This document shows positions 1 through 64,000 of a DNA stretch of 64,000 nucleotides, piece after piece. Every line of letters starts with the position of its first letter. Positions within the stretch are counted from its first letter, which is position 1. The notes beneath the pieces were generated by a model that was given only the letters and a program-made list of their open reading frames with translations, was not told where the DNA came from and searched no databases. A program made the position numbers and the translations under genes. Origin of the DNA: Erythrobacter donghaensis (GTDB lineage: Bacteria > Pseudomonadota > Alphaproteobacteria > Sphingomonadales > Sphingomonadaceae); assembly GCF_001557325.1 (NCBI RefSeq), contig NZ_LSJS01000302.1:10832-74831 (forward strand), given 5' to 3'.

Positions 1-2
1 CG

Positions 3-575
3 GCGGCGGTGGCGACGGCCTACCCCCCCGCGACGGTCTACCGCCACTACCTCGCCGCGCTGATTCCGGCGACGGCGCTGCTCGCCCTGCCGCTGTTCCA
101 TCGCGAGCCGAGCGAGCGGATCAACCGTGCGGCGCTGCTGCCGGTCGCGGTGTTCCTGCTGATCGTGCCCTTCCAGTACTGGGTGAGCCACGAGAACCGT
201 TCGGCAACTTTCCGTCTGGCCGAGGCGATCACCCCGCATGTCGATGCACAGGCGGGTAAGTGCCTGCTGGTCTTCGACGGGCCGACCTCGCTCTACGGCC
301 TCACCAATAGCTGCCTGCCGACCAGGCTGATCTACCCCGATCACCTCAACAACGCGCTCGAGATGAACGCGCTGGAGATGCGGCAGGAGGACGAGGTGCG
401 ACGCATTCTGGCCACCCGCCCGCCGGTGATCGTCACCGCCGACCTGCCGCTCACCCCGCAGAACTATGCGGCCAAGGACCAGGTCGATGCGGCGATCCGG
501 CGCGATTACCGCCTGATCGCGAAGGAAGAACTCCACCACCGCTACATTTTCGCGTGGGTGCGCCGCCAGCCCTGA
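3..575 (+). CDS. C-terminal part of a multi-pass membrane protein, glycosyltransferase-39-like (partial)
   Basis: The reading frame is open through the left edge, so only the C-terminal part (about 190 residues) is present; the GTG at 9 is probably internal. It shows two hydrophobic segments (around YLAALIPATALLALPLF and AALLPVAVFLLIVPF), followed by a soluble tail of about 120 residues with motifs such as LLVFDGPTSLYGLTNSC. A membrane region followed by a soluble C-terminal domain that reads like a periplasmic acceptor module is typical of GT-C (ArnT/PMT-like) glycosyltransferases, but no catalytic motif is visible here. The family call is inference. The gene ends about 100 bp before the next gene on the same strand. 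Confidence 0.5.
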   Translation, partial: AAVATAYPPATVYRHYLAALIPATALLALPLFHREPSERINRAALLPVAVFLLIVPFQYWVSHENRSATFRLAEAITPHVDAQAGKCLLVFDGPTSLYGLTNSCLPTRLIYPDHLNNALEMNALEMRQEDEVRRILATRPPVIVTADLPLTPQNYAAKDQVDAAIRRDYRLIAKEELHHRYIFAWVRRQP

Positions 576-675
576 ACGCTCCCGCGCTTGCATGCGCGCC
601 AACTCCCTGCAATTCTAGCGCTTCGCACGGGCCCTCGAGCGGCCGGTGCAGCAGCCATCTCAGGGAGAGACCCAC

Positions 676-2802
676 TTGAAACTCGCATCATCGCTGGCCA
701 TGGCCCTTGCCATGAGCACATCGACCATTGCCCTTGCCGATGACGGCATTCCTGGGCCCGAGCAGGATCCCTACATCTTCCTCGAGGAGGCGCGCAGCCC
801 CGAGGCGCTCGATTGGGTCGCCAAGGAAAACGCCCGCACGCTGGCCGCCTTCGAGGCCGATCCGCGCTATGCGCAGCTGAAGGCCGAGGCGCTGGCGATC
901 TTCGACAGCAACGACCGCATCCCCTTCGTCAGCTTCCGCCCCGACGGGCTCTACAATTTCTGGCAGGACAAGGCGAACCCCAAGGGCGTGCTGCGCCGCA
1001 CCACGCTCGACAGCTATCGCACCGCGAACCCGCAGTGGGAGATCATCCTCGATGTGGACGCGCTCGCCAAGGCTGAGGGCAAGGAGTGGGTCTATCAGGG
1101 CTCGACCTGCCTGCCGCCCGCATTGAACCGCTGCATGATCGCATTGAGCGACGGCGGCGAAGACGCCACCATCCTGCGCGAATTCGATACCCGGACCAAG
1201 CAGTTCATCGAAGGCGGCTTCGTGCTCGACCAGAAGAGCCAGGGCGGGGTCGAGTGGGTCGACGAGAACACGCTGCTGGTCAGCCGCAACTTCGGCGAAG
1301 GCACCCTCACCGAGAGCGAATATCCCTTCACCACCCGCGAATGGAAGCGCGGCACCAGGATCGAGGACGCGCCCGAGATCTTCCGCGGCGATGCCAAGGA
1401 CGTCTCCTCGGGCGCGGCGCTGCTGCGCGACAACGATCACGTCATCCACGCGCGCATCGCCTATCGCGGGATCAGCTTTCACGAACGGCTGTGGTACGTG
1501 TGGTCGGACGGCCAGTGGCTCAAGCTCGATGTGCCGGCCAAGGCCAACCCGGTCGGCATCGTCGACGGACACATGCTGTTCTCGCCCGACGTCGACTGGA
1601 CCGTCGGCGATCAGACCTTCCCTGCCGACAGCCTCGTGGCGGTCGATCTGGAGGAGTGGAAGGCCAACCCCAACGGCGCCAGGAAGGCGCTGGTGTGGGC
1701 GCCGGGCTACCGCCAGACCAAGCAGGGCAGCACCGTCACCGCGGGCGGGCTCTATGTCGCGCTGCTCGACAATGTCGTGGGCAAGGTGCTGAAGTTCAAC
1801 TTCGATGACGGGCGCTGGACCAGCCAGCCGGTCGCCCTGCCCGACAACGCCACGATCGGCATCGCCGCCTCCTCGGACGACAGCGACCAGATCATGTACA
1901 CGGTGAGCGGCTTCCTCGAGCCGACGACGCTCTACTACACCGACGGCACGGCTGCACCGACGGTGATCAAGACCTCGCCGTCCTATTTCGACCCGGCGGG
2001 CGCCACGGTCGAGCAGTACGAGGCGGTCAGCAAGGACGGGACGAAGATCCCCTACTTCATCGTCAAGCCCAAGGGGATGAAGGCCGATGGCAGCACCGCG
2101 ACGCTGCTGACCGGCTACGGCGGCTTCCAGGTGCCGCGCCTGCCGGCCTATCTCGGCTCGACCGGCAAGCTGTGGGTCGAGAAGGGCGGCGCCTATGTGC
2201 TCGCCAACATGCGCGGCGGCGGGGAGTTCGGGCCGCAATGGCACCAGACCGCGATCCGCGAGAACAAGCAGCGCACATGGGATGACTTCATCGCTGTGGC
2301 CGATGATCTGGTGAAGCGCGGCTTCACCAAGCCCGAGCACCTCGGCATCCAGGGCGGCTCGCAGGGCGGGCTGCTGGTGGGCACCGCCTTCACCCAGCGC
2401 CCCGACCTGTTCGGCGCGGCGATCGTGCAGATCCCGCTGTTCGACATGCTGCGCTATCACCTGATCGGGCGCGGAGCATCGTGGATCGGCGAATATGGCG
2501 ATCCGCGCATCCCCGAACAGCGCGCCTGGATCGAGGGCTATTCGCCCTACCAGAAGATCGTCGCGGGCGTCGAATACCCCGAGCCTTTCCTGTGGGCCTC
2601 GACTGCCGATGACCGCACCCACCCCGCCCATGCGCGCAAGGGGGCGGCGAAATTGAAGGCGCTCGGCCAGCCCTATTACTACTTCGAGGATACCACCGGC
2701 GGCCACTCGGGCGGGGTCGACAACGACCAGCGCGCCAAGCTCCAGGCGCTCCAGTTCATCTACCTGATGAAGCGCCTGATGGACGATCGGCCCGCCAAGT
2801 AG
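676..2802 (+). CDS. Secreted prolyl oligopeptidase family serine peptidase (S9A)
   Basis: Serine peptidase of the prolyl oligopeptidase family, about 708 residues, probably exported to the periplasm, cleaving proline-containing short peptides. I chose the TTG at 676: it follows an AGGGAGAG ribosome-binding site and gives a clean signal peptide (MKLASSLAMALAMSTSTIALA). An upstream in-frame GTG at 646 would spoil the signal peptide. The N-terminal 400 residues are the beta-propeller; the C-terminal hydrolase domain carries the nucleophile in GGSQGG (Ser about 562), the acid in TADDRTHP (Asp about 646) and the histidine in TGGHSGG (about 677). Ser, Asp and His are all present, so an active enzyme is expected. 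A strong terminator follows the stop codon. The substrate cannot be read from sequence. Confidence 0.92.
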   Translation: MKLASSLAMALAMSTSTIALADDGIPGPEQDPYIFLEEARSPEALDWVAKENARTLAAFEADPRYAQLKAEALAIFDSNDRIPFVSFRPDGLYNFWQDKANPKGVLRRTTLDSYRTANPQWEIILDVDALAKAEGKEWVYQGSTCLPPALNRCMIALSDGGEDATILREFDTRTKQFIEGGFVLDQKSQGGVEWVDENTLLVSRNFGEGTLTESEYPFTTREWKRGTRIEDAPEIFRGDAKDVSSGAALLRDNDHVIHARIAYRGISFHERLWYVWSDGQWLKLDVPAKANPVGIVDGHMLFSPDVDWTVGDQTFPADSLVAVDLEEWKANPNGARKALVWAPGYRQTKQGSTVTAGGLYVALLDNVVGKVLKFNFDDGRWTSQPVALPDNATIGIAASSDDSDQIMYTVSGFLEPTTLYYTDGTAAPTVIKTSPSYFDPAGATVEQYEAVSKDGTKIPYFIVKPKGMKADGSTATLLTGYGGFQVPRLPAYLGSTGKLWVEKGGAYVLANMRGGGEFGPQWHQTAIRENKQRTWDDFIAVADDLVKRGFTKPEHLGIQGGSQGGLLVGTAFTQRPDLFGAAIVQIPLFDMLRYHLIGRGASWIGEYGDPRIPEQRAWIEGYSPYQKIVAGVEYPEPFLWASTADDRTHPAHARKGAAKLKALGQPYYYFEDTTGGHSGGVDNDQRAKLQALQFIYLMKRLMDDRPAK

Positions 2803-2821
2803 GCGAGCCCTCGCGGCCACG

Positions 2822-2858
2822 AAAGGGGCGGCTCCACGCGGGTGGAGTCGCCCCTTTT
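2822..2858 (+). terminator. Rho-independent terminator after the S9 peptidase gene
   Basis: Long GC-rich hairpin: arms 2822-2837 and 2842-2858 with loop GCGG, one G-T pair inside, ending in CCCCTTTT. It starts 20 bp after the peptidase stop codon. Confidence 0.85.
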
Positions 2859-3046
2859 CGCGTTAACCCCGGCGAGAAGGAGGCTCGCTGTAAGCCTTCC
2901 CGACACTCCGTCTTCGGTTCGTCGCGCGCACGGCACGGAGCGTTTCATCAACGCCTCGCTAACCATCACCGGCAAGGTCTCGTTAGGCCCACGCGTCAAC
3001 ACTCGGGCCATCGGGGGCGATGACGTAACGACGAGGAGCATCACCG

Positions 3047-3292
3047 ATGGCCTATGACCGGAACATCTCGATCGCCGATGCGATCAAGAGCTACAACCAG
3101 CTACCCAAGCACCACCGCGTCCACTGGTCGAAGGCGCGAAAGGACGAGGTCGTGCGCGCAGTGCGCGAGCGGACGATCAGCTTCCACGAGGCGCGGACCC
3201 GTTACCTGCTGAGCCGCACCGAGTTCGAGCAATGGGAGGCGGACTACCTCGCGACCAGCGGAGACGACGCCCGGATCGAGCATGACGCCTGA
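3047..3292 (+). CDS. DUF1153 family small regulator, SciP-like (CtrA inhibitory protein homologue)
   Basis: Short (81 residues), helix-rich protein with the pattern VHWSKARKDEVVRAVRER, then EARTRYLLSRTEFEQW. This matches the DUF1153 helix-turn-helix core of Caulobacter SciP, which binds the cell-cycle regulator CtrA and blocks activation of CtrA promoters late in the cell cycle. The C-terminal EFEQW corresponds to the conserved EF(L)xW of the family; the N-terminus differs from Caulobacter. ATG at 3047 has a GAGGAG ribosome-binding site 9 bp upstream. It is monocistronic, in its own 240-bp upstream region containing a CTAACCAT element. The family call is fairly firm; the CtrA-related role is by homology only. 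Confidence 0.7.
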   Translation: MAYDRNISIADAIKSYNQLPKHHRVHWSKARKDEVVRAVRERTISFHEARTRYLLSRTEFEQWEADYLATSGDDARIEHDA

Positions 3293-3301
3293 GGCTCGCG
3301 C

Positions 3302-3577
3302 CTAACGCGTCGGTGCGTCGAAATCGGCGGGCTTGTTGGCGATCCAGGCGACGAATTTGGCGATGGCGGGATTGCTGCGGATCGCCTCGGCATCCTCGCC
3401 GATGCGCGCCAGCTCGTTGTTGGTGAAGTTGGCGTGGATCGTCTTGTGACAGATCGGGTGGATCGGCACCTTGATCTTGCCCTTCTTGGACTTGGGCACC
3501 GGGTGATGCCACTGGACGATCTCGCCCAGGGGGCGCTCGCAGAGCCAGCAGGTGAGGGTTTGGGGATCGTCACTCAT
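3302..3577 (-). CDS. Small HNH endonuclease-like zinc protein
   Basis: Protein of 91 residues with a CWLC pair near the N-terminus (position about 10), an HH pair in WHHPVPK, and CHKTIHANF, the C-H part of an HNH fold. The arrangement C-x2-C, H-H, C-x3-H fits the treble-clef HNH nuclease group, although a standalone 91-residue version may be structural or regulatory. Its ATG at 3577 overlaps the stop of the upstream membrane protein by four bases (ATGA), so it is translationally coupled as the third gene behind glmU. No phage or restriction context is present. Nuclease activity is unproven. Confidence 0.6.
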   Translation of the reverse strand: MSDDPQTLTCWLCERPLGEIVQWHHPVPKSKKGKIKVPIHPICHKTIHANFTNNELARIGEDAEAIRSNPAIAKFVAWIANKPADFDAPTR

Positions 3578-3819
3578 AGCATGTTGTAGCTCCACTGGAG
3601 CACATAGGCGACCGCCGCGTAGCCTGCCGTTTCGGGGAGCGCGATCCACCGGCGCTGCTCCCAGCGCAGCGCGCGACTGGCCGCGAACAGAGCGGTGCCG
3701 ATGATCTGAACGGCACCGAACTGATGCTCATGAGGCGTTTTGTCGGGAATGTAGGGCGCGAGGCAGACCAGCGCGAGCAGCAACGCGCCTGTCTCGATAA
3801 CGGCGCGCAGCAGCCTCAC
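3574..3819 (-). CDS. Small hypothetical membrane protein in the glmU operon
   Basis: Protein of 81 residues with three hydrophobic stretches: an N-terminal helix (TGALLLALVCLAPYI), a central one (VQIIGTALFAASRAL) and a C-terminal one (ETAGYAAVAYVLQW). I do not recognise the family. It starts with GTG at 3819, overlapping the glmU stop codon (GTGA), and its own stop overlaps the next start, so glmU, this gene and the HNH-like gene form a tightly coupled unit. The coupling supports it being a real gene even though no function can be assigned. Confidence 0.6.
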   Translation of the reverse strand: MRLLRAVIETGALLLALVCLAPYIPDKTPHEHQFGAVQIIGTALFAASRALRWEQRRWIALPETAGYAAVAYVLQWSYNML

Positions 3820-5186
3820 CCCTTCTTCTCCGCCGCCTTCTTCTTCTTCATCGCATCGTGGAACCGATCCGCCCAGCCGTCCTTCACGAGCTGCTCGGCG
3901 CGCACCATCCTGAGCTCGCCCGGAGCAACATCGCGGCTGACGGTCGAGCCTGCCGCGACGATCGCGTCAGCGCCGATGGTGACGGGGGCGACCAGCGCCG
4001 AGTTCGAGCCGATAAACGCGCCCGGCCCGATCACGGTCTTGTACTTGAAGTAGCCGTCATAATTGCAGGTGATCGTCCCCGCCCCGATGTTGGCGCCCGC
4101 GCCGATGGTGGCATCGCCCAGGTAGGTGAGGTGGCTCGCCTTGGCGCCCTGGTGCAGCACGGCGTTCTTCACCTCGACGAAATTGCCGACGAAGCTGTCC
4201 TCCTCCAGCACCGCGCCGGGGCGCAGCCGCGCGAAGGGGCCGACCTTGACGCCGCTGGCAAGGCTCGCGCCTTCGATGTGACTATTGGCGCGGATCAGCA
4301 CCTGGTCGGCGACCTTCACGCCGGGGCCGAAGAAGACATTGGGCTCGATCGTGACGTCCCGGCCGAGCTCGGTGTCGAAGGCGAAGAACACCGTGTCGGG
4401 CGCGATCAGGGTCGCGCCCTCGTCCATGGCGCGCAGGCGCCGGGCGGCCTGCCAGCGGCTCTCGGCAGCGGCGAGTTCGGCGCGCGAGTTGATGCCGGCC
4501 ACCTCGTCGGCGCTCTGTGCCACGATCACCGCGCAGGGACGACCATCGGCGATGGCGATGTTGACGATGTCGGGGAGGTAGTATTCGCCCTGGGCATTGT
4601 CGTTGCCGACCCGCGCCAGCAGGCCGAACAGGTCACCGCTGCGCGCCGCGAGCAGCCCCGAATTGCACAGCCGGCAGGCGCGCTCGCCTTCATCGGCGTC
4701 CTTGAATTCCACCATCTTGAGGATCGTGCCCGCGTCGTCGGCGATCACCCGGCCATAGGCAAGCGGATCGTCCGGCTCGAAGCCGAGCACCACCGCAGCC
4801 GGGGCGTCCTCGCCATGCAGCCGCTCGAGCATCGCGCGCATCGTCGCGGCCTTGACGAAAGGCACGTCGCCGTAGAGCACCAGCACGTCGCCCTCGAAGC
4901 CTGACAGCGCTGCCTCTGCCTGCTGCACCGCGTGGCCGGTGCCGAGCTGCGGCTCCTGCAGGCAGGTCGCCGCGCGCGTGCCCACCGCCGCCTCGATCTG
5001 CTCGCGCCCCGCGCCGACCACCACCGCAGTCCGCTCCGGGCCCAACTCGGCGACGCTCGCCATCAGGTGATCGAGCATCGCGCGCCCGGCAATCTTGTGG
5101 AGCACCTTGTGCGTGTCGCTCTTCATCCGGGTGCCCTTGCCGGCGGCAAGGATGATAGCGGCGAAGGGGTTGGTCGTGGTGGTCAT
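3816..5186 (-). CDS. glmU: Bifunctional UDP-N-acetylglucosamine pyrophosphorylase / glucosamine-1-phosphate N-acetyltransferase
   Basis: Cytoplasmic two-domain enzyme making UDP-GlcNAc for peptidoglycan and lipid A. The N-terminal uridyltransferase shows LAAGKGTRMKS (about 13-23) and VLYGDVPF; the C-terminal left-handed beta-helix acetyltransferase shows the hexapeptide run from about 270 and SHLTYLGDATIGAGANIGAG, then TITCNYDGYFKYKT. Length 456 matches the family. The frame continues upstream, but ATG at 5186 (MTTTTNPF) is chosen because it places the pyrophosphorylase signature at the usual distance; the extension overlaps the divergent gph gene. First gene of a three-gene minus-strand operon and divergent from gph, with about 90 bp between starts. 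Confidence 0.97.
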   Translation of the reverse strand: MTTTTNPFAAIILAAGKGTRMKSDTHKVLHKIAGRAMLDHLMASVAELGPERTAVVVGAGREQIEAAVGTRAATCLQEPQLGTGHAVQQAEAALSGFEGDVLVLYGDVPFVKAATMRAMLERLHGEDAPAAVVLGFEPDDPLAYGRVIADDAGTILKMVEFKDADEGERACRLCNSGLLAARSGDLFGLLARVGNDNAQGEYYLPDIVNIAIADGRPCAVIVAQSADEVAGINSRAELAAAESRWQAARRLRAMDEGATLIAPDTVFFAFDTELGRDVTIEPNVFFGPGVKVADQVLIRANSHIEGASLASGVKVGPFARLRPGAVLEEDSFVGNFVEVKNAVLHQGAKASHLTYLGDATIGAGANIGAGTITCNYDGYFKYKTVIGPGAFIGSNSALVAPVTIGADAIVAAGSTVSRDVAPGELRMVRAEQLVKDGWADRFHDAMKKKKAAEKKG

Positions 5187-5277
5187 GTGCCTGTCCTTAG
5201 GGAAAGGCGCGCTTGCCAGCAAATGCTTGCAGATTGAAGTAGGTTGGGCCACCCCGCGCCCCACTTCTGGAGAGACC

Positions 5278-5973
5278 ATGACCGACATCCCTTTCGGCGC
5301 CATCGGCTTCGACCTTGACGGCACGCTGCTCGACACCTTCCGCGATCTTGGCGCGGCGGTGAACCATGCGCTGGTGCTGGGGGGCTTTTCCGAGGTGTCG
5401 GTCGAGACCTCGAAAGACCTGATCGGCGGCGGCGCGAAGATCATGCTCGCCCGCGCGGTCGAGGCGCAAGGGGGGCTGCCCGAGGCCGAGTTCAAGCGGC
5501 TCTACAAGGCGATGCTGGCGTTCTACGAAGCGAACAACGCCGTCCACACCGTCCCCTACCCCGGCGTCCGCGAGGTGCTGGCGGCACTGGCTGCGCGTGG
5601 GATCAGGATGGCGGTCGTCACCAACAAGTTCGAGGCCTTCGCCCGCAATGTCCTGACCCGGCTCGATCTGATCGATGCCTTCGAGACCGTGATCGGCGGC
5701 GACTCCATGGGCAAGGGGCCCGGCGGCCAGTTCCTCGCCAAGCCTGACCCTGCCCCCGTGCTCAAGGCGCGCGCGGTGCTGGGGGGCGGCTCTTTCGTCT
5801 TCATCGGCGATTCCACCTATGACGCGCGTGCTGCGAAAGACGCGGGCGTCCCCTTTGTTGCAGCCGCCTACGGCTATTGCGATGCCCCGGTGGAACGGAT
5901 GGGCGCGGACGCAGTGATCGATTCGTTCGCGGGGCTGATCCCGGCACTGGAGGGCCTTGCCCGCACCGCCTGA
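5278..5973 (+). CDS. gph: Phosphoglycolate phosphatase (HAD superfamily)
   Basis: HAD-superfamily hydrolase of 231 residues. Motif I is [10 protein letters not shown] near the N-terminus, motif II lies in MAVVTNK, and motif III/IV in [16 protein letters not shown]. The overall pattern and length match Gph, which dephosphorylates 2-phosphoglycolate produced during DNA repair or oxygenase side reactions. ATG at 5278 follows a GGAGAG ribosome-binding site; the frame is open upstream but overlaps the glmU 5' end. HAD phosphatases are promiscuous, so the exact substrate is inferred. Confidence 0.88.
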
Positions 5974-6050
5974 CCCTACGGCACGGGCCGCTGTCAGTTC
6001 GGTGGTTGCATGGGCGGCGCGAAAGTGCCACGCAGCGCGCCGCATATCGG

Positions 6051-6066
6051 TTTACGCAGGCGTAAA
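6051..6066. promoter_or_regulatory. Palindromic operator-like site upstream of the SDR gene
   Basis: Inverted repeat TTTACGC-AG-GCGTAAA, perfect over two 7-bp arms, 31 bp before the SDR start codon. It is flanked symmetrically by two identical 10-bp direct repeats GCGCGCCGCA at 6035-6044 and 6067-6076. The size and position suit binding of a dimeric repressor (TetR/FadR-like), but no regulator gene is adjacent. Confidence 0.45.
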
Positions 6067-6097
6067 GCGCGCCGCACTATTGGACAGGAGAACACCC

Positions 6098-7027
6098 ATG
6101 ACCATCAGCTTCAAGGACAAGGTTGCCATCGTCACCGGTGCGGGCGGCGGGCTCGGCAAGGCCTATGCGCTCGAACTCGCCCGTCGCGGCGCGAAGGTCG
6201 TTGTCAACGACCTCGGGGGTTCGCGCGACGGCACCGGCACCTCGGACGCCGCGGCGCAGGTTGTCGCCGAGATCGAGGCGATGGGCGGCGAGGCGATCGC
6301 CAACGGCGCGTCGGTCACCGAATTCGAGCAGATGGAAAAGATGATCGCCGACGCCAAGCAGAAGTGGGGCGGCGTCCATGTGCTGATCAACAACGCCGGC
6401 GTGCTGCGCGACAAGACCTTTGCCAAGATGGAGCCGGCCGACTTCGAGTTCGTGGTGAAGGTTCACCTCACCGGCTCGGCCTTCGCCACCAAGGCCGCGT
6501 GGGAAACCATGCGCGAGCAGGGCTATGGCCGCATCCTGATGACCGCCTCCTCTACCGGCCTGTTCGGCAATTTCGGCCAGGCCAACTACGGCGCCGCCAA
6601 GCTCGGCCTTGCCGGCCTCACCAAGACGCTGGCGCTCGAGGGCGCGAAGTACAACGTGCGCGTCAACACGCTCTCGCCGGTCGCGGGCACCCGCATGACC
6701 GAGGACCTCTTCCCCGAGGAAGCCTTCAAGCTCTTCGCGCCCGAGAACGTGGTCCCGGCCGCGCTGTTCCTCGTCTCCGAGGACGCGCCGACCAACGCCA
6801 TCGTCGGCGCGGGTGCGGGCGGCTATCACTCCTCGTGGACCGTGATGAACGACGCCGTGTGGCTGCCGGAAGGCGAGCGCACCCTCGAAGGTTTCGCCGC
6901 GCGGTGGGAGGAGATCTCGTCCTTCACCAACCTCATCGCCCCGCAATCGGGCAGCGAGCAATCGGGCAACATCCTGCGCGCGATGCAGCAGGTCACCGGC
7001 ACCGGGCCGTCGAGCGCGCGCGGCTGA
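6098..7027 (+). CDS. SDR family dehydrogenase, MFE-2-type 3-hydroxyacyl-CoA dehydrogenase-like
   Basis: Short-chain dehydrogenase of 309 residues. Rossmann motif [12 protein letters not shown] (about 12-23), [17 protein letters not shown] at about 93, catalytic Ser in [10 protein letters not shown] and the YxxxK in NYGAAKLG. The GGSRDGTG insertion and the roughly 60-residue C-terminal tail (GGYHSSW, then an [14 protein letters not shown] segment) resemble the dehydrogenase unit of peroxisomal multifunctional enzyme type 2, which oxidises 3-hydroxyacyl-CoA in fatty-acid or steroid side-chain breakdown. ATG at 6098 has an ACAGGAG ribosome-binding site. A palindromic site lies just upstream and a terminator just downstream, so it appears to be a single-gene unit. 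Confidence 0.82.
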
Positions 7028-7052
7028 TCCGGCATTCAGCGACGGAATTGAG

Positions 7053-7082
7053 GAGGCCCGTCCCCGCGAGGGGGCGGGCCTC
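7053..7082 (+). terminator. Rho-independent terminator after the SDR gene
   Basis: Hairpin of about 13 bp, GAGGCCCGTCCCC-GCGA-GGGGGCGGGCCTC, followed by TCTCTTTC, starting 26 bp after the SDR stop. Confidence 0.85.
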
Positions 7083-7097
7083 TCTCTTTCAGGCGGA

Positions 7098-7122
7098 CAA
7101 AGCGGACACCGTGTCCGCTTTG
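7098..7122. repeat. Inverted repeat with 12-bp arms, one-base spacer
   Basis: Perfect arms CAAAGCGGACAC and GTGTCCGCTTTG separated by a single C. It sits in the non-coding stretch between the SDR gene and a lower-GC orphan. It could be an operator-like site or a remnant of a dispersed palindrome; there is no T-run, so it is not an obvious terminator. Confidence 0.6.
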
Positions 7123-7321
7123 CTCGTTCGCGAATACCTCAATCGTTCCAGGTGCCTGCGCCCACTTTCACGAAGCGGACGGACAGGGGAGCGGGGTCTT
7201 GTTTCGCGCCCCGGCGATCCAACGGCCTCGCAGGCCGGGCACAACGATGGGAAAGAGCGGAGGCGGATCGTATCGGATGGCAAGCCTGTAGGAAATGCCG
7301 CGCCCCGTCCCCCACTCGTCA

Positions 7322-7340
7322 CCCCGTGCTCGACACGGGG
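7322..7340. repeat. Short dispersed palindrome CCCCGTG-N5-CACGGGG
   Basis: Arms of 7 bp around CTCGA. With the neighbouring element at 7383-7401 it resembles the small REP-like palindromes scattered between genes in alphaproteobacterial genomes; copy number cannot be judged from one window. Confidence 0.55.
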
Positions 7341-7382
7341 CTTGGCTGCCTTCCCTCCGCGAACAGATGAAGAAGAGCCAAA

Positions 7383-7401
7383 CCCCGGATCAAGTCCGGG
7401 G
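7383..7401. repeat. Short dispersed palindrome CCCCGGA-N5-TCCGGGG
   Basis: Arms of 7 bp around TCAAG, giving the CCCCGGATCAAGTCCGGGG core often seen in REP-like elements of alphaproteobacteria. Located 43 bp after the palindrome at 7322-7340 with similar geometry. Confidence 0.6.
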
Positions 7402-7504
7402 CGACGGGTGAGGGGATGGCGGCTTCAGCCTCATCCTGGCCATAAGCGGACGTTCTGAAGACGACCCCGTTCCAGACATTAAGTGGTTGTGTTATCGAAC
7501 CACC

Positions 7505-7912
7505 ATGCGCTGGCTGAGTTCGCTCCTTGATCGACTGAGAAGACCCAAGGGCCTATATCCGGAATGCTTGTGGAACGTCTCCGTCGATGAGATCGGATTT
7601 CGCGCGACCGACCAAACCGGTAAGACAGTCTATTTACCTCGCGAAAACCTTGAATCCGTTGTCGTTGCAACGAACGATACTGGCCCTTGGGGTGCAGACG
7701 TATGGTGGCTCATGTATGGTGCGGACGGTCAACTTGCATGTGCGTTCCCTCAGGGCGCGACGGGAGAGAAAGACGTCCTTGATGCTCTGCTAGCGCTGCC
7801 AGGCTTTGATCAGACCGAGATGATTAAGGCGATGGGTTGCACCTCGGTCGCAACGTTCATTGTATGGAAGCAATGTTGTCGGGTCGCCACCCAGCCACAG
7901 TCACTTAGATAG
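7505..7912 (+). CDS. Hypothetical protein, lower-GC orphan
   Basis: Soluble protein of 135 residues from ATG 7505; an in-frame TTG at 7487 would add six residues. I do not recognise a named family. Visible blocks are WNVSVDEIGFRATD, ESVVVATNDTGPWGADVWWLMYG, CAFPQGATGEKDVLDALLALPGF and ATFIVWKQC. The regular alternation suggests a small alpha/beta fold, and the block spacing looks conserved rather than random, so it is likely a real protein. Codon use is more AT-rich than the flanking genes and it follows a repeat-bearing gap, which suggests acquisition by transfer. Confidence 0.65.
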   Translation: MRWLSSLLDRLRRPKGLYPECLWNVSVDEIGFRATDQTGKTVYLPRENLESVVVATNDTGPWGADVWWLMYGADGQLACAFPQGATGEKDVLDALLALPGFDQTEMIKAMGCTSVATFIVWKQCCRVATQPQSLR

Positions 7913-7965
7913 CGTGCTGTAAGCCCGAAAGCTTCAATTCTTGCTGATCGAGTCCGCGCGCGCCC

Positions 7966-8334
7966 CTATTCCTCGACCGCCTTCAACAGCCGCCGCTCCA
8001 TCGGGGCGAGCACATTCGCCAGATCATGCCCGCGCTTCAGCACCTGGCCGTGTTCGCCGAACAGGGTCCACATCCCCTGCTTGCCGCGCAATGCGGGGCG
8101 CTTCTCCACCCGGGCCTGCGGGCGCTCCGCGGCGCGGCGGAAGGCGGCGAAGGTGGCGGCGTGGCGGGTGAAGTCCATCGCGTAGTCGCGCCATTCGCCG
8201 GCTGCGACCATGCGGCCGTAGAGGTCGAGGATGCGCATCAGCTCGGGCCGTTCGAAGCCGACCTGATCCGCACCGCGGGCCGGAAAGGGAACCACCTGTC
8301 CGGGCGTGCCCCCCGGCGAGTGTGGTGCGGCCAT
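7966..8334 (-). CDS. DUF2794 family protein
   Basis: Protein of 122 residues beginning MAAPHSPGGTPGQVVPF. The core FERPELMRILDLYGRMVAAGEWRDYAMDF, then a segment rich in basic residues ending KRPALRGKQGMWTLFGEHGQVLKRG, matches DUF2794, a family restricted largely to alphaproteobacteria and of unknown function. ATG at 8334 lies 8 bp after the cysE stop, so it is the second gene of that unit. The frame is open further upstream inside cysE, but that extension is a shadow of cysE. Confidence 0.75.
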   Translation of the reverse strand: MAAPHSPGGTPGQVVPFPARGADQVGFERPELMRILDLYGRMVAAGEWRDYAMDFTRHAATFAAFRRAAERPQARVEKRPALRGKQGMWTLFGEHGQVLKRGHDLANVLAPMERRLLKAVEE

Positions 8335-8342
8335 CCTCGCCC

Positions 8343-9083
8343 TCAGTCCTTGGTGCCGCTCTTGCGCAGCCGCGCGGGCGCGGGCGACGGGGCCGGAGCC
8401 TCGCGCTCGGCGATCAGCGCCTTCAGCAGCGCCATCTCCTCGCGCATGCTGGCGACCTCGGCCTCGAGCTTCTCGACACAGTCGCCGCGCGGGCGGCCCT
8501 TGTCGTCGCAAGGGGGGTCATCGCAGGGCGTGCCGTAGGGGATGAATTCCTTGATCCACTCCTCCGCCGGAACCAGCGTCGAGCGGGCCTTCAAGCCGAT
8601 CATCGTCGCGCCCGCGGGCACATCGTCGGTCACCACCGCATTGGCGCCCACCCGCGCGCGCTCGCCCACCACGATCGGCCCGATGATCTGCGCGCCCGAA
8701 CCGATGATGACATTGTCCTGCAGCGTCGGGTGGCGCTTGCCGCCCTTGCCGTTGGTGGGATTGGTGCCGCCCAGCGTGACGCATTGGTAGATCGTGACGT
8801 TGTCGCCGATCTCGGCGGTCTCGCCGATCACGGTGAAGCCGTGGTCGATGAAGAAGTTCTTGCCGATGGTGGCGCCGGGATGGATGTCGATCGCGGTCAG
8901 CAGCCGCGAGACATGGTTCACCAGCCGCGCGAGGAAATACATCCTTGCCTCGAACAGCCAGTGCGCGATGCGGTGGAAGCCCAGCGCCCAGACGCCGGGG
9001 TAGAGCAGGATCTCCCAGCGCGAGCGCGGCGCGGGGTCGCGGGCGCGGATCGAGTCCAGATAGCTGACAAGACGGTCAAACAT
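8343..9083 (-). CDS. cysE: Serine O-acetyltransferase
   Basis: First step of cysteine synthesis: acetyl transfer from acetyl-CoA to L-serine. The 246-residue protein has a short N-terminal helical region (FDRLVSYLDSIRARDPA, then WALGFHRIAHWLF) followed by left-handed beta-helix hexapeptides, with IDIHPGATIG, the catalytic-region IDHGFTVIGETAEIG, and TLGGTNPTNGKGGKRHP. This is the shorter, EpsC-like serine acetyltransferase form. The C-terminal extension (VEKLEAEVASMREEMALLKALI) is a predicted coiled coil with an Ala/Pro-rich tail, not part of the enzyme core. ATG at 9083. Confidence 0.92.
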   Translation of the reverse strand: MFDRLVSYLDSIRARDPAPRSRWEILLYPGVWALGFHRIAHWLFEARMYFLARLVNHVSRLLTAIDIHPGATIGKNFFIDHGFTVIGETAEIGDNVTIYQCVTLGGTNPTNGKGGKRHPTLQDNVIIGSGAQIIGPIVVGERARVGANAVVTDDVPAGATMIGLKARSTLVPAEEWIKEFIPYGTPCDDPPCDDKGRPRGDCVEKLEAEVASMREEMALLKALIAEREAPAPSPAPARLRKSGTKD

Positions 9084-9138
9084 GGCCCCTCGCTTTTCCC
9101 ACCAAAGCGCGCCCGATGCAATCGGGGCCGCGCGACCG

Positions 9139-9777
9139 TTAGAGCAGGCGCTGCTGCTCGGGCCCGTGCAGGGCTTCGAGCGCGGCGCGCCAGACAGACA
9201 TGGTGGCGGGCGTCTGGCGTTCAAGGGAGATGCGGTCGATTGTCGCCACCAGCGCCTCGATCGCGGCGAAGCTGCGTGTCGTGCGGGGGACGAGGTAATC
9301 GGCCGCGCCCTCGGGCAGGCTGAGCCCGCGCGCCTCGGCGTGGGCGAGGATCAGATCGGCGGCCAAGGCATCATCGGGCGCGCCGATTGCGAGCTGGAGC
9401 GAGCCGCCGATGCGCGAGGCAAGATCGGGGAGCGTGATGCGCCAGCCTTCCGGCCCTGCGGCGGCGACCAGCAGCAGCGCTCCGCCCTCCCGGGTGCCGC
9501 CCTGCTGGACGGCGTTCCAGCGGTGGAACAGCGCGGTCTCGTCCATGCCTTGCGCATCGTCGATCACCTCGAGGGCATCGCCATGCAGCCCCGCCGCCCA
9601 GCGCGCGAGCAGGCTCTTGCCCGAGCGTGGCGGACCGGTGAGGACGGCGACGCGGAACGGCCAGCGTTCCGGGTGCTGGAGCGCCTCGACGACGGCGGCA
9701 TTGGCCTCCCCCACCACGATCCGCTGCACCGTGCCGCGCGCGGACAGGGGAAGGGCTATCTGGGACGGCTCGCCCAT
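9139..9777 (-). CDS. hdaA: DnaA regulatory inactivator Hda-like protein
   Basis: AAA+ protein of 212 residues resembling DnaA domain III but lacking the DNA-binding domain. Walker A is GPPRSGKS (about 48-55) and Walker B is LEVIDDAQ. In Caulobacter the homologue HdaA acts with the sliding clamp to stimulate ATP hydrolysis by DnaA after initiation. The N-terminal QIALPLS carries the QxxLPL-type clamp-binding motif expected for Hda. Upstream, 15 bp away on the same strand, is the DUF2066-like gene, an order that also occurs around hda in other proteobacteria. Confidence 0.87.
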   Translation of the reverse strand: MGEPSQIALPLSARGTVQRIVVGEANAAVVEALQHPERWPFRVAVLTGPPRSGKSLLARWAAGLHGDALEVIDDAQGMDETALFHRWNAVQQGGTREGGALLLVAAAGPEGWRITLPDLASRIGGSLQLAIGAPDDALAADLILAHAEARGLSLPEGAADYLVPRTTRSFAAIEALVATIDRISLERQTPATMSVWRAALEALHGPEQQRLL

Positions 9778-9792
9778 CGCGGCGCGCAGGCC

Positions 9793-11085
9793 TTAGCGGC
9801 TGATGGCGAGCGCGTTCGCCCCGCGCCGCACGTTAAACCCGCGCGCTTCAAGGGCGGCGGCGAGCTCGTCTAGCGATCCGGCGAAGGCGACGCTCATCAC
9901 CGAGGTGCCGCCGATCGCGGTGCTGGTGACACCCACCCCGCGCACCCCGCCGGTGGCGCGCACCGCGCCCAGTGCGGCATCGAAGGCCCCGGCATCGGGG
10001 CTCGCGAACTGGACGGTGATGTTGCGCACCGCGGCCTCGCCGGGCTCGATCCCGGTGACGGGCTGGGCCTCGATCTGCGGCACTTCGCCCGCGGCTGCGG
10101 CGGCCGCGGCGGCCTTCCTCGCCTGCGCGGCGCGGCCGATCTCGATCAGGCGCTGGATCGCCGGGTCGATCACCCCGCCCGCACCCAGCCTGAGGCTCGG
10201 ATCGGGGCGGAGCTTGCCCGAGGCCAGTGCGCCGGTGAAGATCTGGTCCATCCGCTCCACCGCCTGCGCGAGCATCGCGGGGACGGCGTCGGGGCTGTCG
10301 GCCTTCAGGGTGAAGCTGTCGAGCGGGCGGCTGTCGGGGCCGTAGCGCGCGGTGAAGGTGCCGGTGACCGGCCCGCCGGGGAACTGGTGGTCGAGCCGGG
10401 CGAAGGCCATCAGCACGTCGGTCGCGCCGTACTGATCGAGGGTCGAGCGCCACCAGCCGCGGCTGTGCCGCCCGGTCTGGCCGAAATTGACCAGCAGCGA
10501 ATCGCCCCCGCCGCCCGAGAGGCGCACGTAATCGATCCGGCTCGCGCCCGGGTTGAACTCGGCCCAGGCGCGCTGCCAGGGGTTGCGCTGTTCGAAGGTG
10601 ATGTAGGCCCCGCCTACCTCCTGCACCGGGATCAGCAGCAGCGGCGCCGAGCGCGCGGTCTGCTGCGCCCCGCCGAGATAGCCGCTGGCGCGCTGACGGT
10701 CGAACACCACGCCCAATGTGGCGATGTAGCGCCGGGGGCCGAGGCGCTCCTTCTCGATCACGATCGCCGAGACGAGGCCTTCGAGCTGGCTGTCGGAGAG
10801 CTTGGGGCCCTTGAGCTTCTCCCACGCCTTCCTCTGCGCCTCTCGCCAGCCATTGGTGCGCGCGTCCTCGGCGCTCTTGCCCTGGACGTCGACGTTAATG
10901 CCCTTGACCTCGATGTCGGCGCTGGCGGCGGTGGGCGCGATCCCGCGCTCGCCCGCGACCTGCGCGATCACGGCAAATCCGCCGCCGAGCAGCGCCAGCA
11001 TCAGCAGCGCGCCTGCCAGCCAGCGCCGACCGGCGGCGCGGGAGGATGCGGCCACCGGGCCAGGAAGGGAAAGCGTCGCACGCAT
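9793..11085 (-). CDS. DUF2066-like exported/anchored protein upstream of hdaA
   Basis: Protein of 430 residues with one N-terminal membrane segment ([20 protein letters not shown]), so probably periplasmic and anchored. The block [23 protein letters not shown] followed later by [21 protein letters not shown] and [12 protein letters not shown] is typical of DUF2066-type proteins that sit next to purM and hda. The last 75 residues form a small beta-alpha-beta domain ([20 protein letters not shown]), explaining why homologues are sometimes labelled heavy-metal-associated domain proteins. An alanine-rich linker ([13 protein letters not shown]) separates the parts. Function unknown. Divergent from purM with about 70 bp between. 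Confidence 0.62.
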
Positions 11086-11153
11086 GGGGAAAGCCCTGCC
11101 CCTTTGCCCAAAGGCGGGTGGAATTCCAAGCGCGAACAGCTATGGCGGCGTGC

Positions 11154-12272
11154 ATGACTTCGGGGACAAACGAGAGCAAGCCGCAGGGCTCGGGCTACAC
11201 CTATGCCGATGCGGGGGTGTCGATCGCGGCGGGCAATGCGCTGGTCAAGGCCATCGCCCCGCTTGCCAAGGCCACCGCGCGCCCCGGGGCGACGAGCGAG
11301 CTGGGCGGGTTCGGCGGGTTCTTCGATCCCAAGGCGGCGGGATATAGTGACCCGCTGCTGGTCGCGGCCAATGACGGCGTCGGCACCAAGCTCAAGCTCG
11401 CGATCGAGCATGACCGGCACGACACGGTCGGGATCGATCTGGTCGCGATGTGCGTCAACGATCTGATCGTTCAGGGCGCGGAGCCCTTGTTCTTCCTCGA
11501 CTATTTCGCCACCGGCAAGCTCGAGAGCGGCGTCGCCGAGCGGGTGATCGCCGGGATTGCCGAGGGCTGCAAGATGGCAGGCTGCGCGCTGATCGGCGGC
11601 GAGACGGCGGAGATGCCGGGGATGTATGCGCCCGGAGACTATGACCTCGCCGGCTTCTGCGTCGGCGCGGTGGAGCGCGGCGAGCAGTTGACGGGCGACA
11701 AGGTTGCGCCGGGTGACTTTCTCATCGGCCTCGCTTCAAGCGGCGTCCACTCGAACGGCTACTCGCTGGTCCGCAGGCTCGCGGCCGACAAGGGCTGGAA
11801 GCTGAACCGCCCTGCCCTGTTCGATCAGGAGCAATTGCTGATCGACGCGCTGATCGCGCCGACCCGCATCTATGTCGCGAGCCTGCTGCCGCTGATCCGC
11901 GAAGGCCGCATCAATGCGCTGGCCCACATCACCGGCGGCGGCCTGCTCGAGAACATCCCGCGCATACTTCCGCAAGGCGCCCACGCCCATGTCGATGCCG
12001 ACCTCTGGCCCCAGCCGCGCCTGATGGCCTTCCTGCAGGCGCAGGGGCATATCGAGCCCGAGGAAATGGCGCGCACCTTCAACTGCGGCGTCGGCATGGT
12101 GCTGGCGGTGAGCGAGGCGCATGTTGGCGAGGTCACTGCAAGGCTCGAAGCATCGGGCGAGACGGTCGTGCCCGTCGGCCGGATCGCAGCGGGCGAGAAG
12201 GGCTGCACCGTGCGCGGTTCGGTCGAGACCTGGTCCGCCAAGAGCGATTGGAGCGCCACGCACCTTGGCTGA
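11154..12272 (+). CDS. purM: Phosphoribosylformylglycinamidine cyclo-ligase (AIR synthetase)
   Basis: Fifth step of purine synthesis, ATP-dependent ring closure of FGAM to AIR. The 372-residue sequence carries [54 protein letters not shown] and [13 protein letters not shown], all in family order. ATG at 11154 is preferred; another in-frame ATG lies at 11142 and neither has a strong ribosome-binding site. The stop overlaps the purN start by eight bases, so purM and purN are co-translated. Confidence 0.96.
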
Positions 12273-13230
12273 GAAAGCCAGAATCGCCGTCCTCATCTCC
12301 GGCGCGGGCACCAACATGGCCGCGCTGGTCTATGCCAGCCGCGTGGCGGAGTGCCCCTACGAGGTGGTGCTGGTCGCCTCGAACAATTCCGAAGCTGAAG
12401 GTCTTGCGCTGGCCAAGGCCGAGGGCATCCCGATCTTCGCCCTGCCCCACAAGGGGCTGACCCGCGCCGATCACGACGCGGCGATGGAGGCCGCCGTGCT
12501 GGAAGCAGGCGCGGACCATATCGTGCTCGCGGGCTACATGCGCATCCTCTCGGACGGGTTCGTGGAGCGCTGGGCGGGGCGGATGCTCAACATTCACCCC
12601 TCGCTGCTGCCCAAGTACAAGGGCCTCGACACCCATGCGCGCGCCATCGAGGCGGGCGACAGCCATGCTGGCACCAGTGTCCATCTGGTGACGCCCGAAC
12701 TCGACGCGGGCGAGGTGCTGGCCCAGATCGCGGTGCCGATCACGCCCGATGACACCCCGGAGAGCCTCGCCGCGCGCGTCAAATTCGCCGAGCACCAGCT
12801 CTACCCGCGTGCCGTCGCCGACTATGTCAGCCGCTGGCGCGATCCGGCGGCGCTGCTGGCGCGGGTGCGCGCGCTTGCGCTCGCCCTGCCCGAAACCGAC
12901 GAGCGCGAGAGCCACGGCAGCCCTGGCTTCCGCGTTGGCGGCGACAAGTCCGGCAAGTTTTTCGCCTATTTCGCCGACCAGCACCACGGCACGGAACATA
13001 TCGCCCTGCTGGTGCGCACTGGCGGCATGGACGAGTTGCTGAGCCTCGTGGAAGATCAGCCAGAGGTCTATTTCAAGCCCGCCTATTACGGCGCGAGCGG
13101 GTGGGTGGGGATCATCCTCAACCGCCCCGGCGTCGATTGGGACGCCGTGGCCGAATGGCTGGAGCGCAGCTGGCGCGGCGCCGCGCCCAAGCGGCTGACG
13201 CGGCTGATCGACGTGGCGGAGGAATTCTGA
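12265..13230 (+). CDS. purN: PurN phosphoribosylglycinamide formyltransferase fused to a C-terminal MmcQ/YjbR-like domain
   Basis: Residues 1-200 are a complete Pur[14 protein letters not shown] (phosphate site), [14 protein letters not shown] (Asn/His catalytic pair) and [15 protein letters not shown] (catalytic Asp); it formylates GAR using 10-formyl-THF. Without any stop or start the frame continues into about 115 residues typical of the MmcQ/YjbR (CyaY-like fold) family: [45 protein letters not shown] and [13 protein letters not shown]. The start is a TTG at 12265, overlapping purM, with GGAG 11 bp upstream. PurN alone is normally about 190-220 residues, so this 321-residue protein is a fusion. 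What the second domain does is unknown. Confidence 0.9.
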
Positions 13231-14438
13231 TGGCCGCGCCGGTGCGCGATCACCTGCTCGCCCGCGGCCCGCTTGCCGAGCGCGCCAATGCCTTCCTCGG
13301 CAAGGCGTGGGAGCGCGGCTGGCTGCCCCCGCCCGCGCTCGACCCGGAGGCGCTGTGGGCGCTCGCCGCCAAGCCCTACGGCGCGCGCGCCGAGGCGGCG
13401 GAGCATGGCGGGCGCGCGCCCGAGGGCGTCGCCGATTTCCGCGAGCGGCTCGCGCGGCTCGTCGCCAGCATCGCGGCGCAAGCCGATCTCAACCCGCTCG
13501 GGCGCGCGATGGCCTGGGGGCAGTTGTCGCGCGCGGTGAAGAACCGGCTCGCCTTCGGCAACCTGTGGCTGGAGCGGCCCGAGCTGCTCGAGACGCCCCT
13601 CGCCCCGCCGATCATCGTCATCGGCCATATGCGCTCCGGCACCACCCGCATCCACACCCTGCTCGCCGCCGATCCGGCGCACGCGCACACCCGCTATTGC
13701 GACGCCTATCATCCCGTCCCCGGCAAGCTGGGCATGAACCGCGTCAAGGCCGCGCTGGAGCTCGCGATGCTCGGCCTGCTCAATCCGTGGATGCAGTCGA
13801 TTCATCCGATGGCCCCTGCTGCGGTCGAGGAAGAACTGGCGTGGATTTCGGCCGCGCTCCACCATTCGATCTACGAGAGCCAGTGGCACATCCCGGCCTT
13901 TTCGGCGTGGAGCGAGGCGCGTGATCCTGCGCCGATCTACCGCGAATTCCGGCGCATTCTCCAGACCGACGCGGCGCACCGGGGGATCGCCGACAAGCCC
14001 CGCGTGCTGAAAGTCCCCGCCTTCGCCGAGGACCTGTCGACCCTGCTCGACCTGTTCCCCGAAGCCCGCCTCGTCATCGCCGAGCGTGAGCACGAGGCGG
14101 TGCTCCGAAGCGCGATCAGCCTCGCGGCCAATCAGATGGCGATGCAATCGGACAGCTGCTGCCTCGATGCGATCGAGGCCCGCTGGCGGCACAAGATTGC
14201 CTTGCGCGAAGCGCGCATGGCCGAGGCGCTGGCGAGCTGGCAGGGACCGGTTGCGCGCGCCTGCTTCGATGCGCTGAACGCGGACTGGGAGGCGGCGATC
14301 ACCGGCATCTACGCCGACCTCGGCCTCACCCTCACCCCTGAGGCCCGCGCGGCGATGCACAAGGTCATGGCCGCCAGCGAAGACGGCCACCACCGCGCGC
14401 ATGCGGCGCAACTGGCGCGCTTCGCAGAAGCCGGATAG
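13230..14438 (+). CDS. Sulfotransferase family protein
   Basis: Protein of 402 residues. Around residues 129-140 it has IIVIGHMRSGTTRIHTLL, the P-loop-like 5'-phosphosulfate binding loop of PAPS-dependent sulfotransferases, and later LKVPAFAEDLSTLLDLFPEARLVIAERE, matching the 3'-phosphate binding part where a Arg/Ser pair usually occurs (HEAVLRSAIS). The N-terminal 120 residues are helical and family-specific. ATG at 13230 overlaps the purN stop codon (TGATG), so it is the third gene of purM-purN. The acceptor substrate cannot be inferred. Confidence 0.8.
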   Translation: MAAPVRDHLLARGPLAERANAFLGKAWERGWLPPPALDPEALWALAAKPYGARAEAAEHGGRAPEGVADFRERLARLVASIAAQADLNPLGRAMAWGQLSRAVKNRLAFGNLWLERPELLETPLAPPIIVIGHMRSGTTRIHTLLAADPAHAHTRYCDAYHPVPGKLGMNRVKAALELAMLGLLNPWMQSIHPMAPAAVEEELAWISAALHHSIYESQWHIPAFSAWSEARDPAPIYREFRRILQTDAAHRGIADKPRVLKVPAFAEDLSTLLDLFPEARLVIAEREHEAVLRSAISLAANQMAMQSDSCCLDAIEARWRHKIALREARMAEALASWQGPVARACFDALNADWEAAITGIYADLGLTLTPEARAAMHKVMAASEDGHHRAHAAQLARFAEAG

Positions 14439-14440
14439 CA

Positions 14441-14470
14441 AAAGGGCCGCCCCTTGCGGGACGGCCCCTT
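14441..14470. terminator. Bidirectional terminator between the sulfotransferase gene and ndk
   Basis: Imperfect hairpin GGGCCGCCCC-TTGC-GGGACGGCCC flanked by AAA on one side and CTT on the other, located between two convergent genes. Confidence 0.7.
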
Positions 14471-14492
14471 GCCTGTCGTTCTGTCCGAGGAC

Positions 14493-14915
14493 TTAGCCGA
14501 CGATTTCTTCCGGCTTGAAGAAGAAGGCGATCTCGATCGCGGCGTTTTCTTCCGAATCCGAACCGTGGACGGTGTTCTCGCCGATCGAGAGCGCCAGTTC
14601 CTTGCGGATCGTGCCGGGCTCGGCGTTCTCGGGGTTGGTCGCGCCCATGATGTCGCGGTTGCGGGTCACGGCGTCCTCGCCCTCGAGCACCTGCACCACC
14701 ACCGGCTCGCTCATCATGAATTCGACGAGTTCGCCGAAGAAGGGGCGTTCCTTGTGGACCGCGTAGAAGCCTTCGGCCTGTTCGCGGGTCATGTGGATGC
14801 GCTTGCTCGCGACGACGCGCAGGCCGGCCTCTTCCAGCATCTTGGTGACCGCACCGGTGAGGTTGCGGCGGGTGGCGTCGGGCTTGATGATCGAGAAGGT
14901 GCGGGTGACCGCCAT
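14493..14915 (-). CDS. ndk: Nucleoside diphosphate kinase
   Basis: Balances nucleoside di- and triphosphates through a phosphohistidine. The 140-residue sequence has the family opening [18 protein letters not shown], the [13 protein letters not shown] loop, and the phosphohistidine in [12 protein letters not shown] (His about 117). Length and motif spacing are exactly those of bacterial Ndk. ATG at 14915; monocistronic, with a bidirectional terminator downstream. Confidence 0.98.
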
Positions 14916-15052
14916 GCTATGCTCCTGTGAACGCTTATTCGTTGTGGGGGATCTTTGGCCGCGCCCCTAGTTGCTGCGCTGCAAAATGGCAAGCGTGCGC
15001 GCGCCCATCTGCGGCGTGGCCGCACGAGCTGGATCAGCGCGTAGGTAGCGGC

Positions 15053-15568
15053 TCAGCCGCCCTTCTTGGTGGCGATGATGATCTGGCCTGTGCTTGCCCC
15101 GCCGCCCTCGTCCGGGCTGGCGGTGACCGATATGGTCGCGCTGTCCGCCTTGCGCTCGCCCGCTACCATCTGGGTGCCGTTGGTGTTCATCTCGAGCTGG
15201 ATGTCGAACCCGGCCGCCTTGGCCGCGTCGCGGTAATGGGCGACGACCTTGTCGGCGGGGGCTTCGGCCTCGAAGGTGATCATCGTCCCCTGCCCGTCGG
15301 GCTGGTTGACCACTGCATTGTTGACGACCTTGGACCCGGGGAACAGCGTGAAGCCGTCGGGCAGGCTGACCGGCACATTCGCGCCGGCCCGCAAGGAGGC
15401 CTCGCCATCCTCGTCCGTGATGGTCATGCTGGTCTCGCCGGTTTCCTTGTCGATGGTGTATTCGGCATCCTTGCCGTCCTCGGTCTTGAATTCGCCCGAG
15501 GTTTCCGATCCGCACGCCGCCAGCAACAGCGCTGCGCCGGTTGCCATCACAAGTGCCGCCTGTTTCAT
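15053..15568 (-). CDS. Uncharacterised lipoprotein
   Basis: Protein of 171 residues with a lipoprotein signal peptide (MKQAALVMATGAALLLAAC; lipobox LAAC, Cys19), so it is probably anchored on the periplasmic side of a membrane. The mature part is acidic and begins with a low-complexity stretch (FKTEDGKDAEYTIDKE), then an alpha/beta portion with DGFTLFPGSKVVNN and VAHYRDAAKAAGFD, which resembles the ligand-free domains used by several proteobacterial hypothetical lipoproteins. No catalytic motif. It stands alone between ndk and holC on the same strand. Confidence 0.72.
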   Translation of the reverse strand: MKQAALVMATGAALLLAACGSETSGEFKTEDGKDAEYTIDKETGETSMTITDEDGEASLRAGANVPVSLPDGFTLFPGSKVVNNAVVNQPDGQGTMITFEAEAPADKVVAHYRDAAKAAGFDIQLEMNTNGTQMVAGERKADSATISVTASPDEGGGASTGQIIIATKKGG

Positions 15569-15631
15569 CGCCTGTTCCCCCTTCTCAGTGCACTCCGGAG
15601 GATCACCTATCGCGGGCGCTGGCGCAAGCCC

Positions 15632-16066
15632 TCAACCCTTCTTGACCCAGCGCCCCGCCTCCTGCGCGAAATAGGCGCGCTCCAGCCCCTCGCGCCCGTC
15701 GACCGCGCGCCATGCCTGCCGCGCTGCGGGGGCAAGATCGGGGGGGAAGAGCAGGAACACCCGGGCAAAGCCCTCGGTATCGCGGTAAGTGCCGTCGGCA
15801 AGGATCACGTGGCTCGCGCCGTTGAGAGGGGCCGGTTCGGCAGAGAGCAGCACAGGCTGGCGATCGGAGCCGGGGCCATCGGCCTCCCCGTTCGCCAGAA
15901 AACTCTCCGGCCCCGCATCCCATAGCGCGCGGGCGATGGCGGCGCGCTGTTCGGCATCGGCGGCGACCACCAGCACCCGCTCGCCCTCACCCAGCACGCG
16001 CCGGGCGATCAGCGCGACGACCTTCTCGACCGGATCATCGGTGACCTGCCAGAAATCGAGTTTCAT
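15632..16066 (-). CDS. holC: DNA polymerase III chi subunit
   Basis: Protein of 144 residues opening [25 protein letters not shown], with [33 protein letters not shown] and [11 protein letters not shown], the order and length of HolC, a clamp-loader accessory that links the replisome to SSB. Its start codon overlaps the stop of the DUF2256 gene (ATGA), and pepA lies just upstream; pepA-holC adjacency is common in proteobacteria and supports the call. Confidence 0.88.
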
Positions 16067-16251
16067 GAGCGGAGTCCTTGTCGCCCTACCGGTTCGCTAC
16101 CTGTGGGCGGCGACTTCGTCCTGCGGCAGCGGTCGGAACAATATTTCACATTGTCCCAGTCCCGCTCCCACTTCTTGCGCCATGCGAAGGGCAGCCCGCA
16201 GGCAAGGCAGGTCTTGGTGGGCAAATCGGATTTACGCCTCATTCTCGGCAT
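16063..16251 (-). CDS. DUF2256 small zinc-finger protein
   Basis: Protein of 62 residues with [18 protein letters not shown] followed by VKYCSDRCR: two CxxC-type pairs (C-x2-C and C-x3-C) around a Trp-rich basic centre, which is the DUF2256 signature. It is expected to bind one zinc ion. It lies 12 bp after pepA and overlaps the holC start, so it is the middle gene of pepA-DUF2256-holC. Function is not known. Confidence 0.8.
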
Positions 16252-16263
16252 GAGGCGCTCACA

Positions 16264-17724
16264 CTAGCCTTCGACCACATCCCGCACGAACTGGTCGATG
16301 AGGCGCACGCCGTAGCCGGTTGCGCCCTTCTCCCAGGTGTGGCCGGGCTTCTGCGACCACACCATCCCCGCGATGTCGAGGTGCGCCCAGGGGGTGCCCT
16401 CCTTGATGAAGCGCTGGAGGAATTGCGCGGCGGTGATCGAGCCGGCCTCGCGGGGCCCCACGTTCTTGATGTCGGCGACGGGCGAATCGATCAGCTTGTC
16501 GTAATTGGCCCCGAGCGGCATGCGCCACAGCTTGTCGCCGCTGGCGAGGCCTGCTGCCGAAAGCTGCGCGGCCAGCGTGTCGTCATTGGCGAACATCCCG
16601 CCATATTCGTTGCCGAGGCTGATGATCATCGCCCCGGTCAGCGTGGCGAGGTCGACGATCCGCGCGGGCGCATATTGCTCCTGCGCCCAGTGCAGCGCGT
16701 CGCACAGCACCAGCCGGCCTTCCGCATCGGTGTTGAGCACCTCGACCGTCTGGCCGCTCATGGTGGTGACGATGTCGCCCGGGCGCTGCGCGGCGGCATC
16801 GGGCATGTTCTCGACGAGGCCCATGACGCCGATCACGTTGGCCTTGGCCTTGCGCGAGGCGAGCGCCAGCATCGCGCCGGCGACCGCGCCTGCCCCGCCC
16901 ATGTCCCACTTCATGTCCTCCATCCCCGGCGGCGGCTTCAGCGAGATGCCGCCGGTGTCGAAGGTGACGCCCTTGCCGACGAAGACCGTGGGCTTCTCGC
17001 CGTCCGCACCGCCGTTCCAGCGGATCGCGAGGAGCTGCGATTCGCGCGCCGAGCCCTGCCCGACCCCGATCAGCGCGCCCATGCCGAGCGCCTTCATCTC
17101 TGCCTCGCCGAGCACGGTGATCTCGACCCCGGTGCCTTCGAAGGCCTCGCGGCAGGCGGCGACGAAGCTTTCGGGGTAGATGATGTTGGCGGGCTCGGTG
17201 ACGAGGCCGCGGGTGAACTCCACCCCCTTGGCGAGCGCCGCCTCGCGCTCCCATGCATCGGCGGTGCCCTCGGGGGCGTTCACCACGTGAACCTCCGCCA
17301 GCGAGGGGCGCTTGTCGGCGGCAAGGCGCGTGCGGTAGGCGTCGTGGCGCCAGGCGCGCAGGCGCAGGCCGAGCAGCACGGCAGCGGCCTGATCGGCGGT
17401 GAGGCCCGCGCCGCCGAGGTCGAGCACCATCGCGCTCTCGCCCGAGACGAGATACTTGGCGGTCAGCGCCGCGCCCGCCCGCTCGCAGTGGTGGCGGCGG
17501 TCGGCCGAGGCGGCCTCGCCCAGCCCGGCGATGGCGATGCGCCTGACCGCACCATCGACGCTCGCGAAACCCTCGAACACCTGGCCCGCGCGGCCCGAGA
17601 AGCGGCTCGCCGCCGCGCCCTCGACCAGCGCCGGATCGAGCCCGGCCAGCGCCTGCCCCTGGTTCACCACCCGCGCGTGCAAGCGGATGTCGGCGGGCGG
17701 GGCGGCGGTGAGATGAATCTGCAT
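16264..17724 (-). CDS. pepA: Leucyl aminopeptidase (M17, cytosol aminopeptidase)
   Basis: Two-metal aminopeptidase of 486 residues. The C-terminal catalytic domain shows FVGKGVTFDTGGISLKP (metal-binding Lys/Asp), MKWDMGGAGAV, the M17 signature NTDAEGRLVL and DLATLTGAM, with the conserved bicarbonate-site Arg in NTDAEGR. The N-terminal domain is the variable macro-like part. ATG at 17724 (MQIHLTAAPP); the frame remains open upstream into the lptD promoter region. First gene of pepA-DUF2256-holC and divergent from lptD. Confidence 0.95.
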   Translation of the reverse strand: MQIHLTAAPPADIRLHARVVNQGQALAGLDPALVEGAAASRFSGRAGQVFEGFASVDGAVRRIAIAGLGEAASADRRHHCERAGAALTAKYLVSGESAMVLDLGGAGLTADQAAAVLLGLRLRAWRHDAYRTRLAADKRPSLAEVHVVNAPEGTADAWEREAALAKGVEFTRGLVTEPANIIYPESFVAACREAFEGTGVEITVLGEAEMKALGMGALIGVGQGSARESQLLAIRWNGGADGEKPTVFVGKGVTFDTGGISLKPPPGMEDMKWDMGGAGAVAGAMLALASRKAKANVIGVMGLVENMPDAAAQRPGDIVTTMSGQTVEVLNTDAEGRLVLCDALHWAQEQYAPARIVDLATLTGAMIISLGNEYGGMFANDDTLAAQLSAAGLASGDKLWRMPLGANYDKLIDSPVADIKNVGPREAGSITAAQFLQRFIKEGTPWAHLDIAGMVWSQKPGHTWEKGATGYGVRLIDQFVRDVVEG

Positions 17725-17848
17725 GGATACTCCGAAGAACACTGGAAAAGCCGGGGCTGACAGGGCGCTTGCCCCCTGCGACAGGCCGCGCGCGGGCCCT
17801 GCGCAATGGCGATTGCGATTAAGCGCGAGCGGTGCAATAGGCAAGGCC

Positions 17849-20128
17849 ATGTCGGGAGGCTTGCAAGACGCACCGCGCGTGGCCGCGCGCCCTGCCCCGC
17901 GCTTCCCGGCGCCGGCTGCGGTGTCACGTCTTGCGCTGATGCTCGCCCTCGCGCTGGCCGCCGGCCCGCTCGCCGCGCAGGAGGCCGAGCCCGCTATGGC
18001 TTCCGCCAGCAGCGCCGAGGCCCCGCGAAAAATCGACTTCGAGGCGCGCGAGCTCAGCTACAATGACCAGACCGACACCGTCACCGCGCGCGGCGACGTG
18101 ATCCTGCGTTCCGACGACCGCTCGGTGCGCGCCGATGAGGTCGTGTGGGATCGCAAGTCGGGCAAGATCATCGCCACCGGCAACATCCGCCTCGTCGACG
18201 AGGCGGGCAACCAGCTGTTCACCGATCAGGTCGAACTGACGGAGGAATTCGATACCGGCGCGATGAGCGAGCTCCTCATCGCGCTGCGTGCCGGGGGACG
18301 GCTGGCGGCGCGCTCGGCGATGCGCGGGGAGAACGGCGTCGCGGTGCTCACCGATGCCGCCTACACCGCCTGCGCCGTCACCGATGCCGAAGGCTGCGCG
18401 CAGAACCCCAGCTGGCGCGTCACCGCGCGCCGCGTGGTCTATGACCAGAAGGCGAACCGCGTGCGCTTCGAGGGCGCGATGCTCGAGCTGTTCGGCACGC
18501 CGATCCTGCCGATGCCCGGCCTTGCCGTGCGTACCGACGGCAAGGCGGAAAGCGGCTTCCTGGTGCCCGACATCCGCCTGACGCAGGTCAACGGGCTCGA
18601 ACTCAGCGGCGAGTATTACTGGCGCATGGCCGACAATGCCGATCTGACGCTGGGCGCCTATGTCTTCTCCAACGTCGCCCCGATGGCGAGCGCCAGATGG
18701 CGGCACCTGACCGAGAAGGGCGCCTATCAGGTCACCGGCTATGCCACCTTCTCCGACCGCGCGACCGACCTCACCGGCGGGCAGAGCCTGCGCAACGACC
18801 CGCGCGGCTATCTCGATGCCAATGGCCGCTTCCAGTTCTCGCCCGACTGGAGCCTCACCGGCTCGATCCGCCTCGCCTCCGACCGCACCTTCCTGCGCCG
18901 CTACGACATCAGCCGCGACGACCGGCTGCGCTCGACCTTCAATCTCGAGCGCATCACCGATCGCTCCTACCTCTCGATCGCCGGCTGGGCGACGCAGACG
19001 CTGCGGCTCAATGCCGATCAGGGGCAGGTGCCGCTCGCCCTGCCCGCGATCGACTATCGCCAGAAGATCGGCGACAAGATCCTGGGCGGCGACCTGATGG
19101 TGCAGGCCAACAGCCTCGCGCTGCTGCGCAACGAGGGGCAGGACACCCAGCGCGCCTTCGCAGGCGCGCAGTGGGATCTGAAGCGCCTCACCCCGCTCGG
19201 CCAGGTCGTCACGCTCACCGGCCTCGTGCGGGGCGACATCTACAACACCAACAACAGCCTTGCGACCACCACGCTCACCTATCGCGGCACCGAAGGCTGG
19301 ACCGCGCGCGGCATCGCCACCGCCGCGCTCGATATCGAATGGCCCTTCGTCGGCGAGGCCTTCGGCGGCACGCAGGTGTTCAAGCCGCGCCTGCAATTCG
19401 TCGCCAGCCCGCGGGTGCGCAATCTCGACGTGCCGAACGAGGACGCGCGCGCGATCGATCTGGAGGATTCGAACCTCTTCGCCCTGAACCGCTTCCCCGG
19501 CTATGACCGGGTCGAGGACGGGAGCCGCGTCACCTGGGGGCTCGACTGGGAATTGCAGCGCCCCGGCTGGCGGATCAAGACCACGATCGGCCAGTCCTTC
19601 CGGCTGGAAGCGCCGCGCGACGGCCTGTTTCCCGAAGGCACCGGCTTGTCGGAGCGCGTCACCGATTTCGTCGGCCGCACCGAGGTGCGCTTCCGCAACC
19701 TCGTGCAGTTCACCCACCGCTTCCGGCTCGACAAGGACAACCTCGCGATCCGCCGCAACGAGATCGACGCGACCATCGGCTCGCGCCGCACCTATGTCGA
19801 GGTCGGCTACCTGCGGCTGAACCGCGACATCGCCACCGTGGAAGACCTGCGCGACCGCGAGGAGCTGCGTGCGGCTGCGCGCGTGGCGATCGGGCGCAAG
19901 TGGTCGATGTTCGGCTCGGGGGTGTTCAACCTCACCGATCGCGACGAGGATCCGGTGTTCCAGCCCGACGGCTTCCAGCCGATCCGCACGCGCTTCGGCG
20001 TAGCCTATGCCGATGACTGCATCGAATTCGGCGCGACCTGGCGGCGCGACTTCATCGACGCGGGCGACGCGCGGCGCGGCAATGCCTTCCAGCTGTTCTT
20101 CGCCTTGCGCAATCTCGGATTCCGCTGA
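17849..20128 (+). CDS. lptD: LPS-assembly outer-membrane protein LptD
   Basis: Outer-membrane beta-barrel that inserts lipopolysaccharide into the outer leaflet, 759 residues. After a long N-terminal region with a signal peptide (LALMLALALAAGPLAAQ) comes the LptA/OstA-like beta-jellyroll (RKIDFEARELSYNDQTDTVTARGDV..., residues about 60-200) and then the barrel domain with GLELSGEYYW, many alternating strands and a C-terminal FFALRNLGFR ending in the Phe/aromatic pattern of barrels. The single Cys pair (CAVTDAEGC) is in the jellyroll part. It heads a plus-strand string with surA, pdxA and rsmA, the classic lptD-surA-pdxA-rsmA order. Confidence 0.95.
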   Translation: MSGGLQDAPRVAARPAPRFPAPAAVSRLALMLALALAAGPLAAQEAEPAMASASSAEAPRKIDFEARELSYNDQTDTVTARGDVILRSDDRSVRADEVVWDRKSGKIIATGNIRLVDEAGNQLFTDQVELTEEFDTGAMSELLIALRAGGRLAARSAMRGENGVAVLTDAAYTACAVTDAEGCAQNPSWRVTARRVVYDQKANRVRFEGAMLELFGTPILPMPGLAVRTDGKAESGFLVPDIRLTQVNGLELSGEYYWRMADNADLTLGAYVFSNVAPMASARWRHLTEKGAYQVTGYATFSDRATDLTGGQSLRNDPRGYLDANGRFQFSPDWSLTGSIRLASDRTFLRRYDISRDDRLRSTFNLERITDRSYLSIAGWATQTLRLNADQGQVPLALPAIDYRQKIGDKILGGDLMVQANSLALLRNEGQDTQRAFAGAQWDLKRLTPLGQVVTLTGLVRGDIYNTNNSLATTTLTYRGTEGWTARGIATAALDIEWPFVGEAFGGTQVFKPRLQFVASPRVRNLDVPNEDARAIDLEDSNLFALNRFPGYDRVEDGSRVTWGLDWELQRPGWRIKTTIGQSFRLEAPRDGLFPEGTGLSERVTDFVGRTEVRFRNLVQFTHRFRLDKDNLAIRRNEIDATIGSRRTYVEVGYLRLNRDIATVEDLRDREELRAAARVAIGRKWSMFGSGVFNLTDRDEDPVFQPDGFQPIRTRFGVAYADDCIEFGATWRRDFIDAGDARRGNAFQLFFALRNLGFR

Positions 20129-20357
20129 TCCGCAGGCCTGCACCCTCGGGTTGCGCTGCCCCCCGATTGCATCCCTGCAAGAATTGGCAGGGCGCGTGAA
20201 TCGCGTTAAGGAGCGCACCGCGGCAAGCTGCCCCCTTCCCAGGATCGCGGAGGGCTCAGCTTCCATTCAGCCGGTGCCGGGCATCGGCGCAGCAAGGCGT
20301 GCGGGTTTGCACGCGACTTCGGCCTGAAGACCGGGGCCACAAGGCGGGAATGAACGA

Positions 20358-21731
20358 GTGAATGTGAAGCTGTTTTCGAAGGCGCTGTTTGCCAAGGCCG
20401 GAACCGCGCTGGCGGGTGCGGCGATCCTGGGCCTTGCCGCGGCCCCCATGGCTGCGACGGCGCAGACCGTCGCCGTGCCCACGGCCGACAATCCCTTCGG
20501 CCTGCCCGAAGACATCACCCTGTTCGGCAAGGCCGATCCCGACAAGCGCACCGCTACCGCCATCGTCAACGGCTATGTCATCACCGGCACCGACATCGAT
20601 CAGCGCGTCGCGCTGGTGACGGCGGCCTCGGACGCCGAGATCCCGCCAGAGGAGATGCTGCGCCTGCGCGTCCAGGTGCTGCGCAACCTGATCGACGAGA
20701 CGCTCAAGATCCAGGCCGCCGAGGCCGACGAGATCGAGGTCAAGCGCGAGGAGATCGAGCAGACCTACCAGCAGCTCGCCGCGCAGAATTTCGGCGGCGA
20801 CCCCAGGAAGATGGACGCCTATCTCGAATCGATCGGTTCCTCGGCGGCCTCGCTCAAGCGCCAGATCGAAGGCGAAGTGGCGTGGGACAACCTGCTGCGC
20901 CGCAACGTCATGCCGCGCGTCAACATCTCGGCCGAAGAGGTCAACGAAGTCCTCAAGCGGATGACCGAGGCCAAGGGCACCGAGGAATACCGGATCGGCG
21001 AGATCTACCTCTCGGCCACCACGGAGAACCGCGCCGCGGTGCTCAAGAACGCGCAGACGATCGTGCAGCAATTGCAGCAGGGTGGCAGCTTCGTCGCCTA
21101 TGCCCGGCAATATTCCGAGGCGAGCACGCAGGTCGTCGGCGGCGATCTCGGCTGGGTGCGCGCGGGACAGCTGCCCCCGCAGCTCGCCGCGGCGGTGCGC
21201 ACCATGCAGCCCGGCCAGCTTCAGGGCCCGATCGAGATCCCCGGCGGCTTCTCGATCATCTACCTCATCAACAAGCGCCAGGTGCTGATGGCCGATCCGG
21301 CCGAGGCCGTGCTCAGCCTGAAGCAGATCTCGATCACTTTCCCCCCCGGCGTGACGCAGGAGCAGGCCGAAGCCAAGGTCGACGCGTTCAGCCAGTTCCT
21401 CGGCAGCCTGCGCGGCTGCGCCGATGTCGAGGCGGGCGCCGCCAAGATCGGGGCCGAGGTCATTGCCAACGACCAGATCAAGGCCGCGAACCTGCCGGCA
21501 CAGCTGCGCGACGTGGTGCTCCAGCTCCAGATCGGGCAGGCTACCCCGCCCTTCGGCGGCATCCAGGAGGGCGTGCGCGTGCTGATGCTGTGCGGGCGCG
21601 ACGATCCCAAGGACGCCGGCGCGCCGACCTTTGCCGCGGTGATGGACCAGCTCGAGCAGGAGCGGGTCAACAAGCAGGCCCAGCGCCTGCTGCGCGACCT
21701 GCGCAACGACGCCTATATCGAGTACAATTGA
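20358..21731 (+). CDS. surA: Periplasmic peptidyl-prolyl isomerase/chaperone, SurA-like
   Basis: Protein of 457 residues with a signal peptide (hydrophobic core LAGAAILGLAAAPMAATAQ) then the SurA N-terminal chaperone region with AIVNGYVITGTDIDQR and LRLRVQVLRNLIDETLKIQ. A parvulin domain occupies about residues 200-300 (YRIGEIYLS, GGSFVAYARQYSE, GGDLGWVRAGQLP, YLINKR); a second, diverged parvulin-like unit follows. It folds outer-membrane proteins, including LptD. The start is a GTG at 20358. The gap of 229 bp after lptD suggests its own promoter; the stop overlaps the pdxA start. Confidence 0.92.
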   Translation: MNVKLFSKALFAKAGTALAGAAILGLAAAPMAATAQTVAVPTADNPFGLPEDITLFGKADPDKRTATAIVNGYVITGTDIDQRVALVTAASDAEIPPEEMLRLRVQVLRNLIDETLKIQAAEADEIEVKREEIEQTYQQLAAQNFGGDPRKMDAYLESIGSSAASLKRQIEGEVAWDNLLRRNVMPRVNISAEEVNEVLKRMTEAKGTEEYRIGEIYLSATTENRAAVLKNAQTIVQQLQQGGSFVAYARQYSEASTQVVGGDLGWVRAGQLPPQLAAAVRTMQPGQLQGPIEIPGGFSIIYLINKRQVLMADPAEAVLSLKQISITFPPGVTQEQAEAKVDAFSQFLGSLRGCADVEAGAAKIGAEVIANDQIKAANLPAQLRDVVLQLQIGQATPPFGGIQEGVRVLMLCGRDDPKDAGAPTFAAVMDQLEQERVNKQAQRLLRDLRNDAYIEYN

Positions 21732-22747
21732 GCGCATTGCCCGCTCCGCTCGCGATATCGCTCGGTGATCCGGCGGGCATCGGCCCCGAGGTGATTCTCG
21801 GCGCCTGGGCGCGCCTCCGGGCGGAGCGCCGTGCGCCGCCTGCCTTCGTGGTCGGCGGGCCGGAGCTGCTGCGTGGCTGCGCCGAAGCGCTCGGGATCGA
21901 CTGCCCGATCGTCCCCATCGCCGACCCGTCGGAGGCACTGTTCGCGAGCGCCGTTGGCCTGCCGGTGCTGGCCCTGCTCGAGGGGCCATGGCACCCCGCG
22001 CAGCCCTCGCCCGAGGGTGCCCGCCTTGCGCTCACCTCGCTCCAGCTGGCCGCGAAGTGTGCGCTCGCGGGCGTGGCCTCCGGGCTGGTCACCGCGCCTG
22101 TCTCCAAGGGCGCGCTCGCGGCCATCGGCTGGGACTACCCGGGCCAGACCGAGTTCCTTGCCGACGCCTGCGGCCGCCCCTATCGCGACGCGGTGATGAT
22201 GCTCGCCGGGCCCTCCCTGCGCACCGTGCCGCTCACCGTCCATGTCGCGCTCGCCGAGGTGCCCGCGCTGCTCTCGGCCGAGCTGATCGTCCACAAGGCG
22301 CGCATCGTGGCCGAGGGTCTGCGGCGCGACTTCGGCATTGCGCAGCCCCGCCTCGCCATCGCTGCGCTGAACCCCCACGCGGGTGAGGGCGGGCAGTTCG
22401 GTGACGAGGAGGCAAGGCTGATCGCCCCTGCCATAGCCGCCTTGCAGGCCGAGGGGATCGCCGCCACCGGCCCCATCCCGGGCGACGCCCTGTTCACCCC
22501 CCGCGCCCGCGCCGGGTACGACGCGGCGCTGTGCATGTACCATGACCAGGCGCTCATCCCCTTGAAAGCGCTCGAGTTCGACGAGGGCGTCAACGTCACC
22601 CTCGGCCTGCCGATCATTCGCACCTCGCCCGATCACGGCACCGCCTACGACATCGCCGGGCAAGGCGTGGCCGACCCGGGCGCGATGGCGGCGGCGATCG
22701 TGATGGCGGCGGAGATGGCGGCAGCGCGGGCCACCGCCGGTGCCTGA
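21728..22747 (+). CDS. pdxA: 4-hydroxythreonine-4-phosphate dehydrogenase
   Basis: Vitamin B6 synthesis: NAD-dependent oxidation of 4-phosphohydroxy-L-threonine. Motifs are ISLGDPAGIGPEVI, VTAPVSKGAL, GQTEFLAD, LNPHAGEGGQFGDEE (metal-binding His), MYHDQALIPLKAL and TSPDHGTAYDIAG. Length 339 is normal. Its TTG start at 21728 overlaps the surA stop by three bases, and the frame extends upstream only as a shadow of surA. The stop overlaps the rsmA start by eight bases. Confidence 0.95.
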   Translation: MSALPAPLAISLGDPAGIGPEVILGAWARLRAERRAPPAFVVGGPELLRGCAEALGIDCPIVPIADPSEALFASAVGLPVLALLEGPWHPAQPSPEGARLALTSLQLAAKCALAGVASGLVTAPVSKGALAAIGWDYPGQTEFLADACGRPYRDAVMMLAGPSLRTVPLTVHVALAEVPALLSAELIVHKARIVAEGLRRDFGIAQPRLAIAALNPHAGEGGQFGDEEARLIAPAIAALQAEGIAATGPIPGDALFTPRARAGYDAALCMYHDQALIPLKALEFDEGVNVTLGLPIIRTSPDHGTAYDIAGQGVADPGAMAAAIVMAAEMAAARATAGA

Positions 22748-23570
22748 CCTCCCTCCCATCCGCGAGGTCATTGCCCGTCACAACCTCGCCGCCTCCAAGG
22801 CGCTGGGGCAGAACTTCCTGCTCGACGAGCAGCTCCTCGCCCGCATCGCCGCGCTGCCCGGCGACCTCGGCGGGCAGGCGGTGCTCGAGGTCGGCCCCGG
22901 GCCCGGCGGGCTGACGCGCGCGCTGCTGCGGGCGGGCGCACGCGTCACCGCCATCGAGATGGACCGCCGCTGCCTCCCCGCGCTGGCCGAACTCGGCGAT
23001 GCCTTTCCCGGCCAGCTCACCGTGGTCGAGGGCGATGCGCTCAAGCTCGATCACTCAGAGCTGATGGGCCATCAGCCCTTCCACGTCCTCTCCAACCTCC
23101 CCTACAACGTCGGCACCGCGCTGTTCGTGCGCTGGCTCGGCGGGGAGAGCTGGCCGCCCCTGTGGCAGTCCCTCACCCTCATGTTCCAGCGTGAGGTCGC
23201 CGACCGCATCGTCGCCGATGCAGGCGATGATGCCTACGGCCGCCTCGCCGTGCTCGCCCAGTGGCGCAGCGAGGCGCGGCTCGCCATGAAGGTCCACCGC
23301 AGCGCCTTCACCCCGCCCCCCAAGGTGATGAGCGCCATCGTCCACGTGACCCCCGCCGCCATGCCGGAGGGTGTCAGCGCCCGCACGCTCGAACGCCTCA
23401 CCGAAGCCGCCTTCGGCCAGCGCCGCAAGATGCTGCGCCAGAGCCTGAAGGGCGTGCCGGGAGCTTTGGAGGCCCTTGCCAGCCTCGGCATCGACGAGAC
23501 CCGCCGCGCCGAGACGGTCAGCGTGGCCGAGTTCGTGGCGCTGGCAAAGGCGCTGAGTTCATGCCAATAA
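22740..23570 (+). CDS. rsmA: 16S rRNA dimethyladenosine transferase
   Basis: SAM-dependent N6-dimethylation of two adjacent adenosines near the 16S rRNA 3' end, 276 residues. KALGQNFLLDEQLL, the SAM-binding EVGPGPGGLTRALL, the catalytic NLPYNVGTALFVRWL and the C-terminal FGQRRKMLRQSLKG are all present. GTG start at 22740, overlapping pdxA. The 3' end is followed by an 8-bp inverted repeat (AAGCATTT and AAATGCTT) that may act as a weak terminator. Confidence 0.97.
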   Translation: MPDLPPIREVIARHNLAASKALGQNFLLDEQLLARIAALPGDLGGQAVLEVGPGPGGLTRALLRAGARVTAIEMDRRCLPALAELGDAFPGQLTVVEGDALKLDHSELMGHQPFHVLSNLPYNVGTALFVRWLGGESWPPLWQSLTLMFQREVADRIVADAGDDAYGRLAVLAQWRSEARLAMKVHRSAFTPPPKVMSAIVHVTPAAMPEGVSARTLERLTEAAFGQRRKMLRQSLKGVPGALEALASLGIDETRRAETVSVAEFVALAKALSSCQ

Positions 23571-23624
23571 GCATTTTCAAACCCTTAACTGGCGATAAAT
23601 GCTTCTTTAGTAACAGCCGCAATC

Positions 23625-24491
23625 ATGACCTTCGGCGATCTTATCCAGACGCTCCTGCCCGCTCAGTTGCTTCTCTTGTTTTTCATGACAGGCTGGCTGT
23701 TCGTGCTGCTGTGGCCACGTGAAGGGTATCCTTGGCTCATCGCCATCATCGTTCCAGTGTGGTGCGCGATCTGGTGGTTGATGACCCGCCCAGTTCCTTC
23801 GAGCGACGATTGGTCATTCTTGGGACGAGGATTTATGGCGCTCGGTCTCCTCGCCACGCTCGTAGGTGCAGCAGTCCGTGGTCTCGTGGCCGCTTTCGCT
23901 AATTGGCGTAGCGAGCCGTTGAAGAAACTGCATTGGGCTCCCGCCCAGACAAGCGTCCTTGCAACGATCGTATGCGCCATGATCCTTGAACTCGGGCCGA
24001 CACTCGCACATCGTATCGGTGCGAGCGCAACACTAGCCTTCCTGCTGGCAATGCTTGTAGTGAGCGGCCTACTGGCCACAGCTTCGCGACTTGACACGAT
24101 CCACCGCCGCCACGCTGGAACAATCGCTGTTATGCTCTCGATCAGCCTGACGCTGGTCGCGCTTTGGCAATTGACCGTAAGCGAGAGCGCAAAGGCATTC
24201 GCAGGCGGGCGCCCTTACTGCATCCTTGTGGCGGATGGCAAAAGAAGTGAACGGCTTGCCACAAGCCGGTGGGACCTTTCGCCGCTGATCATGCGCGCAG
24301 ACGACAGCCATTCAACTGGAGTCAACCGCCATGCCTATATCGCGCTTGGCGAGCGACGCTCGGCGCATTGGTCGTACATGCGCGGAGGATTTGTGCACGA
24401 TCCTTCGCCATTTCACGCAACCGACCAACTCAATCCTGACAGACGCTGCGCGCCGGTTGCAGGCTTTGTCGAACGGTTACCCTGGTTCTAA
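23625..24491 (+). CDS. Hypothetical multi-pass membrane protein, lower-GC orphan
   Basis: Protein of 288 residues with about seven hydrophobic segments in the first 180 residues (for example LLLLFFMTGWLFVLL, LIAIIVPVWCAIWWLM, VLATIVCAMILELG, LAFLLAMLVVSGLLA, IAVMLSISLTLVALWQL), followed by a soluble tail of about 100 residues with two cysteines (PYCILVADGKR and DRRCAPVAG). I do not recognise a family. Codon use is visibly more AT-rich than rsmA and glcB. It has no operon partner and may be an acquired gene. Start ATG 23625 is 54 bp after rsmA. Confidence 0.6.
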   Translation: MTFGDLIQTLLPAQLLLLFFMTGWLFVLLWPREGYPWLIAIIVPVWCAIWWLMTRPVPSSDDWSFLGRGFMALGLLATLVGAAVRGLVAAFANWRSEPLKKLHWAPAQTSVLATIVCAMILELGPTLAHRIGASATLAFLLAMLVVSGLLATASRLDTIHRRHAGTIAVMLSISLTLVALWQLTVSESAKAFAGGRPYCILVADGKRSERLATSRWDLSPLIMRADDSHSTGVNRHAYIALGERRSAHWSYMRGGFVHDPSPFHATDQLNPDRRCAPVAGFVERLPWF

Positions 24492-24512
24492 CGTGCGGAG
24501 CACCTGCCGCCG

Positions 24513-26609
24513 TTACCCCACCTTCTTGCGCAAGCGCCAAGCGTGCAGCAGCGGCTCGGTATAGCCGCTGGGCTGCTCCACCCCCTTGAAGATCAGGTCC
24601 CTGGCCGCGCTGAAGGCCGCGCCGCCTTCGTTGCCGGTGAGCGGTACGTAAAGCGGGTCGCCCGCGTTCTGCGCGTCAACCTTGGCGGCCATGCGGGCGA
24701 GGCTCTCCATCACCTGCGCCTCGCTGACCACTCCGTGCAGCAGCCAGTTGGCGATGTGCTGCGAGGAGATGCGCAGCGTCGCGCGGTCCTCCATCAGGCC
24801 GACGTCGTTGATGTCGGGCACCTTGGAGCAGCCCACCCCTTGGTCGATCCAGCGCACCACGTAGCCGAGCAGGCCCTGGCAATTATTGTCGAGCTCCTCG
24901 CGAATTTCCTCCTCCGACCAGTTCGCGCCGTCTGCCAGCGGGATCGCCAAGAGGTCTTCGAGGCTCGCAGGCTCGGGCAGGTGCTTCTGCACGTCGAACA
25001 CGTCGATCTGGTGGTAGTGGAGCGCATGGAGCGTCGCGGCGGTGGGCGACGGCACCCAGGCGGTGTTGGCGCCCGCCTTGAGGTGGCCGATCTTCTCGAC
25101 CATCATCTGCCCCATCAGATCGGGCGCGGCCCACATGCCCTTGCCGATCTGCGCCTTGCCCGAGAGGCCATGCGCAAGGCCGATGGCGACGTTCCTCGCC
25201 TCGTAGGCCTTGAGCCAGTCGGAGCCCTTCATCGCGCCCTTGCGCAGCATGGGTCCTGCGCGCATCGAGGTGTGGATCTCGTCCCCGGTGCGGTCGAGGA
25301 AGCCGGTGTTGATGAAGACGATGCGGTCGCGCACGGCGTGGATGCAGGCGGCAAGGTTCACGCTGGTGCGGCGTTCCTCGTCCATTACCCCGACCTTGAT
25401 CGTGTGGCGCGGCAGGCCGAGCAGGTCCTCGACCGCGTCGAACAGGTCGTTGGTGAAGGCGCATTCTTCCGGCCCGTGCATCTTGGGCTTGACGATATAG
25501 ATCGAGCCGGAGCGCGAATTGCCGAACCTGCCGTGGCCTTCGACATCGAGGGTGCTGATGGCGGAGGTGAAGACCGCATCCATGATCCCCTCGGGGATCT
25601 CGCTGCCATCGGGCAGGCGGATCGCCGGGTTGGTCATGAGGTGGCCGACATTGCGCACGAACATCAGGCTGCGGCCCTTGAGGGTCTGCGGGGTGCCGTC
25701 GTCGTCGGTATAAGTCTTGTCGCCCGCCAGCGTGCGGGTGAGCGTCTTGCCGCCCTTTTCGAAGCTCTCCGACAGATCGCCGCGGATGATGCCGAGCCAG
25801 TTGGTGTAGGCGAGCAGCTTATCCTCGGCGTCCACCGCGGCGACGGAGTCCTCGCAATCGGCGATGGTGGTGAGCGCGGCTTCGACGATGATGTCGGCGA
25901 TGCCCGCCTTATCGGTCGCGCCGACGGGGGTGGCGGGATCGAACAGAATTTCGACGTGCAAGCCGTTGTTTTTCAGCAGCACGCCCTTGTCGGTGGTGCC
26001 CACCTGCTGCGCCGGATCGGCGAGCGCGATGTCGTCGCGGCCCGCAAGTTCGGCCCAGCTGCCGCTTGCGAGCGGGAAGGCGCTGTCGAGGAACTGCCGC
26101 CCGCGCGCAATCACCGCCGCGCCGCGCGCCTCGTCATACCCGCCCGGCCGCGCCGCGGGCGCATCGAGCGCATCGGTGCCGTAGAAGGCATCGTAGAGGC
26201 TCCCCCACCGCGCATTGGCCGCGTTGAGCAGGAAGCGGGCGTTGAGGATCGGCACCACCAGCTGCGGCCCGGCCATCGTCGCGATCTCGGGGTCGACGTT
26301 CTGCGTGCCGATCTGGAACTCGCCCGGCTCGGGGACGAGGTAGCCGATCTCGGTCAGGAACGCCTTGTAGGCGGCGGCGTCATGCGGCTTGCCCGCGCGC
26401 TCGATGTGCCACGCGTCGATCTGCGCCTGCAGCGCCTCGCGCTTGGCAAGCAGCGCGCGGTTCCTCGGCGCGAAGTCGGCGAGCAGCGCGGCGAAGCCCT
26501 GCCAGAAGGCGTCAACTTCACGCCCGAGCGGCCCCAGCACTTCGCTTTCGAGGAAGCTCGCCAGCCGGGAGTCGATGCTCACACCGGCGCGGGTGGTCAT
26601 GTCAGTCAT
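24513..26609 (-). CDS. glcB: Malate synthase G
   Basis: Glyoxylate cycle enzyme condensing glyoxylate and acetyl-CoA to malate. The 698-residue length is that of the G isoform. Motifs include [17 protein letters not shown], the substrate-binding region [31 protein letters not shown], and the catalytic [26 protein letters not shown] at 26609 has a GAGGA ribosome-binding site; another ATG lies nine bases further in. It is a single-gene unit divergent from the arginine operon. Confidence 0.96.
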
Positions 26610-26733
26610 GGTAGTCCTCGTATGGCAAGCGTGAAGCCGAACCCGGGGAGGAGAGGACGCGCGGCCCTATGGCGCAGCCCCGCCCCGATTGCAACGGGTT
26701 GGACAGCCGCGCGCACACGGCTAGAGGGGTGCG

Positions 26734-27924
26734 ATGGACGGGACCTCAGGCAAGATCGATACCGCCGCGATGCTGGCGCAGGTGCAGGCGTGGAGCGCGG
26801 TCAACACGGGCACCGCAAATCTCACCGGGCTGGCCGAGCAGGCCGCGATGCTGGCCGAGGCCTTCGCGGCGCTCCCCGGCACGGTGGAACTGGTCGACCC
26901 CGCCCTCGTTACCGCAATCGCCGCCGATGGCAGCGCTTTCGACAAGCCCCACGGGCAGCATCTGGTGGTGCGCGTGCGCCCGCAGGCGAACAGGCGCATC
27001 CTGTTGACCGGCCACATGGACACGGTGTTTCCGGTGGACCACCCCTTCCAGCGCCAGACCTGGCGCGACAGCGAGACGCTGAACGGGCCGGGGGTGGCCG
27101 ACATGAAGGGCGGGATCGCGGTGATGCTCCACGCACTGATGGCCTTCGAGGCGGGCGGCCATGCCTCGGCGCTGGGTTATGACGTGCTGATCAATTCGGA
27201 CGAGGAGACCGGCTCGCTCGCCAGCGCCGCGCTGATCGCCGAACTGGCAGCGGGCAAGCTCGCCGCGCTGACCTATGAGCCCGCCGCGCTCCCCGATGGC
27301 ACTCTGGCGCACGAGCGCGGGGGCACCGGGAACTACTCGATCACCTTCACCGGCAAGAGCGCCCACGCGGGCCGCAACCCGCACGATGGGCGCAACGCGA
27401 TCGTCGCGGCAGCCGATCTGATCCTGCGGCTGAAAGCGCTGGAGAGCGACCAGATCACCATCAACCCCGCCAAGCTCGAAGGCGGGGCGGCCAATAACGT
27501 CGTGCCCGATCACGCGGTGCTGCGCTTCAACGTGCGCCCCAAATCCACCACCGCAGCCGAGACCTTCGACAGCGATCTCAACGCTTTGTTGCGCAGCATT
27601 GAAGCCGCGCACGAAGTCGCCGCCCACCGCCACGGCGGCGTCACCCGCCCGCCCAAGAAAGTCGACGCGCGCGCGCAACAGCTGTTCGACCTCGTCCGCC
27701 AATGCGGCGCGGAGCTCGGCCAGACGATCCGCTGGCAATCCACCGGCGGCGTGTGCGACGGCAACAACATCGCCGCCTGCGGTGTCCCCGTGGTCGACAC
27801 CATGGGGGTGCGCGGCGGCGCGATCCATTCGCCGGACGAATATCTGATCGTCCCCAGCCTTGCCGAACGCGCGGCGCTCTCCGCCCGCGTCATCGAGCGT
27901 CTAGCTCAGGGAGCCCTCACGTGA
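26734..27924 (+). CDS. M20 family metallohydrolase, candidate for the AstE step of arginine breakdown
   Basis: Co-catalytic zinc hydrolase of the M20/ArgE-DapE group, 396 residues. Zinc ligands and acids are in LTGHMDTVF (His and Asp), GPGVADMKGG (Asp) and NSDEETGS (Glu pair); the dimerisation insertion begins around GTGNYSITFTGKSAHAG. Residue order fits glutamate carboxypeptidase-like enzymes. It is the first gene of an operon with astA (GTGA overlap) and astB, while no classical astE is in the window. The context suggests it removes the succinyl group from N-succinylglutamate, but this is inference. Confidence 0.82.
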   Translation: MDGTSGKIDTAAMLAQVQAWSAVNTGTANLTGLAEQAAMLAEAFAALPGTVELVDPALVTAIAADGSAFDKPHGQHLVVRVRPQANRRILLTGHMDTVFPVDHPFQRQTWRDSETLNGPGVADMKGGIAVMLHALMAFEAGGHASALGYDVLINSDEETGSLASAALIAELAAGKLAALTYEPAALPDGTLAHERGGTGNYSITFTGKSAHAGRNPHDGRNAIVAAADLILRLKALESDQITINPAKLEGGAANNVVPDHAVLRFNVRPKSTTAAETFDSDLNALLRSIEAAHEVAAHRHGGVTRPPKKVDARAQQLFDLVRQCGAELGQTIRWQSTGGVCDGNNIAACGVPVVDTMGVRGGAIHSPDEYLIVPSLAERAALSARVIERLAQGALT

Positions 27925-28937
27925 CCTTCCGCCTGCGCCCTGCGCGCCCCGCCGATCTCGAAGCGCTCTATGAAATGGCCAAGCTCACCGGCGGGGGCTT
28001 CACCAATCTGCCCCCCGACCGCGCGGCCTTGAAGGGCAAGCTCGAACGCGCCGAGAAGGCCTTCGCGCGCGAGGACGACACGCTCGCCGACGAGCAATTC
28101 GTGCTGGTGCTCGAGAATGCCCGCACCGGGGCGGTGCGCGGCACCTGCCAGCTGATGACGCAGGTCGGCCAGCGCTGGCCGTTCTATTCCTACCGTCTCA
28201 ACACGCTGACCCAGTATTCGCAGGAATTGGACCGCACCGTGCGCGCGGAACTCCTCAGCCTCGTCACCGATCTCGAAGGGTCGAGCGAGGTCGGCGGGCT
28301 GTTCCTCCACCCGGGCGAGCGCGCCGGGGGCTTCGGCCTGCTGCTTGCCCGCTCGCGCTACCTGTTCGTGGCGATGCACCGCCGGCGCTTTGCCGACCGC
28401 ATCCTCGCCGAGTTGCGCGGCATCATCGACGAACGCGGCGGATCGCCCTTCTGGGAGGGGGTGGCCGGGCGCTTCTTCGGGATGAGCTTCCAGGACGCCG
28501 ACTATTTCAACGCGATCAACGGCAACCAGTTCATCGCCGACCTGATGCCCAAGCACCCGGTCTATGTCGCGATGCTGAGCGAGGATGCGCGCTCGGTGAT
28601 CGGCGTCCCCCACCCCACGGGCCGCGCGGCGATGCGGATGCTGGAGGACGAGGGCTTCCGCGCCGAGGGCTATGTCGACATCTTCGACGGCGGCCCGACG
28701 ATGGTCGCACGCACCGACGATGTGACCAGCGTCAGGAACGCGTGCCACTGCGCGGTCACCGCGCTCGATGCGAGCGAGGGCGAGCGCGCGATCCTTGCCA
28801 CCGGACGGCTCGGGTCATTCCGCGCCTGCTTCGGTGCGCGGGTGCTTGACGCAGAGGGAGGCATCGCGATCGATTCGGCGAGCGCCGACCTGCTCGACGT
28901 GTGCAAGGGCGACATTGTGTGGAGCGTGGCGCGATGA
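27921..28937 (+). CDS. astA: Arginine N-succinyltransferase
   Basis: First step of the AST arginine degradation pathway: succinyl-CoA plus arginine gives N2-succinylarginine. The 338-residue sequence has the GNAT-like fold characteristic of AstA/AruG: FRLRPARPADLEALYEMAK, SYRLNTLTQYSQEL, LFLHPGERAGGFGLLLARSR, FWEGVAGRFFGMSF and DADYFNAINGNQFIADLMP. Start is GTG at 27921, overlapping the M20 stop by four bases; its own stop overlaps astB (ATGA). Confidence 0.96.
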   Translation: MTFRLRPARPADLEALYEMAKLTGGGFTNLPPDRAALKGKLERAEKAFAREDDTLADEQFVLVLENARTGAVRGTCQLMTQVGQRWPFYSYRLNTLTQYSQELDRTVRAELLSLVTDLEGSSEVGGLFLHPGERAGGFGLLLARSRYLFVAMHRRRFADRILAELRGIIDERGGSPFWEGVAGRFFGMSFQDADYFNAINGNQFIADLMPKHPVYVAMLSEDARSVIGVPHPTGRAAMRMLEDEGFRAEGYVDIFDGGPTMVARTDDVTSVRNACHCAVTALDASEGERAILATGRLGSFRACFGARVLDAEGGIAIDSASADLLDVCKGDIVWSVAR

Positions 28938-30184
28938 GCCTCACCGAAATCAACTTCGACGGAATCGTCGGCCCCAGCCACAATTATGCGGGCCTCAGCC
29001 TCGGCAACATCGCCAGCGCGAACCATGCGGGCGATCCCTCCTACCCGCGCGCCGCCGCGCTTCAAGGCGTGGCGAAGATGCGCGGCAATCTGGCGCGGCT
29101 GGGGGTGCAGGGGTTCCTGCTGCCGCTGCCCCGACCCAACCGCGCGCTGGAGAGCGCCCTCGCACTTGACGGTACCGAGCCGCCACAACTGCGTGCCGCG
29201 CCGTGGTCGGCCTCCTCGATGTGGACCGCCAACGCCGCCACCGTCTCCCCCGCCCCCGACACTGCCGACGGGCGCTGCCATCTGACCCCGGCGAACCTCG
29301 TCACCATGCTTCACCGCGCGCAGGAGTGGCCCGATACGCAGGCGCAGCTGAGGATCGCTTTCGGCGACACGCGCCACTTCGCGATCCACGACGCGGTGCC
29401 CGCCACCTTCGGCGACGAGGGCGCGGCCAACCACATGCGGCTGTGCGAGAGCCACGATGCCCCCGGCGTCGAGGTGTTCGTCTATGGCCGCCCCGGCGGC
29501 CGCTTCCCCGCGCGCCAGCACGAACAGGCGAGCCGCCTCGTCGCGCGCGCCCACGGGCTCGATCCCGCGCGCACGGTCTTCATCGAGCAGAACCCCGAAG
29601 CGATTGCGGCAGGCGCTTTCCACAATGACGTGGTCTCGGTCACCAATGCCTCCGTGCTGTTCACCCATGCCGAGGCCTTCGCCGACCAGCAGGGTGCCTA
29701 TGACGCGATCCGCGCCGCCTTCCCCGCGCTCGAGGTGGTCGAGGTGCCCTCCTCCGCCGTCTCCTTGCAGGAGGCGATCCGCACCTATCTGTTCAACGCC
29801 CAGCTGCTGACGCTTCCCGACGGGAGCATGGCACTGATCGTGCCCGAGGAATGCCGCGAGAGCGCCGCCGTGTGGGGCTGGGTCGAGCAGATGCTCGCAG
29901 GCAATGGCCCGATCCGGCAGGTGATCCCGGTCGACGTGCGGCAATCGATGGCGAACGGCGGCGGCCCGGCCTGCCTGCGGCTGCGCGTGGTGTGCGATCC
30001 CGCGACGGTCGACCCGCGCTTCCTGCTCGACGAGGCGAAGGCCGATCTGCTCGAGAAGGTTATCGCCGGGCATTGGCCGGAACAGATCGACCCGTCCGAT
30101 ATCGGGACGCGCAGCCTCGCGGACAGCGTGATCGCGGCACGCCTTGCCTTGCTCGAGGCGCTCGATCTGGCACAGCTTGGTTAA
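28934..30184 (+). CDS. astB: N-succinylarginine dihydrolase
   Basis: Second AST-pathway enzyme: N-succinylarginine to N-succinylornithine, CO2 and ammonia. Guanidine-modifying fold, 416 residues, with FDGIVGPSHNYAGLS, WTANAATVSP, GAFHNDVVSVTNASVLF (catalytic His), and the catalytic Cys in NGGGPACLRLRV. ATG at 28934 overlaps astA. The pathway's astC and astD are not in the window. Confidence 0.97.
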   Translation: MSLTEINFDGIVGPSHNYAGLSLGNIASANHAGDPSYPRAAALQGVAKMRGNLARLGVQGFLLPLPRPNRALESALALDGTEPPQLRAAPWSASSMWTANAATVSPAPDTADGRCHLTPANLVTMLHRAQEWPDTQAQLRIAFGDTRHFAIHDAVPATFGDEGAANHMRLCESHDAPGVEVFVYGRPGGRFPARQHEQASRLVARAHGLDPARTVFIEQNPEAIAAGAFHNDVVSVTNASVLFTHAEAFADQQGAYDAIRAAFPALEVVEVPSSAVSLQEAIRTYLFNAQLLTLPDGSMALIVPEECRESAAVWGWVEQMLAGNGPIRQVIPVDVRQSMANGGGPACLRLRVVCDPATVDPRFLLDEAKADLLEKVIAGHWPEQIDPSDIGTRSLADSVIAARLALLEALDLAQLG

Positions 30185-30278
30185 CGCATTTGCGCCCCGG
30201 GCCCGCGCAGGCGTAAGGTTACGACACTGTTAAAGCGACTCAGCATGCCGCCGGGTCGCGCAAGGGTCGAGGAAGGCT

Positions 30279-30530
30279 ATGCTGCGCAAGCTGGGACGGC
30301 TGTTCGTGATCAAGAACCGCTTCGAGGCGTTCCTGATCATCTACGCCCTCGCCCTGGGGTCGAGCGCGCGGGGCATGGTCTATCTCCACGAATACCCCGG
30401 CTTCGGCGGCAAGCTGCTGTTCCTCGCGACCACTGGCGCGGTGTTTCTGGCGGGGGCGAAGATCCTCGATTGCCTGAAGCTTGAGCGCGAGGTGAGCGAG
30501 CTGAGCGCACAGGCGCTGCCGCGCGACTAG
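30279..30530 (+). CDS. Small hypothetical membrane protein
   Basis: Protein of 83 residues with two hydrophobic helices, FLIIYALALGSSARG and LLFLATTGAVFLAGAKIL, and charged ends (IKNRFEA near the N-terminus, KLEREVSELSAQ at the C-terminus). No family recognised. It lies 94 bp downstream of astB on the same strand and ends before a convergent GNAT gene. The upstream stretch contains two TTAA tetranucleotides (GGTTAACG and TGTTAAAG), unusual in this GC-rich sequence but too weak to assign a regulator. Confidence 0.65.
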   Translation: MLRKLGRLFVIKNRFEAFLIIYALALGSSARGMVYLHEYPGFGGKLLFLATTGAVFLAGAKILDCLKLEREVSELSAQALPRD

Positions 30531-30567
30531 GGCGAGCCGGCACATTGGTGCCGACCCGCCCCGCTTT

Positions 30568-31035
30568 TCAGATCAATGCCTTGCGGAAGATGATCTTGTC
30601 GTCGCCCGCGCTGTAGTAGTCGCGGATCCGGGCTTCCCGCTCATAGCCGAGCATATCGTAGAACCCGCGCGTGCGCTCGAAATCGGGTGTGCCCGAGGTC
30701 TCGACCAGCAGCACGCGTGCGCCCTCGGCGGCGAGCTCGCCCTCGATCTGCCGCATCAGCGCGGTGCCGATCCCCTGTCCGTGGGCCGCGGGATCGACGC
30801 AGATGCACAGCGTGTTCCAGGTGCCCTCGGTCAGCGGTTCGGGGACGGTGTAGGCGACGCCCGTTGCGCTGCCCGTGTCGGCGACGATCCAGCGCTGGGT
30901 GTCGCTGTCTCCGGCGAAGTAGGCCGCAGTCATGTCGTCCAGCATAGCGGAGGGGAACATGGCATTGGCGTCAACCAGATGGGCAATGCGGGGCAAATCG
31001 CCGCGCAAAAGCGGGCGAATGGGAATGTGTGTCAT
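30568..31035 (-). CDS. GNAT family N-acetyltransferase
   Basis: Protein of 155 residues with the acetyl-CoA binding motif HGQGIGTALMRQIEGELA (motif A Q/RxxGxG/A) at about 90-110, preceded by TLCICVDPAA (beta-4) and followed by VLLVETSGTPDFERTRGFYDMLGYER. The substrate cannot be read. ATG at 31035; it is convergent with the small membrane protein gene and lies downstream of the tmRNA gene in the same orientation. Confidence 0.85.
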   Translation of the reverse strand: MTHIPIRPLLRGDLPRIAHLVDANAMFPSAMLDDMTAAYFAGDSDTQRWIVADTGSATGVAYTVPEPLTEGTWNTLCICVDPAAHGQGIGTALMRQIEGELAAEGARVLLVETSGTPDFERTRGFYDMLGYEREARIRDYYSAGDDKIIFRKALI

Positions 31036-31154
31036 GCATGAAGTCTTTCGGTGAAATGCTTGCGGAAAAGCCGCCGCCAGAGCGTCGAGCGCTGGCGTGG
31101 GTTCGTGCAGAGGCTGACCGGTCAAGCGGTCAGCGAGTGAGCGCAATCGTAAGC

Positions 31155-31200
31155 AAAAAATCTCCGAGAAGGGTGGGGGATTCTGTTGCTACGCTCCCCC
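31155..31200 (-). terminator. Likely terminator of the tmRNA precursor
   Basis: On the minus strand a stem GGGGGA...TCCCCC (31200-31176) encloses a 14-nt loop, followed by a small CTCGGAG hairpin and a run of six T. It lies just beyond the coding piece of the split tmRNA. Two nested elements rather than one classic terminator make this moderately certain. Confidence 0.5.
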
Positions 31201-31204
31201 GGGC

Positions 31205-31516
31205 GCCCGGTCTCCGATTCTGTTACCCGGTTCGGTCCGAACCGTGCTCGTAGCTTTGTAAATTCAGGCCGCTAGGCCGTCACATTACGCGGCGAGAGCA
31301 AGTGCTTCGTTGTCGTTGGCACTTATTGGTTTTGAGCCTTTAACGGGTTACTCAGCCCGGGCGAAAACACTGCTTTTCAACACACGTCGATCCTGGTTCG
31401 GCCCCGTCAGGAGATGCGCCGAAACGCCGCTTCTGGTGGAGCCGCCGGGTACTGCCCCCGGGTCCGTTGCATCTATTGCACAGCGCAGTTTATCGCCATA
31501 GCCGGGCGAACCCGGC
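31205..31516 (-). ncRNA. ssrA: Circularly permuted (two-piece) tmRNA
   Basis: Reading the minus strand, the acceptor piece comes first: hairpin GCCGGG-TTCG-CCCGGC (31516-31501), then the T-arm CCGGG-GGCAGTA-CCCGG and the acceptor strand CGGCTCC followed by ACCA ending at 31434. After a 28-nt spacer the coding piece starts with GGGGCCG at 31405, which pairs with CGGCTCC to rebuild the acceptor stem (one G-U pair), followed by AACCAGGATCGACG, typical of tmRNA 5' ends. The tag reading frame lies at 31320-31285 and encodes ANDNEALALAA then TAA. This is the gene order of the split tmRNA of alphaproteobacteria, which rescues stalled ribosomes and tags products for ClpXP/Lon. Exact RNA ends are estimates. 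Confidence 0.92.
31285..31320 (-). other. tmRNA proteolysis-tag reading frame (ANDNEALALAA)
   Basis: Resume codon GCC at 31320, then eleven codons reading ANDNEALALAA and a TAA stop. The Ala-Asn-Asp-Asn start is typical of alphaproteobacterial tags and the LAA end matches the ClpXP-type degron. Confidence 0.92.
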
Positions 31517-31523
31517 AATGGTC

Positions 31524-31551
31524 GATATAGCGCTGAAATCCTGAATGGGAA
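31524..31551 (-). promoter_or_regulatory. Candidate promoter of the tmRNA gene
   Basis: On the minus strand TTCCCA (31551-31546), a 16-bp spacer, and TATATC (31529-31524) lie 7 bp before the first paired base of the acceptor piece. The -10 match is good, the -35 match is four of six. Confidence 0.4.
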
Positions 31552-31625
31552 GTGGATGAGACGCCAGCGCGTGGCACAATGCGGCGGCGCAGCGGCCGCA
31601 AGGGCGACTGCCCGCCCGCAGCGAC

Positions 31626-31641
31626 GCGACCTTCAGGTCGC
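31626..31641 (-). terminator. Possible weak terminator hairpin after mscL
   Basis: Perfect 6-bp stem GCGACC-TTCA-GGTCGC 35 bp beyond the mscL stop. There is no T-run, so it may only be a stabilising stem-loop. Confidence 0.3.
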
Positions 31642-31675
31642 ATGAGCGAGGATAGAGCAGCCCGGACGAGCTGCG

Positions 31676-32086
31676 TCACTTACGGAGCGCGTCCCTGATC
31701 TCGGCGAGCAGTTCCACCTCGGACGGCCCGGCGGGCGCGGCCTCGGGCGGGGGCATCAGCTTGTTGGCCTGGCGCACGATCAGGAAGATCGCGAAGGCGA
31801 GGATCACGAAGTTGATGAACGCGGTGACGAAGCTCCCGTAGGCCAGCACGTTCGCTCCTGCCGCACGCGCCGCCGCCAGCGAGGCACCGGCCGGAGCCTC
31901 ACCCGACAAGACGATGTAACGGCTCGAAAAATCGACCCCGCCGCCGGTCACCAGCGCGATCACCGGCATGATCACGTCATCGGTCAGCGACTTGACGATC
32001 GTGCCGAACGCGGCGCCGATGATCACGCCCACCGCCAGGTCGAGCACATTGCCGCGCGCGATGAAGGTCTTGAATTCCGACAGCAT
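31676..32086 (-). CDS. mscL: Large-conductance mechanosensitive channel
   Basis: Homopentameric pressure-relief channel of the inner membrane, 136 residues. The N-terminal [34 protein letters not shown] amphipathic helix plus TM1 and the TM2 region [23 protein letters not shown] match MscL. The cytoplasmic tail is Pro-rich then helical ([14 protein letters not shown]). The periplasmic loop is about 40 residues. ATG at 32086; monocistronic. Confidence 0.96.
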
Positions 32087-32173
32087 GGCAATCCCCTTTG
32101 TGCTTTGCCGTTTGCCATGTTCTGGCACCCGCCCTGCCCCCTGCCAAGCCGGACGAGCCGCGCCGTCCACCGC

Positions 32174-32201
32174 TTGAACCGGCTTGGGGGTGTGCTATAT
32201 G
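32174..32201 (+). promoter_or_regulatory. Candidate sigma-70-type promoter for lemA
   Basis: TTGAAC (32174-32179), a 16-bp spacer and TATATG (32196-32201), about 60 bp before the lemA start codon. Confidence 0.4.
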
Positions 32202-32260
32202 CGCAATACAGACAATGCCGGCCGGGGTCAGCGCCCGCGCCACAAGGAGGGACCTTCGCC

Positions 32261-32890
32261 ATGAACCTTACCACCATGCTGCGCGGCGCATTCGCTGCCG
32301 TCGCCGCGATGAGCCTTGCGGCCTGCGGGATCAACTCGGTCCCCACCAAGCAGGAAGCCGCCAAGGCGCAATGGGGCAATGTCGAGAGCGCGCTCCAGAA
32401 CCGTTCGGACAAGATCCCCAACCTCGTCGCCGTGGTGCAGGCCGCCGCGATCTCGGAAAAGGACATCCTCCAGGGCGTGATCGACGCGCGCGCGCGGGCG
32501 ACCTCGATCAACATCACCACCGATGACCTGTCGAACCCGGAAGAGTTCAAGAAATTCAACGATGCGCAGAACCAGCTGACGCAAGCATTGGGTCAGCTGC
32601 GCACCGTGGTCGAGAACTATCCGCAGCTCGCCAGCCAGCCGCGCTTTGCCGACCTGATGGTGGCGATCGACGAGGCCAACAACCAGATCAACACCGAGCG
32701 GGTGCGCTACAACGACCTCGCGCGCGACTACAACACCGAGATCCGCACCTTCCCCTCGAGCATCGGCGCGAACGTGATCCACGGGGCCGAGGCGCTCCAG
32801 TATTTCGAGGCGGACGAGGCGGCCAAGGCCAACCCCAAGGTCGACATGAGCCAGATCACCGGCGGGGCCACCCCGGCCGCCGCGAACTGA
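32261..32890 (+). CDS. lemA: LemA family lipoprotein
   Basis: Protein of 209 residues with lipobox SLAACG (Cys at about 22), so it is a lipoprotein variant of LemA rather than the usual N-terminal-TM form. The core shows WGNVESALQNRSDKIPNLV, ANNQINTERVRYNDLARDYN and IRTFPSSIGA, all LemA hallmarks of a long alpha-helical bundle. Excellent ribosome-binding site AAGGAGG 10 bp upstream of ATG 32261. It heads an operon with two TPM-domain proteins, the usual company of LemA. The molecular role is not established. Confidence 0.9.
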   Translation: MNLTTMLRGAFAAVAAMSLAACGINSVPTKQEAAKAQWGNVESALQNRSDKIPNLVAVVQAAAISEKDILQGVIDARARATSINITTDDLSNPEEFKKFNDAQNQLTQALGQLRTVVENYPQLASQPRFADLMVAIDEANNQINTERVRYNDLARDYNTEIRTFPSSIGANVIHGAEALQYFEADEAAKANPKVDMSQITGGATPAAAN

Positions 32891-32891
32891 G

Positions 32892-33785
32892 GTGACCTCC
32901 CCCCTCGCCCCGCTGCGCCGGGCGCTGGTGCTGCTGGCGAGCCTGTTGTGGCTCGCTCTCGGCACCAATGCCTACGCGCAGGACTATCCCCCGCGCCCCG
33001 AGGGTCCGGTGTATGACGGGGCGAACATCCTCTCGCCCGCGACCGAGGCCAAGCTTGACGGGGAGCTGCGCGCCTACAACGCCCAGACCGGCCGCGCGAT
33101 CATCGTCGCCACCGTTCCGAGCCTCGGGGGGGCGAGCATCGAGACCTATGCGACCACGCTCTACACCGACAAGTGGGGGATCGGCGGGGCGCAGCGCGAT
33201 GCGGGCCTGCTGCTGCTGATCGCGCCCTCCGAACGCAAGATGCGGATCGAGGTCGGCTACGGCCTCCATGGCTGGTTCGGCGGGATCATGGCGGGGCGCG
33301 TCATCAACGACGTGATCGCGCCGCGCTTCAAGGAAGGGAATTTCGACGCGGGCGTCACCGATGGCGTCGCCGCGATCCTCGACCACCTCGCCAAGGCGCC
33401 CGAGGATGCCGTCGCGATCGAGGAGGCCGCCCAGGCCGCCGCGGCGCAGAAGAGCCGCAGCGACGGGGGCTTTCCTGTCGGCGTGCTGATCTGGCTCGTC
33501 TTCATGTTCTTTTTCTTCCTCCTGCCGATCCTCGCCAGCCGCGGGCGGCGGCGCAAGTATCGCTCCAGGGGCGATGGCCCGTGGGGCAGCCGCGGGCTCG
33601 GGGATACGGCGCGCGACGTGATCCTGTGGGAGGTCGGCAGCGCGATCGCGCGGGGGATCATCAACAGCGGCGGCCGCGGCGGCGGCGGTGGCGGTTTCGG
33701 CGGTGGCGGATTCGGCGGCGGCGGCGGTTTCGGCGGCTTCGGCGGCGGCTCCTCCGGCGGCGGCGGCGCTTCGGGAGGGTGGTGA
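32892..33785 (+). CDS. TPM-domain protein with Gly-rich tail, YgcG-like
   Basis: Protein of 297 residues. A signal peptide (LVLLASLLWLALGTNAYAQ) leads to a TPM domain (about 35-150) with VYDGANILSPATEAKLDGEL, GRAIIVATVPSLGG and RDAGLLLLIAPSERKMRIEVGYGL. A single transmembrane helix (VGVLIWLVFMFFFFLLPIL) follows, then a cytoplasmic basic segment and a long Gly/Phe-rich tail ending SGGGGASGGW. This architecture is the YgcG/TPM family. Starts GTG at 32892, one base after the lemA stop, so it is co-transcribed. Function unknown; membrane-envelope role suggested by topology. Confidence 0.87.
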   Translation: MTSPLAPLRRALVLLASLLWLALGTNAYAQDYPPRPEGPVYDGANILSPATEAKLDGELRAYNAQTGRAIIVATVPSLGGASIETYATTLYTDKWGIGGAQRDAGLLLLIAPSERKMRIEVGYGLHGWFGGIMAGRVINDVIAPRFKEGNFDAGVTDGVAAILDHLAKAPEDAVAIEEAAQAAAAQKSRSDGGFPVGVLIWLVFMFFFFLLPILASRGRRRKYRSRGDGPWGSRGLGDTARDVILWEVGSAIARGIINSGGRGGGGGGFGGGGFGGGGGFGGFGGGSSGGGGASGGW

Positions 33786-33788
33786 GCC

Positions 33789-34463
33789 ATGGCGATGATG
33801 GATGATGCCGGGCGCGCTCTCGTGAGCGCAGCGGTGACCGAGGCGGAAAGCGCGACCTCGGGCGAGATCGTCACCGTGCTCGCGGACAGCTCGGACGGCT
33901 ATACCGATGTCGCGCTGCTGTGGGCGGCGGGCGCGGCCTTCACCGCGATGAGCGTGTTCGCGGCTTTCCCCGAGCCTTTCCTCGACCGTTGGGACGCGTG
34001 GTTCGCCGGCTGGGGCCACGAGTGGACCACCGGCGAGCTCGCCAGCATGGTGATCGCCTTGGGCCTCGTGAAGTTCCTCGGGGCGTGGCTGGTGCAGCAG
34101 TGGCAGCCCTTGAAGTGGCTGCTGGTGCCCGGCCCGGTCAAGGCGGCGCGGGTGCGCGCGCAGGCCGTGCGCCAGTTCAAGGTCGGCGCGGAACGCCGCA
34201 CCACCGGGCACACGGGCGTCCTCATCTACCTCTCGATGCGCGAACGCCGCGCCGAGATCGTCGCCGACGAGAGCATCGCGGCGAAAGTCCCGGCCGAAGT
34301 GTGGGGCGAGGCGATGGGCGACATGCTCGCCGAGATCCGCCGCGGCCGCATCGCCGAGGGGCTGGCGGTCGGCATCCGCGACGTCGGCTTCATCCTCGCC
34401 GAACATTTCCCGCGCGGCGCCGATGACGTGAACGAGCTGCCCGACCGGCTGATCGAGGTCTAG
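33789..34463 (+). CDS. TPM-domain membrane protein, second copy
   Basis: Protein of 224 residues without signal peptide. The N-terminal ALVSAAVTEAESATSGEIVTVLA and the C-terminal GHTGVLIYLSMRERRAEIVAD are TPM-domain halves split by a membrane insertion of two or three helices (VALLWAAGAAFTAMSVFAAF and LASMVIALGLVKFLGAWL). The two-part layout is the membrane-inserted TPM variant that follows the secreted TPM gene in many LemA operons. ATG at 33789, three bases after the preceding stop. Confidence 0.82.
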   Translation: MAMMDDAGRALVSAAVTEAESATSGEIVTVLADSSDGYTDVALLWAAGAAFTAMSVFAAFPEPFLDRWDAWFAGWGHEWTTGELASMVIALGLVKFLGAWLVQQWQPLKWLLVPGPVKAARVRAQAVRQFKVGAERRTTGHTGVLIYLSMRERRAEIVADESIAAKVPAEVWGEAMGDMLAEIRRGRIAEGLAVGIRDVGFILAEHFPRGADDVNELPDRLIEV

Positions 34464-34541
34464 GCGCCCTTCCCTCTTGACCCGGGCGGCGCGAAGCTGT
34501 CGAAGGGCGCTCCCAGCCTCCCCAGCCGACGGAGCCCCCCC

Positions 34542-35102
34542 TTGGAACGAGACCGCGACGCCGACCTGCCCGAACAGGTGATGTGGGAGGGGCGCTTCAT
34601 CACCGCCAAGACGCGGGGGCGCTGGGAATATGTCGGCCGCGCACGCGGGATCAAGGCCGCCGCGATCATCGCGCTGGACGTGGATCCGGACGGCACCCGC
34701 CACGTGATCCTCGTCAGCCAGTACCGCGTGCCGCTGTCGCGCTTCAGCCTCGAGATTCCGGCGGGGCTCGTCGGCGATGATGCAGGGGCCGAGGGCGAGG
34801 AAGCCACCGCCGCCGCCGCGCGCGAGCTCGAAGAGGAAACCGGCTACCGCGCCGGCAGGCTCGAGGTGCTGGGCGAGTTCTACTCCAGCCCCGGCATGGT
34901 CTCGGAGAGCTTCACGCTGCTGAAGGCGACCGACCTCGAACGGGTGAGCGCAGGCGGCGGGACGGAAGGCGAGAACATCACCGTCCACCGGGTTGCCTTG
35001 CGCGATCTTTCGCGCTTTGTGGCCGAGTGGCGGCGCGCCGGGCACGCGGTCGACGTGCGGATCGCGATGCTTTTGACGCCGGGATACTTGGGAGAGGAAT
35101 AA
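34542..35102 (+). CDS. Nudix hydrolase, ADP-ribose pyrophosphatase-like
   Basis: Protein of 186 residues. The Nudix box reads GLVGDDAGAEGEE-ATAAAARELEEETGY, which contains the REL-x-EE-x-G core with the metal-binding glutamates. The upstream LVSQYRVPLSRFSLEIPAG is the typical ADP-ribose pyrophosphatase (NudF/AdprA-like) approach sequence with the E-P-AG turn. The start is TTG at 34542, since no ATG is available before the fold. It is followed six bases later by an SDR gene, and likely co-transcribed with it. The substrate is inferred. Confidence 0.82.
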   Translation: MERDRDADLPEQVMWEGRFITAKTRGRWEYVGRARGIKAAAIIALDVDPDGTRHVILVSQYRVPLSRFSLEIPAGLVGDDAGAEGEEATAAAARELEEETGYRAGRLEVLGEFYSSPGMVSESFTLLKATDLERVSAGGGTEGENITVHRVALRDLSRFVAEWRRAGHAVDVRIAMLLTPGYLGEE

Positions 35103-35107
35103 GAGAT

Positions 35108-35890
35108 ATGGCAGGACGTGTAGCGGGCAAGATGGCCCTGGTGACGGGCGGCGCGCAGGGCCTCGGCCGCGCGCATTGCATCCGCCTCGCGCAGGAAGGC
35201 GCGCGGGTGCTGGCGACCGACATCAACGGCGCGGGCGCGGAGGAAACCGCCGCGATCATCAATGCAGAACTCGGCGAAGGCACGGCTTTCGGCACGGCGC
35301 ATGACGTGACCAAGCCCGACCAGTGGGAAACCGCGATCGATGCCGCACGCGAGAAGCTCGGCGGCCTCAACGTGCTGGTCAACAATGCCGGGATCGGCGT
35401 TCCGGGCAATATCGAGGCCTGCGACTTCGGCGACTGGCAGCGCTGCTTCGACATCAACGTCAACTCGATCTTCCACGGCTGCCAGAAGGCGCTCCCCCTG
35501 ATGCGCGAGCACGCGCCCGGCTCGATCATCAACATCTCGAGCATCGCCGGGCTGATCGCGAGCGACACCATGCCGGCCTACAACGCCAGCAAGGCGGCGG
35601 TGTGGATGCTCTCGAAGTCGATCGCGCTGCATTGCGCCAAGAAGGGGATGCAGATCCGCTGCAACTCGGTCCACCCGACCTTTGTCGATACGCCCATCCT
35701 GGACGGCACCGCGCGCGCCCATGCGCTCGACAAGGAAGTGCTGATGGAGAAGCTGGCGCGGCAGATCCCGCTGAAGTTCGTCGGCGAGCCCAACGACATC
35801 GCCAACGCGGTGCTCTATCTCGCGAGCGACGAGAGCCGCTTCATGACCGGCGCCGAATTGAAGCTCGATGGCGGCATTTCGGCGATGTAA
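35108..35890 (+). CDS. SDR family oxidoreductase
   Basis: Classical short-chain dehydrogenase of 260 residues. TGGAQGLGRAHCIRL (cofactor loop), ATDIN (NAD-type Asp at the end of beta-2), NNAGIGVPGN, catalytic INISSIAGLI and YNASKAAV, and C-terminal GAELKLDGGISAM. The Asp after beta-2 suggests NAD rather than NADP. Related to 7-alpha-hydroxysteroid/cyclopentanol dehydrogenases, but the substrate is not readable. ATG at 35108, six bases after the Nudix stop. Confidence 0.85.
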   Translation: MAGRVAGKMALVTGGAQGLGRAHCIRLAQEGARVLATDINGAGAEETAAIINAELGEGTAFGTAHDVTKPDQWETAIDAAREKLGGLNVLVNNAGIGVPGNIEACDFGDWQRCFDINVNSIFHGCQKALPLMREHAPGSIINISSIAGLIASDTMPAYNASKAAVWMLSKSIALHCAKKGMQIRCNSVHPTFVDTPILDGTARAHALDKEVLMEKLARQIPLKFVGEPNDIANAVLYLASDESRFMTGAELKLDGGISAM

Positions 35891-35895
35891 AGAGA

Positions 35896-35917
35896 GAGGG
35901 GCCGCAAAGGGCCCCTC
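35896..35917 (+). terminator. Rho-independent terminator after the SDR gene
   Basis: Hairpin GAGGGGCC-N6-GGCCCCTC starting six bases after the SDR stop; located between convergent genes and possibly bidirectional. Confidence 0.7.
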
Positions 35918-35979
35918 CCGGTTGTTCAGATCGGTGTGCAGCGGCCCGAAAACCGGGAACTGCTTTTCAGTCGCTGCAC

Positions 35980-36192
35980 TCAATCGGCGATCAGCGCGAT
36001 CGCAAGGTAGATCAGCACCGGGGCGCCGAAGCCGAGGAGCGTGGCGGCGACGAAGCCGATACGGACCAGCAGCGGGTCGATGTTGAAGTAGTTGCCGATC
36101 CCCGAGCACACGCCGGCGAGCTTGGCATTGCCCTTGTCGAGGCGGAAGCTGCGGCTCGGCGGGGTGCCGCCCGATTTCCTGAGGTCATTCAT
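35980..36192 (-). CDS. pspC: PspC domain protein
   Basis: Protein of 70 residues: a short charged N-terminus (LRKSGGTPPSRSFRLDKGNAK), then LAGVCSGIGNYFNIDPLLVRIGF, the PspC signature, and a hydrophobic C-terminal helix (VAATLLGFGAPVLIYLAIALIA). PspC proteins sense or relay membrane stress; in enterobacteria they belong to the sigma-54/PspF-controlled phage-shock system. Good CAGGAG ribosome-binding site before ATG 36192. It is the third gene behind two tandem small proteins, and a sigma-54-like promoter lies in front of the unit. PspA and PspF are not in the window. Confidence 0.85.
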   Translation of the reverse strand: MNDLRKSGGTPPSRSFRLDKGNAKLAGVCSGIGNYFNIDPLLVRIGFVAATLLGFGAPVLIYLAIALIAD

Positions 36193-36224
36193 CGTGGTCG
36201 AACTCCTGTGAAAGCGTGGGGCGA

Positions 36225-36338
36225 TCAGGCCATCAGCGCCGGGCTGGCGGGGATGATCGCATAGGCGAAGCTGGCAACCGTCAGGATGACAGCGAAAGCG
36301 GCCGAAGCAAAGCGGGCGGTGTTGTCATTGCCGAACAT
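36225..36338 (-). CDS. 37-residue hydrophobic protein, copy 2 of a tandem pair
   Basis: A short frame of 37 residues starting MFGNDNTARFASAAFAV and ending with the shared AIIPASPALMA. It has one predicted transmembrane helix (about residues 11-28) and no recognised family. AAGGAC serves as ribosome-binding site. It is clearly paralogous to the next upstream frame: matching positions include ARF/SRLFA, AFAV/AFSV, FAYAIIPASP and the final alanine. Similar length, same C-terminal motif and tandem position argue that this is translated. Confidence 0.75.
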   Translation of the reverse strand: MFGNDNTARFASAAFAVILTVASFAYAIIPASPALMA

Positions 36339-36377
36339 GGGTCTTGGGTCCTTATACAGAGAGGGTGTTGCGGGCGA

Positions 36378-36491
36378 TCAGGCGACCAGCGAGGGGCTGG
36401 CGGGGATGATCGCGTAGGCGAAGAAGGCTGCCGAGATCACGACCGAGAAGGCGGCGGCGAAGAGGCGGCTCGAGGTTTCGTTGGCGTACAT
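36378..36491 (-). CDS. 37-residue hydrophobic protein, copy 1 of a tandem pair
   Basis: A frame of 37 residues starting MYANETSSRLFAAAFSV, with one predicted transmembrane helix and ending AIIPASPSLVA. CAGGAG ribosome-binding site seven bases before ATG 36491. Paralogous to the frame at 36225-36338: both share FAYAIIPASP and have identical lengths. It is the first gene of the unit with pspC and lies about 50 bp behind a sigma-54-like promoter. No family recognised. Small size means annotation pipelines may miss it. Confidence 0.78.
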   Translation of the reverse strand: MYANETSSRLFAAAFSVVISAAFFAYAIIPASPSLVA

Positions 36492-36544
36492 GTTGGGTCT
36501 CCTGTTGCTGTGTTCCGGGGCTGTCCCGGGGATGCCAGGTACTT

Positions 36545-36560
36545 TGCATCACCCGTGCCA
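36545..36560 (-). promoter_or_regulatory. Sigma-54-like (-24/-12) promoter upstream of the small-protein/pspC unit
   Basis: On the minus strand TGGCACGGGTGATGCA matches the sigma-54 consensus TGGCACG-N4-TTGCA at all positions except one (A for the first T of TTGCA). The GG and GC elements are spaced correctly. It sits 53 bp before the first small-protein start codon. One isolated site in a single sequence is suggestive, not proof. Confidence 0.55.
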
Positions 36561-36723
36561 AACTCGAAAAATGGCCGAATTCCGCCCTTTTCCATCTTTC
36601 GCCCCGCAAACGCCTCGTTAAGCAAAACGAAAGCTTGGGAAAATTTGCCAAGGATTGGGATCGGCGATTTTGCGACCGCCGCACTGGCCAAACCGCCCCC
36701 CTCCCGCTACCCCCGCAAGGGCC

Positions 36724-37812
36724 ATGGGCCTCAGCCGCATCAGCCTCGAAAACTTCCGCAACCACCCCGCGACCTCGCTCGCAGAGACCGCGCATTTCAA
36801 CCTGCTGGTGGGCGAGAACGGGGCGGGCAAGACCAATCTTCTCGAAGCGCTCTCGCTGCTCGGCCCCGGGCGCGGCCTGAGGCGCGCGAACCTCGGCGAT
36901 CTCGCGCGGCGTACCGCGCCAGGCGCTCCGCCCCTCCCCTTCGCCATCGGGGCGAGCCTGACCGAGGCGGGCACGGTCTCGGCGCGGCTCGGCACCTATA
37001 CCGAGGACGGCGCGCCCCAGCGGCGGCTGGTGCGCGTCAACGGCGCCCCCGCGACCGCCGCGAGCCTTGCCGAGTGGCTCGCCCTGTCATGGCTCACCCC
37101 GGCGATGGACGGGCTGTTCACCGACAGCGCGGGCGCGCGGCGGCGGTTCATGGACCGCATGGCCTTGGCCCTCGCCCCCGATCACGCGCGGCGGGTGAAC
37201 GCGCTCGAAGCGGCGCTGCGCGAACGCGGCAAGCTGCTCGAGACCGGCGGCGATCCGCGCTGGCTCGATGCTATCGAGGCGCAGGCGGCCGATCACGGCG
37301 CGGCGGTCGCGCGCGCCCGCGCCGAGCTGGTGCTGCGCCTCGCCGACGAGCTTTCCGCTCTACCGCCGGAGCCCTTCGCGCGGCCCACCCTTACCTACCG
37401 TCCCGGCGGCCCGTCCGACGAGACCGCCCTTCGCGCCGAGCTCGCCCGCGGCCGCCCGCGTGACCGTGCCGCAGGCCGCGCGCTCACGGGGCCTCAACGC
37501 GACGAGCTCGAGGTGCGCATGGCCTCCACCGGCCAGCCTGCCGCCACCTGCTCGACCGGCGAGCAGAAGGCGATGCTGATCGCCATCACGCTGGCCCACG
37601 GCATCCTTGCCGCCGCCGGGCGCCCCTCGGTTCTGCTGCTCGACGAGGTCGCCGCGCATCTTGATCCCGTCCGCCGCGCCGAGCTGTTCCGGCGGCTGCG
37701 CGAGGGCCGCGCGCAGGTGTGGATGACGGGCACCGAACTCGCCCCCTTCGAGGCCCTGCGCGGCGAGGCCGCGGTGTGGCGGGTTTCGGGCGGCGGCGTG
37801 GAGCGGCTTTAG
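36724..37812 (+). CDS. recF: DNA replication and repair protein RecF
   Basis: SMC-like ATPase of 362 residues that loads RecA at gaps. LSRISLENFRNHPATSL leads to Walker A GENGAGKTNLLEAL (about 37-45); near the C-terminus is the signature LTGPQRDELEV, CSTGEQKAMLIAI and Walker B VLLLDEVAAHLD. ATG at 36724 is chosen because the upstream extension is proline-rich noise without homology. Its end overlaps the convergent esterase gene by four bases. Confidence 0.94.
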   Translation: MGLSRISLENFRNHPATSLAETAHFNLLVGENGAGKTNLLEALSLLGPGRGLRRANLGDLARRTAPGAPPLPFAIGASLTEAGTVSARLGTYTEDGAPQRRLVRVNGAPATAASLAEWLALSWLTPAMDGLFTDSAGARRRFMDRMALALAPDHARRVNALEAALRERGKLLETGGDPRWLDAIEAQAADHGAAVARARAELVLRLADELSALPPEPFARPTLTYRPGGPSDETALRAELARGRPRDRAAGRALTGPQRDELEVRMASTGQPAATCSTGEQKAMLIAITLAHGILAAAGRPSVLLLDEVAAHLDPVRRAELFRRLREGRAQVWMTGTELAPFEALRGEAAVWRVSGGGVERL

Positions 37813-38546
37813 CGCGCAGGCGTCGCGGCGGGTGCAGGCGCAGGCAGCGCGCCCTCCACCTCGTCCAGCGTCGCGGCCACCAGCCGTTCGATGCCGTCGG
37901 CGGTCGGGTGGATGCGGTCCGACTGGAACAGCGAAGGATCGCGATAGATCGTCTCGAGCCAGAAGGGGATCAGCGTGGCGCCATATTCCTTCGCCAGATC
38001 GGCATAGATCGCATCGAACTGCGCCTGATATTCCGGCCCGTAATTGGGCGGGCTGCGCATCCCCATCAGCAGCACCGGCACCTTCTCGCGCTTGAGGATC
38101 GCGAGCATCTTGCCGAGGTTTGCCTTCGTCTCCTCCGGCTTCAGCCCGCGCAGCAGGTCGTTGCCGCCAAGCTCGAGAATGAACAGCGCCGGGGGCGTCT
38201 TCTGCGCGGCGAGGGTGAATTCGAGCCGCTGCAAGCCCGCCGCCGTCGTATCGCCCGAGACGCCTGCGTTGATCACGTCGGCATTGATCCCCTTGGCGCG
38301 CAGCGCGGCCTCGAGCTTCTCGGGATAGGCATCGCGCGGGTCGAGGCCGTAGCCGGCGAAGAGGCTGTCGCCGAAAGCGATCACCTTGCGCTCGGGCCCC
38401 ATCACCGGGATCGCGGGGAGCGCGGGCTCGCCATCCTCGGCGATCTCGGGGGCATTGGCGGCGTCCTCGGCCGCATCCGAGCAGGCCGCCAGCACCAGCA
38501 GCGCGCCCGCAACGCCGGCAAAATTCGACCAAGAGCGCTTGTGCAT
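37809..38546 (-). CDS. SGNH-type arylesterase / lysophospholipase (TesA-like), lipoprotein
   Basis: Protein of 245 residues with lipobox LVLAACS near the N-terminus, so a periplasmic lipoprotein. SGNH blocks are IAFGDSLFAGYGL (nucleophile Ser), INAGVSGDTTAAG (Gly), LGGNDLLRGL (Asn) and DRIHPTADG (Asp/His). It is divergent from the ybbA-type ABC ATPase, the classic tesA-ybbA-ybbP neighbourhood. ATG at 38546 has a GGAAGG ribosome-binding site; an alternative start 15 bases upstream is possible. Confidence 0.9.
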   Translation of the reverse strand: MHKRSWSNFAGVAGALLVLAACSDAAEDAANAPEIAEDGEPALPAIPVMGPERKVIAFGDSLFAGYGLDPRDAYPEKLEAALRAKGINADVINAGVSGDTTAAGLQRLEFTLAAQKTPPALFILELGGNDLLRGLKPEETKANLGKMLAILKREKVPVLLMGMRSPPNYGPEYQAQFDAIYADLAKEYGATLIPFWLETIYRDPSLFQSDRIHPTADGIERLVAATLDEVEGALPAPAPAATPAR

Positions 38547-38605
38547 CCGCGAGCCTTCCATACCTGTAGCTTGTTGCTCCCCCCCACCTATGCCATCGGA
38601 ACCTA

Positions 38606-39298
38606 GTGACAAGTCCCTCTCTCGCAATCAGCGCCCGCAACCTCACCCTGACCCTCGGCGGCACCGCTTCGCCGGTGACGATCCTGCGCGGGATCGATCT
38701 CGATGTGCCGCAGGGCCAGGTCGTCGCGCTGCTCGGCCCTTCGGGATCGGGCAAAAGCTCGCTGATGGCGGTGCTCTCGGGCCTCGAACGTGCGAGCGGG
38801 GGGAGCCTCGAGGTGGCGGGCGCCGATTTCGCAGCGCTGGATGAAGACGGGCTTGCCGCCGCGCGGCGGGGCCGGATCGGGATCGTGCTCCAGGCCTTCC
38901 ACCTGCTCCCCACCATGACCGCGGCCGAGAATGTCGCAACCCCGATGGAACTGGCGGGAATGCCCGACGCGAGCCCCCGCGCGCTCGCCGAGCTGGAGGC
39001 GGTCGGCCTCAGCCATCGCACGGGGCACTATCCCACCCAGCTTTCGGGCGGCGAGCAGCAGCGCGTCGCCATCGCCCGCGCGACCGCCCCGCGACCAGGG
39101 CTGATCTTCGCCGACGAGCCGACCGGCAACCTCGATGCCGCGACCGGCGAGGAGATCATCAAGCTGCTCCTCGCACGGCGTGCCGAGACCGGGGCGACGC
39201 TGCTGATCATCACCCACGATGCCGCGCTCGCCGCGCGCTGCGAGCGGGTGCTGACCATGGCAGACGGCATGATCGTCTCGGACACGGCGGCCGCATGA
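38606..39298 (+). CDS. ABC transporter ATP-binding protein, YbbA-like
   Basis: ATPase of 230 residues. Walker [11 protein letters not shown] (about 44-53), signature [14 protein letters not shown], Walker [13 protein letters not shown] and switch His in LLIITHD. It resembles MacB/LolD-type ATPases paired with FtsX-fold permeases. GTG start at 38606, divergent from the esterase with 59 bp between starts, and overlapping the permease start (ATGA). Confidence 0.92.
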
Positions 39299-41820
39299 GC
39301 CTTCCGTTTTCGACCGCCTGGCGCATCGCCCGGCGCGATCTCAACGCGCGCTTCCGGGGCCTGCGCCTCCTGCTGGTGTGCATCTTCCTCGGCACCGCCG
39401 CGCTCGCCGCGATCGGCACGCTGACCGCGGCAATCGAGAACGAGCTTGCTTCCAGCGGGCAGGAACTGCTCGGCGGCGATATCGAGGTCGAGGTGTGGCA
39501 GCGCGATCTGCGCCCCGACGAGGTAAAGGCGCTCTCCGCCTATGGCACGATCTCCAGCGGCTACCGCATGCAGGCGATGGCGAGCACGCCCGAGGCCGCC
39601 GCGCCGATCGAATTGAAGGCGGTTGACGGCAAGTGGCCGATGTTCGGCACATTGCTGCTCGCCGACGGCCGCAAGGTTGCAGCGCCCACCGGCAAGGACG
39701 CCTGGGTCGCCGCCACCGCGCTTGAACGGCTCGGGATCAAGGTCGGCGAGAGCTTCAAGGTCGGCACCGTCACGCTCCGGGCAGCCGGCGTCATCGCGGA
39801 CGAGCCCGACCGGCTGTCCGAGGGCTTCCAGCTCGGCCCCACGATCATCGTCGCGCAAGGCGTGCCCGCCGAGGCCGGCTTGCTGGCCCCCGGCGCACTC
39901 TACCAGAGCAAGACCCGCGTCGCCTTCGCCAATCCCGCGCGCGATCCTTCCGCGGTCGAGGAGGCCATCGCGGAGCGCTTCCCCACCGCCGGCTTCGACA
40001 TCCGCACCCGCGACCGCGCCTCGCCCGGCGCAGACCGCTTCGTGCGGCAGATGAGCGATTTCCTCACGCTGGTGGGCCTTGCCGCGCTGGTGATCGCGGG
40101 GATCGGGATTGCGGGCGGCGTGTCGTCCTATCTCGACCAGCGCCGCGCGAGCATCGCGACGCTGAAGGTGCTGGGGGCGACCTCCGCCGACATCGTGCGC
40201 ATCTATGCCATGCAGATCGGCGTCGCGGCGCTTGCGGGGAGCCTCGCCGGGCTCGCGGCGGGCGTGCTCGTCACCCCGCTGCTGGCGAGCGCGCTGCAAG
40301 GCCTGTTGCCGGTCGAGAGCGGCTTCATCATCTCGCCCCCCGCCCTGCTGCTGGCGGCGTCTTACGGCCTGCTGGTGGCCTTCGCCTTTGCCGCTGCACC
40401 CCTGCTGCGCGCGCGGACCTTCCCTGCCATGGCGCTGATGCGCTCCGGCATCGTGCCGCTGGCGCGTGACCGGCGGGCGTTGCTCGCCACCGGGATCGGC
40501 ATTGCTGGCGTCTGCGCGCTCGCGCTGCTGACCACTGCGCAGCCAATGCTCTCGGGCGGGTTCCTGCTCGGCGCGGGCGGCGCGCTGGCGCTGCTGGCCG
40601 GGATCGGCTGGGGCATCCAGACCCTCGCCCGCCGCCTGCCGAGGCCGCGCAACCCGCTGCTCAGGAGCGCGATCGCCAACATTCACCGCCCCGGCGCGCC
40701 GACCGGCGCGCTGGTCACGGCATTGGGCTTCGGCCTCGCCGCCTTCGTGCTGCTCGCCGCCGTCCAGAGCGCGATCGACGGCAACATCGCCCGCCGCGTG
40801 CCGATGGAGGCGCCCGATTACTTCGTGCTCGACGTGCCGGTCGCCAAGGAGCCGCGCTTCTTCGCACTGGTCCAGCGCGAATTCCCCAAGGCCGCGCTGC
40901 GCACCGTCCCCACCCTGCGCGGCGCGGTGCTCGCCTATGGCCCCAAGGACAAGCGCACCCGCGTCGCCGATCTCGAGGAGATCCCCGAGGGCGCCTGGGT
41001 GCTGCGCGGCGAGCGCGCGCTGACCTATGCCGACACCACGCCCGAGGGCAACCGCGTGATCGCGGGCCAATGGTGGAGCCCGTTCCACAAGGGCGAGCCG
41101 CTGGTCTCGATCGACGCCGAATTCGCCCGCGCCGTCGGCCTCGAGGTCGGCGACTACCTCACCATCGGCATCCTCGGCACCGAGCGCACCGCGCGCATCG
41201 CCAATATCCGCGAGATCGACTGGGAGAGCATGGGCTTCAACTTCGTGCTGGTGTTCAGCCGCAATGCGATAAGCGACGCGCCGCACAACCTTTCGGCGAC
41301 CATCGACCTGCCCGAGGGCGCCGATCCCGCCGCGCGCGGCCGCCTGCTGCGCGCGCTGGTCAAGGAAATGCCTTCTTCCTCGGTGATCGAGGTGGGCGGC
41401 ATCCTGGTCGAGGCGCGAAAGCTGCTCGAGCAAGTGAGCCTTGCAACCCTCGCCGCGGCCGCGGTGACGGTGCTGGCAGGGCTCGCGGTGCTGATGGGCG
41501 CGATCGCTGCGGCGCGCGCGGCGCGCACTTACGATACGGTGATGCTGCGCGTGCTCGGGGCGAGCCGACGGCAGATCCTGCTGTTGCAGCTTGCCGAATA
41601 TGGCCCCCTCGCCGGACTGCTGGCGCTGGTCGCGCTCGCGCTTGGCGGCGGGCTTGCCTGGGTGGTCATCACCCAGCTGTTCGAGTTCGACTGGCTGCCC
41701 GACTGGGGCGAGGTGCTGGGCGTGCTCGGCCTGGGCACCGCCCTGGTGCTCGGCTTCGCGCTCGCCGGCTCGCTGCCCCTGCTGGGGGCGAAACCGGCAA
41801 GAGCGCTGCGCGAGCTCTAG
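39295..41820 (+). CDS. ABC transporter permease, FtsX-like, YbbP type
   Basis: Inner-membrane permease of 841 residues. One N-terminal helix ([19 protein letters not shown]), a large periplasmic domain, then FtsX core helices around [22 protein letters not shown] and the conserved [19 protein letters not shown] turn, a second set around residues 340-420, and a second FtsX unit at the C-terminus ([40 protein letters not shown]). With YbbA it likely extracts envelope molecules or releases a periplasmic hydrolase; the neighbouring TesA-like lipoprotein makes that plausible. Substrate unknown. Confidence 0.9.
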
Positions 41821-42686
41821 GCGAAGACCGACTCCAACCGCTCCGCCCCGCCGCCGGTCACCTCGTTGTGCAGCGCCGCCATGAAGGACGAGGCGAACAT
41901 CATGTAGACCACGAAAGCGGGCAGGAACACGAACGGCAGCAGCAACAGCAGCAGCGGCGCGCCCGAAGCGGGATCGGCATTCACCGCACTGGTGAACACC
42001 AGCCCGAAGGGCAGGCCGAGCGCCACCAGCGTCAGCAACCCGTAAGCGACAAGCGCAAGGAAGATGCCGAGCACCCGCCCCCGCGTCACCGTCCAGCTGC
42101 GCCGGATCGCGGCGATCGGATTGAACACCTGATCCACTGCCACCACCGGCACCAGCACTGCGAGGCGGCAGGCGAGATAGGCCATCACGGGCAGGAACAG
42201 CAGAAGCAGGCCGATGCCGACGATGCCCCCGGCCGTGCCGCCGCCCAAGCCGGCCACGCCCGCCACGCCGAACACCAGCGCCGCGAGTGCGAAATAGCCG
42301 ACCGCGAGGATCACCGAGATCACGAAGAACGGCAGCGCGCTCTTGAACCCGCGCGCCATCGCATTGCCGAAGGAGGCCTCCTCGAGCGGCGAGGCCAGCG
42401 TCACCATCGCCGCCTGCTGCGCGAGTACCAGCACCAGATAGGCGCCGTAGAACAGCACCATGAAGAGGATGAGGAAGATGCCCATGCCGGTGATCGCGGC
42501 CGGATCATCGAACCCTGCCCCGATGCCCACCGCACCTGCCGCGCCCATGATCGCCAGAATGATCGTGAGGAACACCGAGCCCACCATCTGGATCGCGAAG
42601 AACACCGCGAACATGCCGAGCAGAAGCCAGAAGCGCTGGCGCAGCATCGCCCAGCTGGTCGCAAACACGCGTCCGATATCGATCAT
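41817..42686 (-). CDS. Multi-pass membrane protein, GDPD membrane-domain/YciC-like
   Basis: Protein of 289 residues with about six transmembrane stretches, for example [84 protein letters not shown], and [19 protein letters not shown]. The pattern, with a [16 protein letters not shown] loop before the fifth segment, fits the membrane domain seen in YciC/GDPD-associated families of unknown function. Convergent end overlaps the ABC permease by four bases. No enzymatic motif. Confidence 0.7.
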
Positions 42687-42781
42687 GAAAGTCCCCTTGC
42701 GGTCATCCCCTTGCCGCAAGGTGCAGGATGCATGGGACAAATGCCCGATGCAAATGGAAAAGCCGGCAGTGCGGCGCGGCG

Positions 42782-43177
42782 CTATTCGAACAGGGCTGCA
42801 TCGATCGCGACCGCGCGCGGATCCTCGCCGTAGCGGTTGGCGCCGGGGGTGCCCCCTGCCAGCATCAGCCACAGGAACCAGCCCACGCCGAGATAGGGCA
42901 GGAACATCACGGTCAGCATCCAGCCGCTGGTGTTGTGATCGTGCACCCGCCGCACCTGCAGCGCGAGGGTCGGCAGGCCGAAGACCAGCATCCAGAGCGC
43001 CAGCACCGCCAGCACGAGGTTCTCGCGGAGCGGCCCGTCGGGCAGGAGCGTGAGCAGGTTGAAGGCCGCGGCAAGAAAGCCGAACTGCCACAGGACGAAG
43101 CCCCAGTACTCGCCCCGGCGCGCGCGGCCGCGGAAATCGAGGCTGCGGCGCAGGGGCTGGACGAGGCTCGCGAACAT
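42782..43177 (-). CDS. DUF805 family membrane protein
   Basis: Protein of 131 residues. LRRSLDFRGRARRGEYWGFVLWQFGF and RVHDHNTSGWMLTVMFLPYLG, the conserved R-G-R-x-E-Y-W and R-x-H-D-x-x-x-S-G-W elements, mark the DUF805 family, small inner-membrane proteins often found in envelope contexts. Four hydrophobic stretches. ATG at 43177. The function is unknown. Confidence 0.86.
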   Translation of the reverse strand: MFASLVQPLRRSLDFRGRARRGEYWGFVLWQFGFLAAAFNLLTLLPDGPLRENLVLAVLALWMLVFGLPTLALQVRRVHDHNTSGWMLTVMFLPYLGVGWFLWLMLAGGTPGANRYGEDPRAVAIDAALFE

Positions 43178-43240
43178 GTGCGCTTCATCCCTCGCCGCGC
43201 AAGGCCGCGCAAGCCCCCGCAAGGCACTGCTCCACAAAGC

Positions 43241-43270
43241 GAAAGGGCCCCGCACCGCAGTGCGAGGCCC
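43241..43270 (-). terminator. Rho-independent terminator after the TonB-dependent receptor gene
   Basis: Minus-strand hairpin GGGGCCTCGCAC-TGCG-GTGCGGGGCCC followed by TTT, about 30 bp after the receptor stop. Confidence 0.8.
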
Positions 43271-43298
43271 CTCCCCCGTTGCCTTGCGAAAAGGCGAC

Positions 43299-45866
43299 TT
43301 AGAACTTGAAGCGCACGAGGCCGCCATAGGTGCGCGGCTGGCTCGGATAGCCCGAGACCGTGCCGGCCTGCGCGACGCCGTCGAACACCGTGATGATGTA
43401 CTGGTCGTCAAGCAGGTTGCGCGCCCAGGCGCCGACTTCGAGCCCGTTCGAAAGCTGGAAGATCATCGAAGCGTTGACCAGGTTGACCTCGCGCTGGAAG
43501 ATCCGCGGATCGCGGCGCGCGGTCACCGGACCATTGAAGGTCGGCAGGCCGTTGTTGATGTCGACATTGCTTTCGTGGCTGTAGTCGATGCGGCTGATCA
43601 GCTTGTTGTCGCCGATCTCGAGCGTGTGGGTCGCCGAGGTCGCGATGCTCCAGCCCGGGATGCCGCCGGGACGGAAGCCGGTGAGGTCGCCCACCGGGCT
43701 TTCGGTGAAGCTGTCGAACGTCGGGTCGAGGTGGGTGGTGGCGAAGGTGAAGACCAGATTGTCGCTCGGACGGATCGTGGCGTCGAGTTCGAAGCCGCGC
43801 ACCGACTGCTGACCGGCGTTGTTCAGCTGGAAGCCGGTGCCGGTGAACAGGAAGCTCTGGAAGCCGGTGATGGTCTGGTCGAACACCGCGACGTTGAGGC
43901 CGAAGCCGTCCCACTGGCCCTTGAAGCCGACCTCATAGACCTCGGCATTTTCCGGGCCGGCGAAGCGCGAACCGGTGGAGAGGTTCGGGATGCCGAGGCC
44001 GGCATTGGTGATCGGCGAGGCCGGAGCGGCAAAGCTCGAGCGGCCCGGCCCCGGAATATAGTCGCCGAAGGACGGGCGGCTGTCGCGCGAGAGATTGACC
44101 GAGCTCGCCTTGAAGCCGGTCGCGTAGCTGAAGTAGACGTTGATCTCGGGCGATACCTGATAGGCGATGCGGCCGAGGTAGGTGAGCTTGTCGTCGCGGG
44201 TCTGGCCCGGTTCGACCGCGTTCGGGATGGTCAGGAACGGCGGCTGGAACTGGAACGCCGACAGGCCGAGCAGCGGGTTGAGCGTGGGGTTGGTCGCCGC
44301 GGCGAGCAGTGCCTGCTGATTGGCGGCTGGAAGCGCCTGGAATTGCGCCCGGCTGGTGACCGCACCGGCCGTCGCACCGGTGATGAAGGCATCGACGAGG
44401 TTGATGTTCGCCAGCTCGTCGAAGGCCTGGCCCGCCAGCGCGAAATCCTTCTTGTCGTCGGTGTAGTTGAAGCCGCCGGTGATCACGAGGCCATCGATCG
44501 GCTCGAAATCGACGGTGCCGAACACCGACCAGGCGGTGTTGTCCATCGCATACTGCTCGGCCGTCAGCGGCCCGGCGCTGAAGATCGAGCCCTGCGGCAG
44601 GCCGAGACCCGCTTCCACCCCGTTGAAGGTCAGCGGGTTGCCCGCGAGTAGCGCGAAGAAGGTGCGCGCGTCGGGCCCGGTGGTGAGGCGGCTGTCCTGG
44701 GTGATCGATTCATCGAAGTAGAAGCCGCCGAGCAGGAAGTTGATCGGGCCGTCGAAGTCCGAGGTCAGGCGCAGTTCCTGAGTGAAGGTCTTCACTTCCT
44801 GGTCGCGCGTTTCGGTCACGATGTCTGCGCTGGTGAAGTCGACGTCCTGGTCGAGGAAGTTCTTCAGCTCGCGGTAGGCGGTGATCGAGGTGAAGGTCAG
44901 CGGACCGGTGCTCCAGTCGGCCTGGATCGAGCCGCCGTAGTTGTCGACGGTGTTGCGCGGCACCTGGCTGAGGAAGGTGTTGTAGCTGAAGAAGTCGGTG
45001 TCGAGCGCGCCGCCCACCCCGACGATGGCGGGCGCCGTCGGGCCGGCGACGAGAGTCGAGACCTGGCAGCACACTTCGTCGATGTTCGAGTAGTCGCCGA
45101 TGATGCGGATCCGGACATCCGGGGTCGGCTCGATCAGCAGCTGGCCGCGCGCCGACCAGCGGTTGCGGTCCGAGAGCTCCTCGTCGAGGTTGACGATGGT
45201 GGCATAGCCGTCACGCCGGTTGTAGCTGCCGTCGAGCGCGAAGGCGATGTTATCGGTGATCGGGCCGGTCACTTCGCCCTTGACGATCAGCGCGTTGTAA
45301 TTGCCGTAGCTGATCTCGCCCTGACCGCCGAACTCGAATTGCGGCTCCTTGGTGACGACCGAGATCACGCCGGCCGATGCATTCTTGCCGAACAGGGTCG
45401 ATTGGGGCCCGTTCAGCACTTCGATGCGCTGGACCCCGTTGAGGTCGGACAGCGCCGCGGCCGAGCGCGAGCGGAACACGCCGTCGATGAACACGCCGAC
45501 CGAGGGCTCGATCCCGAAGTTGTTGTCGCCGTTGCCGAAGCCGCGGATGATGAAGGTGGTGGCCGAAGCGCTCTGCAGCTGGCTGACGCGCAGCGAGGGG
45601 GTGACGGTCTGGAGGTCGAGAATGTCGCGGATCTGCGCCTGCTCGAGCGTCTCGCCGCTGGTCACCGAGACCGAGATCGGGGTTTCCTGCAGGGTCTGCT
45701 CGCGCTTGGACGCGGTGACGATGATGACGTTGCTGCTTTCCGGGTCATCGACCGCCGGCTCTTCGGCGTCCTGCGCGAGCGCCACGCCGGGCATGGCAAG
45801 GCAGGCAGCGCCCGCGAGCAGGGTGAATCGATATGCGCCGGCAGCGCCGGTGAAGGTCGAACGCAT
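43299..45866 (-). CDS. TonB-dependent outer-membrane receptor
   Basis: Protein of 855 residues. Signal peptide MRSTFTGAAGAYRFTLLAGAA..., TonB box at about 47-52 (VIIVTASKREQ), plug domain with PISVSVTSGETLEQAQI, FIIRGFGNGDNNFGIEPSVG, RIEVLNGPQSTLFGKNASAG and VISVVTKEP, then a long 22-strand barrel ending GYPSQPRTYGGLVRFKF with the C-terminal aromatic residue. It transports a large, unknown substrate across the outer membrane; no adjacent catabolic or siderophore genes hint at it. GAGAGGAG ribosome-binding site before ATG 45866. Two adjacent cysteines (EVCCQVS) in an extracellular region are unusual. Confidence 0.93.
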   Translation of the reverse strand: MRSTFTGAAGAYRFTLLAGAACLAMPGVALAQDAEEPAVDDPESSNVIIVTASKREQTLQETPISVSVTSGETLEQAQIRDILDLQTVTPSLRVSQLQSASATTFIIRGFGNGDNNFGIEPSVGVFIDGVFRSRSAAALSDLNGVQRIEVLNGPQSTLFGKNASAGVISVVTKEPQFEFGGQGEISYGNYNALIVKGEVTGPITDNIAFALDGSYNRRDGYATIVNLDEELSDRNRWSARGQLLIEPTPDVRIRIIGDYSNIDEVCCQVSTLVAGPTAPAIVGVGGALDTDFFSYNTFLSQVPRNTVDNYGGSIQADWSTGPLTFTSITAYRELKNFLDQDVDFTSADIVTETRDQEVKTFTQELRLTSDFDGPINFLLGGFYFDESITQDSRLTTGPDARTFFALLAGNPLTFNGVEAGLGLPQGSIFSAGPLTAEQYAMDNTAWSVFGTVDFEPIDGLVITGGFNYTDDKKDFALAGQAFDELANINLVDAFITGATAGAVTSRAQFQALPAANQQALLAAATNPTLNPLLGLSAFQFQPPFLTIPNAVEPGQTRDDKLTYLGRIAYQVSPEINVYFSYATGFKASSVNLSRDSRPSFGDYIPGPGRSSFAAPASPITNAGLGIPNLSTGSRFAGPENAEVYEVGFKGQWDGFGLNVAVFDQTITGFQSFLFTGTGFQLNNAGQQSVRGFELDATIRPSDNLVFTFATTHLDPTFDSFTESPVGDLTGFRPGGIPGWSIATSATHTLEIGDNKLISRIDYSHESNVDINNGLPTFNGPVTARRDPRIFQREVNLVNASMIFQLSNGLEVGAWARNLLDDQYIITVFDGVAQAGTVSGYPSQPRTYGGLVRFKF

Positions 45867-46193
45867 GGAAGCTCCTCTCCAAAAATCCCGCGACCCCGGC
45901 GCCCTTCTTGGGCACGCACCGTCCCAGTGCGCTCTCTCCCGTGATCGTGTGGCGGCGGTGATAAGCCAGCGGGGCGTCCGCCACAAGCGGCAGGCTGGCA
46001 CTTTTGAGGGGCAAGTGACACGAATGTTGCGGAAGAGTCACAGTGGCAACGAGGCGAAATCGGGTGACTTGCAGCCCGCCACGATGCGCAGCTGACCATT
46101 TGACGTTACGGAAACGGCAGGCGGCTGCTGGCCGATGACAAAACCCGATTGCCTCGTCACGGGCTTATGATAAACCGTTGTCGGGGGTGCAAA
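45867..46193. other. 327-bp divergent intergenic region with two inverted repeats
   Basis: No gene is supportable. It contains an inverted repeat GTGGCGG (45949-45955) / CCGCCAC (45978-45984) and another GTGAC (46015-46019) / GTCAC (46037-46041). These could be operator or RNA stem elements in front of the TonB-dependent receptor (minus strand). The rest reads as ordinary spacer. Confidence 0.4.
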
Positions 46194-46718
46194 ATGTCGG
46201 AAGTCCAAAAGCGCATTCTGGCTTGGGTCGCGATCTTCCTGCTGGCACTTGCAACTGCCTACGCGCTGTTGCTCGCTTCAACCGCCTCTGCAGAGGCCAT
46301 GGTCCAGCCGACCGGCAAAGCCGAAGAGGTCAGGCTGACAGCGGCCTGGCGCTATGCCGCCTTCATGATGAGCAACGGCGCCGTGGTCTCGGGCATATTC
46401 GCAACCTTCATGGCGATCGTGAGCTTTGCCGTCAGCAGGGTGACGGAGATCTACACGCGCATTTATGAGGTCGCGGCCATCGTCATCTTGTGCCTGATCG
46501 GCATCGCAGCCTCGACTTCGGCCATGGTCGAGGTAAGCGACGCGGTGTCCAACGGCGGGATGGACTTCTACCTGTTCAACGCGACACCCTTTGCCCGTGC
46601 TTCCGAGCTGATCATCGGCTTCTTCGGCAGCATGATCGGCTGGTTTGCAAGCTTCATGGCCTCGGTGCTTGGGGTGAGCCTCGCTGACAAGGACGGTGTC
46701 CTGCGCAAGCTTTTCTAG
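46194..46718 (+). CDS. Uncharacterised four-helix membrane protein
   Basis: Protein of 174 residues from ATG 46194 with four predicted transmembrane segments: ILAWVAIFLLALATAYALLLA, GIFATFMAIVSFAVSR, EVAAIVILCLIGIAASTSA and IIGFFGSMIGWFASFMASVLG. I do not recognise a family. It is followed 52 bp later by a secreted protein gene, which may be its partner. Orphan in this context. Confidence 0.62.
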   Translation: MSEVQKRILAWVAIFLLALATAYALLLASTASAEAMVQPTGKAEEVRLTAAWRYAAFMMSNGAVVSGIFATFMAIVSFAVSRVTEIYTRIYEVAAIVILCLIGIAASTSAMVEVSDAVSNGGMDFYLFNATPFARASELIIGFFGSMIGWFASFMASVLGVSLADKDGVLRKLF

Positions 46719-46770
46719 CACGTACCATCAACACGCAGAGCGCTTGGCGCGCACGAGAAAGGGGCTGGAC

Positions 46771-47730
46771 ATGCGGTGTATCGGGGCAATGACGATCGCG
46801 GCCTTCGCCGCGTTGGCGGCGGCATCGCCCGGCTTCGCGCAGGAGGCGAAGAAGGCGATCATCGTCGAAACCCCCGACCCGGGAGCGCGCGAGGTCCGCT
46901 TCGATGGCACCGAGACATTCAGTCGCCAGAATTTCACCCACACCGCATCGGTGTCCTTGGGCGGGGGATCGGTCGCGAAGGATATCTCGATCGATTTCGG
47001 GGACTTCGACCTTCCGCTCAGGCTCGTGATCAGTCCCCGGCGGTCGGGCAACCTCGCCTTCGCGGTGGCGCGTCCGCGCTTCACGACCTGCACCGGTGCC
47101 GACGTGCGGCGGGTCAGCCAGGCTGCGGTCACTGGCTCCACCAACGAACGCCTGAGCCTGATGGCCGAGGCCCGCCGCCTCATCCAGCTGTGCGGCGTGC
47201 TCCCCAACGAGGTGCCCAAGCTGGTGCGCAAGTATTACGAGGCGAGTTGCTCGCTGGCGGGAGACTCGCCGCCGATCTTCGAGATCCACCGCGACGCCGC
47301 CACCCGCTTCCGCCAGCTACCCGACAGCCCGGAAAAGCGAACCGCCTTGGGGAACTGCACCGGGCGCGGCCAGGGTGCCGACGTGCGTCAGACCTGGAGC
47401 CTCGCAAAGACGTCCGATCCGGCCGCTGCGCGGCTGCTGACCGCCGAACTGCTGGAAAAGGCGCGAGACCCAGAATGGCAGGAGGCGTTCGATGCCGTGA
47501 GTATCGACGCCGAACTGGTGGAACGCCTGGAGGTGAACCTGATCAAGCAGCAGCAGATCGCGGCCTCCCGGGAAAGCGATCTCGCCGCCGCCATCGGCTA
47601 TACTAACGAACTGGAGAGGCTTGCGCGGGACGAAGAGTTCGGTGATGCGGTCAGGGCCGAGCGGCTGTCTACCGAAGGCCTCGAAAAGGACCGCGCATGG
47701 TTCGAAGCGCGGATGAATCGCGACGAATAG
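46771..47730 (+). CDS. Uncharacterised exported protein
   Basis: Protein of 319 residues with a signal peptide ([24 protein letters not shown]). The first half of the mature protein reads beta-rich ([44 protein letters not shown]) and contains three cysteines; the second half is helical and charged ([37 protein letters not shown]). No family recognised. The upstream four-helix protein is the only neighbour that could be functionally linked. Confidence 0.6.
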
Positions 47731-47878
47731 CGGCGCGATGCTGATCCTGTCCCTCGCTGAACAACGGGGGCGCGCATTTTCATGAGTGCATCGCTTGCCC
47801 CTCCGGCAAGTCTCGGCTAGTGGCGCGCGAGTTTTATTGCGCCGCACAATCGCGCTCCCTCTCACAGCCGAGTTTTCG

Positions 47879-49711
47879 ATGTCTTCAGCTCTTCGCAACG
47901 TGGCGATCATCGCGCACGTCGACCATGGCAAGACCACGCTGGTCGACCAGCTCTTCCGCCAGTCGGGCACCTTCCGCGACAACCAGCGGGTCGAGGAGCG
48001 CGCGATGGATTCGGGCGATCTCGAAAAGGAACGCGGGATCACCATTCTCGCCAAGTGCACCAGCGTCGAGTGGGAGCAGGACGGCCAGACGACCCGCATC
48101 AACATCGTCGACACCCCCGGCCACGCCGACTTCGGCGCGGAGGTGGAGCGCATCCTCTCGATGGTCGACGGCGTCATCCTGCTGGTCGACAGCGCGGAAG
48201 GCGCGATGCCGCAGACCAAGTTCGTCACCGGCAAGGCGCTCGCGCTGGGCCTCAGGCCGATTGTCGTCGTCAACAAGATCGACCGTCCCGACGGCCGCCC
48301 GCAGGAAGTGCTCGACGAGGTGTTCGACCTCTTCGTCAGCCTCGATGCCAATGACGAGCAACTCGAATTCCCGGTGCTCTACGCTTCCGGGCGCGACGGC
48401 TATGCCAGCGAGGACGAGACCCGCCGCGAAGGCACGCTCGCCCCGCTGTTCGCCAAGATCATCGAGCACGTGCCCGCACCCGGCCTCGACCCTGACGCCA
48501 AATTCAGCTTCCTCGCCACGCTGCTCGACCGCGACAACTTCATGGGCCGCGTGCTGACCGGCCGCGTCCAATCGGGCACGATCCGCGTCAACGATCCGAT
48601 CCACGCGATCGACATGGACGGCAAGGTGATCGAAACCGGCCGCGCGACCAAGCTGATGAGCTTCGACGGGCTCGAGCGCGTCCCCGTCGAAGTCGCGCGC
48701 GCGGGCGACATCATCGCGCTCGCCGGGCTCGAGAAGGCGACCGTCGCCAACACCATCTGCGATCCCTCGGTCACCGATCCGATCGCCGCCCAGCCGATCG
48801 ATCCGCCGACGCTGGCGATGCGCTTCTCGGTCAACGACAGCCCGCTCGCCGGGCGCGAGGGCAGCAAGGTGACGAGCCGCATGATCCGCGACCGCCTGCT
48901 GCGCGAGGCCGAAACCAACGTCGCGATCCGCGTCACGGAATCCGAGGACAAGGACAGCTTCGAGGTCGCCGGGCGCGGCGAATTGCAATTGGGCGTCCTC
49001 ATCGAGACGATGCGCCGCGAAGGCTTCGAGCTCGGCATCAGCCGCCCGCGCGTCCTCTTCCGCGAGGAAGACGGCAAGCGCATGGAGCCCTACGAGACCG
49101 TCGTCATCGACGTCGATGACGAGCACTCGGGCACGGTGGTCGAGAAGATGCAGCGCCGCAAGGCCGACCTTGCCGAAATGCGCCCCTCGGGGCAGGGCAA
49201 GACCCGCATCACCTTCTCCGCGCCCTCGCGCGGGCTCATCGGCTACCACGGCGAATTCCTGTCCGACACCCGCGGCACCGGGATCATGAACCGGCTCTTC
49301 GAGAAATACGGCCCCTACAAGGGCCCGATCGAAGGCCGCATCAACGGCGTCCTCATCTCCAACGGCGACGGCGAGGCGGTGGCCTATGCGCTCAATTCCC
49401 TGGAAGAGCGCGGCACGCTGTTCATCAGCCCGCAGATGAAGGTCTATGAAGGCATGGTGATCGGCGAGAACGCCAAGCCCGAGGACCTCGAGGTCAACCC
49501 CCTCAAGGCCAAGCAGCTCACCAACATCCGCTCGAGCGGCAAGGACGACGCGATCCGCTTGACGCCGCCGCGCCGCATGAGTCTCGAACAGGCGATCGCC
49601 TATATCGACGACGACGAGATGGTCGAAGTGACCCCGCAATCGATCCGCCTCAGGAAGGCGATCCTCGACCCGCACGAACGCAAGAAGGCACGGCGCAAGA
49701 AGGAGGATTGA
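47879..49711 (+). CDS. typA: Ribosome-associated translational GTPase TypA/BipA
   Basis: Elongation-factor-like GTPase of 610 residues. G1 AHVDHGKTT (about 12-20), the switch region [16 protein letters not shown]3 DTPGHADF, G4 NKID, domain II, then the C-terminal [18 protein letters not shown] and the BipA-specific region [22 protein letters not shown]. TypA assists large-subunit assembly and stress adaptation. ATG at 47879; the frame is open upstream but without homology. Monocistronic. Confidence 0.97.
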
Positions 49712-49727
49712 GGGGGCTGCCGGCGCC

Positions 49728-49752
49728 GTTCGCAGCATTGCGGGCTGCGAAT
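49728..49752 (+). terminator. Possible weak terminator after typA
   Basis: Stem TTCGCAG-N9-CTGCGAA 18 bp after the typA stop, without a T-run. Confidence 0.3.
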
Positions 49753-49823
49753 GTGCACGGTAAGCCTCCGGCAAGACCGGTGATCCGTTGCTGCCGGTCG
49801 AACGCCCAAGGGGGGGCTCACGG

Positions 49824-51836
49824 GTGCAGGGGGCGTTGCCATATAGGCTTGATATTGACGGGCTGCGCGCCGTGGCGGTGCTTCCCGTGGTGCTCTACCA
49901 TGCCGGGGTTACCGGATTCAGCGGCGGCTTTGTCGGCGTCGACGTCTTTTTCGTCATTTCGGGTTTTTTGATCACGACAATTGTCCAAAAGGACATCTCC
50001 GACGAGCGCTTTTCGCTCATGTCATTCTACGCACGCCGCGCGCAGCGTATCCTGCCAGCGCTTGCAGCGGTAATGATCGTCTGCATCTCACTCGGTTGGT
50101 TCCTGTTGGTTCCGTCAGAGTTTGAGCGGCTCGGTCGCGCAACGCGAGCAGCGGCGCTGTTCGCTTCAAACTTCCATTTCGCTCGCTCGTCCGGTTACTT
50201 CGCGCCAGCAGCAGACTACGAACTCCTGCTGCACACTTGGTCGCTAGCGGTCGAGGAACAATTCTACCTCGTTTTCCCGCTGTTATTGGTGACGATTGCA
50301 GCAATGCGTTGGTCGCGGTATCTTCTTGCGATTGTTGCAGTCGTCTCGGCGGCGTCGCTGGCGGCTTCGGTGGCGTTGCTCGAGAGCGTACCCGACTACG
50401 TTTTCTATCTGAGCATGTTCAGGGCCTGGGAACTGGGCGTGGGCGCGATGCTGGCGATGGCTGCGCATCCTGCTCCTAGAAATCGGGTTTTACGCGAAGC
50501 AATCGGCCTTGCGGCCTTGGCGGCGATCCTTGTTCCTGTATTCCTTTACGACACCAGAACCCCGTTTCCAGCCATGGCGGCCCTGCCGCCCGTGCTCGGC
50601 GCAGCTGCGCTGATCTGGATCGGACGAGGCGATCAAGAAAGCGCCGTCACCAGCCTGTTGGCGACGCCTCCTATGGTGGCAATCGGCCTCGTGTCCTATT
50701 CCCTCTATTTATGGCATTGGCCTGTCCTCACTTTCCTGAGGATCTTTGAAGGGATAGTAATCCTAACGTCGACCCAGATCGCAGGGGCGCTGGCGGTGTC
50801 CTTTGTCATCGCGTGGCTGTCCTACCGCTTTATCGAGCAGCCCTTTCGCGCCGGTGCTACGCAAAGTGCGGTGGGGAACCGCACGGCCCTGCTGATTTGC
50901 TCTGCGGTCTTCGCTGTCCTCGGCTGGATCGGCTACGCGGTGAAGGATGCCCGCGGGGTGCCTTCGCGCCTTTCGCCAGGCACCTTGCACATTGCCAACG
51001 CCACCGCAGACCACAACCCCGATTCAAGGGACTGCCTCCGCCGCCCGCCGACCGAGGATCTCTGCCCCATCGGAACGGCCGCGCCTCCCAAACGTCCGAT
51101 TGACTTTGTGCTGATCGGAGACAGTCATGCAGAAATGCTGCGTGCGGGATTGCACGCCGCTGCCCATGATGCCGGTCAGTACGGCTACTTCATCGGCAAG
51201 GTGGGCTGCGTGCCGATGCCATACATCAGGCGTGATGTCGGCAGTTTGGACTGCCGCGACTATCAGGCGGCGCTCTGGTCGTGGCTTGAAGAACGGCGTG
51301 ACATCAAGGTCGTCATAGTCGCCATGCGGTGGACGATTCTCGTGGAGGGGCATGAAATCGGCGGAGTTCACCGTGAGAGTGACGATTGGCGCTGGAGCGG
51401 ACCTGTGGCGGGCCGTCCCGGATCAAGCTCCAATGAAGCAGTCATCGAAGCGGCTGTCGCGGCGATGGTCGATCGTCTGGTCGCGGACGGACGCCGGGTG
51501 GTGCTGGTCGGGCCGGTGCCAGAGCCGGGTTACCAAGTACCGACCGTGACAGCGCGCAGGCACATGCTGGGCCTCATGCCGAGAGCCTATGTGTCAGAGG
51601 CCGAGTTCGCCGCACGCACAGGCCGCACGGAACGGCTGCTACAGCGGATCGCGGCAAAATCGCCAAATGTTCAATACTTGCCTTTGTCTGACCTGTTCTG
51701 CCAGCGGGGCTTCTGTCGCAGCAGAAACCCCGACGGCATCCCGCTTTACTTCGACGACGATCACGTTACCCGGACGACCGCGGCGACCCTATTGCGGCCC
51801 CGGTTCGATGCCATTTGGGCGATCGACGGCCGGTAA
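49824..51836 (+). CDS. Acyltransferase-3 / SGNH two-domain membrane protein (OafA-like)
   Basis: Protein of 670 residues from GTG 49824, preceded by a GGGGGGG ribosome-binding site; an upstream TTG at 49788 would add 12 residues. The N-terminal half is an acyltransferase-3 membrane domain of about ten helices with LDIDGLRAVAVLPVVLYHAG, GVDVFFVISGFLITTI, YARRAQRILPALA and HTWSLAVEEQFYLVFP (His and Glu typical of the family). The C-terminal SGNH domain shows FVLIGDSHAEMLRAGL (nucleophile Ser), and a DDDHVTRTTAATLL end. It probably O-acylates a surface polysaccharide. Base composition is more AT-rich than its neighbours, suggesting transfer. No polysaccharide cluster is adjacent. Confidence 0.87.
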   Translation: MQGALPYRLDIDGLRAVAVLPVVLYHAGVTGFSGGFVGVDVFFVISGFLITTIVQKDISDERFSLMSFYARRAQRILPALAAVMIVCISLGWFLLVPSEFERLGRATRAAALFASNFHFARSSGYFAPAADYELLLHTWSLAVEEQFYLVFPLLLVTIAAMRWSRYLLAIVAVVSAASLAASVALLESVPDYVFYLSMFRAWELGVGAMLAMAAHPAPRNRVLREAIGLAALAAILVPVFLYDTRTPFPAMAALPPVLGAAALIWIGRGDQESAVTSLLATPPMVAIGLVSYSLYLWHWPVLTFLRIFEGIVILTSTQIAGALAVSFVIAWLSYRFIEQPFRAGATQSAVGNRTALLICSAVFAVLGWIGYAVKDARGVPSRLSPGTLHIANATADHNPDSRDCLRRPPTEDLCPIGTAAPPKRPIDFVLIGDSHAEMLRAGLHAAAHDAGQYGYFIGKVGCVPMPYIRRDVGSLDCRDYQAALWSWLEERRDIKVVIVAMRWTILVEGHEIGGVHRESDDWRWSGPVAGRPGSSSNEAVIEAAVAAMVDRLVADGRRVVLVGPVPEPGYQVPTVTARRHMLGLMPRAYVSEAEFAARTGRTERLLQRIAAKSPNVQYLPLSDLFCQRGFCRSRNPDGIPLYFDDDHVTRTTAATLLRPRFDAIWAIDGR

Positions 51837-51906
51837 GACAAAGATACACAACGCATCCCGGCTGAGAGATGGCCAAGCGGTGCGCGCCTTGTTACCCCAT
51901 GCCCCC

Positions 51907-53367
51907 ATGAACACCTACACCCTCGCCGCGCTGGCGGCCTATTTCCTCCTGATGATCGCCATCGGCGTCTATGCCTGGGCCAAGACCCGGGCGACGTCCG
52001 AAGGCTATCTGCTCGCCGGCCGCAATCTCGGGCCGGCGGTGACGGCGCTCAGTGCGGGGGCGAGCGACATGTCGGGGTGGCTCCTGCTGGGCTTGCCGGG
52101 GGCGCTGTTTGCCTCCGGGCTGGTCGAGGCGTGGATCGCGATCGGGCTCACCATCGGCGCGGGGCTCAACTGGGTCATCGTCGCCCCGCGCCTGCGCGAG
52201 CAGACCGAGCGGCTGGGCGATGCGCTGACCATTCCGCAGTTCCTCGCCAACCGTTTTCCGGAGGCCGGGACGCTGCTGCGCGTCACCTCGGCGGTGATCA
52301 TCGTCGGCTTCTTCACCGTCTACACCGCAAGCGGCATGGTCGCCGGGGGCAAGCTGTTCGAGACCGCCTTTGCGGGCGCGCTGCCCGCCACCGGGCTCAG
52401 CGACTACATCACCGGGATCCTCGTCACCGCCGGGATCGTGCTGGTCTACACCATGATCGGGGGCTTTCTCGCGGTCAGTCTCACCGACTTCGTGCAAGGG
52501 ATCATCATGATGGCCGCGCTGGTGGTGATGCCGCTGGTGATCCTGTTCGCCACACCTCCCGGCACGGTCGCCGCGACCCCGCCCGAGGGCTTCTTCAGCC
52601 TCACCCAGGGCGCCACGCTGATCGGCGTGATCAGCGCGGTCACCTGGGGCCTCGGCTATTTCGGCCAGCCGCACATCATCGTGCGCTTCATGGCGATCGA
52701 CCGGGTCGAGAACGTGCCGACCGCGCGCGCGATCGGGATGAGCTGGATGGTGATCTCGCTGATCGGCGCGGTGGCGGTGGGGCTGGCGGGGCGCGCCTAT
52801 GCCGACACCCATGGCCTCGTGGTGGAGGACCCCGAGACGATCTTCATACTGCTCGCACAGGTGCTGTTCCATCCGGCGGTGACCGGCTTCCTCTACGCCG
52901 CGCTGCTGGCGGCGATCATGAGCACGATTTCCTCGCAGCTGCTGGTTTCGTCCTCCTCGCTCACGGAGGATTTCTACCGCCTGTTCCTGCGCCGCAACGC
53001 GTCCGAGGCCGAGGCGGTCAATATCGGGCGGCTGTGCGTGGCGCTGGTGGCGGCGGCCGCGCTGGTGATCGCGGCCGATCCGGCGAGCGAGGTGCTGGGC
53101 CTCGTCGCCAACGCCTGGGCGGGGTTCGGGGCAGCCTTCGGGCCGCTGATCCTGCTCGCGCTGACCTGGGACAGGATGACCGGCGCGGGGGCCCTCGCCG
53201 GGCTGGTGACGGGGGCGGCGGTGGTCGCGGGGTGGATCCTGCTGGGATGGAACAAGGCGTTCCTCGGCGGGCCCGGCCTCTACGAGATCGTCCCGGGCTT
53301 TGCCGCCTCGCTTGCCGCGATCCTCGTGGTCAGCCGCCTCACCGCGCGCGCTCCCGCCACGGTGTAA
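51907..53367 (+). CDS. putP: Sodium/proline symporter, PutP-like (SSS family)
   Basis: Inner-membrane symporter of 486 residues with about 13 transmembrane helices. GYLLAGRNLGPAVTALSAGASDMSGWLLLGLPGALF is the conserved core with the Na+ site, followed by GGFLAVSLTDFVQG, TWGLGYFGQPHIIVRFMAI and AAIMSTISSQLLVSSSSLTEDFY, hallmarks of PutP among SSS proteins. Length fits. No putA in the window, so physiology is inferred. ATG at 51907, 70 bp after the acyltransferase. Confidence 0.9.
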   Translation: MNTYTLAALAAYFLLMIAIGVYAWAKTRATSEGYLLAGRNLGPAVTALSAGASDMSGWLLLGLPGALFASGLVEAWIAIGLTIGAGLNWVIVAPRLREQTERLGDALTIPQFLANRFPEAGTLLRVTSAVIIVGFFTVYTASGMVAGGKLFETAFAGALPATGLSDYITGILVTAGIVLVYTMIGGFLAVSLTDFVQGIIMMAALVVMPLVILFATPPGTVAATPPEGFFSLTQGATLIGVISAVTWGLGYFGQPHIIVRFMAIDRVENVPTARAIGMSWMVISLIGAVAVGLAGRAYADTHGLVVEDPETIFILLAQVLFHPAVTGFLYAALLAAIMSTISSQLLVSSSSLTEDFYRLFLRRNASEAEAVNIGRLCVALVAAAALVIAADPASEVLGLVANAWAGFGAAFGPLILLALTWDRMTGAGALAGLVTGAAVVAGWILLGWNKAFLGGPGLYEIVPGFAASLAAILVVSRLTARAPATV

Positions 53368-53526
53368 CCGCGCGAAGGGTGCGCGCGAAAGAGAGGATGC
53401 GAGGCGCGCTTGCGGCCCGCTTGCGGCCCGCTTGCTTCCTCCAGCAGCGGACCATCCGCCTGCGTGTCTCGCGCCCTTTCCTCCGGTCGCGCCGTCTGGC
53501 ATTATGCCCGGCGGGGAGGAAAGGGC

Positions 53527-53922
53527 ATGGCGGGACAGGCATCGGGCGGCGCGCGGATCACCGGGCTCGGCGGCATCTTCTACATCGTGAAGGACCCGGC
53601 AGCGAGCCGCGCGTGGTATCGCGATGTTCTCGGGATTGACGGCGAATACGGCCCGCAGCTCGCCTGGGCCGATGAACCGCGCGCGCACCCCTATTCGCTG
53701 ATCAGCCACTTCGGCGATGATGGTTACATCAAACCGGGCACCGGCGGCTTCATGATCAACCTGCGCGTCGATGATCTCGACGGCTTCGTCGCCGCTTTGC
53801 GCGCCAAGGGCGTCGACATCCTTGGGCAGGCGGACGAGGGTTACGGCAAGTTCGCCTGGCTGCTCGACCCCGACGGGGTGAAGATCGAGCTGTGGGAGCA
53901 GGTCGAGGATCGCCTGCCCTGA
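53527..53922 (+). CDS. VOC family (glyoxalase-fold) protein
   Basis: Protein of 131 residues with a single vicinal-oxygen-chelate module: GLGGIFYIVKDPAASRAWYRDVLGI, GGFMINLRVDDLDGFVAALRAKG and LLDPDGVKIELWEQ. Metal-binding residue candidates include the Glu in IELWE. Such proteins include glyoxalase-like and antibiotic-resistance enzymes, and the substrate is not inferable. ATG at 53527 with GGGGAGGAAAGG upstream; an ORF starts further upstream but has no homology. Confidence 0.82.
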   Translation: MAGQASGGARITGLGGIFYIVKDPAASRAWYRDVLGIDGEYGPQLAWADEPRAHPYSLISHFGDDGYIKPGTGGFMINLRVDDLDGFVAALRAKGVDILGQADEGYGKFAWLLDPDGVKIELWEQVEDRLP

Positions 53923-54021
53923 TCGCAGGCGCCCGTTAAGACTACCTGGTAACCGCGCAAGGTTTTCTTAACCCAGTTTCTTGCGTCACCGTTAAGGATG
54001 AATGCGCAATAGTGCCTAGCG

Positions 54022-54756
54022 ATGCGGCACTTGGCACTTCTTTCCAGAGCGGGTTTGCTGGCGGGCGCGGTGCTGGCGCTGGCGGGCTGCGGTTCGATCG
54101 TTCCGGGCGTGGCACCGGGCGGCGCGGGCCCCGGCCCGGCGCGCACAAGCGCGAGCGCGCCGGCACGCCCGGCGGTCGCGGTCGCTTCGGCCCCGCGCTC
54201 CTACGCTCCGCGTGCCGCCGAGGCGGGCTGCCTTGCCGATCTCGGCGCGAGCGGGGCGCGGTTCGATTCCGTCCCCGACACCTATGCCGCCCCGGGGTGC
54301 AACCAGCTCGGCACGGTGCAACTGATGGCGCTGGCGGGCGACCGCGCGCCGCTCAGCATCGCCAATCTCGGGCCGGTGCAGTGCCCGGTCGCCAAGGCGT
54401 TCGGCGATTGGGCGCGTTTCGGGGTCGATCGCGCCGCGCGCCAGATCCTCGGCAGCCCGGTGGCGAAGATCGAGACGATGGGTTCGTACAATTGCCGCAA
54501 CGTCGCGGGCACCGAGGTGCGCTCGGCCCATGCGCGGGCCGAGGCGATCGACGTGTCGGCCTTCGTGCTGGCGGACGGGCGGCGGATCGTGCTGAAGCGC
54601 GACTGGCAGGGCGGCGATGCGGCGACGCGCGAGTTCCTGCGGGTGGTGCACAAGAGCGCGTGCAAGCGCTTCGGGACGGTGCTCGGCCCCGAATACAACG
54701 CGGCGCATCAGGACCATTTCCATCTGGAAGGCACGGGCGCGAAGTTCTGCCGCTGA
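54022..54756 (+). CDS. Extensin-family lipoprotein, predicted peptidoglycan-active (M15-like fold)
   Basis: Protein of 244 residues with lipobox LALAGCG (Cys at about 23). After an Ala/Pro-rich linker comes the extensin-like domain (about 75-240): CLADLGASGARF, ETMGSYNCRNVAG, SAHARAEAIDVSAF and HQDHFHLEGTGAKFCR. The S-A-H and H-x-D-H-F-H-L-E pattern is the zinc-binding layout of M15/LAS-type peptidases, so a peptidoglycan peptidase is plausible. Expected in the periplasm. Upstream spacer has three TTAA tetranucleotides. Followed by a very strong hairpin. Confidence 0.82.
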   Translation: MRHLALLSRAGLLAGAVLALAGCGSIVPGVAPGGAGPGPARTSASAPARPAVAVASAPRSYAPRAAEAGCLADLGASGARFDSVPDTYAAPGCNQLGTVQLMALAGDRAPLSIANLGPVQCPVAKAFGDWARFGVDRAARQILGSPVAKIETMGSYNCRNVAGTEVRSAHARAEAIDVSAFVLADGRRIVLKRDWQGGDAATREFLRVVHKSACKRFGTVLGPEYNAAHQDHFHLEGTGAKFCR

Positions 54757-54790
54757 GCGACTTCGCACAGAGGATGCACGAAAAGCCGAT

Positions 54791-54830
54791 GGCGGCCCCG
54801 CTTGCCGGTCGGCTGGCAAGCGGGGCCGCC
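54791..54830. terminator. 16-bp perfect hairpin between convergent genes
   Basis: Arms GGCGGCCCCGCTTGCC and GGCAAGCGGGGCCGCC are perfectly complementary over 16 bp with an 8-nt loop. The T-rich side lies on the minus strand (CGGCTTTTCG), so it mainly suits the minus-strand regulator, with bidirectional function possible. Unusually long for this window. Confidence 0.75.
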
Positions 54831-54934
54831 AAGAAGACGAAACGTCAGAGCCCGGGACAGGTGCGGCCTGGAAACGAATGCGGCTGGCGCCCTCAAAGGG
54901 GGGGAAGGGCCGGGTCAGTCGCGTTCGCGTGGGG

Positions 54935-55555
54935 TCAGGCGCGCAGCTTGGGTTCGAGTTTCGCCTCCAGTTTCAGCCGCACCGCCTCGGCCGCGTGGCG
55001 TGCGCCGAGCTTGGTCATCATGTTGGCGCGGTGGATTTCGACGGTGCGCGGGCTGATATCGAGCTCGCGCGCGATGGCCTTGTTGCTGCTGCCCTCGGCC
55101 AGCCAGTCCAGAACTTCGCGCTCGCGCGCCGAGAGGGTGGAGATCCGGTCGCGCGCCTCGATCATGCGGCGGCGGGCGGTCCCGAACTGTTCGGCTTCCT
55201 TTTCGATGCGGAGCAGACAGCGGGTGAAACGTTCGGGATCGAGCGGCAGGGCGAGGTAATCGAGCGCGCCGGCCTTGATCGCCTCGACAATGCGGCCGGG
55301 GCGCGGCTGGACATCGACCGCGATCAGCGGGAGCCAGATCCCCAGCCTGCCGAGCCGGTCGAGGATCATGCCTACGCCGCCCTCCTCGGGCGTGTCGCGA
55401 GCGATGATGATCCCCTCCCTCGGCGGGTGAACCGCGAGTTCGGAGAGGTCACCATAGACCTCGCAGTGGTGGCCAAGCGCGAAGCCTACACGAGCCAATT
55501 CGGCGCGTTGACGGCTGCACGAGTCGATGAAGTGGAGAGAGGCTTTGCGTGTCAT
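54935..55555 (-). CDS. LuxR/FixJ-type response regulator with degenerate receiver
   Basis: Protein of 206 residues. Residues 1-125 have the receiver fold (LHFIDSCS, IIIARDTPEEGGVGMI, PLIAVD, AIKAGALDYLALPL), but the phosphoacceptor position four residues before the conserved Pro is Ala52, the acidic pair is reduced to one Asp (Asp11), and the conserved Lys is Leu103. Residues 135-206 are a complete LuxR helix-turn-helix (LSAREREVLDWLAEGSSNKAIA, TVEIHRANMMTKLGA). It probably acts without phosphorylation. It lies next to the Anbu unit on the same strand, with a 142-bp gap after the Anbu gene. No partner kinase nearby. Confidence 0.87.
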   Translation of the reverse strand: MTRKASLHFIDSCSRQRAELARVGFALGHHCEVYGDLSELAVHPPREGIIIARDTPEEGGVGMILDRLGRLGIWLPLIAVDVQPRPGRIVEAIKAGALDYLALPLDPERFTRCLLRIEKEAEQFGTARRRMIEARDRISTLSAREREVLDWLAEGSSNKAIARELDISPRTVEIHRANMMTKLGARHAAEAVRLKLEAKLEPKLRA

Positions 55556-55697
55556 GTGAGCCTCTCTGCGCTAACCCATTATGGGATTCACGCAGGAGCG
55601 CCGCCGATCCGGAGGATTTACCATACCCGGAACGCATCAACATATTGATCTAGAACACGATTTTCAATCCGTATCGGAGCCAGATCAGGCCCAACCC

Positions 55698-56444
55698 CTA
55701 GGTGTCATCGCTGAAGCTGTAGGACGGCAGCGAATGGAAGGCCGAGCGCAGGGCATCTCCCCAACCCGATGAAATCGTGTCGAAATATTCATCCTCGGCG
55801 GTGACTCGATGCTCATGCAAAGGTTCGAAGCTGTCCTTCCCGATCACCAGCAGATCGAGCGGCAGACCAACCGAAAGGTTAGCTTTCAGAGTCGAATCGA
55901 AGCTAACCATCATCAGCTTGACCGCGTCCTCGAAGCTCATGTCCTTCTCGTAGCCGCGGATCAGGATCGGGCGGCCGTATTTGGTCTCGCCGATCTGGAA
56001 GAACGGCGTGTCCCAGCTCGCCTCGATGAAGTTGCCTTCGGGATAGATCATGAACAGGCGCGGCTGCATCCCGGCGATCTGCCCGGCGACGATCATCGTC
56101 GCGGTGAAGCGGCCCTTGCCGTCGGGGCCATTGTCCCTCTGCGCCTGTTCGATCGTGGTGCGCAGCAGCCGGCCGATCTCGGTCGCGACCTGGAACATCG
56201 TCGGGCCCTTGATGAGGCAGTTCTCGCGCTCGGAGGGGGCCTTGGTGCGCTCCTCGAGCTGGCTGATCACGGCCTGGGTGGTGGCAAGGTTGCCTGCGGT
56301 CATGACCGCGATGATGCGCTCGCCCGGCACGCTCCAGTGGAACAGCTTGCGGAAGGTCGAAATGTTGTCGACGCCGGAATTGGTGCGCGTGTCGCTCATC
56401 AGGACGAGGCCCTTGTCGAGCACCATGCCAACGCAATAGGTCAT
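55698..56444 (-). CDS. Anbu (ancestral beta-subunit) proteasome-like peptidase
   Basis: Ntn-hydrolase related to the proteasome beta subunit, 248 residues. MTYCVGMVLDKGLVLMSD gives the nucleophile Thr right after the initiator Met (Thr1), Asp17 and Lys near 32, the three catalytic residues of this family. The fold continues through ERIIAVMTAGNLATTQAV, MIYPEGNFIEAS and GLPLDLLVIG. ATG at 56444 follows a purine-rich AAGGATGATGG; the frame is open upstream but starting there would bury Thr1. It is the last gene of a set with transglutaminase, alpha-E protein and ATP-grasp ligase, the standard Anbu company. The substrate and product are unknown. Confidence 0.94.
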   Translation of the reverse strand: MTYCVGMVLDKGLVLMSDTRTNSGVDNISTFRKLFHWSVPGERIIAVMTAGNLATTQAVISQLEERTKAPSERENCLIKGPTMFQVATEIGRLLRTTIEQAQRDNGPDGKGRFTATMIVAGQIAGMQPRLFMIYPEGNFIEASWDTPFFQIGETKYGRPILIRGYEKDMSFEDAVKLMMVSFDSTLKANLSVGLPLDLLVIGKDSFEPLHEHRVTAEDEYFDTISSGWGDALRSAFHSLPSYSFSDDT

Positions 56445-56557
56445 TCCATCATCCTTCCCCTTGGTCGTCCGCATCGACCGCGCCCCGCCCCGCCCTAGCG
56501 CGATGAAGGGACAAGCGCAAAGGGCCCGAGCGCAAGCGCAGTTTGGGGTCTATCGGA

Positions 56558-57421
56558 TTATTGGTTCGACTGGCCTTGCGATTGGCTCTGGCTCTGGCTG
56601 GAGAGCGGCTGCGCCTCGACCGCGACCCCCACGGTGAGCACCTGATCGGACGCGCCGATGCTGATGCCAGTCACCGGCGCGGCGTCGCGATAGTCGCTTC
56701 CGGTGGCGACGCGGACATAGCGCGGATCGGGCGAGATGCCGTTGGAGACGTCGAAACCGACCCAGCCCAGCCCCTCGACATGGGCCTCGGCCCAGGCGTG
56801 GGTTGCCTCCTGCTCGATCCGGTCGTCCATCAGGAGGTAGCCCGAGACATAGCGCGCCGGAACGCCGCTCGCGCGCACGGCGCCGATGAAGATGTGCGCG
56901 TGATCCTGGCACACCCCTGCCCCGTGCCCGACGGCTTCCTCGGCAGTGGTGGCCGAATGGGTGCGGCCGGCTTCATAGACGATCCGCTCGCGGATCAATG
57001 CGGAGAGCGCGTGGAGGAAATCGAGCGGCTTTCTGGTGTCGCTCGCCGGGACATCGCGCAGCAGGCCGCGCAGGCGTGGGCCGGGGCGGGTCAGCGGGGT
57101 CTGGCGCAGGAAGCTCCACAAGGGCAGGTGCCCCGAATGGCGACCGATCACCCCGGCATTGTCCTCGGTCTCGACCACCCCCTCGCAGGTCACCGTCACC
57201 TCGCGCGCGCCGGGCGTGAGGCCGACAAGCGTCACGTGGTTGAAATGCTGGTCGTCATACTGGAGCTCGGCATGGGCGTTTGCGAAGGTCATCCGCCAGT
57301 CGAGGATGCGCTGGCCCTGCGTTTCCTTCGGCGTCAGCCGCAGCCGCTGGAGCGCGTGGATCACCGGCTCGCCGAATGCGTAATGCGTGGTGTGGCGGAC
57401 CTGGAGTTTCAGCTTGCTCAT
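56558..57421 (-). CDS. Transglutaminase-like cysteine peptidase/amidase in the Anbu cluster
   Basis: Protein of 287 residues. The N-terminal bacterial transglutaminase-like domain (LQVRHTTHYAFGEPVIHALQR) leads to the catalytic triad Cys171 (GAGVCQDHAH), His208 (THAWAEAH) and Asp224 (VGFDVSNG). The C-terminus is a Ser-Gln repeat (SSQSQSQSQGQSNQ). ATG at 57421 overlaps the alpha-E stop. This is a normal member of the Anbu gene set, likely removing a peptide or amide modification. Confidence 0.9.
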   Translation of the reverse strand: MSKLKLQVRHTTHYAFGEPVIHALQRLRLTPKETQGQRILDWRMTFANAHAELQYDDQHFNHVTLVGLTPGAREVTVTCEGVVETEDNAGVIGRHSGHLPLWSFLRQTPLTRPGPRLRGLLRDVPASDTRKPLDFLHALSALIRERIVYEAGRTHSATTAEEAVGHGAGVCQDHAHIFIGAVRASGVPARYVSGYLLMDDRIEQEATHAWAEAHVEGLGWVGFDVSNGISPDPRYVRVATGSDYRDAAPVTGISIGASDQVLTVGVAVEAQPLSSQSQSQSQGQSNQ

Positions 57422-58362
57422 GCGTGGAACCGGTAATCCTCGGCGATCGCGCGGGCGATGGCGTTGTTGCGGGCGAGGAAATCGACCAGGAACTCGTGCA
57501 GCCCTTGCTCGAAGATCTGGTCGACGGTGAGGTGGCTGATGCGGGTGTCGGCCTCGCGCATCAGCGCGACCGCGCTGCCCTCCACGCCGTGGGTGCGGGC
57601 GAGCGCGCCGAGGCAATCGCGCAAGGCATTGCGGCAGAAGGCGAGGCTCCGGGGGAAACGGTCGTCGAGCACCACGAACTCGACGATCCCGCGCGCCTCG
57701 ATCTGCCCGGCGTTGAGCCACGAATAGACCCGTGCCCCCGCGACCGAGCGCAGCACCTGTTCCCACTGCCCGGTATCGAGGCTCGATCCGACATAGGAGA
57801 GCGAGGGCAGCAGCAGGAAGTATTTCATGTCGAGGATGCGCGCGGTCGAATCGGCGCGCTCGATGAAGGTGCCCGCGCGGCTGAAATGGTAGCCCTCGTC
57901 GCGCAGGATCGACCCGTCGAAGGCGCCGTGCACCTGCGTGCCTGCGCGCCGGATTGCGGCCAGCACCTCGCCCACCATGGTCTGGCCGACCGGGCGCGCG
58001 AGCAGGCGGTCGATCCGCATCCAGTTCTCGTTCACCGCCTCCCACACGTCGGAGGAGATGTTGATGCGGCTCTCGCGCGCGTTCGAGCGGACGGCGGCGA
58101 ACATGTTGCGGACATTGCCCGGGTTGGAGGGGCCGCGCAGCACGAAGTTCCAGACCGTGGTGCCGTCATAGCTGTCATGCGCGCTCTGGTAGGCGCTCTG
58201 GAGGCCGAGCGTCGCGATCACCGAGCGCCATTCGGCCTCGGCGGTGACGACATCGCGGGTCAGCGCCATGCGCAGCGCCGCCTCGAGCAGGCGCGCGGTG
58301 TTCTCGGCCCGCTCGAGATAGCGGAACATCCAGAACAGGCCGTTTGCGGTTCGCCCCAGCAT
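57418..58362 (-). CDS. Alpha-E domain protein of the Anbu cluster
   Basis: Protein of 314 residues of the all-helical alpha-E family: LGRTANGLFWMFRYLERAENTARLLEAALR near the start, repeated R-E-E/N-A-R type helices, and RPVGQTMVGEVLAAIRRAGTQ. It is always found beside circularly permuted ATP-grasp and transglutaminase genes; it may bridge substrates or form a scaffold. Start ATG 58362 lies one base after the ATP-grasp stop, and its stop overlaps the transglutaminase start. Confidence 0.92.
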   Translation of the reverse strand: MLGRTANGLFWMFRYLERAENTARLLEAALRMALTRDVVTAEAEWRSVIATLGLQSAYQSAHDSYDGTTVWNFVLRGPSNPGNVRNMFAAVRSNARESRINISSDVWEAVNENWMRIDRLLARPVGQTMVGEVLAAIRRAGTQVHGAFDGSILRDEGYHFSRAGTFIERADSTARILDMKYFLLLPSLSYVGSSLDTGQWEQVLRSVAGARVYSWLNAGQIEARGIVEFVVLDDRFPRSLAFCRNALRDCLGALARTHGVEGSAVALMREADTRISHLTVDQIFEQGLHEFLVDFLARNNAIARAIAEDYRFHA

Positions 58363-58363
58363 G

Positions 58364-59794
58364 TCAGTCCTTCAGCACCCAGGTGTCCTTGGTGCCGCCT
58401 CCCTGACTCGAGTTGACCACCAGTGATCCCTTCTTGAGCGCCACCCGCGTGAGCCCGCCCGGGGTAATGTCGATGCCCTCGGGGCTGACCAGCACGAAGG
58501 GCCGCAAGTCGAGGTGCCGGGGCGAGAGGCCCTTGGCGGTGTAGATCGGGCAGGTCGACAGCGCGAGCGTGGGCTGGGCGATGTAATTGTCGGGCTTGGC
58601 GACCAGCTTCTCGCGGAAGGCGGCGATCTCGCGCCTGGAGGAGGTCGGCCCGATCAGCATCCCGTATCCGCCCGATCCGTGGACTTCCTTGACCACCAGC
58701 TCGGCAAGGTTGTCGAGCACATAGGCGAGGCTGTCCTTGTCGGCGCAGCGCCAGGTCTGGACGTTCGGCAGCAGCGGCCGCTCGCCGGTGTAGAATTCGA
58801 CGATCTCGGGCATGAAGGAATAGATCGCCTTGTCGTCGGCGACGCCCGTGCCCGGCGCGTTGGCGATCGTGATCCCGCCCGAGCGGTAGACATCCATGAT
58901 CCCCGGCACGCCCAGCACCGAATCCGGGTTGAAGGTGAGCGGATCGAGGAAGTCGTCATCGACCCGGCGATAGAGCACGTCGATCGGCTTGTAGCCGCGG
59001 GTGGTGCGCATCTGCACCCGCCCCTCGGTGACGCGCAGATCGCTGCCCTCGACCAGCTCGGCGCCCATCTGGTCGGCGAGGAAGGCGTGCTCGAAATAGG
59101 CCGAATTGAAGATGCCGGGGGTGAGCACCGCGACGGTCGGCTTGCCCCCGCCGAAGGCCGGCGGCACGCAGGCGGCAAGGCTCCTCGCAAGGCGGCGCGG
59201 ATAGTTGGAGACGCTCTCCACCCCGATCCGGCTGAACAGATCGGGGAACATCCCCATCATCGTCTCGCGGTTCTCGAGCATGTAGGAGACGCCCGAGGGG
59301 GTCCGCGCGTTGTCTTCCAGCACGAAGAACTCGTCCGGCCCGGTGCGCACCAGATCGATCCCGACGATGTGGGTGTAGATGCCGCCCGGCGGGGTGAAGC
59401 CGACCATGTTGGCGAGCCACGCGTCGTTGCCGCGCAGCAGCCGCTCGGGCAGGCGCCCGGCGCGCACGATCTCCTGCCGGTGATACAAGTCATAGAGGAA
59501 GGAATTGAGCGCCCGCACCCGCTGCTCGATCCCGCGCGACAGCTTGCGCCATTCGCTCGCGGTGATGATGCGCGGCACCATGTCGAAGGGGATCAGGCGT
59601 TCCTCGGCCTCGTTCTCGCCATAGACGTTGAAGGTGATGCCGGTGCGGCGGAAGGTGTCGTCGGCCTCGCGGTTCTTGCGGCGCATCAGTTCGGGCGGCT
59701 GTTCCTCGAACCAGCGGCAATATTCGGCATAGGCGGGCCGCGTGTTGCCTGCCTCGTCGAACATCTCGTCGAAATTCCCGCCCCGCGCCTGCAT
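58364..59794 (-). CDS. Circularly permuted ATP-grasp type 2 ligase of the Anbu cluster
   Basis: Protein of 476 residues of the circularly permuted ATP-grasp family: FNVYGENEAEERLIPFDM, RALNSFLYDLYHRQEIVRAG, VLEDNARTPSGVSYMLENRE, FNSAYFEHAFLADQMGAELVEGSDL, VDDDFLDPL and the phosphate-binding region VVKEVHGSGGYGMLIGP. Such enzymes ligate a carboxylate to an amine using ATP. First gene of ATP-grasp/alpha-E/transglutaminase/Anbu, likely a peptide-making and -cutting set. ATG at 59794. Confidence 0.94.
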   Translation of the reverse strand: MQARGGNFDEMFDEAGNTRPAYAEYCRWFEEQPPELMRRKNREADDTFRRTGITFNVYGENEAEERLIPFDMVPRIITASEWRKLSRGIEQRVRALNSFLYDLYHRQEIVRAGRLPERLLRGNDAWLANMVGFTPPGGIYTHIVGIDLVRTGPDEFFVLEDNARTPSGVSYMLENRETMMGMFPDLFSRIGVESVSNYPRRLARSLAACVPPAFGGGKPTVAVLTPGIFNSAYFEHAFLADQMGAELVEGSDLRVTEGRVQMRTTRGYKPIDVLYRRVDDDFLDPLTFNPDSVLGVPGIMDVYRSGGITIANAPGTGVADDKAIYSFMPEIVEFYTGERPLLPNVQTWRCADKDSLAYVLDNLAELVVKEVHGSGGYGMLIGPTSSRREIAAFREKLVAKPDNYIAQPTLALSTCPIYTAKGLSPRHLDLRPFVLVSPEGIDITPGGLTRVALKKGSLVVNSSQGGGTKDTWVLKD

Positions 59795-60024
59795 CGACCC
59801 CCGCAGAATGACTGAGTTGCGTCACTCTAGCCCGCCTTTCGCAAAAGGAAAGCGGGCGGGGCATTTGACGTAGATCGCAGACAAAAGCGGTGCCTGAAAT
59901 ACAGCTAGCGACCATTAAGCCAACACACTCTCTCGGCTTGCGGGAGAGATACGCAGGCTTGGCAGCTTGCTGCCTAGCCGGAGTTGAGAGGGGGCCAAGC
60001 GCCGTGCCAGCCCCCTTTCCCAAG

Positions 60025-60046
60025 CCTCTCCCTCAAGGGGAGAGGG
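60025..60046. repeat. Short hairpin repeat CCTCTCCC-TCAA-GGGGAGAGG
   Basis: Palindromic element in the 263-bp gap between the ATP-grasp ligase and the alpha/beta hydrolase. Similar purine/pyrimidine palindromes are often dispersed in sphingomonad genomes. Nothing else in that gap is convincing. Confidence 0.4.
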
Positions 60047-60057
60047 CCAAGAGGCGT

Positions 60058-60894
60058 TCACCCCCGCACGCTCTCCAGCTCGGCGAGCAGCGTCGAGATC
60101 ACCTGCGGATCGTAGGTGAAGCCCATGTGGGTGCAGCGCACCGCCACCGCGCGGTCGCGTTCGCCGGGGCGGCCAGCGGCGCAGCGCGGGCCGATGACGC
60201 CGTCACTGGCGCTCCACAGCGCGACCGTCTCGACCGGGGGCTTGACGTGCAATTCGGCGGCGATCGGCGGGGCGTCGACCGAGTGCCCGGTGATGAACTG
60301 GTAGGCGCGCCACACGTTGTTGGCGCGCGGGGAACCGCTGAAAGGCGAGCCCATCGAGATCACCTTGGCGACGCTCCCCGGCTGACGCTTGGCGATCTCG
60401 CGCGCATAAAGCCCGCCGAGGCTCCAGCCGATCAGCACCACCTTGCGCCCGTGGCGCGCGTGAAGTTCGAGCAGGCGCTCCTCGATGGCGTCGAAACGCT
60501 CAGGGTCCGGGCCCCAGTTGCGGCCCAGCCCCCAGCGCTTGGTGATGTGCCCGGCGCTCTCGAGCGCCCGCGCGAGGTAGCGCATCCGCATCGGGTGGGT
60601 GGCGAACCCGGGGAGGATCATCGCCACCTGCGGGTTGTTGGTGGGCGCTATGTCGAGCTTGCGGCGCGGGCGGCGCAGCGGCTCGGCCAGCACCTCGGCC
60701 TCGCCCAGCAGGCGCATCAGGCGCGGCTTGCCGAGCTCGTGCTCCTCGGGGCAGGCCTCGCGCGCCAGTGCGACGCGGCGGGCGAAGAGCGTGGCGCTAT
60801 AGGCCTGCTGCGCCTGCGCCCCGGCAGCCGTCGCCGCCGCCACCAGAGGTGCGGGCAGACGGGGCAGTTCGGGGAGGAAACGCTGCTGGGCCAT
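60058..60894 (-). CDS. Alpha/beta hydrolase
   Basis: Protein of 278 residues. AMILPGFATHPMRMRYLARALESAGH is the oxyanion region, VVLIGWSLGGLYAREIA (nucleophile Ser158) the elbow, and SASDGVIGPRC plus CTHMGFTYDPQV the Asp and His region. An alanine-rich helical N-terminus of about 80 residues precedes the fold. It resembles triacylglycerol-lipase-like hydrolases, but the substrate is unknown. ATG at 60894. Upstream gap to the DUF3617 lipoprotein is about 70 bp. Confidence 0.85.
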   Translation of the reverse strand: MAQQRFLPELPRLPAPLVAAATAAGAQAQQAYSATLFARRVALAREACPEEHELGKPRLMRLLGEAEVLAEPLRRPRRKLDIAPTNNPQVAMILPGFATHPMRMRYLARALESAGHITKRWGLGRNWGPDPERFDAIEERLLELHARHGRKVVLIGWSLGGLYAREIAKRQPGSVAKVISMGSPFSGSPRANNVWRAYQFITGHSVDAPPIAAELHVKPPVETVALWSASDGVIGPRCAAGRPGERDRAVAVRCTHMGFTYDPQVISTLLAELESVRG

Positions 60895-60964
60895 GCCGCA
60901 GACCCAAGCAGGTTCGCGCTGAATGTTCAATTAATTGTAATACACGTAACAATTCCGACATATT

Positions 60965-61513
60965 TCACTTGACCGATGATTTCGCAGGACAATCCCCGAT
61001 CCGCTCGTGCTTGATCGTCGCGCTCATCGTGCCCTGCCCGGTGCCCTCGAACGTGAGCGCCGTGGTCGCGGTGAGCTCCGCGCCGGTGCTCCGGATGGTG
61101 CCGGAAAGGCTCGTGCGCGTGGCGCGGCCTTGTGCATTGCACACCAGCACCGCGTCGAGCTTGCCGCCCGCGAGCGCGAAGGTCTCGTAGGCGCATTCGC
61201 CGTTCTGGCCCTGCTTGACCATTTCCTCGAAACCCTTGTCGACCTCCTCGGCGGTGAGACAATCCTCGGCGGTGGTGACGAGGCCGGCGCCGTGATCCTC
61301 CATTCCGGGCGGCATGCCGGGGATGTCGAGCCCGGTCATCGTGATGGTGGTCTTGTAGAGGCCGGGTTCGGGCTTCATCCCTTCGGCCTTGGCCTGCTTC
61401 GCCGCCTCGCCGATGCTGACCTTGCCGTCCCCGTCGGCGTCGGCATCGCCCCCGCCCGAACAGCCGCCAAGCAGGGCTGCGGCGGCAAGCGCGGTCACAC
61501 AAATGGCTTTCAT
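60965..61513 (-). CDS. DUF3617 family lipoprotein
   Basis: Protein of 182 residues with lipobox ALLGGCSGG (Cys at about 18), then [11 protein letters not shown], which resembles an EF-hand-like calcium loop, and the DUF3617 core [38 protein letters not shown] and [19 protein letters not shown]. The cysteines probably form disulphides. A family typical of sphingomonads and of unknown role; periplasmic location is expected. ATG at 61513. Confidence 0.83.
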
Positions 61514-61636
61514 GTCGGCTCTCCTGTGGCTGTGCGTGCGAGCATAACCCCGATTGCGGCAAAGCGTGCCATGAAAAGCGTGCCCGCAGCCCACGCCGCC
61601 TTGCACGTGCCCGCTTTGTTCCCCATACACAGCCCC

Positions 61637-63832
<2,196 letters not shown>

Positions 63833-63918
63833 GCCGCCAAGGCGGGGCACCGCGACAATTCGCTTGCCTTGCCTTTGCCGAAATGATTTCTGACCGCTGC
63901 AGAAACAGGGGTCGATAC

Positions 63919-64000
63919 ATGTCACGATTCAAATACCTAATTGCATTCTCCGCACTCGCCACGCTGACCGGTTGCGGGGGAGGCGGAAGCTCTGGTGGGG
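63919..64000 (+). CDS. N-terminus of a lipoprotein, partial at window edge
   Basis: ATG at 63919 opens a signal peptide (MSRFKYLIAFSALATLTGC) with lipobox LTGC, then a Gly/Ser-rich start (GGGGSSGG). The remainder lies beyond the window. Codon use is a little AT-richer than uvrB. The poly-Gly stretch after the lipid Cys is common in outer-membrane lipoproteins carrying beta-barrel or transferrin-binding-like domains, but nothing further can be said. Confidence 0.7.
   Translation, partial: MSRFKYLIAFSALATLTGCGGGGSSGG

Follow-up and report, generated by a model that had tools for sequence, protein, structure and literature searches.

A probable PspF/sigma-54-type promoter before two predicted 37-residue membrane proteins and a short PspC in Erythrobacter donghaensis: a probable accessory unit of the phage-shock response

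What do two tandem, paralogous frames of 37 codons do directly ahead of a pspC gene, and what switches them on? The question is raised by a locus in a 64,000-nucleotide stretch of an Erythrobacter donghaensis contig (the window, meaning the whole stretch of DNA analysed). Its minus strand, read from 36651 to 35980, carries in order a 17-base dyad (TTGGCAAATTTTCCCAA), the element TGGCACGGGTGATGCA, a hairpin, the two 37-codon frames and a 70-codon gene with a PspC domain. A first-pass annotation had placed the two frames at 36378-36491 and 36225-36338 on the minus strand, with ribosome-binding sites, pspC and TGGCACGGGTGATGCA around them, and all of these coordinates check. The frames, here called sm1 and sm2, follow the ribosome-binding sites AGGAGA (36498-36503) and AAGGA (36349-36353) respectively, and the pspC gene (35980-36192) follows AGGAG (36203-36207), all on the minus strand. 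They were correctly described as paralogous, each being 37 aa long, with 20 of 37 positions identical and FAYAIIPASP in both. Beyond pspC, a G+C-rich hairpin with a TCTCTTT tail (35889-35917, minus strand) was picked out by eye as a possible terminator, where the terminator scan made no call. From their open reading frames we take the divergent gene upstream to be recF and the convergent gene downstream to encode a short-chain dehydrogenase.

The sigma-54-like promoter that had been proposed (36545-36560, minus strand; -24/-12 form, GG-N10-GC) is borne out by comparison, although the window alone is non-significant: the sigma-54 pattern occurs there at chance level (3 sites vs 2.1 expected), and the site is significant only through its conservation across relatives. 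Genome contigs matching a degenerate pattern for FAYAI(I/V)PASP gave 68 stretches, with titles naming Erythrobacter, Porphyrobacter, Qipengyuania, or Erythrobacteraceae, Sphingomonadales and Alphaproteobacteria bins, and together with the window they contain 67 groups, each with one to three small ORFs. Three groups (L015, L038 and L048) have no upstream DNA; in 63 of the other 64, the window among them, the exact pattern TTTGGCACN6TGC lies upstream, and the 64th (L021, Qipengyuania aestuarii) has TGGCAT within the full element TGGCATGGCCGTTGCA. A looser sigma-54-like pattern was found in 28 of 29 loci of the wider family, this set being 29 of the best 30 loci from 67 matching genomes (L165 was too short) and including some from Erythrobacter itself. 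A scan of 35800-36760 for sigma-70-like promoters gave none. The presence of rpoN, on which the proposal of such a promoter depends, was seen in all four genomes of relatives that were searched.

From 62 small-protein promoters, 60 remained after short or N-holding sequences were dropped and 59 after near-identical ones were collapsed. Over these 59, mean pairwise identity was 1.0 in the fixed letters of the promoter (selected as such) and 0.56 in its six free bases. Further upstream it was 0.81 in a block adjoining the -24 element (36563-36587, minus strand; GCGGAATTCCGCCATTTTTCGAG- or GCGGAATTCCGCCATTT-like), 0.51 in the interval between this block and the upstream activating sequence (UAS), 0.74 in the UAS and 0.36 in the far flank. 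On the other side of the promoter, a hairpin (36515-36529, minus strand) lies close to where the mRNA is predicted to begin (+1 at about 36534). Fifty-eight of the 59 predicted leaders fold more stably than their mononucleotide shuffles, with a margin above 1 sd. Support for the hairpin is weaker under the dinucleotide control, which gave z values of -2.0, -2.2, -1.8 and -0.8 for four leaders (window leader, z -1.98).

The identity of the regulator was approached through the pspA promoters, as in the genomes of all 13 relatives a sigma-54 pattern precedes the PspA domain by 420 to 640 bases. A UAS weight matrix was built from the 13 pspA enhancers, in which the offset is 89 in 12 cases and 90 in one; L112 and L120, taken as pspA promoters by the loose pattern, were removed as no pspA was found there, and UAS scoring omitted both. 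In the window the matrix picks out TTGGCAAATTTTCCCAA as a putative PspF-type enhancer (36635-36651, minus strand), with a score of 9.87, 89 bases before TTTGGCAC and with p 0.005 against its own dinucleotide shuffles. The motif exceeds the 99% level of dinucleotide shuffles in 54 of the 59 small-protein promoters (five fall below this stricter level) and that of mononucleotide shuffles in 56-57; these counts are not independent events, because the sequences are related and the stretches tested were already anchored on the sigma-54 site. In the 29 wider-family loci it was found by pattern in 22, failing in seven. In E. coli, the sites that the matrix scores best in the promoters of pspA (TTAGTGTAATTCGCTAA) and pspG (GTAGTCAAATTCACCAC) beat mononucleotide shuffles (p 0.0145 and p 0.003 respectively) and are, we assume, the published UASs of these two genes. 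Two UASs at pspA and one at pspG are described in PMC3709507. Within the GTDB family, 274 of the 298 genomes have a PspF match above its cut-off. On this comparison of sequences, the small-protein operon is very probably under PspF/sigma-54 control, and the coupling to phage-shock control put forward in the first-pass annotation finds support in a pspA-type enhancer at the same spacing (offset 89) in 52 of the 59 promoters under the stricter control.

The third gene resembles known PspC (PF04024/TIGR02978) in its domain, which reaches 64 bits against the Pfam cut-off of 25, but it encodes only 70 aa and falls below the cut-off of the full equivalog TIGR02978 (53.9 of 104 bits). A PspC pattern lies downstream of 49 of the 67 small-ORF groups. 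At least 12 groups have none within 800 bases; a linked PspC is therefore not universal, and the small proteins can be produced from loci that lack it. Second loci exist with the same kind of small ORFs but without pspC. There are two PspC genes in each of the 13 genomes. The small-protein operon contains one, and in 12 genomes the second is close to pspA; in G001 this second gene is found towards the beginning of another contig. The pspA operon itself opens with a hydrophobic ORF of 50-65 aa in all 13 genomes (11 by pattern; L085 and L127 by reading). The idea of a small envelope-stress unit is supported by the comparison, but the unit is wider than was described, given the second loci without pspC and the hydrophobic ORF opening the pspA operon.

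This first ORF of the pspA operon (L087, L088, L114 and ten others) mostly ends in -EIA or -ELA, and the one tested matched nothing in Pfam or NCBIfam. In three further genomes the small-protein profile weakly matches the first ORF before pspA (E 8e-5 to 4e-4), whose length is 53 aa in L200 and 54 aa in L204, against 166 aa in L201. There are hints here that the small-protein operon could be derived from the pspA operon, and the PspF-controlled micro-proteins may have relatives leading it. In L192 (4444-6002), several ORFs of about 100 aa with a repeated VLERI(V/A)TDRG, perhaps PspB-like, follow pspC in the pspA operon, and a 102-aa ORF between pspA and pspC is read as pspB by its place and length.

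We consider the sm1-sm2-pspC operon to be, probably, a PspF/sigma-54-controlled accessory transcription unit of the Psp response. Its regulation is well supported by sequence conservation; the molecular action of the small proteins is inferred, as are their stress induction, topology, interaction with PspC and protective effect. In E. coli, PspA releases PspF on damage to the inner membrane. In Erythrobacter, such damage would likewise free PspF from PspA; PspF would bind the putative UAS at 36651-36635 and activate the sigma-54 polymerase at 36560-36545. The resulting mRNA, with a likely stabilising hairpin at its 5' end, would encode sm1, sm2 and the short PspC. The two small proteins would insert as single helices, probably N-in/C-out, so that the conserved A-Y-A-I-I/V-P-A-S-P end lies on the outer side of the inner membrane, and with the short PspC they could act as accessory effectors or signal modulators. 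That sm1 and sm2 are effectors or partners of PspC has, in our estimate, somewhat less than an even chance. A little more tentative still is the suggestion that in the Erythrobacter lineage a second Psp arm, made of multi-copy PspF-controlled micro-proteins and a dedicated short PspC, serves as a main membrane-level effector or sensor; if true, the PspF targets would far exceed the single extra one of E. coli (pspG).

According to PMC3709507, pspG of E. coli and Yersinia encodes a Psp effector in a PspF/sigma-54 transcription unit of its own, apart from pspA, and the operon would resemble it as a separate unit under the same control, away from pspA and with a single UAS at its promoter. PspG differs in having 80 aa against the 37 aa of sm1 and sm2, which are moreover tandem paralogues linked to a short PspC and match no Psp-family Pfam model. 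PspB and PspD are also small Psp membrane proteins, as is proposed for sm1 and sm2, but neither of their Pfam families is matched. By analogy, sm1 and sm2 may play a part comparable to that of the E. coli proteins PspG or PspB. The role of PspD and PspG is left open in the survey PMC9239133, and through the small-protein family the function of small Psp membrane proteins could be approached directly by genetics. E. coli already provides an example of an envelope-stress regulon under PspF and sigma-54; neither the present family of small proteins, with its tandem arrangement, nor its short PspC partner was found in the open-licence literature listed. A PspF-type regulon becomes visible here across an alphaproteobacterial group, and with it an unnamed family of small proteins in up to three copies per operon, with extra loci.

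The small proteins had been called unnamed, and neither sm1 nor sm2 matched any Pfam family at E up to 1 (PspB, PspD and PspG included) or any NCBIfam model. The structure predicted for sm1 consists almost entirely of a single helix spanning residues 2-31 (mean pLDDT 80), and the most hydrophobic stretch of 19 residues is 11-29; sm1 and sm2 are each predicted to be single-helix membrane proteins. Such features would also suit stress-made, membrane-active peptides whose effect is to reduce the proton motive force or slow down metabolism, with PspC as a safety partner or a bystander, and among the other explanations this one survives best, although we regard it as unlikely. The length, single helix and stress-type promoter liken sm1 and sm2 to TisB and YohP in their features, and a precedent is given by YohP, a small E. 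coli membrane protein that lowers the proton motive force and raises PspA and PspC, as reported in PMC12719787. Sm1 and sm2, however, contain one arginine each and no lysine, and if they were toxins, carrying several intact paralogues in one genome would come at a high cost. Their main conserved feature is the A-x-A-I-x-P end to which the motif relaxes in the wider family, and they differ from TisB and YohP in their probable control by a PspF-type enhancer and sigma-54.

This conserved end suggests a further explanation, in which A-x-A would be a signal-peptidase site. Sm1 and sm2 could be pre-peptides from which cleavage frees a C-terminal signal or ligand of about ten residues (IIPASPSLVA, IIPASPALMA). 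In 51 diverse members A31 and P34 are invariant and A29 and I32 nearly so, so that A-x-A with a free middle residue is followed by I-I/V-P, and 117 of 127 members have A as their last residue, all of which fits. The predicted helix nevertheless spans the cleavage site, and isoleucine is unusual at +1; we judge the pre-peptide explanation improbable. Between sm2 and pspC, some relatives (L156, L157, L121, L132 and others) carry a third small ORF of about 48-54 aa (MYSFF...), and the two of these tested matched no Pfam or NCBIfam family.

The specificity of the enhancer can be judged from other sites with the same promoter pattern. In the 13 relatives, TTTGGCACN6TGC occurs 65 times vs 16 for the reversed control, and by downstream content the 65 sites comprise 17 small-protein operons, 13 pspA operons, 12 sites with a putative non-coding RNA (L076, L080 and L128 were reassigned to these from 'other' on reading), seven flgB-type sites and 16 others, the last being the same number as the reversed-control matches. 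It could be argued that the sigma-54 site is real but answers to an NtrC-type enhancer-binding protein with no link to envelope stress, since these genomes hold several sigma-54 activators (at least 3-7 PspF-model matches per genome among the genomes listed). This is very unlikely, as the enhancer motif and its spacing equal those of pspA and were absent, with either type of shuffle, from all 33 other sigma-54-pattern sites scored (0/7 flgB, 0/12 non-coding RNA and 0/14 other sites). Control by PspF is the reading we retain.

The putative non-coding RNA is a conserved element of about 110 bases after the exact sigma-54 pattern in 12 of the 13 genomes (L075 1501-1640; equivalents in L073, L076, L080, L084, L099, L108, L115, L117, L123, L126 and L128). 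It consists of a GGTCTTC..GAGG stem-loop, CCTCCCC and a strong terminator-like hairpin, and looks like an unnamed sigma-54-dependent small RNA. In an Rfam search of ten of the 12 loci only tRNAs reached the curated score, with Thr_leader (L075) and Plastid-ycf2 below threshold. Membership of the PspF regulon was ruled out for this element because none of its loci has the UAS motif. Flagellar genes resembling flgB were also seen after the same pattern, without the PspF UAS, in L078, L079, L082, L104, L131 and L136. The block adjoining the -24 element was considered as a mark of the small-protein regulon only and rejected: a similar block precedes the pspA and non-coding RNA promoters, and the sequence upstream of flgB in L136 resembles it. 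For this reason the block is assigned no role.

Whether sm1 and sm2 are genes at all was judged from their substitutions. With the sample limited to pspC-linked groups with 37-aa frames and to pairs differing by 5-35%, in-frame pN/pS was 0.34 for sm1 (33 sequences, 508 pairs) and 0.30 for sm2 (36 sequences, 497 pairs), and it was at least 1.3 in both shifted frames. The third codon position has the highest entropy, and the pattern is that of frames under purifying selection. Conservation in relatives, the absence of which would have counted against the twin frames as genes, is seen in the 67 groups. Short ORFs often arise by chance and the leader is conserved, but the alternative in which the small ORFs are spurious and pspC is the sole product is highly improbable in view of the in-frame pN/pS and entropy values, the recognisable ribosome-binding sites in nearly all groups and the retention of the ORFs at loci without pspC.

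Of the 298 GTDB-family genomes, 67 were matched by a profile of 41 members (E up to 0.01) and 73 by a broader profile of 51 members (E up to 0.001). In a class-wide sample two of 385 genomes matched at E up to 0.0001, both of them also in the family sample; the profile was built from the Erythrobacter-like lineage, and absence elsewhere holds at this sensitivity. A protein motif scan of a viral collection gave no match. In the open-licence literature no paper on these small proteins was found among the matches listed, and none pairing PspF with Sphingomonadales. A profile search of a protein collection returned 1163 matches at E up to 0.01, and among the 120 matches listed six are named 'recombination protein F' and ten 'enoyl-CoA hydratase' by NCBI. 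Six of these 16 records were read, and all are members of the small-protein family with 37-39 aa. The two names are an apparent case of propagated misannotation, and public annotation conceals part of the family under these ill-fitting enzyme names.
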